A stretch of DNA of 64,000 nt, taken from assembly GCA_020832415.1 (NCBI GenBank), contig JAFIES010000032.1, positions 20,568 to 84,567 on the forward strand, read 5' to 3'. Source of the DNA: Balneolaceae bacterium (lineage in GTDB: Bacteria > Bacteroidota > Rhodothermia > Balneolales > Balneolaceae). The position numbers and the translations under genes are program-made. The notes under the pieces were generated by a model. That model saw only the letters and a list, made by a program, of their open reading frames with translations, made no database searches and was not told where the DNA came from. Shown here piece by piece: positions 1 to 64,000 of this stretch; position 1 is the stretch's first letter; every line of letters begins with the position of its first letter.

Positions 1-252
1 AACAACCTGGGCTTTAATTTCACCTTCAGATGGCAAGATGAGTTCGAGTGGACATCCTCTTTTGCAAATGGTACAGTTCCGGCTGTTTCCACACTGGATG
101 CTCAGGTTTCATACCGTGTACCGAATCTCAGATCTGTTGTAAAACTGGGCGGATCAAACATCACCAACAACAGGCACTTCCTGAACTATGGAGGGCCAAA
201 CCTTGGTGCGATCTACTATGTATCATTTACATTCGATCAGTTTCTGAACTAA
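1..252 (+). CDS. TonB-dependent receptor, C-terminal end (partial, truncated by window start)
   Basis: Frame 1 is open from base 1 to TAA at 250-252: ...STLDAQVSYRVPNLRSVVKLGGSNITNNRHFLNYGGPNLGAIYYVSFTFDQFLN*, typical terminal beta-strands of a TonB receptor. Confidence 0.75.
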   Translation, partial: NNLGFNFTFRWQDEFEWTSSFANGTVPAVSTLDAQVSYRVPNLRSVVKLGGSNITNNRHFLNYGGPNLGAIYYVSFTFDQFLN

Positions 253-280
253 GTTCATTTATTGAAACCGGAATCAATAG

Positions 281-309
281 AAAGAGGCCTCAATGGGGCC
301 TCTTTTTTT
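281..309 (+). terminator. Rho-independent terminator
   Basis: aaaGAGGCCtcaatgGGGCCTCttttttt: stem plus T-run downstream of the partial TonB receptor. Confidence 0.8.
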
Positions 310-598
310 ATGGCTTTGATTTTTCAGGCGACAGATTAGCAATGGTTGCTCCCCAGCTGCCACCGGACTGGTCTGCAAGCTGATACCCGGTTACATGCGG
401 ATTACGATCGAGCAGAGAATGCACACTGCGCCGAATGTTACCAATACCTTTTCCGTGAATAAAACGAACGGAGTAGATCTCCTTCTCCAAACATGCATAA
501 ATGTATTCGTCAATTAGTGTGGACAGATCTTGCGGCTTGAAAGGGTGCAGATCAAGAACACCATTTATTTCAATATGCTCAGGTTCTTCGAAGTCCAA
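308..598 (-). CDS. Small Smr-domain protein
   Basis: LDLHPF...FIHGKGIGNIRRSVHSLL...GGSWGATIANL matches the Smr domain (LDLHG / HGKG / GGxGAT). Confidence 0.85.
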   Translation of the reverse strand: MDFEEPEHIEINGVLDLHPFKPQDLSTLIDEYIYACLEKEIYSVRFIHGKGIGNIRRSVHSLLDRNPHVTGYQLADQSGGSWGATIANLSPEKSKP

Positions 599-606
599 GA
601 TGTGTA

Positions 607-1488
607 CTATTTGTCGGTGAGAATTGACAGCGGTTCAGGGAATAATTCATAGAATGAATTTCCCCTCGTTTCTGCCAGAGCAAGGCACTCTTTGTTTGCA
701 GAATCAATCATATTCAATATTCCGGAGAACTGTTCACTTTCTGCGAGGGAGGTATTCTCTTCAATCCACGTGTGGATCATGTGCAGATCGTTTGCAACGC
801 CCAAATCATCGCAGATTTCAGATATTTTGGTGTGGAGGTTCAGTAAAACATCCTCGCTATCGGCAGACATCAGCAGTTCTGTTTGATATTGAACATCCTT
901 TGCACGTTTTCTCCATTCGTGAATCTCTTCAGGGTGCTTTTCGGAAAACGCGTTCGAGAAAGCCTCTTTACTCTTCAGAAAAGAGGCTTCAAATCCTGAA
1001 AGAACCAAACCAACGTTTACAGGTTCAGAAAAATAGCCTCGAACTAACGGAGTATTCTTAAAATTTTCCTCAAGCTGTGTGAATTCATCATGCCTGTATA
1101 GTGTGGCGCTTTCGAATGCAGAGAGCTCGGCCTGGTTGAGTTTCTTTAAAAGAAGTAACGGCTCGATCTCATCACTATACTCAGTATTTTGAGTGAAATC
1201 ATCGAGGAGGATATTCCGCACATGGGTATCCCGTAAATCAGAGAATACTTTTCCCCAATCTCTGAACGCTATGTTTACGTTTTTATAATCCGAACTGTCT
1301 CTTGCCGGTTTAATCAGTTTAGCGAATGCCCGGAGAAGTTTCAGCTTTTTTCTTGCCTGATGAGTTGCCTCGACAGGTTCATTTCCGCCGGTTCTTGTAA
1401 AACTGAACAGCTCTTCTAAAACAGCATTGTAAATCTCAGCACAATTGCAGCTCGATGAATGATATGAACCTTGCAGAAGATTATACAT
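607..1488 (-). CDS. CHAD domain-containing protein
   Basis: THQARKKLKLLRAFAKLIKP ... IHEWRKRAKDVQYQTELL: CHAD conserved His/Arg/Lys motifs. Confidence 0.85.
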   Translation of the reverse strand: MYNLLQGSYHSSSCNCAEIYNAVLEELFSFTRTGGNEPVEATHQARKKLKLLRAFAKLIKPARDSSDYKNVNIAFRDWGKVFSDLRDTHVRNILLDDFTQNTEYSDEIEPLLLLKKLNQAELSAFESATLYRHDEFTQLEENFKNTPLVRGYFSEPVNVGLVLSGFEASFLKSKEAFSNAFSEKHPEEIHEWRKRAKDVQYQTELLMSADSEDVLLNLHTKISEICDDLGVANDLHMIHTWIEENTSLAESEQFSGILNMIDSANKECLALAETRGNSFYELFPEPLSILTDK

Positions 1489-1799
1489 TAAAGATCTACG
1501 TTGTAATCCACAAATCGTCGTTTATCAGTAACTTGATCGATAAAATCAATGGCTTTTTTGTGATGTGGATTTCGTGTATACATTTTGAAATCGAGTTCAG
1601 TTTCAAAATCACAAATGAGCACAACATCGTATGCTTGGTCATCATCCGGATTGATCTGAATGCCCACCTCAACAGCTTTTATTTCATCGATGTTTGTTCG
1701 GAGTCCTTCAAGGATCAACTTTAGTTTCTCCGCATTTTTCTGTTTTGTCGCGCCTGCTGCTTCGTCTTTTAGTTTCCACATTACTATATGGCGTATCAT
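1488..1799 (-). CDS. Dabb family (stress-responsive alpha/beta-barrel) protein
   Basis: MIRHIVMWKLKDEA...YDVVLICDFETELDFKMYTRNPHHKKAIDFI is Dabb-like. Confidence 0.85.
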   Translation of the reverse strand: MIRHIVMWKLKDEAAGATKQKNAEKLKLILEGLRTNIDEIKAVEVGIQINPDDDQAYDVVLICDFETELDFKMYTRNPHHKKAIDFIDQVTDKRRFVDYNVDL

Positions 1800-1839
1800 A
1801 CGTTCTCCTATTTTTAGAAAAGTTTGGTTAAGATGTGAT

Positions 1840-3024
1840 CTATCTGTTCAGGGCAAAAGCCAGATCATCCGGATCCACCTCAGAGGGTGGTTCATCCAGA
1901 ATTTCCGGTGAGAATACCCCAACAGCCCAGAGGAAAAACCGGGCTTCATCCGGATTGTTTTCTCTGTTCCATTCGTATAGTGCAAAGTAACCGAGTGCTA
2001 CTTGCTCTCTTTCAAATTCATTGAGATTTTCGGGACTTGAAATAACGGGAATATCAAGATCAGCTACGGCCGGAAGCTGATTTGGATTGGTAATGATATT
2101 ACCGTTTAACTGATATATGAGTGGCCAAAGGTATGGATTGCCGAGTCTTGACTCAGCAATTGTCCAAAGTGATTCACCGGGTTCAACCGTATAATTTTCC
2201 GTCTGAAATTCTGTTTGTGGCTCGGGTGGGGGTGGTTCGGGATCATCTGCAGCATCAGTTGCTGTTGAAACATCATCAGGTGAAACCGGAGTTAATAGCT
2301 GTTCAGTTTGGTCAGCTGTAACGGGCTCACCTGTATCACCCATTCTTTGAAACATGAAAAAGAGAATAATAAAGGCAATAAGGGCAATAATTACCGCAGC
2401 TGCGTAAGACCATTTAAATGTCCCCGCTTTTTGAACTTCTTCTGCTACTTTTTCTTCATTTGGCATTATGGGCGGGATGATTGCAGCTGAATCCTCATCA
2501 CTCTCAGTAAGTGTAGAAGCTTCCGGAAAGTGAGGATTGTCGTGCTCAATCAAAAGTTCATCAATAGGAACCGAAGTTCTGTGCACCTCTTTAGCTTTTG
2601 CAGCAATAAAAGGAATGCCTATTTCATTGGCTGAATCTTTTGCATCGTCATTCTGATTTTCAGAATCAGTATCAGATTCATTTTCAGCTGATTTTGCATC
2701 TGCTCCACCAACTAAAGTTGATTTGAGGCTTGCAAACGGTTTGTTGACATCTTCACGGAGAGCCTTATAGGGCTTGAATACCACTTTATTCTGCCCGGGG
2801 ATTGTAATCTCTTCACCGGTTTGGGGATTTGTGCCGGGACGTTCGTTCATCCACCGAAGTTCAAATTTCCCGAAGCCTGATATACTTACCGAGCCGCTTT
2901 TTTTCAGACCTCCCTCAATAATCTGCACCAGCTCATGAATAAAACTGTTGGCAGAACTTTGGCTCTGGTTCGATTGCCTGGAAATAAGCTCGACCAGCTC
3001 TTTAAAGGTGATTTTTTCACTCAT
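1840..3024 (-). CDS. HU-family DNA-binding domain protein with transmembrane helix and LysM domain
   Basis: N-term HU fold (ITFKELVELIS...SVSISGFGKFELRWMNERPGTNPQTGEEITIPGQNKVVFKPYKALRE); TM helix YAAAVIIALIAFIILFFMF; C-term LysM (YTVEPGESLWTIAESRLGNPYLWPLIYQLN). Confidence 0.85.
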   Translation of the reverse strand: MSEKITFKELVELISRQSNQSQSSANSFIHELVQIIEGGLKKSGSVSISGFGKFELRWMNERPGTNPQTGEEITIPGQNKVVFKPYKALREDVNKPFASLKSTLVGGADAKSAENESDTDSENQNDDAKDSANEIGIPFIAAKAKEVHRTSVPIDELLIEHDNPHFPEASTLTESDEDSAAIIPPIMPNEEKVAEEVQKAGTFKWSYAAAVIIALIAFIILFFMFQRMGDTGEPVTADQTEQLLTPVSPDDVSTATDAADDPEPPPPEPQTEFQTENYTVEPGESLWTIAESRLGNPYLWPLIYQLNGNIITNPNQLPAVADLDIPVISSPENLNEFEREQVALGYFALYEWNRENNPDEARFFLWAVGVFSPEILDEPPSEVDPDDLAFALNR

Positions 3025-3310
3025 CGCCGGATTCCAAGAACTTTACTTCCTCTTTGAGCCCTGCAGCGGGGCTAAATTCCACCACTCGTTTTGGTGGAAC
3101 CATTATGTACGCATCATAATGAGGATTGTACACTTTTTTCTGCTCGTTTACTTTGGTGCTGAATGTGCCAAGATCTGGTATAGACACACCTTTTCCCTCA
3201 CTGAGTTTGTCAGTTAAAACAGTTACGGTATCATCAAGAATCTCTTTGGTTCTTGTTTTGGTGTTACCGGTCTGCTCGGAAAGTTTATCTATGAGCTGTT
3301 TGTAATTCAT
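3017..3310 (-). CDS. HU-family DNA-binding protein (second paralog)
   Basis: MNYKQLIDKLSEQTGNTKTRTKEILDDTVTVLTDKLSEGKGVSIPDLGTFSTKVNEQKKVYNP. Start set at ATG 3310 rather than the track's 3586 because the upstream extension is low complexity. Overlaps the HU-LysM gene by 8 nt. Confidence 0.8.
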   Translation of the reverse strand: MNYKQLIDKLSEQTGNTKTRTKEILDDTVTVLTDKLSEGKGVSIPDLGTFSTKVNEQKKVYNPHYDAYIMVPPKRVVEFSPAAGLKEEVKFLESGDE

Positions 3311-3545
3311 AACTAAAGTTATAACAATATTTAGTAATAAAAGAAATATTTGCCTGAAAAGCATAACAATCAATATCGAGAGTTTAAAACTTTGGGTATT
3401 CATTTTATGAAGCAGCCAAAATCTTGCATTCTGATAAGTACAATGCAAATACCAATTAATTAATAACATATTCATAAATTTATTTATATTAAACCTCCAG
3501 TAGAAAGCAAAGAGACGCCAATCCATATTCATTTTTAGAGACAAG

Positions 3546-3953
3546 ATGAAACAGTTACAGAGCAGCCGGATTTTACAAGAGTACAAGGAGGGGCTTTCGA
3601 GGAATATTGAAAATTGCTCTCCTCAGGTAAAAAATGTTGTCAATTATATTCATGAACATCTGTTTAATGAAGAGTTAACTGTATCAAGTATACAGCAAGC
3701 TTGTAACATACACCGGAAAAGTTTTTCAAGTAGGTTTAAACTTTATATGGGACGTAGTCCATGTGAGTACTACATCCATCATCGTATCGAAGCGGTTAAA
3801 TTATTGCTCTTACAGAATGAATTGACAATAACTGAAACAGGGTTACTGGTAGGTTTTTCCTCACTTTCTGCTTTTTGCAATACCTTTAAGCGAAAGGAAG
3901 GAATAAAACCCTCTGAGTGGAGACTGAGAAACGGGGGGGGTAAAAATATTTGA
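3546..3953 (+). CDS. AraC-type helix-turn-helix protein without an obvious sensor domain
   Basis: YIHEHLFNEELTVSSIQQACNIHRKSFSSRFKLYMGRSPCEYYIHHRIEAVKLLLLQ...GFSSLSAFCNTFKRKEGIKPSEWR: HTH_18 pattern. Confidence 0.85.
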   Translation: MKQLQSSRILQEYKEGLSRNIENCSPQVKNVVNYIHEHLFNEELTVSSIQQACNIHRKSFSSRFKLYMGRSPCEYYIHHRIEAVKLLLLQNELTITETGLLVGFSSLSAFCNTFKRKEGIKPSEWRLRNGGGKNI

Positions 3954-4101
3954 GCTTATGGGGAGGAGTAAATATAAGGAGGAATTTAAGGGTGAATATA
4001 AATTAATTAATAATGAATGTGTTTATAGTTTATAATAAATCACATTCTTAAAGTTTTAATTTTATTTGTGATAAAATCCTAACAGTATAAAATACTTAGT
4101 T

Positions 4102-4434
4102 ATGAGAAAACTAAAAATAACCTTACTAATTGTCCTGCCTTTAATATTTTTTATAATTGGTTCAGTTTCAGTGGACACAGAATTATTAGATAATAACACT
4201 TCTGAAGAAAACGTAACAATGGTTTGTGAACAAATAATGTATAACATAGCTGGTACACTAACACTTTTTAATGATGATTGTGCATCAGGTGGGCAAGGAT
4301 CTTCATCTTGTTCGAGTTCTTCTTCTTCAGCTAGCTGTGATGTTGAATGTAATGATGGATATTATTCGTGTTGCGATTCATGGGGATATAGTTGTACTTG
4401 TAAAGTCTCAACAGAGCCAGAAGAAAGTGGATAA
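4102..4434 (+). CDS. Secreted Ser/Cys-rich small protein, NVEALA-like
   Basis: Signal/TM-like N-terminus MRKLKITLLIVLPLIFFIIGS; C-terminus GGQGSSSCSSSSSSASCDVECNDGYYSCCDSWGYSCTCK resembles the GxGSSSC...CxVxCxxGYYxCC...CxC pattern of Bacteroidetes NVEALA peptides. Nine Cys. Confidence 0.65.
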   Translation: MRKLKITLLIVLPLIFFIIGSVSVDTELLDNNTSEENVTMVCEQIMYNIAGTLTLFNDDCASGGQGSSSCSSSSSSASCDVECNDGYYSCCDSWGYSCTCKVSTEPEESG

Positions 4435-4462
4435 AGCAACCTGTTTAATTACAGCATCATTA

Positions 4463-4496
4463 AAACTACACAGTGTTATACTACTCTGTGTAGTTT
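4463..4496 (+). terminator. Strong hairpin between small-protein gene and downstream lipoprotein gene
   Basis: AAACTACACAG-tgttatactact-CTGTGTAGTTT: perfect 11-bp stem, 12-nt loop, followed by AT-rich tract (short T-run). Confidence 0.6.
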
Positions 4497-4557
4497 ATTA
4501 TCGTATAATTTTATTACGGTTAAAAGTTTTGGATTAATGTAATATTATTCAATTGTT

Positions 4558-5637
4558 TTGTTAAATAACTGTTTTTTTATAACAATACCTCTGTTCCTTT
4601 TGATTCTTTTATCAGGTTGTAGAGATGATAGCTTTGTTACTTTTGAGAACAAAGACCTAACATGTGATGAATACCTGAGTGATTATTTTATATTCATAGA
4701 TGATACATACGAAATTGATCTGAGTAGACTGAATAACATTTATATATATAAGGATAAGATATACATGTCTGTCCCTCAAGGGGGTGAAATTGTAGCTTAT
4801 AATTTCAACACAGAAGAATTTACAACCATTGGGGAAACCGGTACCGGCCCATTTGAGTTTTTAACAACATCAATAACTGTTGCTGGGAATACTATGTACA
4901 TATATGACCTGTCTTTATCAAAAATTGTATCATATGATCTTGAACAAGAGAAATTTATTTCAGAACAGGTACTTGATGACAGCTACTCGGGAATTCTTAT
5001 GCATGCGGATTCCAGTTCTATTTTTTTATATACCATAAACAGAGTATCGAATGATGGATACGAACAGCGTGTGGTTTCATTCCGGGATGACTTTCAAATG
5101 ATTGATACCGTATTCACTTCAGTGAGCAATAATTTCATCAGGCATTTTGAAGATGGAAGAGACTTTGCAGGGCAGTTTCAACTGTTTTCAAACAAAATAC
5201 CTACGTTTATAGGTGAAGAGTTGTACCTGTTTGATAATACTTCATTCAGATACTCTAAAAATAATAAACTGGATGACGATTATGCTGAAGTCAACTTTAG
5301 TTACAATCCGGATTATGAGTTTTATATCGAAACGATGAGAGAACGTTATAGTACGAGTTCAAATCTGTCTGTTTATTTTTTTAATCAAGCGCTGAAAAAT
5401 GAAACAAGAGCCTTTGAGGCATTATTCAGCGAAGTTCTTACAAGTGAAACACATCTTTTATTTAGTCTGTTTGCAACGGATAAAAAAGCATTTCTTATTA
5501 AAGATCTGAAAAACCAGGACTTAAAAATACTTTGTGCCGATCTTAACTATCAACCTGTACGAATGAAAGAATCAAGAATATATTGGGTAGCACATAATGA
5601 CAGTTATGAATATCAATTGATTAAAACCGAAATCTAA
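4558..5637 (+). CDS. 6-bladed beta-propeller lipoprotein (TolB-like)
   Basis: Lipobox LLILLSGC; propeller-like repeats (IYKDKIYMSVPQGGEIVAYNFNTEEFTTIGETGTGPFEF...). TTG start in the track. Confidence 0.65.
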   Translation: MLNNCFFITIPLFLLILLSGCRDDSFVTFENKDLTCDEYLSDYFIFIDDTYEIDLSRLNNIYIYKDKIYMSVPQGGEIVAYNFNTEEFTTIGETGTGPFEFLTTSITVAGNTMYIYDLSLSKIVSYDLEQEKFISEQVLDDSYSGILMHADSSSIFLYTINRVSNDGYEQRVVSFRDDFQMIDTVFTSVSNNFIRHFEDGRDFAGQFQLFSNKIPTFIGEELYLFDNTSFRYSKNNKLDDDYAEVNFSYNPDYEFYIETMRERYSTSSNLSVYFFNQALKNETRAFEALFSEVLTSETHLLFSLFATDKKAFLIKDLKNQDLKILCADLNYQPVRMKESRIYWVAHNDSYEYQLIKTEI

Positions 5638-5643
5638 AATACT

Positions 5644-6081
5644 ATGGATAAAATATTTATAATTATTCTGTTCTTTATTCAATTTCAAACGAATCTTCAA
5701 TATTCTGACAATACAAAATCGGATACAATTGTTGATGAGTTTTTAATTCATTTTGAATTGACGAATGATGATGAAATCTCTTTAACCTGTATTGATGGGT
5801 GCGCATGGATGTCTTTAAAATTCACTTGTAGTACCGGTATCTGTGAACAAAGAATAAATCAGTACGGTATGGCAGATACAAATGATGATCAAAACAGGAT
5901 AAGCCGGGATGCCGGATCTTACGATCTTGCCAATTTCACTATTTTGATATCTCGTACAGAACAGGAATTCTATTTAGAATGTAATGAAGGGTGTGCCTGG
6001 TCTGTATTGAACTTTAACTTATCTGATACAGGGCATAAACGATCTGTTAATCAAATGGGAACGACCGTCTTGAATGAGTAA
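5644..6081 (+). CDS. Secreted hypothetical protein with duplicated C-x2-GCAW motif
   Basis: ISLTCIDGCAWMSLKFTC...INQYGM and FYLECNEGCAWSVLNFNL...VNQMGT; starts 6 nt after the propeller gene stop. Confidence 0.65.
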   Translation: MDKIFIIILFFIQFQTNLQYSDNTKSDTIVDEFLIHFELTNDDEISLTCIDGCAWMSLKFTCSTGICEQRINQYGMADTNDDQNRISRDAGSYDLANFTILISRTEQEFYLECNEGCAWSVLNFNLSDTGHKRSVNQMGTTVLNE

Positions 6082-6357
6082 TACTGTAGTGGTTAAGTTT
6101 AATAGGACAGCATTTTTGGTTTTCTTCGTTTGATCTTAATCTACTTCAAACCAATCATAAAAACTCGGTTTATTATCTCCATCTAAAATCCACGGGAAAA
6201 CGCTATGATCAATGGTTTAGCCAACCTTGTAAATAAAGCATGCAATCTCGTAATACAGAGCATTTTGCCCTGTCAGGAAAAACTCTGTTAGGCTTAGTCA
6301 GTCATAGATCGAAATCCGACTATATGGAGATATTGCTGTACCCGGTAGAAAACTGAA

Positions 6358-6612
6358 ATGGTTAAGAGTTATAATATTTCAACTTTTCCAGGATTAAAAG
6401 CACAGGATGATTTTGAGGTACCCATTCTTCTGAAAATCGGTGCCAAGATATCAACTAACAAGATCTTGAAAGCAGGGCCTGAAGTACTTCACTACGGAAG
6501 AAATTTTTCTGAAATTAGCAAAATTTTATACACCTTGATTGGTAATGATTTTTATGTAAAAGAGCTCGAAATCGAGGAGATGCTTAGCGGCCATATAGCG
6601 GTTATCGGCTGA
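6358..6612 (+). CDS. Small hypothetical ORF
   Basis: 84-aa ORF, no recognised domain; may be a remnant. Confidence 0.25.
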   Translation: MVKSYNISTFPGLKAQDDFEVPILLKIGAKISTNKILKAGPEVLHYGRNFSEISKILYTLIGNDFYVKELEIEEMLSGHIAVIG

Positions 6613-6911
6613 AATTTCGTGCATGGATTGAATCCTGAACATGCTGCTAATAAATCGATGTATTTATGCCATCTGTAAGTATAGATAATATAACTCTTTA
6701 ATGTCCTTTCGATCTAAAACACAGTATGAGTAGAAGGCAACTTAAGGCTATTGTTCATTGTAGTGTGATCAAATACATAAAAAAAGAAAACAACGGATAG
6801 TTAAACTGTAGTTTGACGCTACCAATCGTATGTTGCATCATTATGATATTGGAGCAGGAACCCGTATTTTTAGAGTCTGTAACATTTTTTAAGATATTTG
6901 AAACACATTTA

Positions 6912-7616
6912 ATGAGTAAAGAAGAAAAAAACAGAACCGGAACTGTCGAAGTAGATCCGGAAATAGTTGAAGAAATTGGAGATAACCATTTAGCCACTTC
7001 AATTGATACACCGTTGAGAACTGACGCTTTTGACCTGAGTGACGGGGAAAAAATCAAGAGAATTGAAAAACACTTCTCAGAAATTATGCATGTTCTCGGG
7101 TTAGATTTGAACGACCAGAGTTTACAGGGAACACCTCACAGAGTTGCTAAGATGTATGTGAAGGAGATCTTTAGCGGATTAAACCCGGAGAATAAACCCA
7201 AAGCCAGTAAATTCGATAATAAGTTCGACTACAACGACATGGTTGTGGTTAAAAATATCGATGTTACATCATTTTGTGAACATCATTTTCTGCCATTTTT
7301 GGGCAAAGCTCATGTAGCCTATGTCAGCTCCGGTAATGTTATCGGTCTCTCAAAAATAAACCGGATTGTGGAGTACTACTCCAGCCGGCCGCAAGTGCAG
7401 GAGCGTTTAACCCTGCAGATTGCTGAAGAATTAAAGAAAACCATGCAGACAGAAGATGTGGCGGTTTTTATAGAGAGCAAGCATCTGTGTGTATCAACCC
7501 GTGGTATTAAAGATAAGCAGAGCAGCACGGTTACCGTAGAATACAGCGGCATTTTTGAAGAAGAGACTACAAAACAAAAGTTTATTGACTACATCCGTGC
7601 TGAAACGGAAATGTAG
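6912..7616 (+). CDS. folE: GTP cyclohydrolase I
   Basis: GTPHRVAKMYVKEIFSGL, FCEHHFLPFLGKAHVAYVSSGNVIGLSKINRIVEYYSSRPQVQERLT, SKHLCVSTRGIK. Start placed at ATG 6912 (MSKEEKN). Confidence 0.95.
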   Translation: MSKEEKNRTGTVEVDPEIVEEIGDNHLATSIDTPLRTDAFDLSDGEKIKRIEKHFSEIMHVLGLDLNDQSLQGTPHRVAKMYVKEIFSGLNPENKPKASKFDNKFDYNDMVVVKNIDVTSFCEHHFLPFLGKAHVAYVSSGNVIGLSKINRIVEYYSSRPQVQERLTLQIAEELKKTMQTEDVAVFIESKHLCVSTRGIKDKQSSTVTVEYSGIFEEETTKQKFIDYIRAETEM

Positions 7617-7646
7617 ACCCTGAACGCACAGTATTACAGATTAAAC

Positions 7647-9158
7647 ATGCCTGAAAAAGAAGTATCCAAGTTATCTATCTACAACAGTCTTTCACGCAAA
7701 AAGGAAGAGTTCGAACCAATCAACCCGCCTTTTGTTGGATTGTATGTATGTGGGCCTACGGTTTATGGTGATCCGCATTTAGGGCATGCACGGGCAGCTG
7801 TTACGTTTGATGTGATCTATCGCTATCTGAAATTTTTGGGGTACAAAGTTCGCTATGTTCGTAACATTACTGATGTTGGGCATCTTGAGCAGGAAGAGAC
7901 CGAACAGGGCGAAGATAAAATCGCGAAAAAAGCCCGCCTTGAAGAGGTTGAGCCGATGGAGATTGTTCAAAAATATACCATCAGTTACCACAAGGGGATG
8001 GATCTGTTGAACTGCCTGAGGCCGGATATCGAACCTACAGCAACCGGTCACATTATCGAGCAGATTGCCCTGATAAAAAAAATTCTTGATAACGGCTTTG
8101 GCTACGAAGTAAATGGCAACATCTATTTTGATTTAGAGAAATATCAACAAGAAAATGACTATGGGCAGCTATCCGGGAAAATTCTGGAAGATCTCCAGGC
8201 AGGCAGCCGCGATACCGCCGGTATTGATGAGAAAAAAAGCCCGCACGATTTTGCACTTTGGAAAAAAGCCACGCCTGCACACATTATGCGGTGGGATTCT
8301 CCCTGGGGAGAGGGATACCCCGGCTGGCACCTTGAGTGCACCGCAATGAGCCTGAAGTACCTGGGAAATAAATTTGATATCCATGGTGGCGGACTCGATC
8401 TCCAATTTCCGCATCATGAGGCAGAAATTGCGCAGTGCAGAAGTGCCCATGGCCACGATCCGGTTAACTATTGGGTTCATAACAATATGATTACCATCGA
8501 CGGGGCGAAGATGAGTAAATCAGCCGGTAATTTTATTAATCTGGACGAACTTTTTGAAGGGCGCCACGAAAAACTTGCAAAAGCGTACAGCCCGATGGTT
8601 GTTCGGTTTTTGATACTGCAGTCGCACTATCGCAGTAAAATTGACTTTTCGAATGATGCACTTTCTGCTGCTGAAAAAGGGTACAATCGATTAATGGGAG
8701 CTGTAGCCCTGCTGAATGAATTAAAAAGCTCCCCCGATTTTTCTGATGCTGAGGGCTCGCTCGATAAAGAGATTCTGGATGCATGCAGAAAATGCAACGA
8801 ATCGATGAATGACGATTTTAACACTGCCCAGGTCCTTGCGGCTCTTTTCGATCTCTCATCGAAAATAAATGCGCTGCATAACGGGCAGTTATCAAAAACA
8901 GATCTTTCAAAAAATGCTCTGCACGAGATGGTGAATACAGTGGATCAATTTGTATTCGCAATACTTGGCTTGCAAGCTGAATCGACAGGGGAAGATGGCT
9001 TAACAGATGAATTGATAGAACTTCTCATTGAGATCAGAAAAGAGGCCAGAGAGAACAAAGATTTTGCCACTTCTGATAAAATCAGGGATGAACTGCAGGA
9101 GATTGGAGTTCGCCTGAAGGATGAGAAAGGCGGTACCCGTTTTGAAATTGATCGTTAA
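7647..9158 (+). CDS. cysS: Cysteine--tRNA ligase
   Basis: [19 protein letters not shown] (HIGH-like), [19 protein letters not shown] (KMSKS). Confidence 0.97.
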
Positions 9159-9411
9159 ACATATTGGAAATCTGTTTAGCTGGGTACTAATCAAACTGGT
9201 TCGATTTTATCAGCTTGCAATTTCACCTTTTCTGGGATCAAACTGCAGGCACTATCCCACCTGTTCCAATTATATGATTGAGGCAGTAAAAGAGTGGGGT
9301 TTTTTAAAAGGAGTGTGGCTCGGGCTAAAACGGATAGTGAAATGCCATCCCTGGGGAACATCGGGCGCAGATCCGGTTCCAAAGAAAGAGCAGAACACCC
9401 CCGATAAATAA
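9121..9411 (+). CDS. yidD: Membrane protein insertion efficiency factor YidD
   Basis: [54 protein letters not shown]. Overlaps cysS 3' end by up to 38 nt. Confidence 0.93.
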
Positions 9412-9506
9412 GAGGCTCGAAAGTTCCTTTATTCATCTCCATCAGCCCGGCTTGATTAAATCCACTCATTTTTTAATAAATTCAATCAAAATGTTTAAAC
9501 TGTAAT

Positions 9507-10388
9507 ATGCGTAAAAAAAGAAATAGCAGACCAGATCAATCAAGAGGCGGTAAGAAAAAGCGTCCAGTACTTAATCGTGAAAAAAACCGGGCAAAAGAGT
9601 TCTCCAACCGATCCTCAACCGCTTCCCAAAAGCAGGTTATTGAAGATGAGATACGTATAAATAAATTTATTGCCCATGCAGGGTACTGCTCTCGCAGAGA
9701 GGCCGATGAACTGATAGAAGCCGGGAAAGTAAAAGTGAACGGCAAAGTTGTTACCGAACTCGGTATGAAAATCAAACCGGCTGATAATGTAGTGGTAGAG
9801 AATCAGCGGCTGTCACTGGAACCGTTTGTCTACATTTTGCTGAATAAGGGACGTGATACCATCAGTACCACAAATGATGAGAAAGACCGAAACACTGTTC
9901 TTGATGTGGTTGAAGATGCTACCGGGCACAGAGTTTATCCTGTGGGGCGATTAGACCGAAATACAACCGGACTGATTATTCTCACGAATGATGGTGACCT
10001 TGCACACAGATTGATGCATCCCAGCTATCAGGTGAAAAAAACGTATGAAATTACTGCAAACAGGCCTTTAACCCCTGAAGAAGTTGAGCGATTACGAACG
10101 GATGTGGTTCTTGATGACGGGCCGATCAAGCCGGCTCGTGTTAAGCATGATATGTACGATCCGTCTATCGTTACCATTTCTGTCTATGAGGGCAGAAACC
10201 ATCTTATAAGGCGCATGATTGATTTTATTGGTGCAGATGTAGAGAAATTAAAACGGACACGTTATGCGGGCCTTAGTGATGAAAACCTGAGAATGGGGCG
10301 ATGGAGATATCTCAGACAGAAAGAGATCAATGATTTAAGACAACTTGTAAAACTGGAAACATTAGATTTCAACAGAGAGGAAAAATGA
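9507..10388 (+). CDS. S4-domain pseudouridine synthase (RluB/RsuA family)
   Basis: RINKFIAHAGYCSRREADELIEAGKVKVNGKVV (S4), YPVGRLDRNTTGLIILTNDGDLAHRLMHP, EGRNHLIRRM. Confidence 0.93.
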   Translation: MRKKRNSRPDQSRGGKKKRPVLNREKNRAKEFSNRSSTASQKQVIEDEIRINKFIAHAGYCSRREADELIEAGKVKVNGKVVTELGMKIKPADNVVVENQRLSLEPFVYILLNKGRDTISTTNDEKDRNTVLDVVEDATGHRVYPVGRLDRNTTGLIILTNDGDLAHRLMHPSYQVKKTYEITANRPLTPEEVERLRTDVVLDDGPIKPARVKHDMYDPSIVTISVYEGRNHLIRRMIDFIGADVEKLKRTRYAGLSDENLRMGRWRYLRQKEINDLRQLVKLETLDFNREEK

Positions 10389-11260
10389 GATTCAGCAGTG
10401 TATCCAAAACAAGTGGTCAAATTTCATCAACCGAAAATTTACCTATTCATTATGATCTTCTTGTGCCGGTGGCATCAGCCGGTACAGTGCTGCCGGTAAT
10501 TCTGTTTCTGCATGGGTTTAAAGGATTTAAAGACTGGGGTGCTTTCCCCGATGTTTATGAAGAGCTTGCCAGGGCAGGTTTTGCCGTTGTTGCATTTAAT
10601 ATGTCGCTGAATGGAGTAGGTGAGAGTATGCTTGAGTTTGATGAGCCTGAGCTGTTCAGAAGGCAAACATTAAGCCAGGATTTAAGTGATGTAGGATCCA
10701 TAATAACAGCAGTTAAGGATAAAGAAATTGCCAGTGATAAAGTAATTCTTGATACCGACAGAGTTGGAATTATCGGGCACTCCCGCGGAGGGCACACCGC
10801 TGTTACCGCTGCTGCTGAGTATGCAGAAATTCAATGTCTTGTTACATGGTCTGCCGTATCGGACTATAACGCAAGGTGGAGCAGCGAAATGAAAAAAGAT
10901 TGGGAAACAAAAGGCTTCACTGAGATAAAAAATTCAAGAACCGGAGAAATCCTTCCTCTCGATAAGATCACCTATGATGATGGTATCACAAATGCTGACA
11001 GGTTAATGGCCATTAAACGTGTTCAGGAGATCTACATCCCATCTATGTTTATTGCCGGTAAAGACGACGAAGCTGTACCCGTATCAGAGACGGAAAAACT
11101 CTACAGAAAATCACCGGCTTACGATAAAGAAATACGCCTGATTGACAATGCCGGACATACCTTTCAGGTTTCTCATCCGTTTGAAAAGAACGATTTTCCG
11201 CCTGAGTTTGAAGAGGTCATCGACTTAACAGAAGGGTGGTTTTTAGATCATCTAAAATAA
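10385..11260 (+). CDS. Alpha/beta hydrolase (dienelactone-hydrolase-like)
   Basis: LPVILFLHGFKGFKDWGAF, GIIGHSRGGHTAVTAA (GxSxG), C-terminal DNAGHTF His. Confidence 0.85.
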   Translation: MRFSSVSKTSGQISSTENLPIHYDLLVPVASAGTVLPVILFLHGFKGFKDWGAFPDVYEELARAGFAVVAFNMSLNGVGESMLEFDEPELFRRQTLSQDLSDVGSIITAVKDKEIASDKVILDTDRVGIIGHSRGGHTAVTAAAEYAEIQCLVTWSAVSDYNARWSSEMKKDWETKGFTEIKNSRTGEILPLDKITYDDGITNADRLMAIKRVQEIYIPSMFIAGKDDEAVPVSETEKLYRKSPAYDKEIRLIDNAGHTFQVSHPFEKNDFPPEFEEVIDLTEGWFLDHLK

Positions 11261-11269
11261 CGCACAGCT

Positions 11270-12451
11270 ATGTACCCGGTTTTAATTCACAAGATTTTTG
11301 CTGTTCTGGCAATTCTTGTATTTCTGTCGACGCTGGATAACAGCAATGTATTAACCGCTCAAACCAAGGTCTTAATTGATGATGAGCGCTTTGGTGCAGA
11401 TGCTCGCAATGCCATCGATGCGTTATACAACAGAAACGGTGATGAGGCGCGTGAAATACTCTTTATATGGAAAGAGATCTATCCTGACCATCCCATTTGG
11501 TTACTTTGGAACGGGATGGAGCTATGGTGGGATGTGCTTGAAGATCTGGTAGATACTTCACACGATGAAAAATTTATTAATCTGATGAGAGAGGCAGATT
11601 TTGAAGCATCAAGGTTGCTTCGGCGCGAACCGGATCACAAAGATGCATTAATTATCAGGGCAGTCTCTAACAGTTACATTGCAAGGCTCCATGCAAATCG
11701 TGAAGAGTGGCTTACAAGCGTTCAGGTTGGCAGGAGAGGTTATCAGGCGCACCAGCGTCTAATCGAAATAGATCCCACCCTGCCGGATAATCTTTTTGCT
11801 GAAGGAATGAAGTACTACTATTCCGCGTACATACCCGAAACATACCCATTTTTACGGCCTGTAGCGATGTTCCTGCCTGATGGAAGCAGGGAAGAGGGTC
11901 TCAATACGCTGAAAAAAGCTTCTATTGATGCCGTTTTTGCAAGGCCGGAAGCCACCTACTTTTTGGGGAATATTCTGCTGAACTATGAAAATGAATTTGA
12001 TGAGGCAAAGTATTACTTCAAGCTGTTGGTAGATCAATACCCGGAGAACAGCTACTATCGCCGCCAGTACATGGTAACCATGGGCCAATTGAATGAATTT
12101 GATGAGATGATCAAATTTTTTGAAGAAACCATGGCTTACCGCACAGAAAACAATCTTCCCCCCGATGCCCTTCTGGAATCGGAACTATGGTACTGGTATG
12201 GCAGGGCTCAATATTATACAGGCAGTTTTTCAACGGCCCTGCAAGCGTTCGAAAAGTCTGTTGAATTTGGTGAAACACTTAAACATGTAAAGGAGAGGCA
12301 TATACATACACTGGCGGCTTTATTTGCCGGGAGGGCGGCAGAACGAGTGCCGGATAGTGAAAAAGCAAAGATTTACTATAAAATAGCATCGAACCAAAAC
12401 GCAGCTCCAAACGCGAGAAGGCAAGCAGCCGATCGGCTGAAACTTCTTTAA
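11270..12451 (+). CDS. Tetratricopeptide-repeat protein
   Basis: Repeated TPR-like helices (EFDEAKYYFKLLVDQYPENSYYRRQYMVTMGQLNEF; AQYYTGSFSTALQAFEKSVEFG). Confidence 0.7.
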   Translation: MYPVLIHKIFAVLAILVFLSTLDNSNVLTAQTKVLIDDERFGADARNAIDALYNRNGDEAREILFIWKEIYPDHPIWLLWNGMELWWDVLEDLVDTSHDEKFINLMREADFEASRLLRREPDHKDALIIRAVSNSYIARLHANREEWLTSVQVGRRGYQAHQRLIEIDPTLPDNLFAEGMKYYYSAYIPETYPFLRPVAMFLPDGSREEGLNTLKKASIDAVFARPEATYFLGNILLNYENEFDEAKYYFKLLVDQYPENSYYRRQYMVTMGQLNEFDEMIKFFEETMAYRTENNLPPDALLESELWYWYGRAQYYTGSFSTALQAFEKSVEFGETLKHVKERHIHTLAALFAGRAAERVPDSEKAKIYYKIASNQNAAPNARRQAADRLKLL

Positions 12452-13212
12452 AGAGGTATTTCAAACGTTCTTATAGCCGAAACATGTCCGGTTTCAGGAG
12501 TGTACGTTCTCTCTTCAAATGTAAGTACATTCTTCTTGTTAACTTTAACAACTGTGGAACATCGGGTACCGTAGTTTTCTGTTTTGATGAATACTGCGGA
12601 TACAGCTCTCTCAAGTTTTTCGGATAAACCCGTATCAGGTAACATTTCAGCAGGGTAGGTGCTTTTATTTTGAAGCATGCTGAACAGCTCATCATTATTC
12701 AACTCACCAGAATTCAATAATTTAGTAAATTTCTGTTCTGTCCACTCCGTTTTAGGCCATGGTGTATTCAACAAAGCATTACTGATAGAATATACGCCGG
12801 GTTCTGTTTGATGATAACTGTTCGGAACACTCGAAAAGTAATAAAACGCATCCGAAGAGCCTGCTAGCAAATTGAACCCATTATACTGATGTGCACTCTC
12901 TTTTAAATGGAACAAAAAGTCCGGGACTGATTTTTGGCTGGTCAGAATCTCTTTTACGATATCACCTCTGCTTGGTGCATCCTCTTTGATCTGTCTCATA
13001 TCTCTGTAGTTCGTCAAAGCGGCGATGCGTCCGGTTTCAGACACTCCAAGCCATGTGCCGCCCGCTTTCAGGTCTTTTCCGGCAATTATTTTTGGCTCAG
13101 TATTCCATATCGCTGCTGAATCAGCAGGCCGTTCATAAAATTCATCTCTGTTTCCGGCTAAAATCAGCGGATAATTTGGGTGGGCATTTACTGCAAATAC
13201 AATGAGGCACAT
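12448..13212 (-). CDS. NRDE (TANGO2-like) family protein
   Basis: MCLIVFAVNAHPNYPLILAGNRDEFYERPADSAAIW: NRDE signature; TNYRD...PSRG. Confidence 0.95.
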   Translation of the reverse strand: MCLIVFAVNAHPNYPLILAGNRDEFYERPADSAAIWNTEPKIIAGKDLKAGGTWLGVSETGRIAALTNYRDMRQIKEDAPSRGDIVKEILTSQKSVPDFLFHLKESAHQYNGFNLLAGSSDAFYYFSSVPNSYHQTEPGVYSISNALLNTPWPKTEWTEQKFTKLLNSGELNNDELFSMLQNKSTYPAEMLPDTGLSEKLERAVSAVFIKTENYGTRCSTVVKVNKKNVLTFEERTYTPETGHVSAIRTFEIPL

Positions 13213-13410
13213 AATTCTTTTTCAGATAATTGAAGATTTTTGAAACAAAGCGGTCTTAAATTCGCTGTAAATTCCTGATTACACAGCTTTATCTTGCTGC
13301 TTTTTCAATTTGAAAAGGATTAGTTTTTATATTAAAAAAGTAAAAAGTTGTGTAGTATGTTATTACTCAGTTCAGAAAAGATAACAACATAAAGAAGCAG
13401 TTACAGAAAA

Positions 13411-15924
13411 TTGATTCCCGGAAGCGATACCGCAAAACAAGATATTATTCTGCTTATAACAGGATTGATCGCGGCATTTTTATTTTACTGGCTTTATACG
13501 GATCTGCATCCATTACGAGTGGCCGACAGCAGCCTGGGCTTGTCGTCTGCTTCAGACCGAGGTGTGGCCATTGCAAATCAGTTTGGGTACAGAACCAGCG
13601 AGAACGATGTAACAAGCTTTAAAATCAATCAAAGCTTTCTTGATTCGCTGCAAAGTCAAACTTCAGCAAAAGAGTTTTATGTACGGGATGAGAATAGAAC
13701 TTTGTATCCGGCATTTTATTGGCAGACAAATCTGAAAGTAGCTGATCTTGATCAGGATGCTGTTTTTGGTTTTATGAGTGAATCTGCCAAAACTGTTTCT
13801 GTTTTGCTGAATGAGAGGGGAGAATTCATAGCTATTCAAAACAGCCACGATTTTTTACCTATGCTTCGAACTTCCGGAACAGAACAGGTGCCTCTTGAAA
13901 GTACTGAAAGCTCTGAACCGGAATTTATAGATCAGGAACTTGAGCAGTTTTTAACGGGTGAGTTTAACCAAAATGTTGCACTTGAACTTGCCGGTTACTA
14001 CTTCAAAGAGTCAGGATGGCCCGAAAACATTTTTCTGCATGAATCAACAGAACTATTTGAGATAGATGAAGTACAGGCGGCGAAAGTAACCTACCTGCAC
14101 AGTTCTGATCAGATCCGGCAAAATGTTCAGGTAGAGGTAACCGTGCTTGAAAATGGTTCTATTCTGCAGATGGACTACACCTACCTGGATACATCAACCA
14201 GGGTAACAGATTTTACACCATACATTTCCGGTGTGCGGGCGATTGTAATTCTGTTCGCAATATTCTGGATTTTTGTGCTTCTCTTTAACCGCTTTCGGCT
14301 GCGCCTGGTAGATACAAAAGCTGCCATCCTTATTGCCGTTCTTGCCGGTTTACTCTTTCCGTTTTTAATCACGCTTCAGCAGCTATACAGTCATATTTCT
14401 TCCTTCGGTTCTATCACATTTTCCTTCATACTGCCAATGCTGATAACCATCGGATTTTTTGCAGCAATAACATCGGTTGGTTTCTTTGCAGTAACGGCTA
14501 TATCCGATTCCATCACAAGACAAATTTGGGTCGATAAACTCAGAACGTATGATCTGATCAGAACCAGCCACTTTTTTAATGTGCCGGTTGGGGTAAATAT
14601 CATTCGCGGAATTTCATTGGGGTTTGTTATTTCTGCAGTTTGGTGTATTGTGATCTATTTAATTCCGGGGACATATATCACTGTTCCGTCTGAATTTATA
14701 TCAGATACTACCTACTTGCCCTACATTGCAGAAATACTAAGTAATTTCGCCATCGCATTTATCATTGTTCAGGTGATATTTTTGATATTTCTGGGGCAAT
14801 TCAGGTCTGCATTCAAATCAGACTTTATGGTACTTTTATTGCCTGCCGTAATGATGAGTGTAGTATATCCATTTCCCTTTGACGTGGGTGGTTTGCTGCC
14901 CGAACTCTTAACAGCCGGTGTTGTGGGGTTACTTCTCGGATTAATCTATCTGAAGAATGACTTTATCACAACGTTCATATCTCTTTTTGTATTCTTTGGC
15001 GTTGTATCAACTGCGCCCGGCTGGCTGTTATCTCCATCGCCCGATATTATAGTTTTCCTGCCATTTGCACTGCTTCTTGTTACAGGCTATTTGATAGGTG
15101 CATACAACATTTACAAAGGGAAAACGGGGAATGAATTGCCCGATTTTGTGCCCGGTTACATAAGGGAACTTGCACAGGAGGATAGAATTAAGCAGGAGCT
15201 TCAAATTGCAAGACAGGTACAGCAGTCGTTTCTGCCGGTTGCAAGGCCTGCAGTAGATGGTTTTGATATAGCAGCAATCTGTAAACCTGCCTATGAAACA
15301 GGGGGCGATTACTTTGACTTTATCTCTCTTTCTGATGACAAACTGGCCATCACCATTGGAGATGTTAGTGGAAAGGGTATCCAGGCAGCATTCTATATGA
15401 CTTTCATTAAAGGAGTGTTACATGCACTTTGCAACGACTTCTCTTCACCAGGGAAAATATTGAGCAAAACAAATAAGCTCTTCAGAAGAAATGCTAATAA
15501 AAGTACATTCATCTCTTTGATTTTTGGTGTGCTGGATATCAAAAAAGCACAGTTTCGTTTTTCAAGAGCCGGGCATAATCCCGTACTGTTTTACAATAGC
15601 AAAAAGGGTAAACTCTATCCATATCAACCATCGGGACTGGCTATCGGTATGGCAAACGAAGAGCTGTTTGATAAGCATATAACGGAAGATGAGATCAAAC
15701 TGAATGAAGGCGATATACTGATTCTGTTTACCGATGGTGTGGTAGAAACGATTAGTAAAACCAATAAACTCTACGGTGATCATCGCCTGCACAATTTGAT
15801 TATGAAGTACAATTCATTCACTTCATTAGAACTTATTCAGCGAATGGAAGAGGATCTTAAAAAGTTTGGAGACAAACATGAACAACACGATGATCTCACT
15901 ATGATCGTTGTTAAGAAGAAATGA
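13411..15924 (+). CDS. Multi-TM sensor PP2C (SpoIIE/RsbU-type) phosphatase
   Basis: Multiple hydrophobic TM segments then QIARQVQQSFLPVARP...GGDYFDFISLSDDKLAITIGDVSGKGIQAAFYM...ILFTDGVVETIS. Confidence 0.92.
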   Translation: MIPGSDTAKQDIILLITGLIAAFLFYWLYTDLHPLRVADSSLGLSSASDRGVAIANQFGYRTSENDVTSFKINQSFLDSLQSQTSAKEFYVRDENRTLYPAFYWQTNLKVADLDQDAVFGFMSESAKTVSVLLNERGEFIAIQNSHDFLPMLRTSGTEQVPLESTESSEPEFIDQELEQFLTGEFNQNVALELAGYYFKESGWPENIFLHESTELFEIDEVQAAKVTYLHSSDQIRQNVQVEVTVLENGSILQMDYTYLDTSTRVTDFTPYISGVRAIVILFAIFWIFVLLFNRFRLRLVDTKAAILIAVLAGLLFPFLITLQQLYSHISSFGSITFSFILPMLITIGFFAAITSVGFFAVTAISDSITRQIWVDKLRTYDLIRTSHFFNVPVGVNIIRGISLGFVISAVWCIVIYLIPGTYITVPSEFISDTTYLPYIAEILSNFAIAFIIVQVIFLIFLGQFRSAFKSDFMVLLLPAVMMSVVYPFPFDVGGLLPELLTAGVVGLLLGLIYLKNDFITTFISLFVFFGVVSTAPGWLLSPSPDIIVFLPFALLLVTGYLIGAYNIYKGKTGNELPDFVPGYIRELAQEDRIKQELQIARQVQQSFLPVARPAVDGFDIAAICKPAYETGGDYFDFISLSDDKLAITIGDVSGKGIQAAFYMTFIKGVLHALCNDFSSPGKILSKTNKLFRRNANKSTFISLIFGVLDIKKAQFRFSRAGHNPVLFYNSKKGKLYPYQPSGLAIGMANEELFDKHITEDEIKLNEGDILILFTDGVVETISKTNKLYGDHRLHNLIMKYNSFTSLELIQRMEEDLKKFGDKHEQHDDLTMIVVKKK

Positions 15925-16442
15925 TTTACTTCAAGAAATCAGTTATCTTTTGCGCTATGAAAATTTTATCTCTCTCTATCGCTCTTTTGGTGCTTTTTGT
16001 GCCGGCCAAACTCTATTCACAATCATCTCAGGTAGAACCGGTTTCTTTGGAACAGGCTCTCAGAATGGCACCTGAACAAGAGAAAAAAATTCTTGTTGAT
16101 GTGTATGCAGCCTGGTGTCCGTATTGCCAGCGAATGCACTCCGAAGTGTATGTAGACAGTGATGTGGTTGAAGCCATCAACGAGCACTTTATTCTGGTCA
16201 GGATCAACGTTGAATCCGACGAAACAGTAAGTTATCTGGGTAATGAAATGTCGGAAGCTGAATTTGCCCGTGCTCTTGAAAACAGAAATGTTCCCACTAC
16301 GTATTTTTTGAATCATGAGGGAGCAATTATTGGGGCGCAGCCGGGCTACCTGGAGGAGGGTGTCTTTTCAAACCTTCTGAATTTTGTAGGAAGTGATGCC
16401 TTTCTTACACAAACATTTGATGAATACCTTGAAAACAGATAG
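15921..16442 (+). CDS. Thioredoxin-family protein with signal peptide
   Basis: KKILVDVYAAWCPYCQRMHSEVY: CxxC thioredoxin active site; NVPTTYFLNHEG cis-Pro region. Confidence 0.88.
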   Translation: MIYFKKSVIFCAMKILSLSIALLVLFVPAKLYSQSSQVEPVSLEQALRMAPEQEKKILVDVYAAWCPYCQRMHSEVYVDSDVVEAINEHFILVRINVESDETVSYLGNEMSEAEFARALENRNVPTTYFLNHEGAIIGAQPGYLEEGVFSNLLNFVGSDAFLTQTFDEYLENR

Positions 16443-16484
16443 GTCTGTTCATTTCAAAACTGTTTACAAACCAAACTTTGTACT

Positions 16485-17171
16485 ATGTCCCGAAGTCAGT
16501 CGGTTGAAGATTACCTGAAGACAATCTATAAGCTTGAACAGGATACCCACAAAGGTGTATCTACGTCGAGCCTGGCTGAAGGTATGGGTGTTGCAAATGC
16601 ATCTGTAACCAATATGCTGAAAAGGCTGTCTGAGATGGGCCTTGTTAACTATGAATCGTATTACGGAACAACACTTACTGATGCGGGAGAAAAAATTGCG
16701 CTTGAGATCATTCGTCATCACCGGCTCATTGAACTCTACTTAAAAGAGATGCTTGGCTACTCGTGGGATGAAGTACACGATGAGGCAGAGAAGCTGGAGC
16801 ATCACATCTCCGAGCAGTTTGAGGACAAAATTGCTGAGATGCTCAATAACCCGATTGTAGATCCCCATGGAGATCCCATCCCCACGAAAGAGGGAGTTAT
16901 GCCGGCTATATCATCAGAGCCGCTTACGGTGCTAAAAGAAGATCAGGAGAGCATCATTATCCGGGTGAAAAATCAGGACCCCGAACTACTCAGATATCTT
17001 GAAGATCAGGGGCTGATTCCCGGTGTAAAAATAAAGATCACAAAAAAAGAGCCGTTCAACGGCCCGCTTCAGCTGTCCATTGAGAATGAACATACAACCA
17101 CGATCGGGTATGGTGTAGCTGAGGATATCTATGTGATGAAAAAAGAGGAGAGTAAAGCTCAGGGAGTATGA
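16485..17171 (+). CDS. DtxR-family metal-dependent transcriptional regulator (MntR/IdeR-like)
   Basis: SVEDYLKTIYKLEQDTHKGVSTSSLAEGMGVANASVTNMLKRLSEMGLVNYESYYGTTLTDAGEKIALEIIRHHRLIELYL plus C-terminal FeoA/SH3-like domain. Confidence 0.94.
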   Translation: MSRSQSVEDYLKTIYKLEQDTHKGVSTSSLAEGMGVANASVTNMLKRLSEMGLVNYESYYGTTLTDAGEKIALEIIRHHRLIELYLKEMLGYSWDEVHDEAEKLEHHISEQFEDKIAEMLNNPIVDPHGDPIPTKEGVMPAISSEPLTVLKEDQESIIIRVKNQDPELLRYLEDQGLIPGVKIKITKKEPFNGPLQLSIENEHTTTIGYGVAEDIYVMKKEESKAQGV

Positions 17172-17986
17172 TCCATCGGGTTGGGGTAGAAAAAGGAGTA
17201 GTGGAGATCTTCCTTTAATTTCTGGTTGGAAACAATTCTGTAATCTTTGCCATTTTTCGGTTTAAAACGGGGTTTTGGCAGGTTAAAATATTCCGCAGCA
17301 CTTTCATAAAACTCTTTTCGTGGCGGGTGTCCGTCCGAAACAACATTGTAAACAGAATTTCTCTTTTTCTGGCGGACAATTTCACTGATAACATTCACGC
17401 AATCTACCTGATGCACAAGGTTCACAGGTTTAGCAGCTCCATCAAGATTTTTTCTGCCGCTCAGATAGTGAATGGGGTGCCTTCCGTAGCCGTATAGTCC
17501 GCCAAGCCGCAGAATGGTATAATCAATCCCCGATTTTTGGATGATCTCTTCTGCTTTGATCAAAGTTTCACCAGAGGGGCGTTTGGCACTTCCTGGCTTC
17601 ACATCCTCTTCTCTGGTAAGTCCGCCGATTTCGCTGTAGACTGAGGTAGAGCTTGTAAAGAGTATCCACGAAAGATTATGCTCCCTGCATTTTTCAATAA
17701 TCTGCTCTATTGCGGTAAGAAAATTTTCAGGCTCATGGTTATCACCCAGTTTAGGTGGAACATTGAGAATCAGCAAGTCACTTTGCCAGAATGGCTGGAT
17801 ATCCCGGCTATGGATAGATTCGGGTAAACGGATCAGATAAGGTTCAATTCCGTTCAGTTTAAGCGTGTTTAACTTCTTCTCCGTAGTTGTGGATCCCTTA
17901 ATTGAATAGTTTTCTTTGTGAAGCCGCTGGGCAAGAGGAAAACCGAGCCACCCACATCCTAAAACCGAAATTTTCATATACTCCAT
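17159..17986 (-). CDS. NAD-dependent epimerase/dehydratase (SDR, YeeZ-like)
   Basis: MKISVLGCGWLGFPLAQRLHKENYSIKGSTTT; TSSTSVYSEIGG; ILRLGGLYGYGRHP. Confidence 0.87.
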   Translation of the reverse strand: MEYMKISVLGCGWLGFPLAQRLHKENYSIKGSTTTEKKLNTLKLNGIEPYLIRLPESIHSRDIQPFWQSDLLILNVPPKLGDNHEPENFLTAIEQIIEKCREHNLSWILFTSSTSVYSEIGGLTREEDVKPGSAKRPSGETLIKAEEIIQKSGIDYTILRLGGLYGYGRHPIHYLSGRKNLDGAAKPVNLVHQVDCVNVISEIVRQKKRNSVYNVVSDGHPPRKEFYESAAEYFNLPKPRFKPKNGKDYRIVSNQKLKEDLHYSFFYPNPMDHTP

Positions 17987-18083
17987 ACCTTTATTCGGCT
18001 TGAAGGTACTGAGTCCTTCAGTAATTTAAAAAAACTGTTCATCTCTAAGTGATACATGAATAAGAAGTTCGATTTTATCAGGC

Positions 18084-18119
18084 AAAAAAATAGCCACTGA
18101 TTTCTCGCGGCTATTTTTT
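18084..18119. terminator. Bidirectional terminator hairpin
   Basis: aaaaaaaTAGCCactgatttctcgcGGCTAttttttaa between the convergence-side ends; lies just downstream of the minus-strand TonB receptor. Confidence 0.7.
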
Positions 18120-18138
18120 AATTGTGTAAACAAATCTT

Positions 18139-20403
18139 TTAGAACGAGACTTTCATCCCCCCCATGAGTGTACGGGGTAAACCGGGACGAACACCCGCGG
18201 GTCGGTCTGATGTAATGTATGTTTCATCAAGCAGGTTTCGAATGTTTACAAAAAGATTTACATACTGATGGATGTTGTATGATGTGCTCAGATCGACAAC
18301 AAAGAAGCTATCTGTGCTGAACAGAGGATCAAAAGATCCGCTACCTGCAGCTGTTCTCATTTGAGGCATGTATGATGCATTAATGTTTGCATCAAACCCT
18401 TTGTATATAAACGATACACCACTGTTAAATTGGTGTCTTGGAATGAATGGAATTTCATCACCGGATTCAACATTGCCCCACGGGCCAAAGCCACTGCTAA
18501 ATGAGTTTTGGAATGTGGCATTGGTATAGGTGTAATTCAGGTTTACCGGAATGGATACTGATGTAGTGTTTAGAAGTAATCCAAAATCGATATTTGAAGA
18601 GAACTCCACTCCAAATACTTCCACCTCTCCGGCATTAAATTGTGCGGTTGTTCCGCCGCCACCGCCGGCAGCGAGATCGGAGCCGAGCAGGTTGTCGTAA
18701 TCATTGTAAAAACCAATCAGTTCGGTTTGGAAAAGGTCGTTCACATAACGGAAACCTAATTCGTAGTTAATACTCTCTTCTGACCGGGTATCGCTGGAAG
18801 AGCCCGGACTTGGAGGTGAAAATCCGCGATGGATACCGGACAGTAAAGTGAATGAATTGCTAACCTGATATGTGGCTCCGATCCCCGGCAGAAAGATGCT
18901 TACTGAATACTCATTTTTGTTCAGATTTGAGCCGGTTCTCTCAAGGTCACTGGTGCCGTAATTACGGTTTGTGAACCAAATATTTTCGAATCGAAGGCCG
19001 GGTGTAAATGTCCAGTTATTCCACTGAATTTCATCCTGTACAAAAACAGAGAGTGCTGTTGCCGAACCAACCCGGTTGGTCTGAGTGCCCGGAATCCCGG
19101 GAGTAGTGATAATCATATTACCATTCAGCATCTGGTAATCATCTTCAAATTGGAAACGGTCTTCCTCGTCCTGGTGCAGGCGAACTCCAAACTCAAGCTG
19201 ATTTTGGGCACTGCCAATATCAAAGTTTACTCCCAAAATAGACTGAATACCTTGTGAGTAATATTCCCTGTTATTATTACGAACTGTAAGGGCATCCGGC
19301 GCGCTATCTGCTCCGGCCAATACAGCATATTCGTTTTGATGCACCTCAGGATTTCGCAGAATTTCAGAGAGATTACCAGTTTCTATGCCCAAAGCATTTG
19401 TATTTAGATCATGAAGTTTATACCAGGCCCGGGTAAAGTTATTTCTGTAAAGTGTAGTTGTTAAGTCGACATTATCTGAGAACAGTGCAAAGTGTCTCGC
19501 CGAAAACTGAATGTGTTCGGTATCAATTCGATCAGCCTGAGAGCCGGCATACCGCCTCATGGGTGACAGTGAAAAGTCATCCCGGGTTAAACCAAGGTAC
19601 GTTTCATCAGAGTGTTCATCATGATAACCTGCCTTGAACTCTAAACGCTGATAGACAGAAGCACTGTTTGATGTTTGAAACATTACCTTCCCAAGAATAT
19701 CACGTACAAGAAAACCGGTATCACCTCCATTATCGAGCTGTTTGAAGCCGTCATCACCCACCTGATTCACCTCCAGAAGATATCCGAAACGTTCTGAACG
19801 GTTGCCGATATTGGCATAAATTTTATTTGCACTTCGTTCACCAAGGCTCACTTCAGCCACGCCGCTAAACTGAGCGGGGATAGGAGTTGATATCAAGTTT
19901 ATGGCGCCTCCGGTGGTATTTGGCCCATACTTTATCTGAGAAGATCCTTTTCGTACCTCTACGGAACTTATCCTTGCCATATTTGGGAAATAGTAGGCAG
20001 CAGGAGCAGAATAGGGTGCAGGTGCTGCAAGAATACCATCTTCCATAATATTCACTTTTGTACTTCGCTCATTACCGGCGCCCCGAATACCAATATTAGG
20101 ACGAAGACCAAAGCCCTCTTCCTCTTGAATATTTACACCACTGATATTCCTCAAAATTCTGTTTATATCTGTGTAGTTTTGCCTCTGCAATTGCTCTGCA
20201 CTTACATAACTTGCAGCACCGGGTATACGGCTCATCCAAATTGGCTGGCCAACAACTGTGATGCGGTCAAGAATGATTTCATCGATGGTTTTTGTTGTAT
20301 CACTCTCAACGGGATCTATGGTAGTTGCAAATAGGGCTGTGGATAAAAAGAAGGTGCCAATAAGAGCAGAGAAGGTTAGTTTAAGGAGGTTATTCGCTAT
20401 CAA
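18139..20403 (-). CDS. TonB-dependent receptor (FecA/siderophore-type)
   Basis: Plug ISGVNIQEEEGFGLRPNIGIRGAGNERSTKVNIMEDGI...VEVRKGSSQIKYGPNTTGGAINLIS; barrel with C-terminal ...GMKVSF. Confidence 0.94.
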   Translation of the reverse strand: MIANNLLKLTFSALIGTFFLSTALFATTIDPVESDTTKTIDEIILDRITVVGQPIWMSRIPGAASYVSAEQLQRQNYTDINRILRNISGVNIQEEEGFGLRPNIGIRGAGNERSTKVNIMEDGILAAPAPYSAPAAYYFPNMARISSVEVRKGSSQIKYGPNTTGGAINLISTPIPAQFSGVAEVSLGERSANKIYANIGNRSERFGYLLEVNQVGDDGFKQLDNGGDTGFLVRDILGKVMFQTSNSASVYQRLEFKAGYHDEHSDETYLGLTRDDFSLSPMRRYAGSQADRIDTEHIQFSARHFALFSDNVDLTTTLYRNNFTRAWYKLHDLNTNALGIETGNLSEILRNPEVHQNEYAVLAGADSAPDALTVRNNNREYYSQGIQSILGVNFDIGSAQNQLEFGVRLHQDEEDRFQFEDDYQMLNGNMIITTPGIPGTQTNRVGSATALSVFVQDEIQWNNWTFTPGLRFENIWFTNRNYGTSDLERTGSNLNKNEYSVSIFLPGIGATYQVSNSFTLLSGIHRGFSPPSPGSSSDTRSEESINYELGFRYVNDLFQTELIGFYNDYDNLLGSDLAAGGGGGTTAQFNAGEVEVFGVEFSSNIDFGLLLNTTSVSIPVNLNYTYTNATFQNSFSSGFGPWGNVESGDEIPFIPRHQFNSGVSFIYKGFDANINASYMPQMRTAAGSGSFDPLFSTDSFFVVDLSTSYNIHQYVNLFVNIRNLLDETYITSDRPAGVRPGLPRTLMGGMKVSF

Positions 20404-20427
20404 AACAAAAAAATTTAGAATTACTAT

Positions 20428-20442
20428 TTAGACTGAATCTAA
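20428..20442. promoter_or_regulatory. Candidate DtxR-type operator (site 1)
   Basis: TTAGA-ctgaa-TCTAA inverted repeat in the divergent promoter of the TonB receptor and hemG. Confidence 0.45.
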
Positions 20443-20472
20443 TTTAGAGATATTTTTATCTGAATTGCAAGC

Positions 20473-20495
20473 TTATTTAGAATATTTCTAAATAA
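20473..20495. promoter_or_regulatory. Candidate DtxR-type operator (site 2)
   Basis: TTATTTAGAATATTTCTAAATAA: 23-bp near-perfect palindrome in the same divergent promoter. Confidence 0.5.
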
Positions 20496-20537
20496 TGATA
20501 TTATGAAATTCTGTATCCTAAGGTCAATTATAAATAA

Positions 20538-21884
20538 ATGAAAAATAGACGTATAGCGGTTGTTGGAGCAGGAATTACCGGTCTGGTGACCGCATATTCA
20601 TTGCAAAAGAAAGGATTTTACTGCGAAGTGTTTGAAAAAAACACAGCACCAGGTGGTGCCATGAAAACGGTAAAAACGGATGGCTGGCAAGTTGAATATG
20701 GGCCAAATACACTTTTGCTGAAGGATAAAGCAGTAAAAGATTTTATTGAAGAGATGGATCTTCTTCCGGCAAAAATATCTGCCAACCCCAATGCTGAAAA
20801 ACGGTACATTTTAAAAAGCGGAGAATTGGTTCCGCTGCCGGCATCTGCAGGGGGGGCAGTCAGTACACCGCTATTTAGTTTAAAAGCAAAATTGAGGGTA
20901 TTAGCAGAGCCCTTTGTTTCAAAAAATGATAATCCGGATCAAACAGTGGCAGAATTTGCAGAACGCCGTCTTGGTTCTGAGATTCTTGATTATGCAATCA
21001 ATCCGTTTGTGGCCGGAATTTTTGCCAATAACCCTGATACACTCTCCTTAAGGCACGCTTTCCCTGCAATGCATAACCTTGAGCAGGAGTACGGCTCATT
21101 AATTTGGGGTAGTTTTTCAGGTGCAAAAAAACGAAAAGAAGCAGGCAGAATTCCAAGAGAGCTTATTTCCTTTAAAGATGGTATTCGCGAACTGCCCGGT
21201 ACAATTTCTTCAAAACTTGATAACATCCGTTTCAACAAAGATATATCGAGTATAGAAAAGAAGCTGGATGGCTGGTATCTCATTTCCGGAACAAAGCAGT
21301 TTGGCCCATTCGATAATGTAGTACTCAATACTCCTCTTTATAAATGGAGTTCAGAATTTCTCTCTGTTGATAAAGAGACAATGGAAAAAATTGAGTCGGT
21401 AAACTATCCTCCGTTATCGGTTCTTTGTCTTGGTTTTAGAAAAGAGGATGTTCGTCACCCATTGGATGGTTTTGGGTTTTTGGTTCCCGAAAAAGAGCGA
21501 AGAAGCATTCTCGGGGCACTCTTTTCATCCACACTTTTTGATAACAGGGCTCCTGCCGGCCATCATCTACTTACAGTTTTTATTGGGGGCGGCAGGCAGC
21601 CGCGGCTTGCATCACTCGAAACGGATAAGCTTCTTCCTCTGGTGATTGATGAACTGAAAGACATTATCGGCCTGGAGGGTGACTCTGTTTTTGTGGATCA
21701 TATCTACTGGCCTAAATCCATACCGGCATATCATGTTGGGTATGATGAAGTACTGCACACATTCGACAACATTGAGCAGGAAAATCCCGGGCTCTTTTTG
21801 GCAGGAAACTTCAGGCATGGGATTTCTGTGCCGGATTGTATTATGAATGGCCAAAAACTGGCTGATCGAATCTCCGGGAGTTAA
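20538..21884 (+). CDS. hemG: Protoporphyrinogen oxidase (HemY-type, FAD-dependent)
   Basis: RRIAVVGAGITGLVTAYSLQKKGFYCEVFEKNTAPGGAMKTVKTDGWQVEYGPNTLL; C-term GLFLAGNFRHGISVPDCIMNGQKLADRI. Confidence 0.92.
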   Translation: MKNRRIAVVGAGITGLVTAYSLQKKGFYCEVFEKNTAPGGAMKTVKTDGWQVEYGPNTLLLKDKAVKDFIEEMDLLPAKISANPNAEKRYILKSGELVPLPASAGGAVSTPLFSLKAKLRVLAEPFVSKNDNPDQTVAEFAERRLGSEILDYAINPFVAGIFANNPDTLSLRHAFPAMHNLEQEYGSLIWGSFSGAKKRKEAGRIPRELISFKDGIRELPGTISSKLDNIRFNKDISSIEKKLDGWYLISGTKQFGPFDNVVLNTPLYKWSSEFLSVDKETMEKIESVNYPPLSVLCLGFRKEDVRHPLDGFGFLVPEKERRSILGALFSSTLFDNRAPAGHHLLTVFIGGGRQPRLASLETDKLLPLVIDELKDIIGLEGDSVFVDHIYWPKSIPAYHVGYDEVLHTFDNIEQENPGLFLAGNFRHGISVPDCIMNGQKLADRISGS

Positions 21885-23386
21885 TCGATCTCGGGCCTTG
21901 CTGAGAATGTCTCCAGCAGCAATTCGAGTATATTTTTTCCGAAAAAGGTGAGACGCTCCTGCCCGGTCATCGCCAGGAATCGCAAGAGGTTTCTGAGATC
22001 GTGCATAAGAGGTGGTGGGTCGGTAACCAGTGTTTCGTTTTCGATGACAAAATCCCAGTCAAACGAATTCTCGAATTTAACTCCGCGTTTCTCCATACTC
22101 ATCCTATACATATTTGCAATCAATCCATAACCAATAGTAGTGGGGTGAAGCCCATCGAGGCTAAAAATTCCGCCCCGGTCCAGTTTGCCGGTAGTATCAT
22201 CAAGCCGAAGATAATCGGTTGAAATTCGCGGATGACCATCCTTATTCACCAAATAACCGGTTTTTGGATTTCTTTGCAGTGCCCGAATAAAGTCGGCAGG
22301 ATAGGGTTCAATCTGTTGCTTTGGATGCCTTCGCCTGGCAGCTGCTTTTACATATTTCGCAACGGGTACCACACAAAAATCAAATTCACCGGCCAGTCTT
22401 CGAATGATTTCGTTGTATTGGTCTACAATCTGATCCAGCAGAATGGCATCATCCTTTGTGAGGTGCGGGTGTTTTATGGGATCGAAATCTTCATCCCAAA
22501 TCCAGAAACGGGCGTAATAATCAAAATACCCACCCGTTGACGATGCCCCATTTTTATTCACACCTCTTATTGCGGGCGGAATGGTTACATAAGGAATGGT
22601 GGGAACAAATACGTTTTTCACATTCATTCCGGCAACTTTTGTGTAGAGTCGGCGCAATTCTTCTTTAAAATGTTCCGGCCTGAAAACCGTACACTTTCTG
22701 TCGGCGTAATAATTATGCAGATCATCAGAATCAGAAAAGACAATGCGTAGTTTTGTTACCGAACCGACAATGTTGTTATGGCCGATGCACACAATCAGGT
22801 TTTCAATACCTCCATCAGCCTGAAGTAATTCAACATTGTTGAGCATAGTGTTATTTTCGTAACCGGTGTTTAATGAAGGATTGAGCACAAGCCTTGCAGT
22901 AGTGTACATGGCATTATCGGGAAGTACATTAAACACCGAGTATTTTGGGCGATTATTTTTGATGTGATTACGGCTGTACAGTTCATTGATCAGCATGGTA
23001 TCGCTGATAGAAAACCCCCAAACAGCCTGATTGTGATATGGATAAGGCTGATCAACACTCAGCGATTTCAATTGACCGTCCCAATACGATTTTATTCTGC
23101 TGAGGGTTCTGTACATCTCCCTTGCTGCAGGTACCGAATGCCTCAGGGAAATCGCATCACCATATTTCTCAGCGAGCCCGCGGATCAGAACTTCAATATT
23201 GATTGGAATTCCAGCCTGGGCGGAAAATGATGGCTGATCAAACTGCACAGATTCACCCATAGACCGGGCAATCATTGCCGGAAAACTTAAATCGGTGCGG
23301 TAAATACCCCCGTTTTTAAAGCCCTGGGCCATACTGTCGCCCATGGCAACCAGTCTGTGTTTGTATGATCTTCTTCTGCTAAACAA
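21881..23386 (-). CDS. SGNH/GDSL-like hydrolase family protein
   Basis: HRLVAMGDSMAQGFKNGGIYRTDLSFPAMIA (GDS block), LIVCIGHNNI, FSLDGLHPTTIGYGLIAN (DxxHP block). Confidence 0.82.
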   Translation of the reverse strand: MFSRRRSYKHRLVAMGDSMAQGFKNGGIYRTDLSFPAMIARSMGESVQFDQPSFSAQAGIPINIEVLIRGLAEKYGDAISLRHSVPAAREMYRTLSRIKSYWDGQLKSLSVDQPYPYHNQAVWGFSISDTMLINELYSRNHIKNNRPKYSVFNVLPDNAMYTTARLVLNPSLNTGYENNTMLNNVELLQADGGIENLIVCIGHNNIVGSVTKLRIVFSDSDDLHNYYADRKCTVFRPEHFKEELRRLYTKVAGMNVKNVFVPTIPYVTIPPAIRGVNKNGASSTGGYFDYYARFWIWDEDFDPIKHPHLTKDDAILLDQIVDQYNEIIRRLAGEFDFCVVPVAKYVKAAARRRHPKQQIEPYPADFIRALQRNPKTGYLVNKDGHPRISTDYLRLDDTTGKLDRGGIFSLDGLHPTTIGYGLIANMYRMSMEKRGVKFENSFDWDFVIENETLVTDPPPLMHDLRNLLRFLAMTGQERLTFFGKNILELLLETFSARPEID

Positions 23387-23417
23387 ATGAGATAATTGTT
23401 ACCTTTAAGCGTGGAAT

Positions 23418-23813
23418 ATGAAAAACGAATCCTTGTCAATCAATAGCAATATGAGCAGAGAAACAAACCGTCTTGAAGAATTTCGAAAAAAGCGTAAAAC
23501 AGCAAATGATAAAATTCTTGAACTGGATCACCTTGGCGTAAAACGATTCTTTAATCTTGATTCAAATACTTACAAAGACGGGGCATTAACCGGGCAAACG
23601 AAAGAGTTACTTGGGCTGGTGGCATCGGCGGTTTTGCGATGTAATGACTGCATAGATTACCATTTGGAGCAGTGCGCCAAAACCGGTTCAACCAAAGATG
23701 AGATCGTGGATGCGCTGAATGTTGCTCTTGTAGTTGGCGGCAGTATTGTAATTCCGCATTTCAGGCACGCAATAACAACAATAGAATTTTTGGAAGAAGA
23801 GGGGTTGCTTTAG
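23418..23813 (+). CDS. Carboxymuconolactone decarboxylase (AhpD-like) family protein
   Basis: TKELLGLVASAVLRCNDCIDYHLEQCAKTGSTKDEIVDALNVALVVGGSIVIPHFRHA: CxxC AhpD motif. Confidence 0.92.
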   Translation: MKNESLSINSNMSRETNRLEEFRKKRKTANDKILELDHLGVKRFFNLDSNTYKDGALTGQTKELLGLVASAVLRCNDCIDYHLEQCAKTGSTKDEIVDALNVALVVGGSIVIPHFRHAITTIEFLEEEGLL

Positions 23814-24974
23814 ATGCGATTTCGCCTGGTTTTCTTCTTTCTGATACTTTTCTTTGCAGGAACTGCGGCCTTTGCACAGATTATACCGCCCGACAGAGAT
23901 CCGCTCCCACCGGATGCAAAAATTGGTAGTTATTATTCGGTTTTACCGCTTATTGGATATAGTTCTGACCAGGGTTTTATTGGTGGCGGATTTTTGCAAA
24001 GGATCAATTACGATATCAACCGAAAACCATTTCTGAGTTCGCTGAAAACCGATATCACATTTTCTACTAGAGGAGATATCATATCGCAATTGCAGTATGA
24101 ACGCACCAGGCTCTTTGGTTCCGAAATTAGAAGCAGTATTGATTTTGTGGGACAGCGAGAAAAACAGGCACACTATTTTGGGCTTGGTAATGATTCACAG
24201 TTCTCCTCTTCAGAATTCAATGACGGTCTAAACTTCTACGAGAACCGGGAGTTATACCTGAATTACAGAGTTCGGCAGGGATTTTTAACATTTGGTGAAA
24301 GAGGTAAAATTGACTTCTTTGGAGAGACATCATTCTGGTACGTAGATGGGATTTCTGTTGGAGAGGATACACGCTTTGCGGGAGAAGAACCGGAAGGTTT
24401 TGGCAGCAGCAGAGCCCTTAAATTTGGAATCGGGCTTATTGCCGACAGCCGAAACAACGAATTTGCTCCATCAACGGGTATTCGATACGAAGCGAGCCTG
24501 AACTCCAGCCAATCTTTTCTGTTCAGCAATTACTCTTTTTCAAGCCTTCGTGGTGATTTCAGGCACTTTATTCCAATTGTTGGCAGAGTTACACTTGCAC
24601 ACCGTCTTCAGGCGGAACATACTCTGGGCGATGCGCCATTTTGGGCACTGCCTGTTATTGGAAATGAGAATGGCTTGCGGGGCTTCCACAGAAACCGATT
24701 CAGGGGAGATAGTTCTCTGTTAAATATGATAGAAGTCAGGTCGTGGCTGTTCAGCGTTTTTTCCGGCAGAATTGATGTTGGGATGCACACCTTTTGGGAC
24801 ACCGGCAGAGTCTATTCTGAATTTGATTCCGGTGCGTTTTTTGATAACTGGAAACATGTATTTGTGGTAGGAGGTGCAATCACTCTTCTCAATCCTGACT
24901 TGATTGTACGAGGTGATATCGGCTTTTCAAATGAAACGTGGAGAATTTATTTTGGGGCGGGATATGTTTTTTAA
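23814..24974 (+). CDS. BamA/TamA-family outer membrane protein (Omp85-like barrel)
   Basis: Signal peptide; barrel with ...IGNENGLRGFHRNRFRGDSSLLNMIEVRSWLFSVFSGRIDVGMHTFWDTGRVY and terminal GAGYVF. Confidence 0.83.
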   Translation: MRFRLVFFFLILFFAGTAAFAQIIPPDRDPLPPDAKIGSYYSVLPLIGYSSDQGFIGGGFLQRINYDINRKPFLSSLKTDITFSTRGDIISQLQYERTRLFGSEIRSSIDFVGQREKQAHYFGLGNDSQFSSSEFNDGLNFYENRELYLNYRVRQGFLTFGERGKIDFFGETSFWYVDGISVGEDTRFAGEEPEGFGSSRALKFGIGLIADSRNNEFAPSTGIRYEASLNSSQSFLFSNYSFSSLRGDFRHFIPIVGRVTLAHRLQAEHTLGDAPFWALPVIGNENGLRGFHRNRFRGDSSLLNMIEVRSWLFSVFSGRIDVGMHTFWDTGRVYSEFDSGAFFDNWKHVFVVGGAITLLNPDLIVRGDIGFSNETWRIYFGAGYVF

Positions 24975-24986
24975 ATCTAAACAGAG

Positions 24987-25739
24987 ATGAGCATGAAAAA
25001 GATACTGTTTACTGCGCATCAGGACACTCTGCCGGAGTTTTTGTCAGCTGGTACAACTCTTCGGGAATCCATTCTCCACTTGCCTCTTGAAACGTACCAT
25101 TACGATGTTGACGATGAGATGCACAATGAGGTTGAGAGGGAGCTCGACAAATTTGCATATGTAATCCATGGCAGCAGGCTGCATGCCCGTTATTTTATTC
25201 GATGGATGCGTGAGTATGGCCAGTCTGATCGGGTACAGCAACTTGTACACCTTGTAATGGATCAGCCAACCGCCGATATTTTGGAAGAGTATCAGATACC
25301 CGCAATAAAACCCCGTGATGATGCCCGGCCAATTGATTTAATCGAATTCTTGCTTCGGATTTCTTATGAAGGAAACATCCTGTACCCGTCGGGTGATCAA
25401 AAAACAGATGAGATTCCGGGTTTACTCATAGAGCTTGAGCTGCCATTTGCAGAATTTCAGGTTTTCTCAGAAGAGAGTCTTGATCGGAAAAAGCTGGATG
25501 ATTACAGAAAGCAGGTAAGCAGTAACGAAATAGCGGGTGTTATTTTTCATAACGAATCTTCCATTACAAGAGTAAAAACTGCATTTCCGGATCTTGATCT
25601 TACAAAGACGTCCATCATATCAGCAGGCGGAAGAGTTACAAGAAAACTCACTCAGATGGGGTATAAAAATATCACTGATGGAAAAGGCTCCTGGAAAAAG
25701 ATTCAGGAATTAGCACTTAAATTAGCAAAAAGCTTCTGA
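24987..25739 (+). CDS. Uroporphyrinogen-III synthase-like protein (divergent HemD)
   Basis: VIFHNESSITRVKTAFPDLDLTKTSIISAGGRVTRKLTQMGYKNI resembles HemD C-terminal lobe; size about 250 aa. Confidence 0.6.
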   Translation: MSMKKILFTAHQDTLPEFLSAGTTLRESILHLPLETYHYDVDDEMHNEVERELDKFAYVIHGSRLHARYFIRWMREYGQSDRVQQLVHLVMDQPTADILEEYQIPAIKPRDDARPIDLIEFLLRISYEGNILYPSGDQKTDEIPGLLIELELPFAEFQVFSEESLDRKKLDDYRKQVSSNEIAGVIFHNESSITRVKTAFPDLDLTKTSIISAGGRVTRKLTQMGYKNITDGKGSWKKIQELALKLAKSF

Positions 25740-25744
25740 TCAGA

Positions 25745-26251
25745 TCATACTGAGGGTTTAGTGAGCATCTTGATGATCTCCACATGTTCCGGAAATGCCT
25801 GGAGCATTTGATAGCGGCCTGCCATTTCAAAATCATCAAAATCAAATCCCGGGGAAACCGTACAGCCACAAAGTGCATAGCTGCCGGGAGTATCAACAGT
25901 AACCCCAAACCACGTATCTGCCGGCACAACATGTTGCGGTTTCTGTTCATTTGTTAGATCCATTCCAAGATAGAGTGCCTGGTACGACCCATCCTGGTGG
26001 ATCATATGAATTGTGATTGCTGAACCTTCGTAGTGGTGCCACATCTCATCCGATTTAATTCGGTGAAAATGAGAGATATCCTCACTGCCAAGCAGATAAT
26101 AGATACCGGTTTTCAAATTTCTGCCTGCTGGAAATAGATCTGACGGCCCATCGTGACGAGCTTTACTTCGATACGTTTCAGAGTAGTATCCACCTTCAGG
26201 ATGTGGCAGCAGGTTTAACTGTTCGATTAGTTCACGTTTTCGGTCAGACAT
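25745..26251 (-). CDS. Cupin protein of the DUF985 type
   Basis: LNLLPHPEGGYYSETYRS...IYYLLGSEDISHFHRIKSDEMWHHYEGSAITIHMI...WFGVTVDTPGSYALCGCTVSPGFDFDDFEM. Confidence 0.92.
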   Translation of the reverse strand: MSDRKRELIEQLNLLPHPEGGYYSETYRSKARHDGPSDLFPAGRNLKTGIYYLLGSEDISHFHRIKSDEMWHHYEGSAITIHMIHQDGSYQALYLGMDLTNEQKPQHVVPADTWFGVTVDTPGSYALCGCTVSPGFDFDDFEMAGRYQMLQAFPEHVEIIKMLTKPSV

Positions 26252-26254
26252 ATT

Positions 26255-27157
26255 TTATGGTCTTAAAACTGCTGCGCTGTCGGGGTAATCCGTAATGATA
26301 CCATCCACACCCATTTCCAGCTGACGGCGCATTTCTGCTACGTTATTGATGGTCCACGGAATCACTGTCATTCCAAGCTGATGAGCTTCGTTTACAATCT
26401 CATCGGATACCAGTCTGTAATTTGGGCTCCAGATTTCAGGGGTGTAGCCGAGTGCAGCTAGGTACGTTTCCATGGGGTCGTCAGTGGATACTAATATTGC
26501 CTGTGCAATCTCTGTGTTCAGCTTTCGAAACTCAATGAGCGTAGCAGGATCGAAAGATTGAATGATGATCCTGTCGAAAAGATCGAACTCCTTGTGAAGC
26601 ATGGTGAGCTCTTCGTAGAGTAATTCGGCAAATTCTGCCGGCTGGGGGTACATCACCCCATAAAGTTCAGGGTTACTTTTAGTTTCAATATTATAGGCCA
26701 CCGGGGGCAGCTCAAGTTCATGTGTATATGCCTCTATAGCCCTAATTGCATCTCTCATCAACGGTTTGGTGATTTCAAGTGGCTGCTGATTTGGGAAATT
26801 GACGTGCCCCCGTTTACCCACATCAAACCGGCGGGTCTCTTCATACGTCATTTCAAATATGTTATACTCCATCTGTTCACCTTCCGTGACGGGTGTGCCG
26901 TCAGGTTTGGTGCTGATGTGATAATGAAACCAGGGTTCATGAGAGATCAGAATTTGTCTGTCTTTCGTTACAACAAGATCAAACTCTATGGTATCAACAC
27001 CATGATCAATAGCGATCAAAAAGCTTGGAATGGTATTTTCGGGAAGAAGGCCTCGTGCACCCCGATGGCCCTGGAGATCAAAGTCCCAGGTGGCCTCTTC
27101 AACAGTGCAAGCAGTAAATAGTAACATGGCAAGAAGTAAAAGCAGATAATTTCGCAT
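26255..27157 (-). CDS. Glycerophosphodiester phosphodiesterase (lipoprotein-like N-terminus)
   Basis: LQGHRGARGLLPENTIPSFLIAIDHGVDTIEFDLVVTKDRQILISHEPWFH; GVDGIITDYPD. Confidence 0.93.
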   Translation of the reverse strand: MRNYLLLLLAMLLFTACTVEEATWDFDLQGHRGARGLLPENTIPSFLIAIDHGVDTIEFDLVVTKDRQILISHEPWFHYHISTKPDGTPVTEGEQMEYNIFEMTYEETRRFDVGKRGHVNFPNQQPLEITKPLMRDAIRAIEAYTHELELPPVAYNIETKSNPELYGVMYPQPAEFAELLYEELTMLHKEFDLFDRIIIQSFDPATLIEFRKLNTEIAQAILVSTDDPMETYLAALGYTPEIWSPNYRLVSDEIVNEAHQLGMTVIPWTINNVAEMRRQLEMGVDGIITDYPDSAAVLRP

Positions 27158-27213
27158 GATGATTCAATAATTGGTTACACAAAATGAAAGGCTAAGATAA
27201 GCCATGGGAAAAT

Positions 27214-28110
27214 TTAATCCAGCAAGTTTAGGAAAAGATTAAGAACCTTTTGCCACTCATCGCTCCAAGGTGCTATCATTTCAAAATGCCCGGCATTTGT
27301 TTGCAGTATGTGGGTTGCATCATCACCGGCAGCCTTAGCCTGGTTTACAAAATGGAATCCGAAAAATGGGGGTACCGGCGCATCAAAAGCCGCTGAAACT
27401 TCAATAAATGGTACGCCCATGGGGAGCAGTTCTGCAGGTGAGGTATCAAGATAGGCGTCACTTCCTCTGTTTTCGTAATCAACGAGCCGTTCAACTGTAT
27501 TTTCACCACAGGAGGACGCACCGTAGTTACTATATCTCTGAAGGTCGTTTATTCCGGCCAATGAAATAACCCCATGAATTTCGACTCTCTCATGTAGTTC
27601 ACTGTAAATATCCATATTCAGCGGGCTCTCTTCAGGAATGTTATGCCGTGCAGCAAGCCATGTAGCAAGGTGGCCACCGGCCGAATGACCGGCCAAAATC
27701 ACCCTGTCTCTGTTCAAATTGTGATCGGCCGCTACTCTTTGGAAGAAATCAGACCCGAAGACGGCACTCCGAAACGTATCGGGATAACCAACACCTTCCT
27801 GGCCAAGCCTGCTGTATTCCACATTCCAAACCGCAAAACCTGCCTCCTTTAAAGCATTAGCCATGTGATTCATAATCTCCACACCGGGATAGATATCGAG
27901 CCAGCAGCCACCATGAAACAGAATAACCGAGGTATGGGGTTCTTCATCAGGCAGCCACAACTCTCCAAATGTATGTTCGCTTGTTCCATAGTAAATTCTC
28001 TCAGTGGGCTGAGGTAGATCACCTTCAACCAGATCCCGCCAGCTGACAAGCTGGGCAACCGCTAGTTCGGAAATAAAACAGAGTAAGAATATTTGAAGCA
28101 GAATTTTCAT
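27214..28110 (-). CDS. Secreted alpha/beta hydrolase (esterase-like)
   Basis: VILFHGGCWLDIYPGVE; VILAGHSAGGHLATWLAAR (GHSAGG); NAGHFEMI. Confidence 0.88.
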   Translation of the reverse strand: MKILLQIFLLCFISELAVAQLVSWRDLVEGDLPQPTERIYYGTSEHTFGELWLPDEEPHTSVILFHGGCWLDIYPGVEIMNHMANALKEAGFAVWNVEYSRLGQEGVGYPDTFRSAVFGSDFFQRVAADHNLNRDRVILAGHSAGGHLATWLAARHNIPEESPLNMDIYSELHERVEIHGVISLAGINDLQRYSNYGASSCGENTVERLVDYENRGSDAYLDTSPAELLPMGVPFIEVSAAFDAPVPPFFGFHFVNQAKAAGDDATHILQTNAGHFEMIAPWSDEWQKVLNLFLNLLD

Positions 28111-28128
28111 GAAGTGTGTTGGTTTAAC

Positions 28129-30537
28129 TTACTTTAAATTTGCAACAGTGCAGCCTGTACCGCCACTTTCCCAGGGAGCAATTTCAAAAGATTCTACTTC
28201 GCTGCGTTTTTCAAGGTATTCGTTAACCAGTTTATGTAAAATTCCTTCCCCTTTTCCATGGATAATTTCAACCTGTTTAAGCCCCCGTGCAATTGCTTTA
28301 TCCAGGTAGAGAGTCAGTTCGCTGATAGCTTCATCACCCCGTTTTCCACGAAGGTCGAGTGTTGGTTTCACTGAAAGATCCAGATCGCCTGATGTAGAGT
28401 ACGATCGTTTAAAACGCGACTCTTTCTTTTTTGCAGGCGGATTGGTTTTAACCAGTTTATTCAGCTTCGCTTTTACACGCATTCCATTCATGAGAACAGT
28501 TGCCTGTTTCCCGGAGATTTCAACAAGCTCGCCGGAGGTGTTGTTTTCACCGATCAGAACATAATCTCCCACAGCCGGTTTCTCTTTACTTCTGAAAATT
28601 TCCTTTTCCGACTCCTCTTCAAAATCTTGCTTCTTTTCAGAGATCTCTTTTTTGGCTCCGGCTATATCTTTGCGTGCTTCTTTGATTTTTTCTTTGTCAT
28701 CACGCCCCTCTTGAACCACCTTTTCAACAGCTTCTTCAATACGCCGGTTAGCATCACGCATAATTTCGCCGGCATCTTTGTATGCTTTTTCAAGAATTTT
28801 CTTTCGCTTCTGTTCGGTATTATCGCTCTGCTCTTTGTAAATACGCTCACGCTTTTCGATGTCTCGCAGGCGGCTGTTAAATTCCGAAGCAAGATCTTCC
28901 GATTCCTGCATCTTTTTCTCGAGGCTTACCAGCAGTTCACCCATCTTGTCACGATTTTCACCCAGCAGAGAGCGCGCTTTTTCCATTAATTTTGCAGGCA
29001 AATGCATCCGTTCAGCAATTTCAAAAGCGTAACTGCTCCCGGGAATTCCTTTTTTGAACTTATAGGTAGGAGAGAGATTCTCCTGGTTGAACTCCATTGC
29101 TCCATTCACCACGTTCGGATGCTCGTGCGCAAACACTTTCAGTGAGCCGTGATGTGTGGTTACAATTACTCTGGAATTACGATTGATAACCTCCTCAACA
29201 AAAGCCTGAAAGAGCGCTCCTCCTTCCTCTGGATCAGTTCCCGAACCGGCTTCATCAATCAATACGAGTGATCCGGGCTGCAGGTGATCGAGGGTTTTTT
29301 TCATCCATTGCAGACGCGAGGAGAAGGTGCTTAGGTCATTTTCTATGGATTGATCATCCCCAACATCAAGAAAAAGTCCGCTTAAAATTGGCAGGGTTGA
29401 GTCTGGCTGAACGGGAATCGGGTAACCACTTTGCAGCATCATACTTAGAATCCCGGCAGTTTTCATGGCCACGGATTTTCCCCCTGCATTAGGCCCGGTA
29501 ATAATCAGCCCAAGTTCACTGTCCGAAAGTTTAAGATCCAGCGGCACAACGGGCTCGGCTTCTTTAAGAGTTCTGTTTTTAAGCAGCAAATTTGGATTTT
29601 TTGCCCTGATCAGATCCAGGGTATTCTCTTTTGAAATTACCGGAATGGAGCCATCGATATCGAGTCCTGTTTTTACGCGGCAGTGAATGGCATCAAGCAG
29701 TGCAAGGTGTACTGTATTTTTGAGCAGGCTATCAGCGTATTTGCGTACTTCTGATGTGAGCTGACGAATAATTTTCTCGATCTCCCGCTGCTCTTCCGAC
29801 TCGAGCTGGCGGATATCATTGTTGATCTGAAGTGCCTCTACCGGTTCAAGGTAAACCGTTTGCCCAGAAGAAGATACATCCTGTATAAAACCCTGAACTT
29901 TTCTTTTGTACTCTGCCTGAATCGGTATCACCATACGGCCATTTCGGATGGTGGCACCTTCATCGGAGGTCATCCCATCTTTAGCAGCGCGTCTCATTAC
30001 CTGCATGATTGTGCTTCTGAGGCGGTTACGCTCCCGGTTGATTCTGTTTCGAATTCGCTTGAGCTCCTGGCTGGCATCATCCCGAAGATCACCTCTTTCG
30101 GTTACCACTCGTTTGATGGCTTCTTCAAGAGGTTTAAGGTTTACAAGACGGTTTGTGATTTTTTTTAATGAAGGATAATCTCCCTCGGTTTTTTCAAAAA
30201 ATTGCTTAACGATTCGTGCAACGGCAGCATTTTGAAGAATGGTCACAAAATCATCAAGGGGCAGCAGATTTCCCGAAATACGGCTCTCTTTCACTGCTTC
30301 TCTTACATCTTCAGTTACAGAAAGGGGATGGTTTGATCCGCTTTGCAGCAAATGCATCCATTCCGAAGCCTGAAACAACCTTTCTGTTACCTCACCGAAG
30401 CTGGCAGACGGGTGAAGGTTTTCTAGGAATTCCCGCCCATATGGGGTAAATGCTTTACGAAGAGCTGCCTCTTTAATGGATTGAAATCCAATTTTTGAGG
30501 GAGAATGTTCTGGGTGCAGTATCATCTTATCATGCAT
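28129..30537 (-). CDS. mutS2: Endonuclease MutS2
   Basis: Walker A GPNAGGKSVAMKT, Walker B SLVLIDEAGSGTDPEEGGAL, C-terminal Smr LDLRGKRGDEAI...IIHGKGEGILHKLV...GGTGCTVANLK. Confidence 0.96.
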   Translation of the reverse strand: MHDKMILHPEHSPSKIGFQSIKEAALRKAFTPYGREFLENLHPSASFGEVTERLFQASEWMHLLQSGSNHPLSVTEDVREAVKESRISGNLLPLDDFVTILQNAAVARIVKQFFEKTEGDYPSLKKITNRLVNLKPLEEAIKRVVTERGDLRDDASQELKRIRNRINRERNRLRSTIMQVMRRAAKDGMTSDEGATIRNGRMVIPIQAEYKRKVQGFIQDVSSSGQTVYLEPVEALQINNDIRQLESEEQREIEKIIRQLTSEVRKYADSLLKNTVHLALLDAIHCRVKTGLDIDGSIPVISKENTLDLIRAKNPNLLLKNRTLKEAEPVVPLDLKLSDSELGLIITGPNAGGKSVAMKTAGILSMMLQSGYPIPVQPDSTLPILSGLFLDVGDDQSIENDLSTFSSRLQWMKKTLDHLQPGSLVLIDEAGSGTDPEEGGALFQAFVEEVINRNSRVIVTTHHGSLKVFAHEHPNVVNGAMEFNQENLSPTYKFKKGIPGSSYAFEIAERMHLPAKLMEKARSLLGENRDKMGELLVSLEKKMQESEDLASEFNSRLRDIEKRERIYKEQSDNTEQKRKKILEKAYKDAGEIMRDANRRIEEAVEKVVQEGRDDKEKIKEARKDIAGAKKEISEKKQDFEEESEKEIFRSKEKPAVGDYVLIGENNTSGELVEISGKQATVLMNGMRVKAKLNKLVKTNPPAKKKESRFKRSYSTSGDLDLSVKPTLDLRGKRGDEAISELTLYLDKAIARGLKQVEIIHGKGEGILHKLVNEYLEKRSEVESFEIAPWESGGTGCTVANLK

Positions 30538-30649
30538 GTTTAGAAGTTCGTGAACTTTTAACTGAAATAGTAATTTTCCGGGATCAGCCGGTTATTCAAA
30601 ATAGAATTTAACCCGATAGAGAGAATCGTTACATTAAAAACAAAAAATT

Positions 30650-31432
30650 ATGCGAATATTTCAGGTTGATGCTTTTTCGAAAGATGTATTTAAGGGAAAC
30701 CCCGCAGCCGTTATTCCACTGGAGCAGTGGCCGGAAGATTCGGTTTTGCAACAGGTAGCAGCTGAAAATAATTTGTCGGAGACTGCATTTTTTTCAGAAA
30801 ACAGTGACGGTTCTTATAAACTAAGATGGTTTACGCCGGAGACTGAAGTAGACCTCTGCGGACATGCAACTCTGGCATCTGCCCACATTCTTTTTGAAAG
30901 ATTGGGTTATGATAAGCCTGAGATCTCTTTTCACTCGAAAAGTGGTGTACTTACTGTTATAAAACGTGATGGATTGTATGTAATGGATTTTCCATCCAAT
31001 CCGCCGAAGCCCATTCCGGTGCCAAAATTGCTGCCCGAGGCGATTGGAATCATACCGATTTATACAGGTGTGAACACGGATATGCTTGTTTTTGTACAGA
31101 AAGAAGCAGATGTAAGAGAAATCAAACCCGATATGATTCTCCTCAAAAGGATGGAAGTAAGAGGCATTATTGTTACGGCTCCGGCTGATAATCCTGATGT
31201 GGATTTTGTGAGCCGCTTTTTTGCACCGGCTGTGGGTGTTCCTGAAGATCCTGTTACCGGTTCAGCCCACACAGTTCTCACTCCTTTTTGGGCAAAACGC
31301 CTTGGCAAAAGCAGGCTCAAAGCAAGGCAGTTATCGGAGAGGGGAGGAGAGCTGTTTTGCTTCCAAAAAGAGGACAGAGTAGAAATTGGGGGTAATGCCG
31401 TAACCTACATGGAAGGTGAGATAACAATCTGA
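30650..31432 (+). CDS. PhzF family isomerase
   Basis: IFQVDAFSKDVFKGNPAAVIPL...NNLSETAFF...RWFTPETEVDLCGHATLASAHIL...EDPVTGSAHTVLTPFW. Confidence 0.95.
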   Translation: MRIFQVDAFSKDVFKGNPAAVIPLEQWPEDSVLQQVAAENNLSETAFFSENSDGSYKLRWFTPETEVDLCGHATLASAHILFERLGYDKPEISFHSKSGVLTVIKRDGLYVMDFPSNPPKPIPVPKLLPEAIGIIPIYTGVNTDMLVFVQKEADVREIKPDMILLKRMEVRGIIVTAPADNPDVDFVSRFFAPAVGVPEDPVTGSAHTVLTPFWAKRLGKSRLKARQLSERGGELFCFQKEDRVEIGGNAVTYMEGEITI

Positions 31433-32238
31433 TGCTTTTTCTGTTGCTCATTTTGTGCGGTATTCTGGCCGGTATTATTGCAGGCCTTTTTGGATTGGGT
31501 GGCGGCATTCTCTTTACGCCTATTTTGTTCATTCTGTTCACTTCTTACAGTCTGCCTGAACCTGCCACCTGGGCGATTGCAACATCGCTCTTTTGCACAT
31601 TTACGGCTTCGATAAGCAGTTCAATTCAGCAGCGAAACCAGCGAAACTTTTACTGGAAAGAGGGCTTGACCGTTGGACTTCTGGGCAGTGCAGGTGTCTA
31701 TTTCGGGAAACGGATGGTGCTGTCAGATTTTTACACAGAGCAGGTATTTGTAGCTGTTTTTTCCCTTCTTTTGGTCGCTGTAGCCATACTTTTTTATCGA
31801 AGAAGTAAAGGTAAAACGGTTGAAACTACCGAGACAGAAAAACCGGGTATATTCAAATTTTCAGCAACCGGTGGTTTTGGCGGGTTCATAGCGGCACTGG
31901 CGGGCGTTGGCGGTGGTATTGTGATGGTACCGATGATGAACCTTCTGCTTAAACTAAAGATGACGAAAGCTGTAAGTATCTCTTCACTGGCAATTGTTTT
32001 TATCTCGTTATCAGGGTGGCTGCAGTTTGCCTTTTTTGCAGGCAGCCCGAATGGCATGACAGAATACCGGATTGGGTATGTAGATTTCGGAACCGGACTA
32101 CCACTGATATTTGGAGCTTTTATCGGTGGATTTTTGGGAGTATGGATTGGAAAACGGATATCACAAAAAATTATTCAGATAAGCTTTTCAGTCTTAATTG
32201 TAATTATTGCCATCCTGATGATTCAGAGTATTTTATGA
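31432..32238 (+). CDS. Sulfite exporter TauE/SafE family membrane protein
   Basis: GIIAGLFGLGGGILFTPILFIL; GFIAALAGVGGGIVMVPMMNLLLKL: paired GxGGG half-repeats. Confidence 0.92.
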   Translation: MLFLLLILCGILAGIIAGLFGLGGGILFTPILFILFTSYSLPEPATWAIATSLFCTFTASISSSIQQRNQRNFYWKEGLTVGLLGSAGVYFGKRMVLSDFYTEQVFVAVFSLLLVAVAILFYRRSKGKTVETTETEKPGIFKFSATGGFGGFIAALAGVGGGIVMVPMMNLLLKLKMTKAVSISSLAIVFISLSGWLQFAFFAGSPNGMTEYRIGYVDFGTGLPLIFGAFIGGFLGVWIGKRISQKIIQISFSVLIVIIAILMIQSIL

Positions 32239-33207
32239 TTTTTTATAGGCACCATTTCTCTTCGTAAGAACAAAGAAAATCAGCAAACCCACAGAAAAAA
32301 TGATACTTGAAAAGAGCATTAACTCGCTGTTGGGGCGTATAATAAAAAGCGCAGTTATAAACTGAATAACGATGATGGAGATAAGAATAGTGGAGATTGT
32401 TTTTCTTCCGATAAGAGTAATCACGAACGCTCCGAGTGGTGCTCCAAAAATCACAACAGGTATACAAACCAGCAGATAATTGATAGCCTCCGTTTGCATG
32501 GTATCAATAATAAACAGGTGAAGAATAAACCCTATAAATGCATTGGAAGCCATTAAAATAACTGAAGTTGGAGTTGCAACTTTTTCGGAAAGCCCATACT
32601 TGAGTACAACGTAAGAAAAGGTGCAAATATCAATTCCATTACCCAGAACGGAGCTGAAAACACCCCCGATAATACCAACAGCAAGAAGCTCAACTTTTTG
32701 CGAAGTATTAAGTACCGGGAGCTTGTTGACGCTGTTTCGTTTACTGATGAAATTCACAACCCACAGTGCAATACCAAAACTCAGCCAGAATGAGACGAAC
32801 ATCATCTTTGCATAATCCGGTTTGATGAGTGGCACAATTGTGTACGAACCCAGAATAATGCCAATAAAACCTCCGATACCTGCCAGTATCAGATAGTTCA
32901 TCTCAATTTTAATTTTTGAGAGGAAAATCCAGATTGCAGCAAAGGTCATCCCAAATGTTTGAATAGCAAAACTGAAATTTCTGGCTACATCCGGTTCAAT
33001 GTTAAAGAGCAGGGTCATGGCGGGGTAAGCTATGGCACCACCACCCTCAGAACTCGCCCCCGCTATGAAAGATCCCACAACCATCGTGAGAGTCATGAAC
33101 CAGTTATCTCTGAACAGACTCCAGGATTCTGTTTGAGTCATATACAAAATCCAGAGGAGCAGTACAGATCCTGCAAGAAAGGAGAAAACAATCAGTGGTT
33201 TCTTCAA
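32233..33207 (-). CDS. Sulfite exporter TauE/SafE family membrane protein
   Basis: FIAGASSEGGGAIAYPAMTLLFNI; GIIGGVFSSVLGNGIDICTFSYVVLKYGL; about 9 TM segments. Confidence 0.82.
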   Translation of the reverse strand: MKKPLIVFSFLAGSVLLLWILYMTQTESWSLFRDNWFMTLTMVVGSFIAGASSEGGGAIAYPAMTLLFNIEPDVARNFSFAIQTFGMTFAAIWIFLSKIKIEMNYLILAGIGGFIGIILGSYTIVPLIKPDYAKMMFVSFWLSFGIALWVVNFISKRNSVNKLPVLNTSQKVELLAVGIIGGVFSSVLGNGIDICTFSYVVLKYGLSEKVATPTSVILMASNAFIGFILHLFIIDTMQTEAINYLLVCIPVVIFGAPLGAFVITLIGRKTISTILISIIVIQFITALFIIRPNSELMLFSSIIFSVGLLIFFVLTKRNGAYKKS

Positions 33208-33315
33208 CGTGTTAAATGTAATGGGATATTGGCAGTTTGCAGAGTTGTAAAAATCAAAGAATCGGGCTAATCGTTCAATCTTTTATGTTGATGAGCGGAA
33301 AACTAATTCTGTTTG

Positions 33316-33792
33316 TCAGGGGATTACAGGCAGAGCTTCTTTCCCCGTTTTTGCCAGGAACCATCGCATACATTTATGGATGATGTCAGGTTCAGCAAAC
33401 ATCATCGGGCAGCCACCGGGAATCAGAGAGATACCGTACTGTTTTGCAATTGATTCAGCATCAGGGTGATAACTTCCCTGGCCAAATGAACGATGAATCC
33501 ATACCCACTTAACCCCGGATTTGCCACAATCATGAATCAGATCGGGTGTAACATCAGGGTGAGTTGCGATGATTACAACATCAGGAATAACCGGAAGTGA
33601 TTGAATGTCGGGATAGCATGTTTCACCGTCTATTTCTTCTCTATTGGGATTAATGGGATAGACTGAATAGCCATGTTTAAGCAGTTTCTTAAATACAATA
33701 TTACCGGCGGTATCTCCCTTCGATGATACTCCGGCAATTGCCATTACTTTAAAATTGAGAAAATCGCCAGCCGTTTTCTTTAAGGAGCTCAT
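33316..33792 (-). CDS. CoA-binding domain protein (YccU-like)
   Basis: VMAIAGVSSKGDTAGNIVFKKLLKHGYSVYPINPNREEIDGETCYPDIQSLP. Confidence 0.92.
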   Translation of the reverse strand: MSSLKKTAGDFLNFKVMAIAGVSSKGDTAGNIVFKKLLKHGYSVYPINPNREEIDGETCYPDIQSLPVIPDVVIIATHPDVTPDLIHDCGKSGVKWVWIHRSFGQGSYHPDAESIAKQYGISLIPGGCPMMFAEPDIIHKCMRWFLAKTGKEALPVIP

Positions 33793-34005
33793 AATTTTAT
33801 GATTTTAAATAAGGTATACATATGAAATGTAGATATAAATCCCGATTCTTTCCCGAAAATTGAAAGATAAACAGCTTCTAAACCTGTATCAGAGATGTTT
33901 TTTTAGTTCAGAAAAAAAATTCAAAAAAAAGTGTAACAAATTGATAGTTCGTGCATCATATCATTAGACGCACAATGTTATATTATCAATTAAGCGATAT
34001 TTGAA

Positions 34006-34614
34006 ATGAAAGTAAGTTTTATGAAAACCTGCGTACTTTTCCCGAAAGCATTCTCATACAATTATATTGATGGTTCTGTAGCCCACTCAATGGATTCACC
34101 TACGCTGTACGAAGAGTATCTAAGTCCAAGCGATTTGGCTGGCCCAAAATTGATCAGAAAGCGAATGACATCACGAAGCATGTCTCTGATGCACAGGGAC
34201 AGGGCAGGAGTAAACCCTGTTAAGAAAAAACCTAAGATGCTTCATGTTGAAGACAGCGCACAGATTCGCTTACTTGTATCCATATTTCTGAAAAATGAGT
34301 TTGATGTTGAGAGTGTGGAAAATGGTGAGGTTGCACTAAAACAGGTTAAATCAAAACAGTATGACTTCATTTTGATGGATATTAATCTCGGAAGAGGTAT
34401 TGATGGATTTGATGTGATCAATGAAATAAGAGATCTAGAGAATTATAAGTCAACTCCAATAATCGCTCTCACAACAAATGATTATCCAAATGTGAGGGAG
34501 GCCTGCCTGAAATCTCGGGTTAATGCATACATACAAAAACCGTTTGAAAAAACATATCTCATTGGCACAATTCAGGAAATTAACAACAGATTAGAGAAAG
34601 AAAATAACGCTTAA
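34006..34614 (+). CDS. Response regulator receiver protein with ~75-aa N-terminal extension
   Basis: PKMLHVEDSAQIRLLVSIFLK...YDFILMDINLGRGIDGFDVINEIR...TPIIALTT...AYIQKPF: receiver fold, no output domain. Confidence 0.9.
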   Translation: MKVSFMKTCVLFPKAFSYNYIDGSVAHSMDSPTLYEEYLSPSDLAGPKLIRKRMTSRSMSLMHRDRAGVNPVKKKPKMLHVEDSAQIRLLVSIFLKNEFDVESVENGEVALKQVKSKQYDFILMDINLGRGIDGFDVINEIRDLENYKSTPIIALTTNDYPNVREACLKSRVNAYIQKPFEKTYLIGTIQEINNRLEKENNA

Positions 34615-34624
34615 GTCACCTACA

Positions 34625-35380
34625 ATGATCAATAACAATGACATAAAATTTTCCATTCATGAATTTCTGGAAGGTAACCTTAGCGAAAGCCAAACAGAAG
34701 AACTGTGGGCAGAACTATTAGCCAGTCCTGATGACCTTGAATATCTTGAAACATTAACTACTCTCAAATCAATGGGGCAAAATGGGGCATTTAGTTCAAT
34801 TGATGAAACACCGGTTTACTCCTTAAATAATAAAACTGAGCAAGTTCATACCGGCTTTTTTAGCAGCATTAGACCATATCTCGTTGCCGCATCTATCCTG
34901 ATTGCCGGTATGCTTGTTCTTTATAATGCATTCCCTCCGGCAAACTTCACTTCAGAAATAACACCTATTTCTGTGATTGAGTACGATATTGAAAGATCTG
35001 CTGAAGTTGCCACACAGTTTGAATATCATTTACAGCAAGCTGTTTCATACACTGCTTCAGGTGATCTTAACACTGCAATTTCTGAACTTGAAACTGCCAG
35101 AGAGCTTGAATTATCAGATTTACAGTTAACGGAACTGGAAATTGTACATGGAACTATTTATTACAACTCAGGTGAATTTGCTAATGCTTCGATTGTTTTC
35201 ACTTCAATAAGCAATAAGGATCAAATTGATACACATAATCTTGAAAAAAGCTTATGGTATCTTGCTAATTCACAAATACACTTAAATCAACTTGAAGAGG
35301 CCAGGGACAATATTAAGCAAGTAATAGAACTTGACGGGGCATTCAGCAGAATAGCAAAAAACATGATAGAGAGCTTTTGA
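34625..35380 (+). CDS. Anti-sigma-like single-TM protein with C-terminal TPRs
   Basis: N-terminal IHEFLEGNLSESQTEELWAELLASPDDLEYLETL (anti-sigma-like), TM PYLVAASILIAGMLVLYNAF, TPR-like C-terminus. Confidence 0.6.
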   Translation: MINNNDIKFSIHEFLEGNLSESQTEELWAELLASPDDLEYLETLTTLKSMGQNGAFSSIDETPVYSLNNKTEQVHTGFFSSIRPYLVAASILIAGMLVLYNAFPPANFTSEITPISVIEYDIERSAEVATQFEYHLQQAVSYTASGDLNTAISELETARELELSDLQLTELEIVHGTIYYNSGEFANASIVFTSISNKDQIDTHNLEKSLWYLANSQIHLNQLEEARDNIKQVIELDGAFSRIAKNMIESF

Positions 35381-35452
35381 CAGTTCAACTTTGTCTGGCA
35401 TATTTAATTGAAATTGACTGAAGACAAGTTTAATACAATTATCCAAAGACAA

Positions 35453-35484
35453 TACTTCAGCTATTGCTCACCTGAGCTGAAGTA
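35453..35484. terminator. Hairpin downstream of the TPR protein
   Basis: TACTTCAGCT-attgctcacctg-AGCTGAAGTA perfect 10-bp stem; no good T-run. Confidence 0.4.
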
Positions 35485-35760
35485 CAGATTATGAGAAGAT
35501 TATTCATTTGGCTTCGAGATATCAATGATGGAACGATATTGTAAGTACAATGAAAATATAGTAGAGTTAAAGGAAAGTATGCATTTGATTGATTGAACTC
35601 CTATTGAAGCCGCTAATTTGTTAAATACATAGCGAAAATTGAGCTAAGACACATCTCATCTGATTCCAAAACCAAGGGAAGGCATGCTAATAGTTGGCTA
35701 GGTTACCCAAGGGCTGATAAGAGGAGAGCAATGATTGATTATACAATATCATTTTTTACT

Positions 35761-38700
35761 CTAAGTGCTTTTCAGGTCATTTTTATTACCCAAAATTACA
35801 ATAACACTGCTGCCAATAATAATTACAAAGCCAAGAGACAGAAAGAATATTGCGGTAAAATGATTTTGGCGGGGAAGTGGTGAACTAATATTTCCATATA
35901 GTACAAATGACCCCCATAAATAGGGATCACTATTGGTGTTGTTTAAGTAAGTAAGCCTCGCCTGCCTGAGAGATTCAGCTTTATTCTCACCACTATTTAG
36001 AGATCGGTAAAAGTTAACAGATATTTCGGATGCGGTCTGATCGCGTACAGGCCATAAGTTCATCGATAAACTTTTTGCACCGGCAAATGAGAAAGCCCTG
36101 GAAAATCCAAGTACACCTGAACCCTGCAGATATCCACCGGCACCGGATTCACAAGAACTGAGAAAGATCAGGTCTGCATTTAAATTCATATCGAATAGTT
36201 CGTAGGCATGAATTATGCCATCATATTCGGCGGAAACTTCACCTTTGCTATCATCTGCATAAAGATAAAGTGTGGAGAAAAGCGGGTTTTCATCATTCAC
36301 TTTACTATGAGTTGCTAAATGTAATATTCTGCTGTTTCCGGCAATATTTCTGAAATTTCGTTCTGTGCTTTCATTTCCAATGAAAAAAGTTTTCTTCGAA
36401 AATGCATCAAGTTGTTCGGAACTTTCTACGATCTCTTTTGAGCTGAAGGGCAGGTTTTGGAGAAATGGATGTCCTGCTTCCTGAAAGTTTTCTATGCCAA
36501 ATCCAACCATGTCGTATTCAAAATTACTTTGGCCGGTGTCAGTACCCTGAATGAGTTCAGTGAGTGAGTTTACATAGCTCACGCTGTATTCTTCTATTAG
36601 ATACCTGGCAGATCCATAGCTATGGGGAGTATTTGCCTTTTGCAGCGGCAAGATTTCCAGGGGCAATCTGTAAAACTCTGCGTCAGGGATCATATAAATG
36701 TGTTTTATACCGTCAGGGATGCCATCTTCAAAGAATGTTGTGTAAATATCGTACAGTTTATGCAGATCCGTAGTTCTGTAACCTAAGGTATTAAGGCCAC
36801 TTCGAAGTACATCCAAGTGATTCTCATCGGCGGGATATACATTCATTGTGATTCCAGATCGGGTGATTGAAAATCGGTAAATGTCATCTTCAAAGACTGA
36901 AAAATAGAAGAGTATTTGATCTGACCTCAAAGTTCTACGAAGATTGCCGAAAAGTTGGTCATAGTGGCGTTCACTGTAATTTGGAAAAGCCTGGTTTTGA
37001 AGTCTGTTTCGTTCTGAAATGGCATTGAGCAACTCATTCCCGAGGTAAACTCTCTGTTCACCGGTGGCCGTTTGATATCTGCTTCGAAGTTGTTGAATTC
37101 TTGTGCTGATGTTATAGTCTTCAATTAACTGCTCTTCGGATAGGACTTTGGATTTCAAAAGCGGGTTATTATAAAAACCGGATCTGGAGATATTACGCAA
37201 TTCACCAATTTTTGAAAGTGCTCTTTGGTATTGCCCGGTTTCATACATAAGAGTAGTATGAAGTTTAAAGGCTTCAGTAAACTCATTGTCCATTCTCATA
37301 TGGCCTGTTTGCTGATCAGAACTTTCTCTGAGGTGATCGGTAATATCTGATATCATTGGTGCAGAGAGGCTAATAGCATCTTGAACCTTATTTTTATTCT
37401 GTAGAAGCCGTACTTTAATATTGTTAGCAAGTACTCTGATATTAAAGTACTGTGGCAAATAATCTTCCTCACTGAATTGAAAAAGTAATTGCTCTGCTTC
37501 GTCAAATCGCCCATCTAAAGTCAACATATTCGCGTAACGAATAACTGCTTGTACAAAACTTCTTGAATCTTCCCTTGACGAGGATAATTCCATGGCTTTA
37601 TTAAAGTACTCTTCTGATTTGGCCCATTTTTCCATTAAGAGATAAGTGTCACCAATCTCAACATAGCTCATGAAATTATGCTGATAGTTATTGGTCTCAA
37701 TTGATAAATCAAGAGCATCAAAATAGTACTCTAATGCTTTTTCATAATCTGATTCTACAGTTCTTTTATAAATACCAAGTGAAATGTGGATAGAGGCAAT
37801 ATCTGTAGTTAGCTCATTCACTGTAGCAATTTGTAATGCCTGGCTAAGGTAGTTAAAGGCAAGATCTGTATCGTTTTGGCGCCTGTAGTAGATGAAAAGA
37901 TTTCGTAGAATTGATAATTGCTGACTGTAGTTTTCTTCCTGAGAGGCAATATCAAAGGCATTTAATTGAAATTGAACGTACCTGTCAAACTGGCCCGAGT
38001 TTAAGTAACTTATCGCTAAATTATTGAAGAGAGCCGCTTGATAGCGGGAATCTAGAACAGAATAATCCTGCTCAAATACACTTTCAAATTCTCTAAGAGA
38101 TGCATTCACATTACCTACCCTGAAGAGCAGAAGGGCATAGTCCATTTTGATAGATAGATAATCGTTTAAGTCTCCAATTGTTTTTGAAATGGGTTGAAGA
38201 ATTTCAAGATTTATTTTGATAGAATGTGAGTAATATCCAAGTACGCGTGTTGCATACGAAATGGTGTCAAAAAGGCTTAAAGTGAAAAATGAATCAGGAA
38301 AAGGGTGGCTGTTTGCTAAATCCATTCCAAGTTCATAGACCATTTGAAAGTTATCTAACCTATCGTATCCATAAATGAGAGCTTGTGTTTTAATACTTCC
38401 AGTGACAGGATCTGCTTCAATAACCTCATGCAGATTATCATGCCAATAATCCAAAAGTGCTTTTGCTTCCTGTTCAAGTTCCTGGGGAATTTGAGAGCCT
38501 ATAAATAAATAAATATCATCAACAGTAAATGGCCTGATTTCATAATAGGCTGGCTGGATTGAACTTTTTAGTAATTTATTTGCAACATCGGGGATAAGTT
38601 CAAATATTTCATTCTCTGATTCAAAGAAGGAAATAATTTTTTCTCTTTGAAATCTGCTAGCTTCATGTAACGAATAGTTTAGATAAGTTGGATTTTGAGT

Positions 38701-38919
38701 ATCTAAATACAGTTCAAATAACATTTGACTGGTAACGTCAAAAACTGATTGTCCTGAAACAGCAGCTTTCTCATTTGCTTCATCTAAAACACGCAACCAA
38801 TTTTCAAATATCTCAATTTGATTTTTAGGTTCTGAAGTGTCAGCAAAATCACCTTGAGGTTCTTGTGCCGTACTAATAACAAATGAAAATAATAATGCAA
38901 TTTTTGCAATTATGAACAT
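35761..38919 (-). CDS. TPR-CHAT domain (caspase-like) protein, exported with C-terminal TM
   Basis: Signal peptide, many TPRs, CHAT: RILHLATHSKVNDENPLFSTLYLY (His) and LIFLSSCESGAGGYLQGSGVLGFSRAFSFAGAKSLSMNLWPVRD (Cys), DPYLWGSFVLYG; C-term TM FFLSLGFVIIIGSSVIVIL. Confidence 0.9.
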   Translation of the reverse strand: MFIIAKIALLFSFVISTAQEPQGDFADTSEPKNQIEIFENWLRVLDEANEKAAVSGQSVFDVTSQMLFELYLDTQNPTYLNYSLHEASRFQREKIISFFESENEIFELIPDVANKLLKSSIQPAYYEIRPFTVDDIYLFIGSQIPQELEQEAKALLDYWHDNLHEVIEADPVTGSIKTQALIYGYDRLDNFQMVYELGMDLANSHPFPDSFFTLSLFDTISYATRVLGYYSHSIKINLEILQPISKTIGDLNDYLSIKMDYALLLFRVGNVNASLREFESVFEQDYSVLDSRYQAALFNNLAISYLNSGQFDRYVQFQLNAFDIASQEENYSQQLSILRNLFIYYRRQNDTDLAFNYLSQALQIATVNELTTDIASIHISLGIYKRTVESDYEKALEYYFDALDLSIETNNYQHNFMSYVEIGDTYLLMEKWAKSEEYFNKAMELSSSREDSRSFVQAVIRYANMLTLDGRFDEAEQLLFQFSEEDYLPQYFNIRVLANNIKVRLLQNKNKVQDAISLSAPMISDITDHLRESSDQQTGHMRMDNEFTEAFKLHTTLMYETGQYQRALSKIGELRNISRSGFYNNPLLKSKVLSEEQLIEDYNISTRIQQLRSRYQTATGEQRVYLGNELLNAISERNRLQNQAFPNYSERHYDQLFGNLRRTLRSDQILFYFSVFEDDIYRFSITRSGITMNVYPADENHLDVLRSGLNTLGYRTTDLHKLYDIYTTFFEDGIPDGIKHIYMIPDAEFYRLPLEILPLQKANTPHSYGSARYLIEEYSVSYVNSLTELIQGTDTGQSNFEYDMVGFGIENFQEAGHPFLQNLPFSSKEIVESSEQLDAFSKKTFFIGNESTERNFRNIAGNSRILHLATHSKVNDENPLFSTLYLYADDSKGEVSAEYDGIIHAYELFDMNLNADLIFLSSCESGAGGYLQGSGVLGFSRAFSFAGAKSLSMNLWPVRDQTASEISVNFYRSLNSGENKAESLRQARLTYLNNTNSDPYLWGSFVLYGNISSPLPRQNHFTAIFFLSLGFVIIIGSSVIVILGNKNDLKST

Positions 38920-38988
38920 TGCGCAGATGGTTGCTTATAAGTTAATATCATTAACGCAACATAATAATTTGCAAGATGTATAGAAATA

Positions 38989-39204
38989 TCAATATCTATC
39001 CTGGTAACGGTCGCGTGGTCGCACGTCAATCATATCTTCCTGATCACCGCCCCGGATAAAATCAGGTGCTTCCATATTGATGATCTGTGTGTCGTCTGCG
39101 TTGAACTGAGTATCGGTATCTTCGAGAGTGGCGTCGGTAAGTCCAGCGCAGCCTGCTAAGAGTGTAAAGAAGAGAGCTGTGAGAGTAAGTTTGAGAGTTT
39201 TCAT
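38989..39204 (-). CDS. Small lipoprotein, hypothetical
   Basis: MKTLKLTLTALFFTLLAGCAG lipobox; 71 aa acidic. Confidence 0.65.
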   Translation of the reverse strand: MKTLKLTLTALFFTLLAGCAGLTDATLEDTDTQFNADDTQIINMEAPDFIRGGDQEDMIDVRPRDRYQDRY

Positions 39205-39487
39205 AATGAGTCGAGTTTTTAATTGTTGTTGATAATATTGAGTTTGTAAATAATGAGTGTCAGAGTTATTGCATAGTTTACGTTAGTATGATGCTTGAGA
39301 AAGCAAAATGTTACAATAATTTATAAAATCTAATCATATACATTAAAAATATTTAATATTGATTAAATGTAATATACAAACATAAAATAAATTTAATATT
39401 TTTGCCTATAAATTTTTGATTCGTATGTTCCAAGTGAAATTTTTTTAATCTTCAGACAATCCAAGTAGAAAAGAAGGTCGCTGCTTT

Positions 39488-40063
39488 TTGGAAAACAAAA
39501 AATTATCTGCCAGGAATTTTTATGAGTTGGTTAAATCGGGCAATGATTCTGAGATAAATAGAATATCCAGAATAATGGTCAGTAGAATGGCTCTCTATTT
39601 AAGATCGGTTATGCGCGTTGAAGATGAGCTTGCAATGGATTGTGCACAGCAAGCTTTTGAAAACTTTTATGAAAAAATTCTTGAAGATTCCCTGACTGAC
39701 ATTGATAACATTTTTGGATATTTAATTATATCCGTAAAAAATGAATATCTGATGAGATTACGGAGGGAAAAGTTTGAAGTACCGAGTGATTATGCAATGT
39801 TCATTCCCATTCAGGATACTTCTTCAGAAAATATTTTTGAGGTATTGTACAGTAAAGAGAGAGAAAAGAAGCTTGAAAAATGCATTCGTGAATTGAAATT
39901 TAAAAACAGGAAATTTTTTAAGCTGGTTCTTGAGTATATCAATGAAAATGATAAGGAGACAGCTAAGATGATTGGAATGAGCTATTCAAATTTCAGAACT
40001 AAAAAATCAAGAATTATTGATGCTCTAAAAGAATGCGTAAAAAACTCGAACGTTGTCAATTAG
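39488..40063 (+). CDS. ECF-like RNA polymerase sigma factor
   Basis: DCAQQAFENFYEKIL...DIDNIFGYLIISVKNEYLMRLRREK (region 2) and ...ENDKETAKMIGMSYSNFRTKKSRIIDALKE (region 4 HTH). TTG start in track. Confidence 0.75.
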   Translation: MENKKLSARNFYELVKSGNDSEINRISRIMVSRMALYLRSVMRVEDELAMDCAQQAFENFYEKILEDSLTDIDNIFGYLIISVKNEYLMRLRREKFEVPSDYAMFIPIQDTSSENIFEVLYSKEREKKLEKCIRELKFKNRKFFKLVLEYINENDKETAKMIGMSYSNFRTKKSRIIDALKECVKNSNVVN

Positions 40064-40793
40064 CATGAATCAGAAAAAGGCATGGTTTTTTCTCTATATC
40101 GGGATTGGGTTCCCCATTCCAATCATGCACTTTCTTGGTTTGAATGAACTCATCATCCTGGGTGATATTACTTGCAATGCATAAGCGTGTTGATGGTTGT
40201 AATGTTTTCTTAAGCTGCTCAAAAAGAACTCTGTTTCTGTGAGGAGTTTCCATAAAGATTTGAGTTCTCTTGGTTCGTTTGGATTCATCCTCCAGTCTGG
40301 AAATCTCTTTGATCCGTTCATTTTCGTTAATAGAAAGGTACCCGTGAAACGCAAAACTCTGGCCATTCATACCCGAAGCCATCAATGCCATCAGTATTGA
40401 GGACGGACCAACAAGCGGCACTACCTTTATTCCATTTTCATGTGCCAGCTGTACAAAAAGTGCTCCCGGGTCTGCCACACCCGGAGCCCCTGCTTCCGAC
40501 ATCAAACCTACATTCCCATCGTTAAACAACTGCAGAAAGCTGTAAATTTCATGTTCAGGCGTTTTCTTATTCAAAACTCTGAATGTCAATTGATATTCCG
40601 GAGTTGGATGTTTGATCCACTTCAGAAAGCTGATAGTTGTTTGCGGTTTTTCAACCACAAATTTTGTGAGCTTTTTTACAGATTCAATTGTATGCTCGGG
40701 CAGCACAAAATTCTCTTTTCTTTTACCAATTGGTGTAGGAATTAAATAAAGAGTAGGATTGCTGTTCATATATATTTGTATTGAAGCCACCAA
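40056..40793 (-). CDS. Tetrapyrrole methylase/RsmI-family SAM-dependent methyltransferase
   Basis: TLYLIPTPIGKRK...VGLMSEAGAPGVADPGALFVQLAHENGIKVVPLVGPSSILMALMASGMNGQSFAFHGYL. Confidence 0.92.
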   Translation of the reverse strand: MVASIQIYMNSNPTLYLIPTPIGKRKENFVLPEHTIESVKKLTKFVVEKPQTTISFLKWIKHPTPEYQLTFRVLNKKTPEHEIYSFLQLFNDGNVGLMSEAGAPGVADPGALFVQLAHENGIKVVPLVGPSSILMALMASGMNGQSFAFHGYLSINENERIKEISRLEDESKRTKRTQIFMETPHRNRVLFEQLKKTLQPSTRLCIASNITQDDEFIQTKKVHDWNGEPNPDIEKKPCLFLIHAN

Positions 40794-40934
40794 CCGTTCC
40801 GGCTATTGGTTATATTTAAAGATAAGATTGAACGATTTTTGCTTGTTTTTATATTAATTCTGATGCTTTATTAGCCGGAGTCGAGATCTGTATAAAGAGA
40901 TCAGAATGTATACATTGATTTTAAAAATAGTGAT

Positions 40935-41963
40935 ATGTCTATTAAGAAAAGAAAAAAAGATCATGTTGATTTAACGGTAAACAGTGATGTGTTTTATCGA
41001 AAAAGCGCAGGCTTTGACAGGTACGATTTTGTTCATAATGCACTGCCGGAAGTAGGTCTGAATGATGTTACCACAGAGGCAGTGTTCCTGGGTAGAAAAT
41101 TTTCCTTTCCGCTTTTTATCTCATCTATGACGGGCGGCTATTCTGAGGCAGGAGCAATCAATGCACAAATTGCAGAATTTTGCGAAAGAAGAAACCTCCC
41201 GTTTGGAGTAGGCAGCCAGAGAGCAATGCTCGAAGATCCATCAGAAATCGAATCATTTGCGATCGTGCGCGAAATGGCCCCAAATGCTTTTATTGCTGCA
41301 AATATTGGCGGTGCGCAGTTAATAGGTGGCATGGCTCAGCATAAAATCAACCTGTTGGTAGATAGTATCAGGGCTGATGCCGTTATTGTACATCTCAATC
41401 CGCTGCAAGAATTGATGCAGCCCGAAGGCGATATTAATTTCGAAGGGATTGAAACTGGCATTGAGGTACTTGCCGAATCGATCGATCTGCCACTCATCGT
41501 AAAAGAGACAGGTGCAGGTATCAGTAAAAAATGCGCTGAAAGATTACTTAGCAGGGGAGCAAAGGTAATTGATGTATCAGGAGCAGGGGGAACAAGCTGG
41601 GCGAAAGTAGAAAACCTCAGAGAGCGGCAGAAAAATCCTTTGCACCTGTTTGATGATTGGGGAATACCCACCGTGGATTGCATTACAGGAGTGAATGAGT
41701 TAAAAATGAATTACCACTTTGAAATGATTGCATCGGGTGGGATTCGTACCTCCTTCGATATCGTGAAGTCAATTGCTTTGGGTGCTGATTTTACAGCAAC
41801 GGCGCAGCCCATCATAAAGACACTTGTTGATGACGGACCGGAAGCACTGGATACATTACTGGATCGCTGGCAAAACGAGACGGCCATTTTGCTAACTCTG
41901 TTGGGATGCAGGCATATAAAAGAGGTAACGCAGGCACATCTTATTGAACGTTCATTGATTTAA
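40935..41963 (+). CDS. fni: Type 2 isopentenyl-diphosphate delta-isomerase
   Basis: FSFPLFISSMTGGYSEAGAINAQIAEFCERRNLPFGVGSQRAMLEDP...VIVHLNPLQELMQPEGD...VKETGAGISKKCAERL...ASGGIRTSFDIVKSIALGAD. Confidence 0.95.
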   Translation: MSIKKRKKDHVDLTVNSDVFYRKSAGFDRYDFVHNALPEVGLNDVTTEAVFLGRKFSFPLFISSMTGGYSEAGAINAQIAEFCERRNLPFGVGSQRAMLEDPSEIESFAIVREMAPNAFIAANIGGAQLIGGMAQHKINLLVDSIRADAVIVHLNPLQELMQPEGDINFEGIETGIEVLAESIDLPLIVKETGAGISKKCAERLLSRGAKVIDVSGAGGTSWAKVENLRERQKNPLHLFDDWGIPTVDCITGVNELKMNYHFEMIASGGIRTSFDIVKSIALGADFTATAQPIIKTLVDDGPEALDTLLDRWQNETAILLTLLGCRHIKEVTQAHLIERSLI

Positions 41964-41973
41964 ACATATAATT

Positions 41974-43128
41974 ATGCAGAGAGTAATTAACTCGGAGCGT
42001 ATACCCATTAAGCTCTGGCTGGATTCAATGGAAGATGGCGCTCTTGAACAGGCCAAAAATGTGGCAAATTTGCCATTTGCATACAAACATGTTGCGATAA
42101 TGCCCGATTCTCATCAGGGTTATGGTATGCCTATTGGCGGCGTTTTTGCCGCTGACGGATGTATTGTGCCCAATGCTGTAGGGGTGGATATCGGGTGCGG
42201 AATGTGCTCACTTCGAACCAATTTGGAGCAGGCCGAAACCACAGATCTGAAAAAGATAATGAGCACTGCCCGTAAATTGATCCCGGTTGGGTTTAATCAT
42301 CATAAAGAGAGACAACCGTTGGAATGGATGCCCGGGATAAAAGGAGATCTTCCAATTACTGAACAGGAGTTTGAGAGTGCTTGCTATCAAGTGGGTACGC
42401 TTGGTGGCGGAAACCATTTTATAGAACTTCAGAAAGGGTCGGATGGGTTTATCTGGATTATGATCCATTCCGGCTCACGAAATATCGGGTTTACAGTTGC
42501 AAAACATTACAATCAAAAAGCAAAAGAGTGGAATGAAAAGTGGTTTTCGAATTACACAAGAGATCTCGCTTTTTTCCCGGCCGGTTCTACTCTGTATGAT
42601 CTCTATAAAGCAGAAATGGAGTACTGTATCGAGTTTGCTCTGGCAAACAGAAAGCTGATGATGGAGCGGATGAAAGAGAGTATTCTTGAGGTTTTTCCGG
42701 ACACTCAGTTTTCTGATTTCATCAACAAACCGCACAACTTTGCATCAGAGGAGGAGCACTTTGGCAAAAACGTAATCATCCACAGAAAAGGTGCTACACG
42801 GGCAAGGCTGGGAGAACAAGGAATGATTCCGGGCTCCCAGGGAACTCCATCATATATTGTGAGAGGTTTGGGCAGCAGAGATTCCTTTGAGTCATGCTCG
42901 CATGGAGCAGGGCGTATTATGAGCAGGAATGAGGCTAGGAGAACACTTGATCTGGAAAAAGAGAAGCAGCAACTGGAGGAATCGGGTATTGTGCACGCGA
43001 TACGAAACAAATCCGATCTGGATGAGGCACCAGGATCGTATAAGGATATCCGAGAAGTAATGGAGCTTCAAAAAGATCTTGTGGCGATCGAAATAGAACT
43101 TTCACCCCTTGCAGTAATCAAGGGATGA
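41974..43128 (+). CDS. rtcB: RtcB family RNA ligase
   Basis: AIMPDSHQGYGMPIGGVFAADGCIVPNAVGVDIGCGM; LGGGNHFIEL; IHSGSRNIG; SCSHGAGRIMSRNEAR. Confidence 0.96.
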   Translation: MQRVINSERIPIKLWLDSMEDGALEQAKNVANLPFAYKHVAIMPDSHQGYGMPIGGVFAADGCIVPNAVGVDIGCGMCSLRTNLEQAETTDLKKIMSTARKLIPVGFNHHKERQPLEWMPGIKGDLPITEQEFESACYQVGTLGGGNHFIELQKGSDGFIWIMIHSGSRNIGFTVAKHYNQKAKEWNEKWFSNYTRDLAFFPAGSTLYDLYKAEMEYCIEFALANRKLMMERMKESILEVFPDTQFSDFINKPHNFASEEEHFGKNVIIHRKGATRARLGEQGMIPGSQGTPSYIVRGLGSRDSFESCSHGAGRIMSRNEARRTLDLEKEKQQLEESGIVHAIRNKSDLDEAPGSYKDIREVMELQKDLVAIEIELSPLAVIKG

Positions 43129-43141
43129 AAGTGTAATAGCA

Positions 43142-43933
43142 TTAAAGCTTTGCTGCGTCCTCTGCCAGAGAAATGACGGCATCTCTGTAGAGTGAACTTG
43201 GATTATATCGAAACACTGCACCTTCAATAGTGCCTGTTATATTTTTGAAATGTGCCAGGTAGTTGGCCACAGACAAAATGTTGTTATGCATGCTGAATAT
43301 ATCATCACCAACCCACCATCTGTTTATCGAGTAGGGGATGAACTGCGCGAATGACATCGCTCCGGCATAACTTGATTTAAGTTCAAAAACGTCGATTCCT
43401 TTGCGCTCTGTAAACTTAACGAGCTCTTCAAGCTGTGCCCTGGCAAAATCGGCCCGGTAATCTTCGTTGTACATAGATACATAGACCCTGAGTGGATTAA
43501 AACTGCCGACATTCCGGCCAAAATCTGACTCTACACCTATAATCGCGGCGATTACATGACGTGGAATATCGTAGGTTCTCTCAGCCTCTTCCATGGATTC
43601 CAGATGGGTTTCAATGAATCCGGGGATACGATTTAGTTTATCCTGGTAGCCAAGAATTCGCTTATACTCTTCAAGTGTTGGAGTTCTGCGTTCTGCAGAG
43701 TTTCTGAAGCGATTACCAATACTGTCGTATAGCTCAAAGCGCGGATCTTCAATTAATGATTTAAGATCCAGATTTTGAGATTCGAAATGCTGGACCAGAG
43801 CGGCAATCCGGTCAGATGAATCACTTGAACTGAATTCAGATGATTTATCGGTTTGCAGCCCTTTCGACTGAACTGTTTGAAATGCAAAAAGTAATAGAAA
43901 TAGTACTGTAAAAGATGATAATAGTTTACGCAT
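43142..43933 (-). CDS. Lytic murein transglycosylase (MltB/SLT-like)
   Basis: YDIPRHVIAAIIGVESDFGRNVGSFNPLRVYVSMY...SSYAGAMSFAQFIPYSINRWWVG. Start placed at MRKLLSSF (signal peptide). Confidence 0.88.
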   Translation of the reverse strand: MRKLLSSFTVLFLLLFAFQTVQSKGLQTDKSSEFSSSDSSDRIAALVQHFESQNLDLKSLIEDPRFELYDSIGNRFRNSAERRTPTLEEYKRILGYQDKLNRIPGFIETHLESMEEAERTYDIPRHVIAAIIGVESDFGRNVGSFNPLRVYVSMYNEDYRADFARAQLEELVKFTERKGIDVFELKSSYAGAMSFAQFIPYSINRWWVGDDIFSMHNNILSVANYLAHFKNITGTIEGAVFRYNPSSLYRDAVISLAEDAAKL

Positions 43934-44155
43934 GGGGTTACCTCTTTGTGGGGTGTAGATTTGAATTCCTATTGATACCAAAAAAATGGCGCGTAGTCAA
44001 TTGAAAGCAGAGGAATATTTACGTTTTTGAACCACTTTCAGAAAAAAATTCGTGTATAGTTAAGAATGGGTCATTCAAATTTTGAATCTTTGAAGTTTGA
44101 TGAACATATTTACCGCAACTCAAATTAAATCCAAAATCACTAAAGAATTTACTGC

Positions 44156-44647
44156 ATGAGAACACTTAAATTTGCATTTATACTAACAATCGGACTTTTC
44201 ATTTTTGCCACTTCGCAGGCTGAGGCACAGCGGATAACAGCCGGTGGCGGTGTGGGATATGGAAGTAAATCAGAAAATGTAAACTTTCAGGTAAATGCGT
44301 ATTACAGGTTGCCAACACTACCTTTACGAATTGGTGGTGATGTGGGCTTTGCCAAACCCCAGGACAATGTAACAGAAGTCGAGTCGAATATTAATGTTCA
44401 TTTTATGGCGGTTGATACGGAGCTATTAAGCCTCTATACAATTACCGGTCTTAACGTACTGTATTCACGTTTTTCTGCAGGTGATATCTCCGAATCTGAT
44501 ACAGATACCGGATTTAATCTTGGTGCCGGTGCTGAAATTGACCTTGGATTTGGCAGAGGGTTTGGTGAAGCTAAATACATTGTAGGCAGCGAACGCGATG
44601 AACAGTGGATCTTAGGAGCCGGTGTCAGAGTTAGCCTTTCGAATTAA
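44156..44647 (+). CDS. Outer-membrane beta-barrel protein
   Basis: Signal peptide ...FATSQAEAQ; amphipathic strands with GGGVGYGSKSENVNFQVNAYYRLP and LGAGVRVSLSN end. Confidence 0.72.
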   Translation: MRTLKFAFILTIGLFIFATSQAEAQRITAGGGVGYGSKSENVNFQVNAYYRLPTLPLRIGGDVGFAKPQDNVTEVESNINVHFMAVDTELLSLYTITGLNVLYSRFSAGDISESDTDTGFNLGAGAEIDLGFGRGFGEAKYIVGSERDEQWILGAGVRVSLSN

Positions 44648-44667
44648 TCCTTATTTACATTAATATT

Positions 44668-44709
44668 GAAGCCCGTTCTGCAGATGCAGTTCGGGCTTCT
44701 TTTATTTTA
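44668..44709 (+). terminator. Rho-independent terminator
   Basis: GAAGCCCGttctgcagatgcagttCGGGCTTCttttatttt. Confidence 0.8.
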
Positions 44710-44743
44710 GCCTGCAGGATAATTCTGAAAATGATAGGTATTG

Positions 44744-46000
44744 ATGTCTGAAAATAAACGACGATTGCTGATTATCGGTACAGTATGGCCGGAACCGGGT
44801 TCTTCTGCAGCGGGCTTTCGTATGATGCAGCTCATTCAATTATTTCAGCAGGAGCGATGGCAAGTTATCTTCGCCTCATCTGCGGCTGAAAGTTCACACT
44901 CTGAAAACCTTACCAGCCTGGGTGTGGATAAAGAGATTATTGAACTGAACAGTTCTGGTTTTGATGAGTTTATAAAAAAAATCCAGCCTGATGCCGTACT
45001 ATTTGATCGGTTTATGACCGAAGAACAGTACGGCTGGCGGGTTGCTGAACATTGCCCGGATGCATTGAGAATTCTTGACACGGAAGATCTTCATTCATTG
45101 CGAAAAGAGAGACAACATGCCTGGAAACAGGGAAAGGATTTTCATCCAAATGACCTTCTCACTTCTGAAACGGCTTTCAGAGAGGTGGCATCCATTCACA
45201 GATGTGATTTATCTCTGATTATTTCAGAATATGAGATGGAGCTATTGCAAAATCAGCTCAAAACAGATGCTGATCTTTTAATCTGCACACCTTTTTTATT
45301 CGAACCGATTAAAGAGAGTGAACTTTCGGAACTTCCCGGGTTTAGTGCAAGGGAGCACTTCATCTCAATTGGTAATTTTTTGCATGAACCGAACCGGTCA
45401 GCTGTGCTTTGGCTGAAAAAAGAGATCTGGCCGATGATCAAAAAAAGAGTTCCGGATGCTGAGTTGCATATTTATGGAGCCTATCCATCACAAAAAGATT
45501 TTCAGCTTCATAGTGAGAAAGATGGATTCCTTGTTAAAGGAAGGGCAGAGTCTGCTCTTGAAGTAATCCGGAAGGCAAAAGTACTGCTTGCCCCGTTACA
45601 GTTTGGGGCGGGCCTGAAGGGCAAGCTGACCGACGCCATGCAAGCCGGTACTCCAAGTGTAACAACTCCCATTGGAGCGGAAGGGATGAATGGAGAATTA
45701 CCATGGCCCGGTTTTATTGAGCAGTCGGAAGAGAACTTTGCCAGCTCAGCGATCGAATTATATCAAAATGAACTGGTTTGGAAGGAATCGCAACTAAGGG
45801 GAGTGGATATCATCAATCAGAGATTCTCTGCCGGGTATCATGGAAAGCAGTTGATGGAAAGAATAAATGTAATCTTAAAAGATTTGGATCATCATCGGAT
45901 GAAAAACTTTACAGGCAGTATGTTGATGCATCATTCTCATGCCAGTACAAAGTTTATGTCGCGATGGATCGAGGAGAAGAATCGACATCGGGGGGAATAG
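44744..46000 (+). CDS. Glycosyltransferase (GT4-like)
   Basis: RLLIIGTVWPEPGSSAAGFRMMQLI...PDAELHIYGAYPSQKDF...ARKVLLAPLQFGAGLKGKLTDAMQAGTPSVTTPIGAEGM. Confidence 0.85.
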   Translation: MSENKRRLLIIGTVWPEPGSSAAGFRMMQLIQLFQQERWQVIFASSAAESSHSENLTSLGVDKEIIELNSSGFDEFIKKIQPDAVLFDRFMTEEQYGWRVAEHCPDALRILDTEDLHSLRKERQHAWKQGKDFHPNDLLTSETAFREVASIHRCDLSLIISEYEMELLQNQLKTDADLLICTPFLFEPIKESELSELPGFSAREHFISIGNFLHEPNRSAVLWLKKEIWPMIKKRVPDAELHIYGAYPSQKDFQLHSEKDGFLVKGRAESALEVIRKAKVLLAPLQFGAGLKGKLTDAMQAGTPSVTTPIGAEGMNGELPWPGFIEQSEENFASSAIELYQNELVWKESQLRGVDIINQRFSAGYHGKQLMERINVILKDLDHHRMKNFTGSMLMHHSHASTKFMSRWIEEKNRHRGE

Positions 46001-46014
46001 TAAATCCCAAAAAA

Positions 46015-46046
46015 AAATGGCACAAACAGGACGTTTGCGCCATTTA
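46015..46046. terminator. Hairpin terminator between convergent genes
   Basis: AATGGCACAAAC-aggac-GTTTGCGCCATT with flanking A and T-rich tracts. Confidence 0.65.
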
Positions 46047-46069
46047 TTGAGTCTGTTTTAAACCGTTGG

Positions 46070-47629
46070 TTAGTTTAAACCACCGCTTCTGTTAGGTGAA
46101 CGCATAGGCGGCCAGTCCATCTGCTGGCCGGTGCGTGGATTAACCGGCATCACACGCTTGTCACGCGGAGTGGTTTCGGGATCTTCACTTGCCATATATG
46201 CAAGTGTTGCAATCAGAATTACATTATTGCGAAGATCATCAAAAACGATCTTATCGTAGGTGTCGCGATTGGTATGCCAGGTGTAGTTCCAGTAGCTCCA
46301 GTTGAGCGATCTCAGCACAAATCCGGGTGCGCCGGCTGCAACGAATGATGCATGATCGGTACCGCCGCCACTTGGCATTCCCGGAAAGGTGGTTTCGATG
46401 TGGCCGCGTACATCCTGAGGCACTACAGAGAGCCATCGGGTAAAGTAGTCGTACGAGTGGAGGAAACCCTGTCCGTTGATATCAATTACCCGGCCGGTTC
46501 CATTGTCCTGATTCAGCAATACCTGCAGGCCATCTACAATTTCAGGGTTATCTTCAACAAATGCTCGTGAGCCATTCAGGCCTTGCTCTTCACTTCCCCA
46601 GAGTCCCACCAAAATGGTTCGTTTTGGGTTTGGATAGACTTCTTTCAGAATTCTGGCTACTTCCATCATGGTAATGGATCCGGTTCCGTTATCGGTGGCT
46701 CCTGTTCCGGCATCCCATGAATCGTAATGGGCGGATAGAATCACATACTCATCCGGTTTTTCGGTTCCGGGTATTTCAGCGATGGTGTTAAATGTAGGAA
46801 CGGCACCATGCTCGGTTGATTCTGCCCGAACACGGATTACCGGATCGTGCCCATTTTCCACAAGCCTGAAGAGCATCCCATAATCCTCAAGTAGGATATC
46901 GATTGTGGGGATGGTTTCTGTGTTTGCGCCAAACACTTTGTTCGTGCCAAAACCTTGACTCCAGTTCGACATGATGATACCAACTGCACCGGCATCTTCC
47001 AGGGCTCTTACCAGTGAATTGTTGTTATGGCCGGTGTTGGCAATTCGCTGTCTCCATGCGTTGGTGGCTTCGTCTCGTTTTTGAGTAATTCTTTCGATTG
47101 ACTCTTCCGTGGCAAACTCTTCCCAGTTATACATAGGCCGGCCGGTGGGCTGATGCATTGAGATCATCACAAATTTGCCCTCAACATTTGGCAGCCAGCC
47201 GGCAAATTCGTCGGGATTTTCAACATCAGGGATGATTACCAACCCCGCTTCCACACCACCTTCCGGGGTAGGCGGGCTCCAGGCAAGCTGCATCGCTTCA
47301 AGAGTTACCACACGCGGCTCAATCATATCCACATGGGTTATTCCGCGTTCCCAGCCGCGCCATTCGCCAAACTGTTCGTTACGGGCTTCAATTCCCCAGT
47401 TTTGGAATGTTTCAACGGCCCAGTCGTGAGCGTGCTGCATTTGCGGGGTTCCTACAAGGCGGGGGCCGATTACATCCATCATGTAATGGCCAAGTTCTTC
47501 GAGATGAGAGTTTTCGGTAGCCTGCTGTACAATTTTGTCAACAACTTCGTCGTGGCTTTGTGCAACAGAGGTTGCAACGGAGCCGGAGAAGATAAAACAG
47601 AATAGCAGAAGAGTAATCGTTTTTCGCAT
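46070..47629 (-). CDS. M28-family metallopeptidase with PA-like domain, exported
   Basis: VILSAHYDSWDAGTGATDNGTGSITMMEVARILK; LVGLWGSEEQGLNGSRAFVED; GTDHASFVAAGAPGFVLRS. Confidence 0.92.
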   Translation of the reverse strand: MRKTITLLLFCFIFSGSVATSVAQSHDEVVDKIVQQATENSHLEELGHYMMDVIGPRLVGTPQMQHAHDWAVETFQNWGIEARNEQFGEWRGWERGITHVDMIEPRVVTLEAMQLAWSPPTPEGGVEAGLVIIPDVENPDEFAGWLPNVEGKFVMISMHQPTGRPMYNWEEFATEESIERITQKRDEATNAWRQRIANTGHNNNSLVRALEDAGAVGIIMSNWSQGFGTNKVFGANTETIPTIDILLEDYGMLFRLVENGHDPVIRVRAESTEHGAVPTFNTIAEIPGTEKPDEYVILSAHYDSWDAGTGATDNGTGSITMMEVARILKEVYPNPKRTILVGLWGSEEQGLNGSRAFVEDNPEIVDGLQVLLNQDNGTGRVIDINGQGFLHSYDYFTRWLSVVPQDVRGHIETTFPGMPSGGGTDHASFVAAGAPGFVLRSLNWSYWNYTWHTNRDTYDKIVFDDLRNNVILIATLAYMASEDPETTPRDKRVMPVNPRTGQQMDWPPMRSPNRSGGLN

Positions 47630-47753
47630 AAAGATCGGTTTGGTTTTTAGATTGGCGTCAATATATCAAACCGGCAGTAAAAGATTTGTGAAAAATGGTA
47701 AGTAGAAAATTGATTCAACTACTTAATCTATAGCTGAGTCTTAGCACTAATCA

Positions 47754-48905
47754 TCATTCCGAATAAGAATACTCATCAAGAATATCCTCTTCGGTAATCT
47801 GCCCAGGCCGGTAAATGGTTGGGGCGGGAATAATCTCCATCCCGGCAAGGCGATCGGGGTTCAGCTCCCGGTCGTTAATCACATCGCGAATGTAGATTCT
47901 CTTCACCTGATCGGGGTATCGCTCGCGAATGGTGCCGTACACCTCAGGATCGCGCTCGCCTGAATCGCCCACCATAATGAATTGTCTATCCGGGAAATGT
48001 TCGAAAATGGTTGATATCTGATCGATTTTCTGCTCGAACGTGAGGTTTTCGTTTGTAATGAACTCGAGCAGGTCTCGCCAGGAGCTGATGGTAAGCGGAT
48101 TTTTACGGGCACTTTTCATATGCAGTGAGCCAACAGGAAAGCCGGCTTTTTCGCCAAAAAGAAAATCACCCAACGGATTAAAGAGCTGCCAGGGAGAACC
48201 GGATACATAGTGAAATGCGGCATCTTCCCACTGGGCGTACATATCAGCCATAATTGGAGCTGCAGAATACTCTTTGAAGAAGGTATTTCGAACTACAATA
48301 CGGCCACCGGCAGGTATTTCAGTGATTTTTACGGTATCGTCAATATCAGAAATAACGGATAATCCTTCAGGCGGGATAAGCTGAATATGATTAGAACCGA
48401 CGTATCTGCCTGATGTTGCTTCTAACTCGATCCACCCATCAGTACGGTTATTTTCTTCAAATATTCTGTTTACAAGATCTACGGGTATTCTCAGCTCTCC
48501 TAGAATGAGGCCGTTTCGATCTGTTCTCGGAAATTCGCCCTTACTATCCATTACCCTGAAAATGTGTTCATCAGGATCACCCGGTAACCGAAATGTTACA
48601 GTTCTGCGGCTTTTGCTGTCGGCTACGATATCCCGCAGGCGCGATCGGAAAATGTTGATCTGCTCATCGGAGTAATCACTGGTAAGGTCGAGCATCCAGG
48701 TAACAAAACCCTGCATCCAGCGCCGTTTTTTATTCACCCAAACCCGCGTGGGTATTACCCATTCGTTTCCATCGAGGTAGCCGTAGGTGTTGTAGATGGT
48801 AATCTGCCGCCGCGGTTCATCCTCAGAAGGTTCCGAACGGGGCGAAGATGTCTGCATGTATCCATCAGCCATAAACAGAATGACGAGAAGCAGAGCAAAT
48901 TTCAT
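47754..48905 (-). CDS. App1-type phosphatidate phosphatase catalytic domain (DUF2183) protein
   Basis: SVISDIDDTVKITEI...FHYVSGSPWQLFNPLGDF...FIMVGDSGERDPEVYGTI. Confidence 0.88.
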   Translation of the reverse strand: MKFALLLVILFMADGYMQTSSPRSEPSEDEPRRQITIYNTYGYLDGNEWVIPTRVWVNKKRRWMQGFVTWMLDLTSDYSDEQINIFRSRLRDIVADSKSRRTVTFRLPGDPDEHIFRVMDSKGEFPRTDRNGLILGELRIPVDLVNRIFEENNRTDGWIELEATSGRYVGSNHIQLIPPEGLSVISDIDDTVKITEIPAGGRIVVRNTFFKEYSAAPIMADMYAQWEDAAFHYVSGSPWQLFNPLGDFLFGEKAGFPVGSLHMKSARKNPLTISSWRDLLEFITNENLTFEQKIDQISTIFEHFPDRQFIMVGDSGERDPEVYGTIRERYPDQVKRIYIRDVINDRELNPDRLAGMEIIPAPTIYRPGQITEEDILDEYSYSE

Positions 48906-48989
48906 GGTTTGGAAACAGAAATTGTTTTAGTGGGACTGTCTTATAGATAAACGGGTTGAATCAGAACTTTAATACACAAAAATATAGGT

Positions 48990-49613
48990 TTAGCGATGCG
49001 ATATCTCAAATTCAGATTTATGAGTCTCTTTCGAAAGTTTGTAGAGAACAACAAAATCGTACACTGCATGAGCAGCCATTGCAGCCACAACTCCATACTG
49101 AATGTAGAGTAGGCCGAGAAGCACACTCAGCAGGAAAGTGAAAAGTGTAAAGATTGCCTGAGGCACAGAACCGAATTTTATGTAGCCGTGAATTGCGATA
49201 AAGAGAACAGAGGTGATCCAGATTCCAAGTATCGGCTGAATTGCAGCCCGGAAAAGTACCTCTTCTGTAATACCCGCAATCAATGAAACGATTACTACCT
49301 GAAATGGAGATAAATCGAGCTCTTTTACCTGCTTCATGATGGCATACTCATCAACAGCGGCACGAAGCTTGGGCTGCTTCATCATAAGAATTCCAATCCA
49401 TCCAAAAAGCAAGCCCGCAATTGAACCGGCAGTGATTTGAAACCACCATTCTGAGCCTCGGCTCAATACCTCCACGAAAGATTCATCCTGAAAGAAGTAA
49501 ATAAGGATGGCTCCCAATCCAACCCATGCAATCCCTGAAACGATGGAGAGAAGTACAATATCAGGATTTTTTGATTTTTGCCCGGGTGTATCGTTTTGCT
49601 CTGTAGAATCCAT
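48990..49613 (-). CDS. CPBP family intramembrane protease
   Basis: LIAGITEEVLFRAAIQPIL (EExxxR), FIAIHGY, GVVAAMAAHAVYDFVVL. Confidence 0.9.
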   Translation of the reverse strand: MDSTEQNDTPGQKSKNPDIVLLSIVSGIAWVGLGAILIYFFQDESFVEVLSRGSEWWFQITAGSIAGLLFGWIGILMMKQPKLRAAVDEYAIMKQVKELDLSPFQVVIVSLIAGITEEVLFRAAIQPILGIWITSVLFIAIHGYIKFGSVPQAIFTLFTFLLSVLLGLLYIQYGVVAAMAAHAVYDFVVLYKLSKETHKSEFEISHR

Positions 49614-49622
49614 TGAACACAG

Positions 49623-49832
49623 TTAACGTGAGTTCGATATAAGAATTTGGAAAAAGTGTCTCCCCTCCTTCATAAGGAGGGGCCGGGGGTGGTTACAGTA
49701 CTTTGAGTAGGACTTCAAAGTTGATAATTTAGTTCATAAACTGGTTTAAACCACCCCTAAATCCCCTCCTTGAAAAGGAGGGGACTTTTTGATTGTCAAA
49801 TTCAAAGAATTTATGTCGAACTCACGTTGTTA
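49623..49832. repeat. MITE-like nested inverted-repeat element (~210 bp)
   Basis: Outer arms TTAACGTGAGTTCGATATAAGAATTTGG / CAAATTCAAAGAATTTATGTCGAACTCACGTTGTTAA; inner stems CCCCTCCTTcataAAGGAGGGG and CCCCTCCTTgaAAAGGAGGGG; GGGTGGTT/AACCACCC in between. Confidence 0.75.
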
Positions 49833-49945
49833 ATAAATCGAAATCGAAAAGATACAAGATGTACTATATCAATGTGAAGTTTTGTTCTGCAGAAACAGAT
49901 TATTCAAAAGTTCAAAGCTGATAGGAGGGGAGGTTAAACAGATTC

Positions 49946-49975
49946 GAAGAGTGCAGAAACTCCGCACTCTTCGGA
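49946..49975. terminator. Hairpin terminator
   Basis: CGAAGAGTGC-agaaactcc-GCACTCTTCG perfect 10-bp stem just downstream of the minus-strand gene ending at 49983. Confidence 0.6.
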
Positions 49976-49982
49976 TTGACTG

Positions 49983-50555
49983 TTATTTTTTAGTGTTGTT
50001 TGCGATAGCTGCTATCGCACGGAACTGTTCTGAAAGAAAGCGTGAAGCTATCAAAGTTAAAAAACCGTAGACAGGCATCAAAAAGATTGCAAGAAAACCG
50101 GTTCCTAAAAAGCCGATACCCAACATCTGAGTAAAGAATCGGGCTTCATCACCAAGGAATAGTGTGGTAATCAAAGCTGTGCCAAAACCAACAATGGCAA
50201 TGTAGGTTCCCAGCCACTCTCCAAATGTCTGGATGAAATGAGAAAATACCGGCGTGGCAACAAACTCATCACCATCTATGGATACCACGGTAATTTTTTC
50301 GCGGCGATCCCACCAGATTTGAAAACTAACCCATCCTGCAAAAGCGATAATGATCCATGTGAACAGAAACACAAAGATAAATTTAGCTCCTGCATCAAAG
50401 ATGTTGTTGTCGATAGCGAGATAGAGTACATATAGCGGGAAAATAAGATTGAGAGCTCCAAGAATCATATAAAGCCAGCTGAATGGCTCTTTGTAGATTT
50501 TGCCTTTGTCGATGTAAGAAAGGTATGGCTGAATGAAATTAAAGAAGGTATCCAT
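49983..50555 (-). CDS. Yip1-like integral membrane protein
   Basis: Five hydrophobic segments; DTFFNFIQPYLSYIDKGKIYKEPFSWLYMILGALNLIFPLYVLYL. Start placed at internal ATG 50555. Confidence 0.5.
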   Translation of the reverse strand: MDTFFNFIQPYLSYIDKGKIYKEPFSWLYMILGALNLIFPLYVLYLAIDNNIFDAGAKFIFVFLFTWIIIAFAGWVSFQIWWDRREKITVVSIDGDEFVATPVFSHFIQTFGEWLGTYIAIVGFGTALITTLFLGDEARFFTQMLGIGFLGTGFLAIFLMPVYGFLTLIASRFLSEQFRAIAAIANNTKK

Positions 50556-50840
50556 AAACAATATCGGTGAAGTTTGAGTTGTTGAGTTATCGGCCGGGCA
50601 GGTACACAATAAGCCGGTTAACTTAATAACGAAAAGTGAATATAGTTTGGCTCAAATAACTCGAATAGATTAAAATTAAATTATTGCTATACAATCGATT
50701 AATTATTTACATCGGGAAAAATTTTATTCGTTACTTGAAGCACCCGTAATAATTGGTGATTCTTCTTATTTTGAAATTGATTCAAACGCATTCAAGCATC
50801 GAGTGGGCGTATTTTTAGTTTTTAATTCAAAACCAGGCAC

Positions 50841-53678
50841 ATGAAAAAAGTATTTACTGTTGCAGCCCTGCTTCTTATTCAGGGCATATCTTTTGGGCAT
50901 ATTTATTCACAGCAATTAAACGGGGTTGATGGCGCTTCTGCACATTGGGTATCCGCTGATTATCTGATTTGGGATGTAAGTGATGATGCACACCGTGTTG
51001 AGCTGCGTTATAGCACTGATACTGAAATAATCATTGAGAATGGTGCGATCATAGGCGGTACTGCAATTGAGCTTGATCAGCGAGTTGAACTGCCTGATGA
51101 TATTGCATCAGCATTCCGCCATATTGCAGATCGTCCAGCCTTTTCTGTAAGTGTTGAAACTGATAGAATTTTTCAAATAATAAAAGGTCAAATTATTGCT
51201 GCAGAGTACGATAGTGATGATCATTTGATCTCAGCAACGAGGGTCCAGTTTCCCGGAGTAATTGACGATCTTTTTGGGTATGAAGGTGAATTAGGGCCGA
51301 TTTATAAAGACAATAAAATTCAATTAAAATTATGGGCACCAACAGCTAAAAATGTTAAGTTAGAACTATTTGATAGTGAGAAAAAGCTGATTGAACAGCT
51401 GGAAGCTGATTCTCCGGCAGCAAAGAGTGGTGTTTGGCAATTTTCAGGCACGTATGACTGGGACCGGAAATATTACAGGTTTCTGGTTGATGTATATCAT
51501 CCGGTAAGTGGCAGGTTTCATCAGTTCTCAGTTACGGATCCTTACTCTGTCAGCCTATCCGTGGACAGCCATTTCAGTCAGTTTATTGATCTTGATTCTG
51601 CAGATCTTAAACCGGAAGGCTGGGATGAACTGGTAAAGATGCAGCTGAACCCTGTTGACCTCACTATATACGAAGCTCATGTACGCGACTTCAGTATCTG
51701 GGATGAATCGGTTCCCGAAAAGTACCGTGGCAAGTACAGTGCCTTTACGCTGAATGGGGAGAATGGAAAAGAATTGAGTGACGGGATGCGGCATCTTACG
51801 GAGTTATCAGATGCGGGGTTAACACATCTACATCTTCTGCCTATTAATGATATTGCTACAGTAATTGAAGACACCACAAAGCGGGTGGATCTCCATCACC
51901 CATACAGCCGTATTTGCGATTTCATTAAAGACGATCGCCTGCAGGAGTTTTGTGATGAATATCAGGAAACTCCGATTCGGCAGGTTTTTGAGGTTCTCGT
52001 TGAGCAAAACCCGATTACGGATGAAATTCAAAAACCCTATAGTCTGCCGGGCAGAATGGAAGGGCTTGCGATACTCGATGGCTTCAACTGGGGGTACGAT
52101 CCGTTTCACTTTAATGTACCCGAGGGCAGTTACTCAACAGAGCCGGATGGGCCACAGCGAATACTGGAAGTTCGCGAAATGGTAAAATCGCTTTACGAAA
52201 TCGGGCTGCACACAGTTATTGATGTAGTCTACAATCATACCTTTGCATCCGGTCCTGATTCACGTTTTTCAGTGCTGGATAAAATTGTGCCCGGCTATTA
52301 CCATCGATATGATCCCGATTCGGGTGAAATTGAAACATCAACCTGCTGCGATAACACCGCTGCCGAGCATAAAATGATGGAAAAACTGCTGATAGATTCA
52401 GTGGTTCTATGGGCAAAGCAGTACAAGATTGATTCATTTCGGTTCGATCTGATGGGGCATCATCCGCGCTATGTAATGGAGAATCTGCGTGATTCATTGG
52501 CAGCACTCACTACCGAAGAGCACGGCGTGGACGGTGCCAATCTCTATCTTTATGGAGAAGGATGGAATTTTGGTGAGGTAGCAGATAACCGCATTTTTGA
52601 ACAAGCCAGCCAGTTTAATATGGGCGGAACCGGTATCGGTAATTTCAATGATCGTTTGAGGGATGGTATTCGCGGGGGAAATTACTCCTGGGATGGGCCC
52701 AACCAGGGGTTCACAAGTGGACAGTATCTCTTTCCGAACGAGCGTGCTGATGAAGATCCGGGTCGGCGTCTTGAGATTTTACTGAGTCAGGCCGATCGGA
52801 TTCGGGTTGGCATGGCAGGGAATCTGGCCAATTACCCCTACACAAATCGATATGGAGAGCGAGTAACCGGCGAAAACGAATATATTGGTTATGCTTTGCT
52901 GCCCCAGGAGACAGTGAATTACATCGACAAACATGATAATGAAACACTTTGGGATAACACACAAACCAAGCTGCCGGCAGATCTGGATATGGAGTCACGG
53001 GTGAGAATCCATACCCTGAGCAATGCGATGATTAACTTTAGCCAGGGTATTCCATTCTACCAGATGGGAACCGATATTCTTCGCTCAAAGTCGATGGATC
53101 GAAACAGTTTTGATTCGGGCGACTGGTACAATGCTGTTGATTTTACGCTGGAGAACCATAAATGGGCAAACGGCCTGCCGCCCGCATGGGATAACGAAAA
53201 TCTTTGGGGAGATATGGAAGAGTTCATGTCGAACCCGGTGATATCGGTTGAAAAAGAGCATATGGAATTTTCAAACCGGCTCTTCAGGGAACAGCTCGAA
53301 ATCAGATACAGCTCACCGCTTTTCAGGCTGGATACGGCTTTTGCAATCAACACTCGTGTTATGTTCCATAATGTGGGCCCGAATCAAATTCCCGGAATAA
53401 TTGCAATGTCTCTGTCTGATGGGATATGTGCCGGTGAACCGATAGATGATGAATTGGATGGCATACTGATTGTTTACAATGCTGATATTGAAACTCGAAC
53501 CATACAGCTCCCCGGATTTAATAATCTTGAGCTGCATCCGGTACAGCAGCGCGGAACAGATCAAAGGGCTTTAGAGGCATCAGCGGAGAATGGTGAAATA
53601 ACTGTGCCGCCGCTGAGTTATGCTGTTTTCATCCAGAAAAATAACAAAACACAAGGCAGCTTCCCCTGCAATCTATAG
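50841..53678 (+). CDS. pulA: Pullulanase-type alpha-1,6-glucosidase (GH13)
   Basis: IKLKLWAPTAKNVKLELF (CBM48), YEAHVRDFS, LHTVIDVVYNHTFASGPDS, IDSFRFDLMGHHP, YLYGEGWNFGEV, NYIDKHDNETLWDN. Confidence 0.94.
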   Translation: MKKVFTVAALLLIQGISFGHIYSQQLNGVDGASAHWVSADYLIWDVSDDAHRVELRYSTDTEIIIENGAIIGGTAIELDQRVELPDDIASAFRHIADRPAFSVSVETDRIFQIIKGQIIAAEYDSDDHLISATRVQFPGVIDDLFGYEGELGPIYKDNKIQLKLWAPTAKNVKLELFDSEKKLIEQLEADSPAAKSGVWQFSGTYDWDRKYYRFLVDVYHPVSGRFHQFSVTDPYSVSLSVDSHFSQFIDLDSADLKPEGWDELVKMQLNPVDLTIYEAHVRDFSIWDESVPEKYRGKYSAFTLNGENGKELSDGMRHLTELSDAGLTHLHLLPINDIATVIEDTTKRVDLHHPYSRICDFIKDDRLQEFCDEYQETPIRQVFEVLVEQNPITDEIQKPYSLPGRMEGLAILDGFNWGYDPFHFNVPEGSYSTEPDGPQRILEVREMVKSLYEIGLHTVIDVVYNHTFASGPDSRFSVLDKIVPGYYHRYDPDSGEIETSTCCDNTAAEHKMMEKLLIDSVVLWAKQYKIDSFRFDLMGHHPRYVMENLRDSLAALTTEEHGVDGANLYLYGEGWNFGEVADNRIFEQASQFNMGGTGIGNFNDRLRDGIRGGNYSWDGPNQGFTSGQYLFPNERADEDPGRRLEILLSQADRIRVGMAGNLANYPYTNRYGERVTGENEYIGYALLPQETVNYIDKHDNETLWDNTQTKLPADLDMESRVRIHTLSNAMINFSQGIPFYQMGTDILRSKSMDRNSFDSGDWYNAVDFTLENHKWANGLPPAWDNENLWGDMEEFMSNPVISVEKEHMEFSNRLFREQLEIRYSSPLFRLDTAFAINTRVMFHNVGPNQIPGIIAMSLSDGICAGEPIDDELDGILIVYNADIETRTIQLPGFNNLELHPVQQRGTDQRALEASAENGEITVPPLSYAVFIQKNNKTQGSFPCNL

Positions 53679-53793
53679 GTACTGAAAGCGTACATTTAAC
53701 AATTTGATACATAAAAAATGTCAATATTGGGAAGTTAGTTACGGTTTAAAGCTTCGATCATACCATGTACAAATTTGAGCACGTTCTCAATTT

Positions 53794-54944
53794 ATGAAAG
53801 CTCTGAAATATCTGATCATTTTTATTCTTTTGGCTGTGCCACTTTTCTTGTGGGGTTCGGGTTATTTTAACAATTCTGAATCAGCTCTACCGCCACTTCA
53901 TACCGAAACCGTTGACACGGGAGAGGTATCACAACGTGTTGTTGCTCATGGTTCGCTTCAGCCGGTTCAAAAAGTTACTGTTGGCAGCCAGGTGAGCGGC
54001 ATCATCAATGAACTGTTTGTTGATTTTAACAGTATGGTTACCAGGGGGCAGGTGATTGCACAAATCGATCCGTCAACATTTGAGGCAGAAGTAAGTTCAG
54101 CCCAGGCAGAACTTGAATCAGCCGAAGCGGGACTGGAACTCGCACGGATGCAGTGGCAGCGTGTTCAGGAACTAAGGGAACGGCAATTTCTCTCACCACA
54201 GGAAGCTGAACAGGCAAGTGCAACCCTGAGGCAGGCAGAAGCCCAGGTGAGAGTTCGTCGCCATGCCCTTGAGCGTGCACAGCGTGAGCTCGACAGAACC
54301 ACCATCACATCCCCAACAGATGGTATGGTAATATCACGTGATGTAGATGTTGGCCAGACGGTTGCTGCCAGTTTAAGTGCGCCAATACTTTTGAAATTGC
54401 TGCTGATTTAAGCCAGATGCAGATCCACGCCAATGTTTCAGAAGCAGATATTGGCACGGTGATAGAAGGCCAGCTTGTAGAATTTCAGGTGGATGCATAC
54501 AGGGGACGCATATTTCCCGGTGAAGTTGTGCAGGTGAGAAATGCCCCTCAAATGGAGGATAATGTGGTTCATTACGAAACCATTATTGCCGTAAATAATG
54601 ATGAACGTTTATTGAAACCGGGAATGACGGCAGAAGTCTCTATTATTACAGCACAGCGCCATGATGTGGTACGGGCAAGAAATACGGCACTACGGGCACG
54701 ACTTCCTGATTCCATCCGTCCGGAAGATCCGCCATCTGAAGAGGGAATGGAGGGCCGCGTCTATTTAATAGATGGTGAACGGCTTGTGGCAAAACGTGTG
54801 AAAACCGGATTGAGTGATGGTGTTTATACAGAAATTGTTGAAGGTCTTGAACCGGGAGATGAACTTGCTGTAGGGCTCTCACTGAGAGCCGGCGGGGAAG
54901 AGGAGCGTAGAAGTCTGTTTAGCGGAAGCCAGGCACAATACTGA
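53794..54944 (+). pseudogene. MacA/HlyD-like efflux periplasmic adaptor, split by a frameshift near 54386-54394
   Basis: ORF 53794-54411 (VSQRVVAHGSLQPVQKVTVGSQVSGIINELFVDFNSMVTRGQVIAQIDPSTFE...MVISRDVDVGQTVAASLSAP) and ORF 54417-54944 (MQIHANVSEADIGTVIEGQLVEFQVDAYRGR...) read as one adaptor if one T is restored in 'atacttttgaaattgctgct' (giving ...SAPILFEIAADLSQMQIHANVSEADIG). Confidence 0.8.
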
Positions 54945-54947
54945 AAT

Positions 54948-55712
54948 ATGGCTATAGTTCAACTCAAAGGAATTACAAGGGTATATAAATCGGGTTCGCT
55001 TGCTGTAGAAGCTTTGCGTGGAATTGATTTACAGATCGCGGAGGGCAATTTTGTATCGATAATGGGAGCCAGTGGTTCAGGTAAATCAACGCTGATGAAT
55101 ATACTGGGTTGCCTCGACAAACCAACCGAGGGATCGTACAACCTGGGTGGTGAAGATGTTTCCACTTTCGACAAAAGCCGGCTTGCAAAAATTCGAAACC
55201 GAATGCTTGGTTTTGTATTTCAAAGTTTCCACCTGCTTCCGCGTACATCAGCGCTTGAAAATGTAGAGCTGCCCCTGCTTTACAGTGATGACAATCTCAG
55301 CTGGAAAGAGATTCACAAACGGGCACGCGAGGCACTCGAAATAGTTGGACTGGGCGACAGAACTGATCATAATCCCAATGAACTTTCGGGTGGCCAGCAG
55401 CAGCGAGTGGCTATTGCGCGAGCGCTTGTTTCAAACCCCAAAATTTTACTGGCAGATGAACCAACCGGTAATCTGGACAGCCGCACCACACTCGAAATTG
55501 TTGAACTTTTCCAGAAATTAAATAAAGGCGGTTTAACGATTATTATGGTAACACATGAACCGGATATAGCCCGTTTTTCAAACCGAATCATTACGCTTCG
55601 TGATGGCCTTATGAGCTCAGATAAAACCATTGAACCGCTAAATGCTCTCCAGGCTCTTGAAAACTGGAAGGATGAAGAAAAAATACAACAAGAAAGCGAG
55701 GTGCAATCATGA
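54948..55712 (+). CDS. MacB-like ABC transporter ATP-binding protein
   Basis: Walker A GASGSGKST, signature ELSGGQQQRVAIARAL, Walker B ILLADEPTGNLD. Confidence 0.96.
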   Translation: MAIVQLKGITRVYKSGSLAVEALRGIDLQIAEGNFVSIMGASGSGKSTLMNILGCLDKPTEGSYNLGGEDVSTFDKSRLAKIRNRMLGFVFQSFHLLPRTSALENVELPLLYSDDNLSWKEIHKRAREALEIVGLGDRTDHNPNELSGGQQQRVAIARALVSNPKILLADEPTGNLDSRTTLEIVELFQKLNKGGLTIIMVTHEPDIARFSNRIITLRDGLMSSDKTIEPLNALQALENWKDEEKIQQESEVQS

Positions 55713-56938
55713 AAGTTTCAGCTGTACCCTATGTTGCATTAAAGGCATTACGAAGAAACCGAATGCGTACACTTCTTACAGCTCTTGGTATTGTAATTGG
55801 TGTGGCAGCGGTAATAACAATGGTAGGGCTTGGTCAGGGGGCCAGCTCAGAAGTGCAGGAGCAGGTGAACAGACTTGGGCAAAACGTTGTATTGGTTTTT
55901 CCCGGTGCCCGGCAGCTTGGGGGGGTTAGTATTGGTGGTGGCAGTGCGAATACACTTACCATTGAAGATGCCCATGCCATTCGTGATGAGATTCCCGAAG
56001 TGGTGGCTGCCAGCCCGGAAGTTCGCTCGCAACGTGTGCTTGTGTATGGGAATCAAAACTGGCACACCCGTATATACGGGCAATCAGCGGATTATCTGCA
56101 AATACGCCAGTGGCCTATTGAAAGTGGCCGAATGTTTTCAGATGAAGATGTGGAGAGGGCTTCATTGGTTGCTGTTGTAGGCCAGACGGTTGTGGATGAA
56201 CTATTTGAGGGCTCAGATCCCATTGGTGAAACGGTGCGGGTACGGGGATTACCAATCGAAATCATTGGAGTTCTGTCAAGAAAAGGTATGTCGCTGATGG
56301 GGTCTGTTCAGGATGATATTATGATTGTACCATACACTACAGCCTTTCAGCGTATTTCCGGCCGATCGCATGCTATGGTAATCAACGTTCAGGTTTATGA
56401 TGAACAGTCGATGGCCATTGCCCAGGAGAAAATTACAGACTTACTTAGAGAGCGGCACCGCCTGGCGCCCTATCAAGAAGACGATTTTACCGTGCAAACT
56501 CAGGAGGATGTAGCCGAAGCTGCAACGGAAACTTCCCGAATTATGACATGGCTGCTCGCATCCATAGCCGGAGTCTCACTTTTTGTGGGAGGGATTGGCA
56601 TTATGAATGTGATGCTTGTGAGCGTAACCGAACGAACCAGAGAGGTTGGCCTTCGTCTTGCTGTAGGTGCCCGCTCACCGGATGTACTGTTGCAGTTCCT
56701 AATCGAAGCGGTGGTTTTGTGTCTGCTTGGAGGAATAGGAGGTATATTATTAGGTGTACTCGCTACGGAGGTGATTGCAACTTATGCAGGTTGGCCCGCA
56801 CTATTTTCAACAGAGGCGATGGTTGTAGCCGTTGGAGTATCCGCCGCAGTATCCGCCGCAGTTGGGGTATTTTTTGGATTCTACCCCGCCTGGAAAGCGT
56901 CCCGCCTCGATCCAATTGTGGCTCTGCGAACAGAGTGA
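55709..56938 (+). CDS. MacB-like ABC transporter permease (FtsX/MacB_PCD)
   Basis: ALKALRRNRMRTLLTALGIVIGVAAVITMVGLGQG...GGIGIMNVMLVSVTERTREVGLRLAVGARSPDVLLQFLIEAVVLCLLGG. Confidence 0.95.
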   Translation: MKVSAVPYVALKALRRNRMRTLLTALGIVIGVAAVITMVGLGQGASSEVQEQVNRLGQNVVLVFPGARQLGGVSIGGGSANTLTIEDAHAIRDEIPEVVAASPEVRSQRVLVYGNQNWHTRIYGQSADYLQIRQWPIESGRMFSDEDVERASLVAVVGQTVVDELFEGSDPIGETVRVRGLPIEIIGVLSRKGMSLMGSVQDDIMIVPYTTAFQRISGRSHAMVINVQVYDEQSMAIAQEKITDLLRERHRLAPYQEDDFTVQTQEDVAEAATETSRIMTWLLASIAGVSLFVGGIGIMNVMLVSVTERTREVGLRLAVGARSPDVLLQFLIEAVVLCLLGGIGGILLGVLATEVIATYAGWPALFSTEAMVVAVGVSAAVSAAVGVFFGFYPAWKASRLDPIVALRTE

Positions 56939-57204
56939 TTTAGTATCTTTTAAAAGTTCTAAATAACAATTAGGCTTTAGTTTGCCAATATACACTGTAG
57001 TTTTACTTTTATTGCTGATAATGAAGCTACATTAACAGTACGCTTTAATTTTATAATTTGATTATTCTTTTGAATTTTAATTGTTTACATCATTTAAAAA
57101 ATGTAGTATTAACAGATAAATGTTGTTACAACATCTTTTTAGGTTACTGATTTTTACCTGCAATACCATCTTAGTTTCTACCACTATAACTCTATGCATA
57201 GGAT

Positions 57205-58299
57205 TTGTCAGAAGAAAAATTAATATCACATCTTCGTGTTGATAAGGGGAATGCTAAATTAGAAAATTGCACTGATCAAAAGGCAGCAAAGTACCTTTTA
57301 TTAAAAAAATACCTGAATGAAACTTTAGGCGGAGAAGTCACATCAGCTCTGGTTTGGTATAAATTTCCTGTCAATGACTACTTCAAACCACTATCTTCAG
57401 ATGAGAGTGGAATTTTCTGTACACAAAAAATTAATTGCGTAGGCAGGGTTAATAAATTTTTTGAAGCTGCAAATGAAAACATGCAGAACGGTCAGTATTT
57501 GGTGGCTACAGTTGAAACGAAGGATGAGAGAAAAGAACGGCTGCTTCGAAAATACCCGTCACCGATTAGTTACCCCTATTATTCACTTGATTTTTTACTC
57601 AAACGGGTATTTCCAAAGTTAAAACCTACAAGGAAAATTTATTTTGCAATTACCGGTGGTAAGAACAGAGTTATCTCACTTACAGAAGCACTGGGGAGAC
57701 TCGTAAGCTGTGGATTTGAAATAGTTGGTCACAAAAAAATCAATAACCTCACTTATATCATATCAAAAAAAATAAAAAAGCCTTTTTATGATATGCAGCC
57801 CACATTTGGTGCCATTATTAAATTGAAGCGTATTGGCTATCAAGGTAAAATATTTGATGTATATAAAGTGCGTACGATGTATCCATATTCAGAGTATCTG
57901 CAGGAGTATGTATACCAAATAAATAACCTGGAGGAAGGAGGTAAATTCCAGGATGATTTCAGAACTACATCCTACGGCCATTTTTTCAGACGGTTCTGGA
58001 TTGATGAATTACCGATGATTTATAACTGGTTACGAAGAGAGATGAAACTGGTTGGTGTTAGGCCTTTAAGTGAGCACTATTTTTATCTGTATCCTCAAGA
58101 GATCCAGGAGATGCGAATTAAATCGAAACCGGGACTTGTACCTCCTTACTATGCAGATTTACCAAAAGGACTTGATGAAATTCTGGAGTCAGAAAAAAAA
58201 TATCTTGAATCGTACAACGCCAATCCGATCAAGACAGATTTAATCTATTTTTTCAAAGCGTTTAAAAACATTCTATTCACGGGCGCCCGAAGCAGATAA
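57205..58299 (+). CDS. Sugar transferase (WcaJ/PglC-type catalytic domain) with atypical N-terminal domain
   Basis: C-term: KLKRIGYQGKIFDVYKVRTMYPYSEYLQEY...TTSYGHFFRRFWIDELPMIYNWLRREMKLVGVRPLSEHYF...KPGLVPP; N-term lacks the usual polytopic or re-entrant hydrophobic segment. Confidence 0.8.
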   Translation: MSEEKLISHLRVDKGNAKLENCTDQKAAKYLLLKKYLNETLGGEVTSALVWYKFPVNDYFKPLSSDESGIFCTQKINCVGRVNKFFEAANENMQNGQYLVATVETKDERKERLLRKYPSPISYPYYSLDFLLKRVFPKLKPTRKIYFAITGGKNRVISLTEALGRLVSCGFEIVGHKKINNLTYIISKKIKKPFYDMQPTFGAIIKLKRIGYQGKIFDVYKVRTMYPYSEYLQEYVYQINNLEEGGKFQDDFRTTSYGHFFRRFWIDELPMIYNWLRREMKLVGVRPLSEHYFYLYPQEIQEMRIKSKPGLVPPYYADLPKGLDEILESEKKYLESYNANPIKTDLIYFFKAFKNILFTGARSR

Positions 58300-58387
58300 G
58301 ACGAATCTGTAATACTGATGCAAACTCTGCATCAAACCCCATCTCACGGATACTTTGTTCAAAGCTTTACATCTACATAAAACTTCG

Positions 58388-58404
58388 TTAACAAAATGGT
58401 AACA
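58388..58404 (+). promoter_or_regulatory. Candidate Pho-box-like direct repeat
   Basis: TTAACA-aaatg-GTAACA (11-bp period) about 70 bp upstream of the TonB receptor start. Confidence 0.4.
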
Positions 58405-58470
58405 CAATAAGCCTTTCTTACCCGTGTAATTGCTTCAAATCTAACTATACACGGAATAAATACAACTGTT

Positions 58471-61284
58471 ATGATCAAACAGATCCTATCTTTACTATCA
58501 ATACTTTTGGTAACGTCATATGCCGTTCAACCCGTTGCGGCAGCTTCTGACGATTCAAGGGCAAGCATCTACGGAATTGTAACCGATGCGGAAACCGGAG
58601 ACCCCTTAACCGGTGCAACTGTAGTTGTACGGGGAACAAATATCGGTACATCCACAGACATTGAGGGGCGTTTTCGCCTGCGAAGGGTTCCTGCCGGTAC
58701 TCAAATACTTACCATTAACTATGTTGGCTACGAGTCTTTCGAGGAGGAAATTACTCTTGAAGGCGGGGTTCAACTCCGAAAAGATGTATCTCTTCAAATA
58801 GGACGCCTCGAACTGGAAGGTGTAAATGTAGTTGCGCAGGCGATCGGGCAGGCAGGTGCCTACAATCGCCAGAGAAATGCACCTAATATTGTTACCGTAG
58901 TCTCTGATGAGCAGATTCAGCGATTCCCGGATTTAAATGTGTCGGACGCTCTCCGGAGAATGCCGGGTATTTCAACGGAAGAATTTCGTGGTGAAGCAAC
59001 CGCTATGTTTGTTCGCGGAATGGCCCCGGGCCTGAATACTGTAACGCTCGATGGCGAACGGCTGGCTACAACCGGTACAACCGACAGAGACGTTTCTCTC
59101 ACAGGACTTTCTTCTGATTTGATAGGTGCCATTGAAGTTACCAAGGCGATCACACCGGATATGGATGCAGATGCCGTTGGCGGTTCTGTAAATCTGGTTG
59201 CTAATCGTACAGTAGGTGATCAGCGAATTTTTAATGTGATGGCTTCCGGCGGATGGCACAACTTTGCCGGATTTGGCAATCCGAAAGCGAGCGTTCATTA
59301 TGGACGATCAAGTGGAAACTTGAGCTACTCACTTCGCGGTAATATCAGCCGTGAAAACCGCAGAATGGATGACATTCGTCACTTCTGGAGTGAACAGGAG
59401 TTTAATGGACAGATGATCGACCGTATTGATCAAATGCGAATTGGTGAATATGAATTTCAAACCGACAGATACGCACTTGCAGGCCGAATGGATTACAGAC
59501 TGAGCGACAATCACTCACTGTTTGTACGTGGTATGTACAATATGAGAGACAAAGAGGGCATCCGCCATCAGTTCAGGCTGCGCCCTGATCGTGGAAATAT
59601 TGTAAGCCTTAATGGATCGGTTTATGAAGTTTCAGGTGCCCGGGTTGAACCGATAGGCCGACGAAATGCTATTCAGAATGAACTGGCAAGTTTAACAGTT
59701 GGCGGTGAAAGTGATTTCACAAATATGTCGATGGATTACAGCTTCACCTATTCATACGGGACACACAACTCACCATATCAGGAGTATTTACGATACAGGG
59801 CAAATGGCCTGGATATGACCTATGATGTAACTGACAGAAATTCTGCCATTGTAAACTGGGTCAATGGTTCAGAATCGGTATTATCTGATCCCTCAAGTTT
59901 CAGGATGACCCGCTACGAAAACCGAATTGATGATGTGGTTGATAACGACATCAACACAAGAGTAAACTTTACGATGCCATACAACCTCGGTAGCGCAGCC
60001 GGTAACTTTAAATTTGGCGGGCGTTTCTTCCATAAGCAGAAAGATCGTAACCATGAGGTCATTGAGTTTAATGATATCAGTGGTACATTTTTGATGAGTG
60101 AGGTGGCATCAAACGGCTTTAATCGTGAGCTGGTTGATGGCAGATATCAGATATTTCACACTGTAGACTGGACAAAAGGAATTCCATTTAAGGAAGCAAA
60201 TATGAATAACTTCCGGATGGATGCTGATGATGAACTGGAATTTTATCTCGTATCTGACCCATCGGACTATATTGCCACAGAAACAATTGCAGCCGGTTAC
60301 CTGATGACCACCATCGAAATTGATGACTGGATGTTTCTCGCTGGTGTTCGTGCAGAAAATACTGGCACCACATATAAAGGTACCCGTACACTGATCGATG
60401 AAAATGAACGTTTTGCAGGCCGGGAGCAGATGGAAGAGAGCGGCACATATCTCAACTTCTTCCCGATGGCACACATTCGGTATAATCTAACAAATCGATC
60501 AAACCTGCGCCTTGCATGGACCAACGCCATTGCACGGCCTTCATTTACAGATCTGGCACCATTCGAAATTGCAAATTTTGAGAGTGAATCTGTTCGCAGA
60601 GGCAATCCGAATCTGAAAGCGTCACGTGTGATGAACCTCGACCTTATGTATGAGCATTATTTCAGTAGTGTGGGAATTCTCTCAGCCGGGTTATTCTACA
60701 AGAGCCTGCAAGACTTCGTTTTCGAAGAGGTTTCTGTAGAAACAAGTGGTCCATTTGAAGGATTTCAAACAAGAAAGCCACAAAACGGAACTACAGCAGA
60801 AGTTTGGGGTGCTGAAATTGCCTGGGAGCAGCGCCTGCACTTTTTACCCGGTTTTCTGAGTGGCCTTGGAGTGTATGCCAACTATACATGGTCCGGTTCT
60901 AACGCTCAGCTTCGTATTGACAGGGAAGTAGAACTTCCGCGACAAATACCACATGTAGTTAATACCGCTCTTACCTTTGAAAGAGGCGGTTTCTATACAA
61001 TGCTGTCGTACAATTACCAAAGTACATATCTGTACCAAATCAGTACTTCGCAGGTATCGAATCACAGAAGCCACCTGTTTCCCAGCAACGACAGATATAT
61101 GCGCTGGCAAGAAAGGGTTGACCTAACGCTTAGATACCAGGCCAGTGACTTCATACAGATTTTTGCAGATGCCAGAAACCTGACCAACTCACCGCAGCTT
61201 TGGTATGATGGCGGCCCGGAATTTCATTACCGATCATCATTCAACCATGTAAATGCAACCATGGGAGTTCGATTAACTTTTTAA
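58471..61284 (+). CDS. TonB-dependent receptor with CarboxypepD_reg-like N-terminal domain
   Basis: ASIYGIVTDAETGDPLTGATVVVRGTNIGTSTDIEGRFRLRRVPAGTQILTINYVGYE; plug VSDALRRMPGISTEEFRGEATAMFVRGMAPGLNTVTLDGE; C-term MGVRLTF. Confidence 0.95.
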   Translation: MIKQILSLLSILLVTSYAVQPVAAASDDSRASIYGIVTDAETGDPLTGATVVVRGTNIGTSTDIEGRFRLRRVPAGTQILTINYVGYESFEEEITLEGGVQLRKDVSLQIGRLELEGVNVVAQAIGQAGAYNRQRNAPNIVTVVSDEQIQRFPDLNVSDALRRMPGISTEEFRGEATAMFVRGMAPGLNTVTLDGERLATTGTTDRDVSLTGLSSDLIGAIEVTKAITPDMDADAVGGSVNLVANRTVGDQRIFNVMASGGWHNFAGFGNPKASVHYGRSSGNLSYSLRGNISRENRRMDDIRHFWSEQEFNGQMIDRIDQMRIGEYEFQTDRYALAGRMDYRLSDNHSLFVRGMYNMRDKEGIRHQFRLRPDRGNIVSLNGSVYEVSGARVEPIGRRNAIQNELASLTVGGESDFTNMSMDYSFTYSYGTHNSPYQEYLRYRANGLDMTYDVTDRNSAIVNWVNGSESVLSDPSSFRMTRYENRIDDVVDNDINTRVNFTMPYNLGSAAGNFKFGGRFFHKQKDRNHEVIEFNDISGTFLMSEVASNGFNRELVDGRYQIFHTVDWTKGIPFKEANMNNFRMDADDELEFYLVSDPSDYIATETIAAGYLMTTIEIDDWMFLAGVRAENTGTTYKGTRTLIDENERFAGREQMEESGTYLNFFPMAHIRYNLTNRSNLRLAWTNAIARPSFTDLAPFEIANFESESVRRGNPNLKASRVMNLDLMYEHYFSSVGILSAGLFYKSLQDFVFEEVSVETSGPFEGFQTRKPQNGTTAEVWGAEIAWEQRLHFLPGFLSGLGVYANYTWSGSNAQLRIDREVELPRQIPHVVNTALTFERGGFYTMLSYNYQSTYLYQISTSQVSNHRSHLFPSNDRYMRWQERVDLTLRYQASDFIQIFADARNLTNSPQLWYDGGPEFHYRSSFNHVNATMGVRLTF

Positions 61285-61355
61285 CATCTAAGCAGTCTGT
61301 TGGTGATTGTCAGTTTAGCGCAGTTATTTAGCTGACTCACATAAAAATTAAAATG

Positions 61356-61394
61356 AAAGTGGAACGGTCAGAAATGCTCGTTCCACTTTTCTTT
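61356..61394 (+). terminator. Rho-independent terminator
   Basis: AAAGTGGAACGgtcagaaatgctCGTTCCACTTTtcttt. Confidence 0.78.
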
Positions 61395-61449
61395 ATCTGT
61401 TCTAAGGAGCCAAAAATCATCAGCCGTTAATTTGATTCATTCAAACAAT

Positions 61450-62904
61450 ATGAAACGTAAAGATTTTCTAAAAACCGGTATGGCTGCCGGATTGGGGGCA
61501 TTTCTTCCAATCAGCCAAAAAAAATCATCACCATCACCCATTATCGGGAAAGCGAGAAATATTATCTTTTTTGCTTATGATGGATTTACCTGGGAAGATT
61601 TCTCCTCAGCACAGCATTTTTCACATCGAAATTTTGGTAAACCGCTCCACCTCGAAAAGTTATTCAGGACGGGATCGGCCGGGAGTATGCAGAGCCATAG
61701 CTTAACCAGTATGGTAACTGATTCGGCAGCGGCAACCTCTGCATGGGCCACCGGGCGTAAAATTGTGAACGGCTCGTTATCCATCTATCCGGATGGGGAT
61801 GAGCTCACAACCATTCTTGAACTGGCTAAGGCGAAAGGAAAAGCTACGGGCATCATCTCAAATACTACGATAACGCACGCTACTCCGGGTGGCTGGATAG
61901 CAAAGCAGATCAACCGGCGCGATGAAGAAAATATAGCCGAACAGTATGCAGAGTTTAAAGCAGATGTGATGATTGGCGGGGGAATTGAAGCGTTTTCACC
62001 CCAGCTGAGGAGTGATGGAAACGATCTCTATAAGCCATTACTGGATAGTGGTTATTCGGTGATAACTGACAGAGAAGCTTTTGCAAATGTTCGTTCAGAC
62101 AAAATTCTTGCTACGTTTAATGAAGGTCATATTCCCTATGAAATTGACCGAAGATTTCGCGGGGCAGTTTCTCCAACGCTGAATGAAATGGCGAAGAAGG
62201 GGATAGAGATACTGGACGGCTCCGAAAATGGATTTTTACTTCATATTGAGGCGGGCAGAATCGATCATGCCAATCATCGGAATGATGCCGGTGCAGCACT
62301 CTGGGAAATTTTTGCTGCCGATGAAACTCTTGGCATGCTGATGGACTATGTTGATAAAACTCCTGAAACAGTACTCATTATGGCAAGCGATCACGGAACC
62401 GGTGGTGCCAGTGTATATGGAGTGGGTGAGCGATACCGCGCATCCAGTGATGTTCACGATCTGCTTAACCGAAGAACGGCTTCTTTTCCCTGGATAATGA
62501 GTCAGCTTGGAAACTCGCCGGATACAGATCTTATTATTGATATGATTGAAGATACTACCGGCGTTCTTGTCTCACTTTCGGATGCAGAACTGTTGCAGCA
62601 AGCCATTGCAGGAGAGATTCAGATGCCTGATGCTGCTGCTTTTCCACGCCAGCCCATTGCCACACTTGGATGGATTTTAAAGGGGGGAACCAATGATAAC
62701 CCTACACATCTTAACATCAATTATGGAACAACCCAACACACTGCAGGTGCAGTACCTGCAGCCGTTTATGGAAATGGTGTGGAGGTAAAACCTTTTGGTC
62801 TTGTGGATAATACCGACTTTTTCTACTGGATGACGGAAGCGATGGTTATCGAGCATCAAAATCCGGAGATGAGCCCTGAAAAAGCGGCATCGTTTTATGA
62901 GTGA
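61450..62904 (+). CDS. Alkaline phosphatase
   Basis: NIIFFAYDGFTWEDF...MVTDSAAATSAWATGRKIVNGSL (DSA catalytic Ser), HIEAGRIDHANHRNDA, MASDHGTGG, QHTAGAVP. Start placed at MKRKDFLKTG. Confidence 0.94.
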   Translation: MKRKDFLKTGMAAGLGAFLPISQKKSSPSPIIGKARNIIFFAYDGFTWEDFSSAQHFSHRNFGKPLHLEKLFRTGSAGSMQSHSLTSMVTDSAAATSAWATGRKIVNGSLSIYPDGDELTTILELAKAKGKATGIISNTTITHATPGGWIAKQINRRDEENIAEQYAEFKADVMIGGGIEAFSPQLRSDGNDLYKPLLDSGYSVITDREAFANVRSDKILATFNEGHIPYEIDRRFRGAVSPTLNEMAKKGIEILDGSENGFLLHIEAGRIDHANHRNDAGAALWEIFAADETLGMLMDYVDKTPETVLIMASDHGTGGASVYGVGERYRASSDVHDLLNRRTASFPWIMSQLGNSPDTDLIIDMIEDTTGVLVSLSDAELLQQAIAGEIQMPDAAAFPRQPIATLGWILKGGTNDNPTHLNINYGTTQHTAGAVPAAVYGNGVEVKPFGLVDNTDFFYWMTEAMVIEHQNPEMSPEKAASFYE

Positions 62905-62913
62905 TATTAACTA

Positions 62914-64000
62914 AACATGGTATTTCTTGGTGTTGGCAAGGGTTTCGTGATGCTGATAAATGAATCAGCTAACCCAAAGTTTTGATCTTTATCGAAGAAA
63001 TACCATGTTTTAGTTTTGTGAACCCCGAAATTATATGATCCGTGTCTACGACACTTTGATGTTGGTGCCTGCTTTGTACCATAGAATGAATTCTGTGGGT
63101 ACAAGATTGGCCGTGCAGATGGCACTTTTTCTTTTCTGATTCATCATCGATTCGAGCAAGATTTATTACAAGTTATGCTATGAAAGAAGATATCTATCTC
63201 CATGATTTGAATTCTAAAACTCATGTGTAAACCATGTAAAAACTCATCTACGTTCTCCAAGTGCCGGAGGCACGTCTGATTTTATAACCCGGGAATTTAT
63301 TCCCGTGTAAGAGGTTAGAATTAAGAAAAGAGTGCCATCGGCACGATACATTTAAACAAGGTATTTCTTGGTGTTGGCCAGGGTTTCATGATGCTGATAA
63401 ATGAATCAGCTAACCCAAAGTTTTGATCTCAATCGAAGAAATACCAAGTTTTTGGGTCAACATTTTCGTTATGTGAGGCCGCAGTCATATGATCCGTGTC
63501 TACGACACTTTGAGGTTGGTGCCTGCTTTGTACCACAGAATGAATTCTGTGGTTACAAGATTGGCCGTGCCGATGGCACTATTCTTTTCTGATTCATCAT
63601 TAATTCGGGTATTATTTATTAAAAGATATGCTATGAAAGCAGATACCTATCTCCAAGATTTGAACTCTAAAACTCATGATGTAATCCATGGAAAAATTCA
63701 TCTACATTCTCCGAGTGCCGGAGGCACGTCTGATTTTATAACCCGGGAATTCATTCCCGGGTAAGAGATTAGATGTATGTAAAAAGTGCCATCGGCACGA
63801 TACATTTAAACATGGTATTTCTCGAAGTGTGCCGGGTTTCATGATGCTGATAAATGAATCAGGTAACCCAAAGTTTTAATCTTTATCGAAGAAATACCAT
63901 GTTTTAGTTTTGTGAACCCCGAAATTATATGATCCGTGTCTACGACACTTTGGAGTTGGTATCTGCTTTTTTCCACAGAATGAATTCTGTGGTTACAAGA
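62914..64000. repeat. Hairpin-rich long tandem repeat, 2+ units (units near 62914, 63354 and 63807, last truncated by window end)
   Basis: Unit starts aaacatggtatttcttgg / aaacaaggtatttcttgg / aaacatggtatttctcg, spaced 441 and 454 bp; high identity through each unit; shared internal hairpins. Confidence 0.9.

Follow-up and report, generated by a model that had tools for sequence, protein, structure and literature searches.

The region at positions 3546-6081 of the window (the whole stretch of DNA that was analysed, 64,000 nucleotides from a Balneolaceae bacterium) raises the question of whether a small secreted Cys-rich peptide and the propeller lipoprotein encoded after it form a functional unit and, if so, of what kind. 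A preliminary description had read the locus as a divergent relative of the NVEALA small secreted proteins of Bacteroides, with a possibly modified peptide, a propeller lipoprotein as its surface partner and a further secreted protein, GCAW, as a new component. The four consecutive plus-strand ORFs on which that reading was built were all present, with a strong hairpin between the second and the third:

3546-3953, plus strand: stand-alone AraC-type HTH protein of 135 aa, without sensor domain (HTH_18, E 1.3e-17)
4102-4434, plus strand: secreted peptide of 110 aa, with a signal-like N-terminus and a C-terminal eight-Cys domain
4463-4496, plus strand: strong hairpin in the peptide-propeller spacer, with 14-nt arms that are 93% complementary
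4558-5637, plus strand: DUF5128-type 6-bladed propeller lipoprotein of 359 aa (PF17170, E 2.2e-8, above the cut-off)
5644-6081, plus strand: GCAW protein of 145 aa, with two tandem C-x2-GC-x-W beta repeats and a signal-like N-terminus

The propeller gene starts with TTG and has no ATG start; the third secreted gene does begin 6 nt past its stop codon, as had been described. The spacer between the peptide and propeller genes (4435-4560) folds with z = -2.8. Rfam gave no match. Judged from this predicted fold, the hairpin is a possible attenuator; the corresponding spacers at two related loci, L048 and L052, are too short for such a structure.

Comparison with other members of the genus placed the genes in a larger accessory segment:

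3364-6834, no strand assigned: accessory block of ~3.5 kb in the HU-folE interval, absent from this site in four close congeners
6358-6612, plus strand: aconitate hydratase remnant of 84 aa (aconitase model, E 9e-9)

In the congeners G025, G013, G002 and G004 the gap from HU to folE is ~300 bp with nothing between, and in BLASTN alignments to these empty sites homology ends at window positions ~3363-3373 and restarts at ~6830-6840, so that the borders of the block are approximate. The block holds the AraC gene, the cassette and the aconitase remnant; no convincing terminal repeats and no integrase were found at its edges. In the more distant congeners G018, G023 and G003 the HU-folE site carries a full-length aconitate hydratase gene (651-663 aa), of which a remnant is left in the window and which is missing from the closest congeners. 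The cassette is AT-rich, as originally noted: its GC content is 32.6%, against 42% for the window. At each of the eight loci where this was measured, the cassette was 1.5 to 20 points lower in GC than the DNA around it. Low GC content and empty sites together fit horizontally moving cargo; neither the peptide nor the propeller was matched in plasmid sequences. Gain of the block at HU-folE appears the simpler reading, as no congener searched with the peptide has a strong match, although the cassette may instead have been lost from the other congeners. In either case the block would be an accessory cassette that arrived or survived in an interval where other congeners hold an aconitase gene.

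Two other features of the window were recorded. The ORFs at 53794-54411 and 54417-54944, which precede a MacB-like ABC pair, are parts of one HlyD/MacA-type membrane fusion protein split between different frames, by a frameshift or a sequencing error. The AT-rich stretch at 34006-40063 encodes a response-regulator protein, a TPR protein, a 1052-aa TPR-CHAT protease-like protein and a sigma-factor-like ORF, the last of these with no match in Pfam, and is a possible second accessory island.

Separate searches of 147 related genomes with the peptide, the propeller and the GCAW protein converged on the same places. In G099 (Balneolales bacterium RX1, of a different family of the order) the three genes are found at L052, as peptide 9464-9742, propeller 9752-10837 and GCAW 10838-11239. 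In G104 (Balneolaceae bacterium DLM2.Bin41) one contig breaks off after peptide and propeller (L048), and GCAW starts at the end of another (L057) in matching orientation; from this we infer that the two ends are adjacent. In G213, of a family outside the order, locus L102 carries on the minus strand the peptide (3942-4376), the propeller (2668-3813) and, at 2338-2556, a GCNW protein with one repeat only, which ranked first of 1017 ORFs searched with the GCAW profile (E 1.3e-6).

The gene downstream of the peptide domain could be seen at 10 loci. At 9 of these a DUF5128-type propeller was encoded downstream on the same strand, the exception being L100. These nine loci (the window, L048, L052, L049, L051, L050, L054, L099 and L102) represent four families of the class, which confirms that peptide plus propeller, with or without GCAW, recurs outside Bacteroides. 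Between peptide and propeller, L049 and L051 have another copy of the peptide domain, which is lipid-anchored. The third gene at L050, L054 and L099 encodes a secreted protein or lipoprotein of ~250 aa; those of L050 and L054 are homologous (E about 1e-36), such homology not being established for L099, and one of the ~250-aa proteins showed a borderline DUF3738 match, slightly below the cut-off. The core of the cassette is three genes: the eight-Cys peptide, the DUF5128 propeller lipoprotein and the tandem-repeat GCAW protein.

A remnant gene nearby and a high AT content are what would be expected of chance neighbours or decaying genes with no joint function. The synteny in four families of the class argues against this reading, as does selection. 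Between G104 and G106 dN/dS was 0.17-0.19 for the peptide, 0.20-0.34 for its lipid-anchored copy and 0.14 for the propeller, values that are rough owing to synonymous sites near saturation; for the nearly identical peptides of G213 and G212 it was 0.18-0.37. Selection on the cassette is purifying, with dN/dS of about 0.14-0.37. The chance of finding 7 of 8 peptides paired with a propeller was put at about 1e-16, a rough figure based on 13 propellers per ~3400 genes. Neither a lack of co-occurrence nor a Ka/Ks near 1, the outcomes that were to count against the cassette, was seen. Homologues, purifying selection and synteny together indicate more than chance, and chance proximity, extremely improbable for the locus as a whole, is refuted for peptide plus propeller; for the AraC gene it is possible.

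The peptide gave no match in Pfam and nothing above the cut-off in NCBIfam. Its tail had been described as holding eight clustered Cys residues; seven lie in the tail that was quoted, and the count of eight is reached with the preceding Cys60, the whole protein having nine. The Cys residues of the domain are at 60, 70, 79, 83, 90, 91, 98 and 100, in the pattern C-x2-GG-x-G-x3-C ... C-x6-CC ... C. In the 15-member domain alignment C60, G63, G64, G66, C70, C83, C90, C91 and C98 (window numbering) are invariant. Cys79 and Cys100 were both present in 8 sequences and both absent in 7, with no mixed case (Fisher 1.6e-4, uncorrected for relatedness), and this joint gain or loss fits a disulfide partner pair. 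The AF2 model of the peptide was weak (pLDDT 62), and disulfide pairing was unreadable from it.

Among 245 genomes of the class, 11 gave matches to the peptide profile. Some lipoproteins end in the same domain, at L049 (8334-8921), L051 (8931-9473) and L100. Profile searches of PDB sequences with peptide, GCAW and propeller returned chance matches only; an asteropsin knottin match to the PDB profile search was set aside (E 0.5). The idea of a modified peptide was not upheld beyond disulfides: no maturase was found near any copy, and among the ORFs of the window, L048, L052, L049-L051, L054, L099 and L102, where not every neighbour was profiled, no adjacent modifying enzyme was seen.

The proposed homology to NVEALA was not supported. 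The PF14055 model, which matched the positive control Bacteroides ihuae, matched neither the 110-aa peptide nor any of 11 relatives, and gave nothing above the cut-off in 147 related genomes. None of the present peptides has the N-V-E-A-L-A motif at the end of the leader. The motif is carried by the NVEALA peptides of G424, a Bacteroidales-type genome in which NVEALA genes scored above the cut-off; their tail and leader are unlike those of the present peptide, whose tail motif they lack. A tail-only profile run over 151 genomes of the NVEALA-bearing family, Bacteroides proper excluded, gave no convincing match (best E 0.008 per genome); this does not refute the shared Cys-rich tail that had been ascribed to the NVEALA proteins of Bacteroides. 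The statement that NVEALA genes adjoin propeller lipoproteins was correct in the one genome checked: in G424 a propeller lipoprotein gene comes next after all six, and the two of these propellers that were profiled match PF17170 or PF15869. Descent from an NVEALA cassette, the peptide being an NVEALA protein with a diverged leader, would account for the same gene order of small secreted Cys peptide then propeller. It would also account for one NVEALA-paired propeller being sister to those of L050, L054 and L099 (support 96/99). Against it, neither PF14055, nor the leader, nor the tails of the available NVEALA peptides match, and we regard such descent as quite improbable. From its sequences, the cassette reads as one that works like the NVEALA-propeller pairs, while membership in NVEALA itself lacks sequence support.

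The propeller scored 34.1 bits against PF17170 (DUF5128), for which the curated cut-off is 22.9. Its orthologues at L048 and L052 are 31% and 29% identical to it (tree support 100/98). The lipobox LSGC is followed by RDD, reading IPLFLLILLSGC-RDDS after the signal sequence, as judged by eye. In the LES, the surface-exposure signal of Bacteroidetes lipoproteins, a positive or polar residue and then two acidic ones come right after the Cys (PMC5080379). The window has C-R-D-D, other cassette propellers are inconsistent, and the LES signal is not established for this lineage.

A scan of a genome collection with the propeller returned just the two loci already known, in Balneolaceae and Balneolales MAGs. 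The peptide-linked propellers fell into three tree clusters, one of the window, L048 and L052, a second of L049 and L051 and a third of L050, L054 and L099, with L102 unplaced and the deeper branching unresolved. The peptide domain is therefore associated with three separate propeller clusters, and the pairing is not due to shared descent alone. The window's own genome has 13 DUF5128 matches. A Cys-rich peptide stands upstream at only 3 of ~12 propeller loci in that genome, so these propellers are not generally dedicated to peptides.

The internal duplication of the GCAW protein was clear, its halves aligning with a score of 69 (mean 22 and maximum 50 in 1000 shuffles). In the AF2 model (mean pLDDT 72) there are two beta units of five strands each, and a fold search of PDB and BFVD with this model found nothing at E <= 1e-3; by sequence there was no match in Pfam and nothing above the NCBIfam cut-off. 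GCAW is the third gene in 4 of the 9 propeller-linked loci: besides the window, homologues adjoin the propeller in G099, in G213 and, over the contig break, in G104. Its standing as a new component of the system holds for these loci, but relatives were also found in an ABC-transporter operon that is unrelated to the cassette. This operon, found in genus g24, encodes an ABC ATPase, a permease, a GntR-type regulator, a GCAW-like protein and a carboxypeptidase-regulatory-like protein, named from sequence without profiling. It recurs at L058, L059, L060, L062 and L063, not every piece being visible at every locus, and we take it to resemble the YtrA-type envelope-stress operons. The presence of GCAW relatives there would make GCAW an envelope module that serves more than one setting.

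Other small Cys-rich peptides were found beside the same propeller family. Elsewhere in the window's genome a 9-Cys secreted peptide (L123) and a 12-Cys one (L124) lie directly upstream of a propeller, the second after a thioredoxin-like gene (264-896). A further Cys-rich secreted peptide is paired with this family at L066. At L054 another such peptide (6373-6609), with a weak DUF6520 match, is accompanied by a thioredoxin-like gene (6669-7187). Thioredoxin-like gene, Cys-rich peptide and propeller make up a second recurrent type of cassette in Balneolaceae (L124 264-2508, L054 5151-7187). A filter for small secreted Cys-rich ORFs was applied as a control to 241 kb of neighbouring DNA that had been selected for other purposes. 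Of the five ORFs that passed, two belong to this cassette, two run antisense to folE, and the last is the only convincing case outside the cassette.

At L064, in G062, the peptides that precede propellers are small, Cys-rich and carry an E-M-K-x-I/V-K-G-G leader, with weak matches, below the cut-offs, to bacteriocin-like leader models and TIGR04149. Neighbouring genes in this island encode a C39-peptidase ABC exporter, HlyD, a VKOR-thioredoxin fusion and a stand-alone AraC HTH protein; the segment 561-14513 is possibly a separate bacteriocin cluster. No double-glycine leader with C39 exporter was found at the window; its peptide begins with a long hydrophobic signal, and there is no exporter nearby. 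Sec-type and GG-leader peptides beside one propeller family suggest that it partners peptides of two export routes.

The observations from which a function may be proposed are the gene set, its recurrence, selection and AT bias, the empty sites, and the propeller family beside export-and-oxidation machinery. On sequence evidence, the cassette probably encodes a disulfide-bonded peptide that is secreted and a cognate lipoprotein that binds it. The peptide would be exported by Sec and its C-terminal domain held by four disulfides; the propeller lipoprotein would be its specific envelope partner, whether binder, receptor or protector; GCAW would be the third component to be secreted, and an optional one. 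From this arrangement we infer that the peptide leaves by Sec, is oxidised outside the cytoplasm and binds the propeller directly. The peptide would then act on neighbouring cells, most likely in an interbacterial role, and the propeller lipoprotein would capture it at the producer's envelope for self-protection or display.

That the role is antagonism rather than signalling is conjecture, and the full proposal including antagonism is possible, though rather less than probable. In Bacteroidetes, GG-leader Cys peptides accompanied by a thiol oxidoreductase can be toxins, the bacteroidetocins, from loci without an immunity protein (PMC6671954). The lipoprotein-linked bacteriocin-like proteins of Treponema denticola are secreted but showed no bactericidal activity (PMC11879956). 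These precedents cut both ways. A propeller of 359 aa is large for an immunity protein, and the lipoprotein-anchored peptide domains at L049 and L051 look from their sequences to be retained rather than released; both points count against antagonism.

The AraC gene, described as a member of the locus, does lie inside the inserted block but not in the conserved core; it was tried as a core component and dropped, being absent at other loci. HTH-only regulators nevertheless stand directly upstream at the window (AraC), at L050 and L054 (LuxR/GerE type) and within the L064 island (AraC type). These would suit peptide signalling, with the oxidised peptide as a pheromone, the propeller as its receptor or sink and the upstream regulator answering to it or controlling it. 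The regulator is not conserved, however: the families differ and none was found at L048, L052 or L102. Nor is there a conserved membrane-spanning partner to relay a signal inward from the lipoprotein, and signalling is considered unlikely.

In methylamine dehydrogenase small and large subunits are held together. The peptide could similarly be a disulfide-rich subunit of a structural or enzymatic envelope complex, held by the propeller and never released. The architecture of small Cys-rich subunit plus propeller, the thioredoxin-like genes by some pairs (at L124 and L054) and the lipid-anchored domains at L049 and L051 agree with such a complex. No oxidoreductase or cytochrome was linked to the cassette, sequence searches gave no match to such subunits, and the patchy distribution is unlike that of core metabolism; little probability is given to this reading. 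A small subunit with a tryptophylquinone-type cofactor was dropped, as no Trp is conserved in the alignment of the peptide domain. Signalling and a retained complex are the live rivals.

Three things appear to be new: the domain of the peptide, GCAW as a partner, and a pairing that is modular in both peptide family and export route. Among the papers searched, none dealt with peptide-propeller pairs, NVEALA, DUF5128, propeller-bacteriocin links or cysteine-rich Balneolaceae proteins. Several Bacteroidota families of small secreted Cys-rich proteins and propeller lipoproteins have been named with no function assigned. To these the locus adds a new peptide domain with clear limits, and it shows the same lipoprotein partner kept with different peptide families and two export routes. 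A more doubtful extension would make DUF5128-type propellers the shared partner of secreted, disulfide-rich peptides throughout Bacteroidota and Balneolota, a large and modular set to which NVEALA, GG-leader, DUF6520-like and the new C-x2-GG-x-G peptides would belong. Peptide, export route and regulator would be swapped and the propeller kept, in an undescribed class of weapon or signal. Whether peptide and propeller bind could give function to many unannotated genes, gut ones included.

Among known systems, the closest in layout are the NVEALA (PF14055) and propeller (PF17170/PF15869) pairs of Bacteroidales, an arrangement already known in annotation. In both, a small secreted Cys peptide is followed on the same strand by a propeller lipoprotein. 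The present peptide differs in its Cys framework and in having neither NVEALA leader nor PF14055 match, and the present loci often add GCAW or a ~250-aa third gene.

The fold of BtuG is also a propeller. As a surface lipoprotein that captures a small ligand in Bacteroides, BtuG offers a model of ligand capture, and the likeness drawn is one of function; its ligand is vitamin B12, unlike the peptide proposed here (PMC6143338). The T. denticola pairs combine a lipoprotein gene with one for a secreted bacteriocin-like protein and form tandem sets close to a peptide exporter; the portion of the source cited reports no propeller or Cys-rich domain, and the likeness is of arrangement, not homology (PMC11879956).

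Bacteroidetocins and other GG-leader bacteriocins are likewise small, secreted and Cys-rich, with neither propeller nor immunity gene described at bacteroidetocin loci (PMC6671954). The window peptide differs from them by its Sec-type signal and by the lack of an adjoining dedicated exporter or oxidoreductase. In G062, a Balneolaceae-type genome, GG-leader peptides stand with members of this propeller family, and a C39 exporter and VKOR-thioredoxin are encoded next to them. Recurring in related bacteria with differing peptide families, the peptide-propeller pairing suggests a class of secreted-peptide systems that has been little described.
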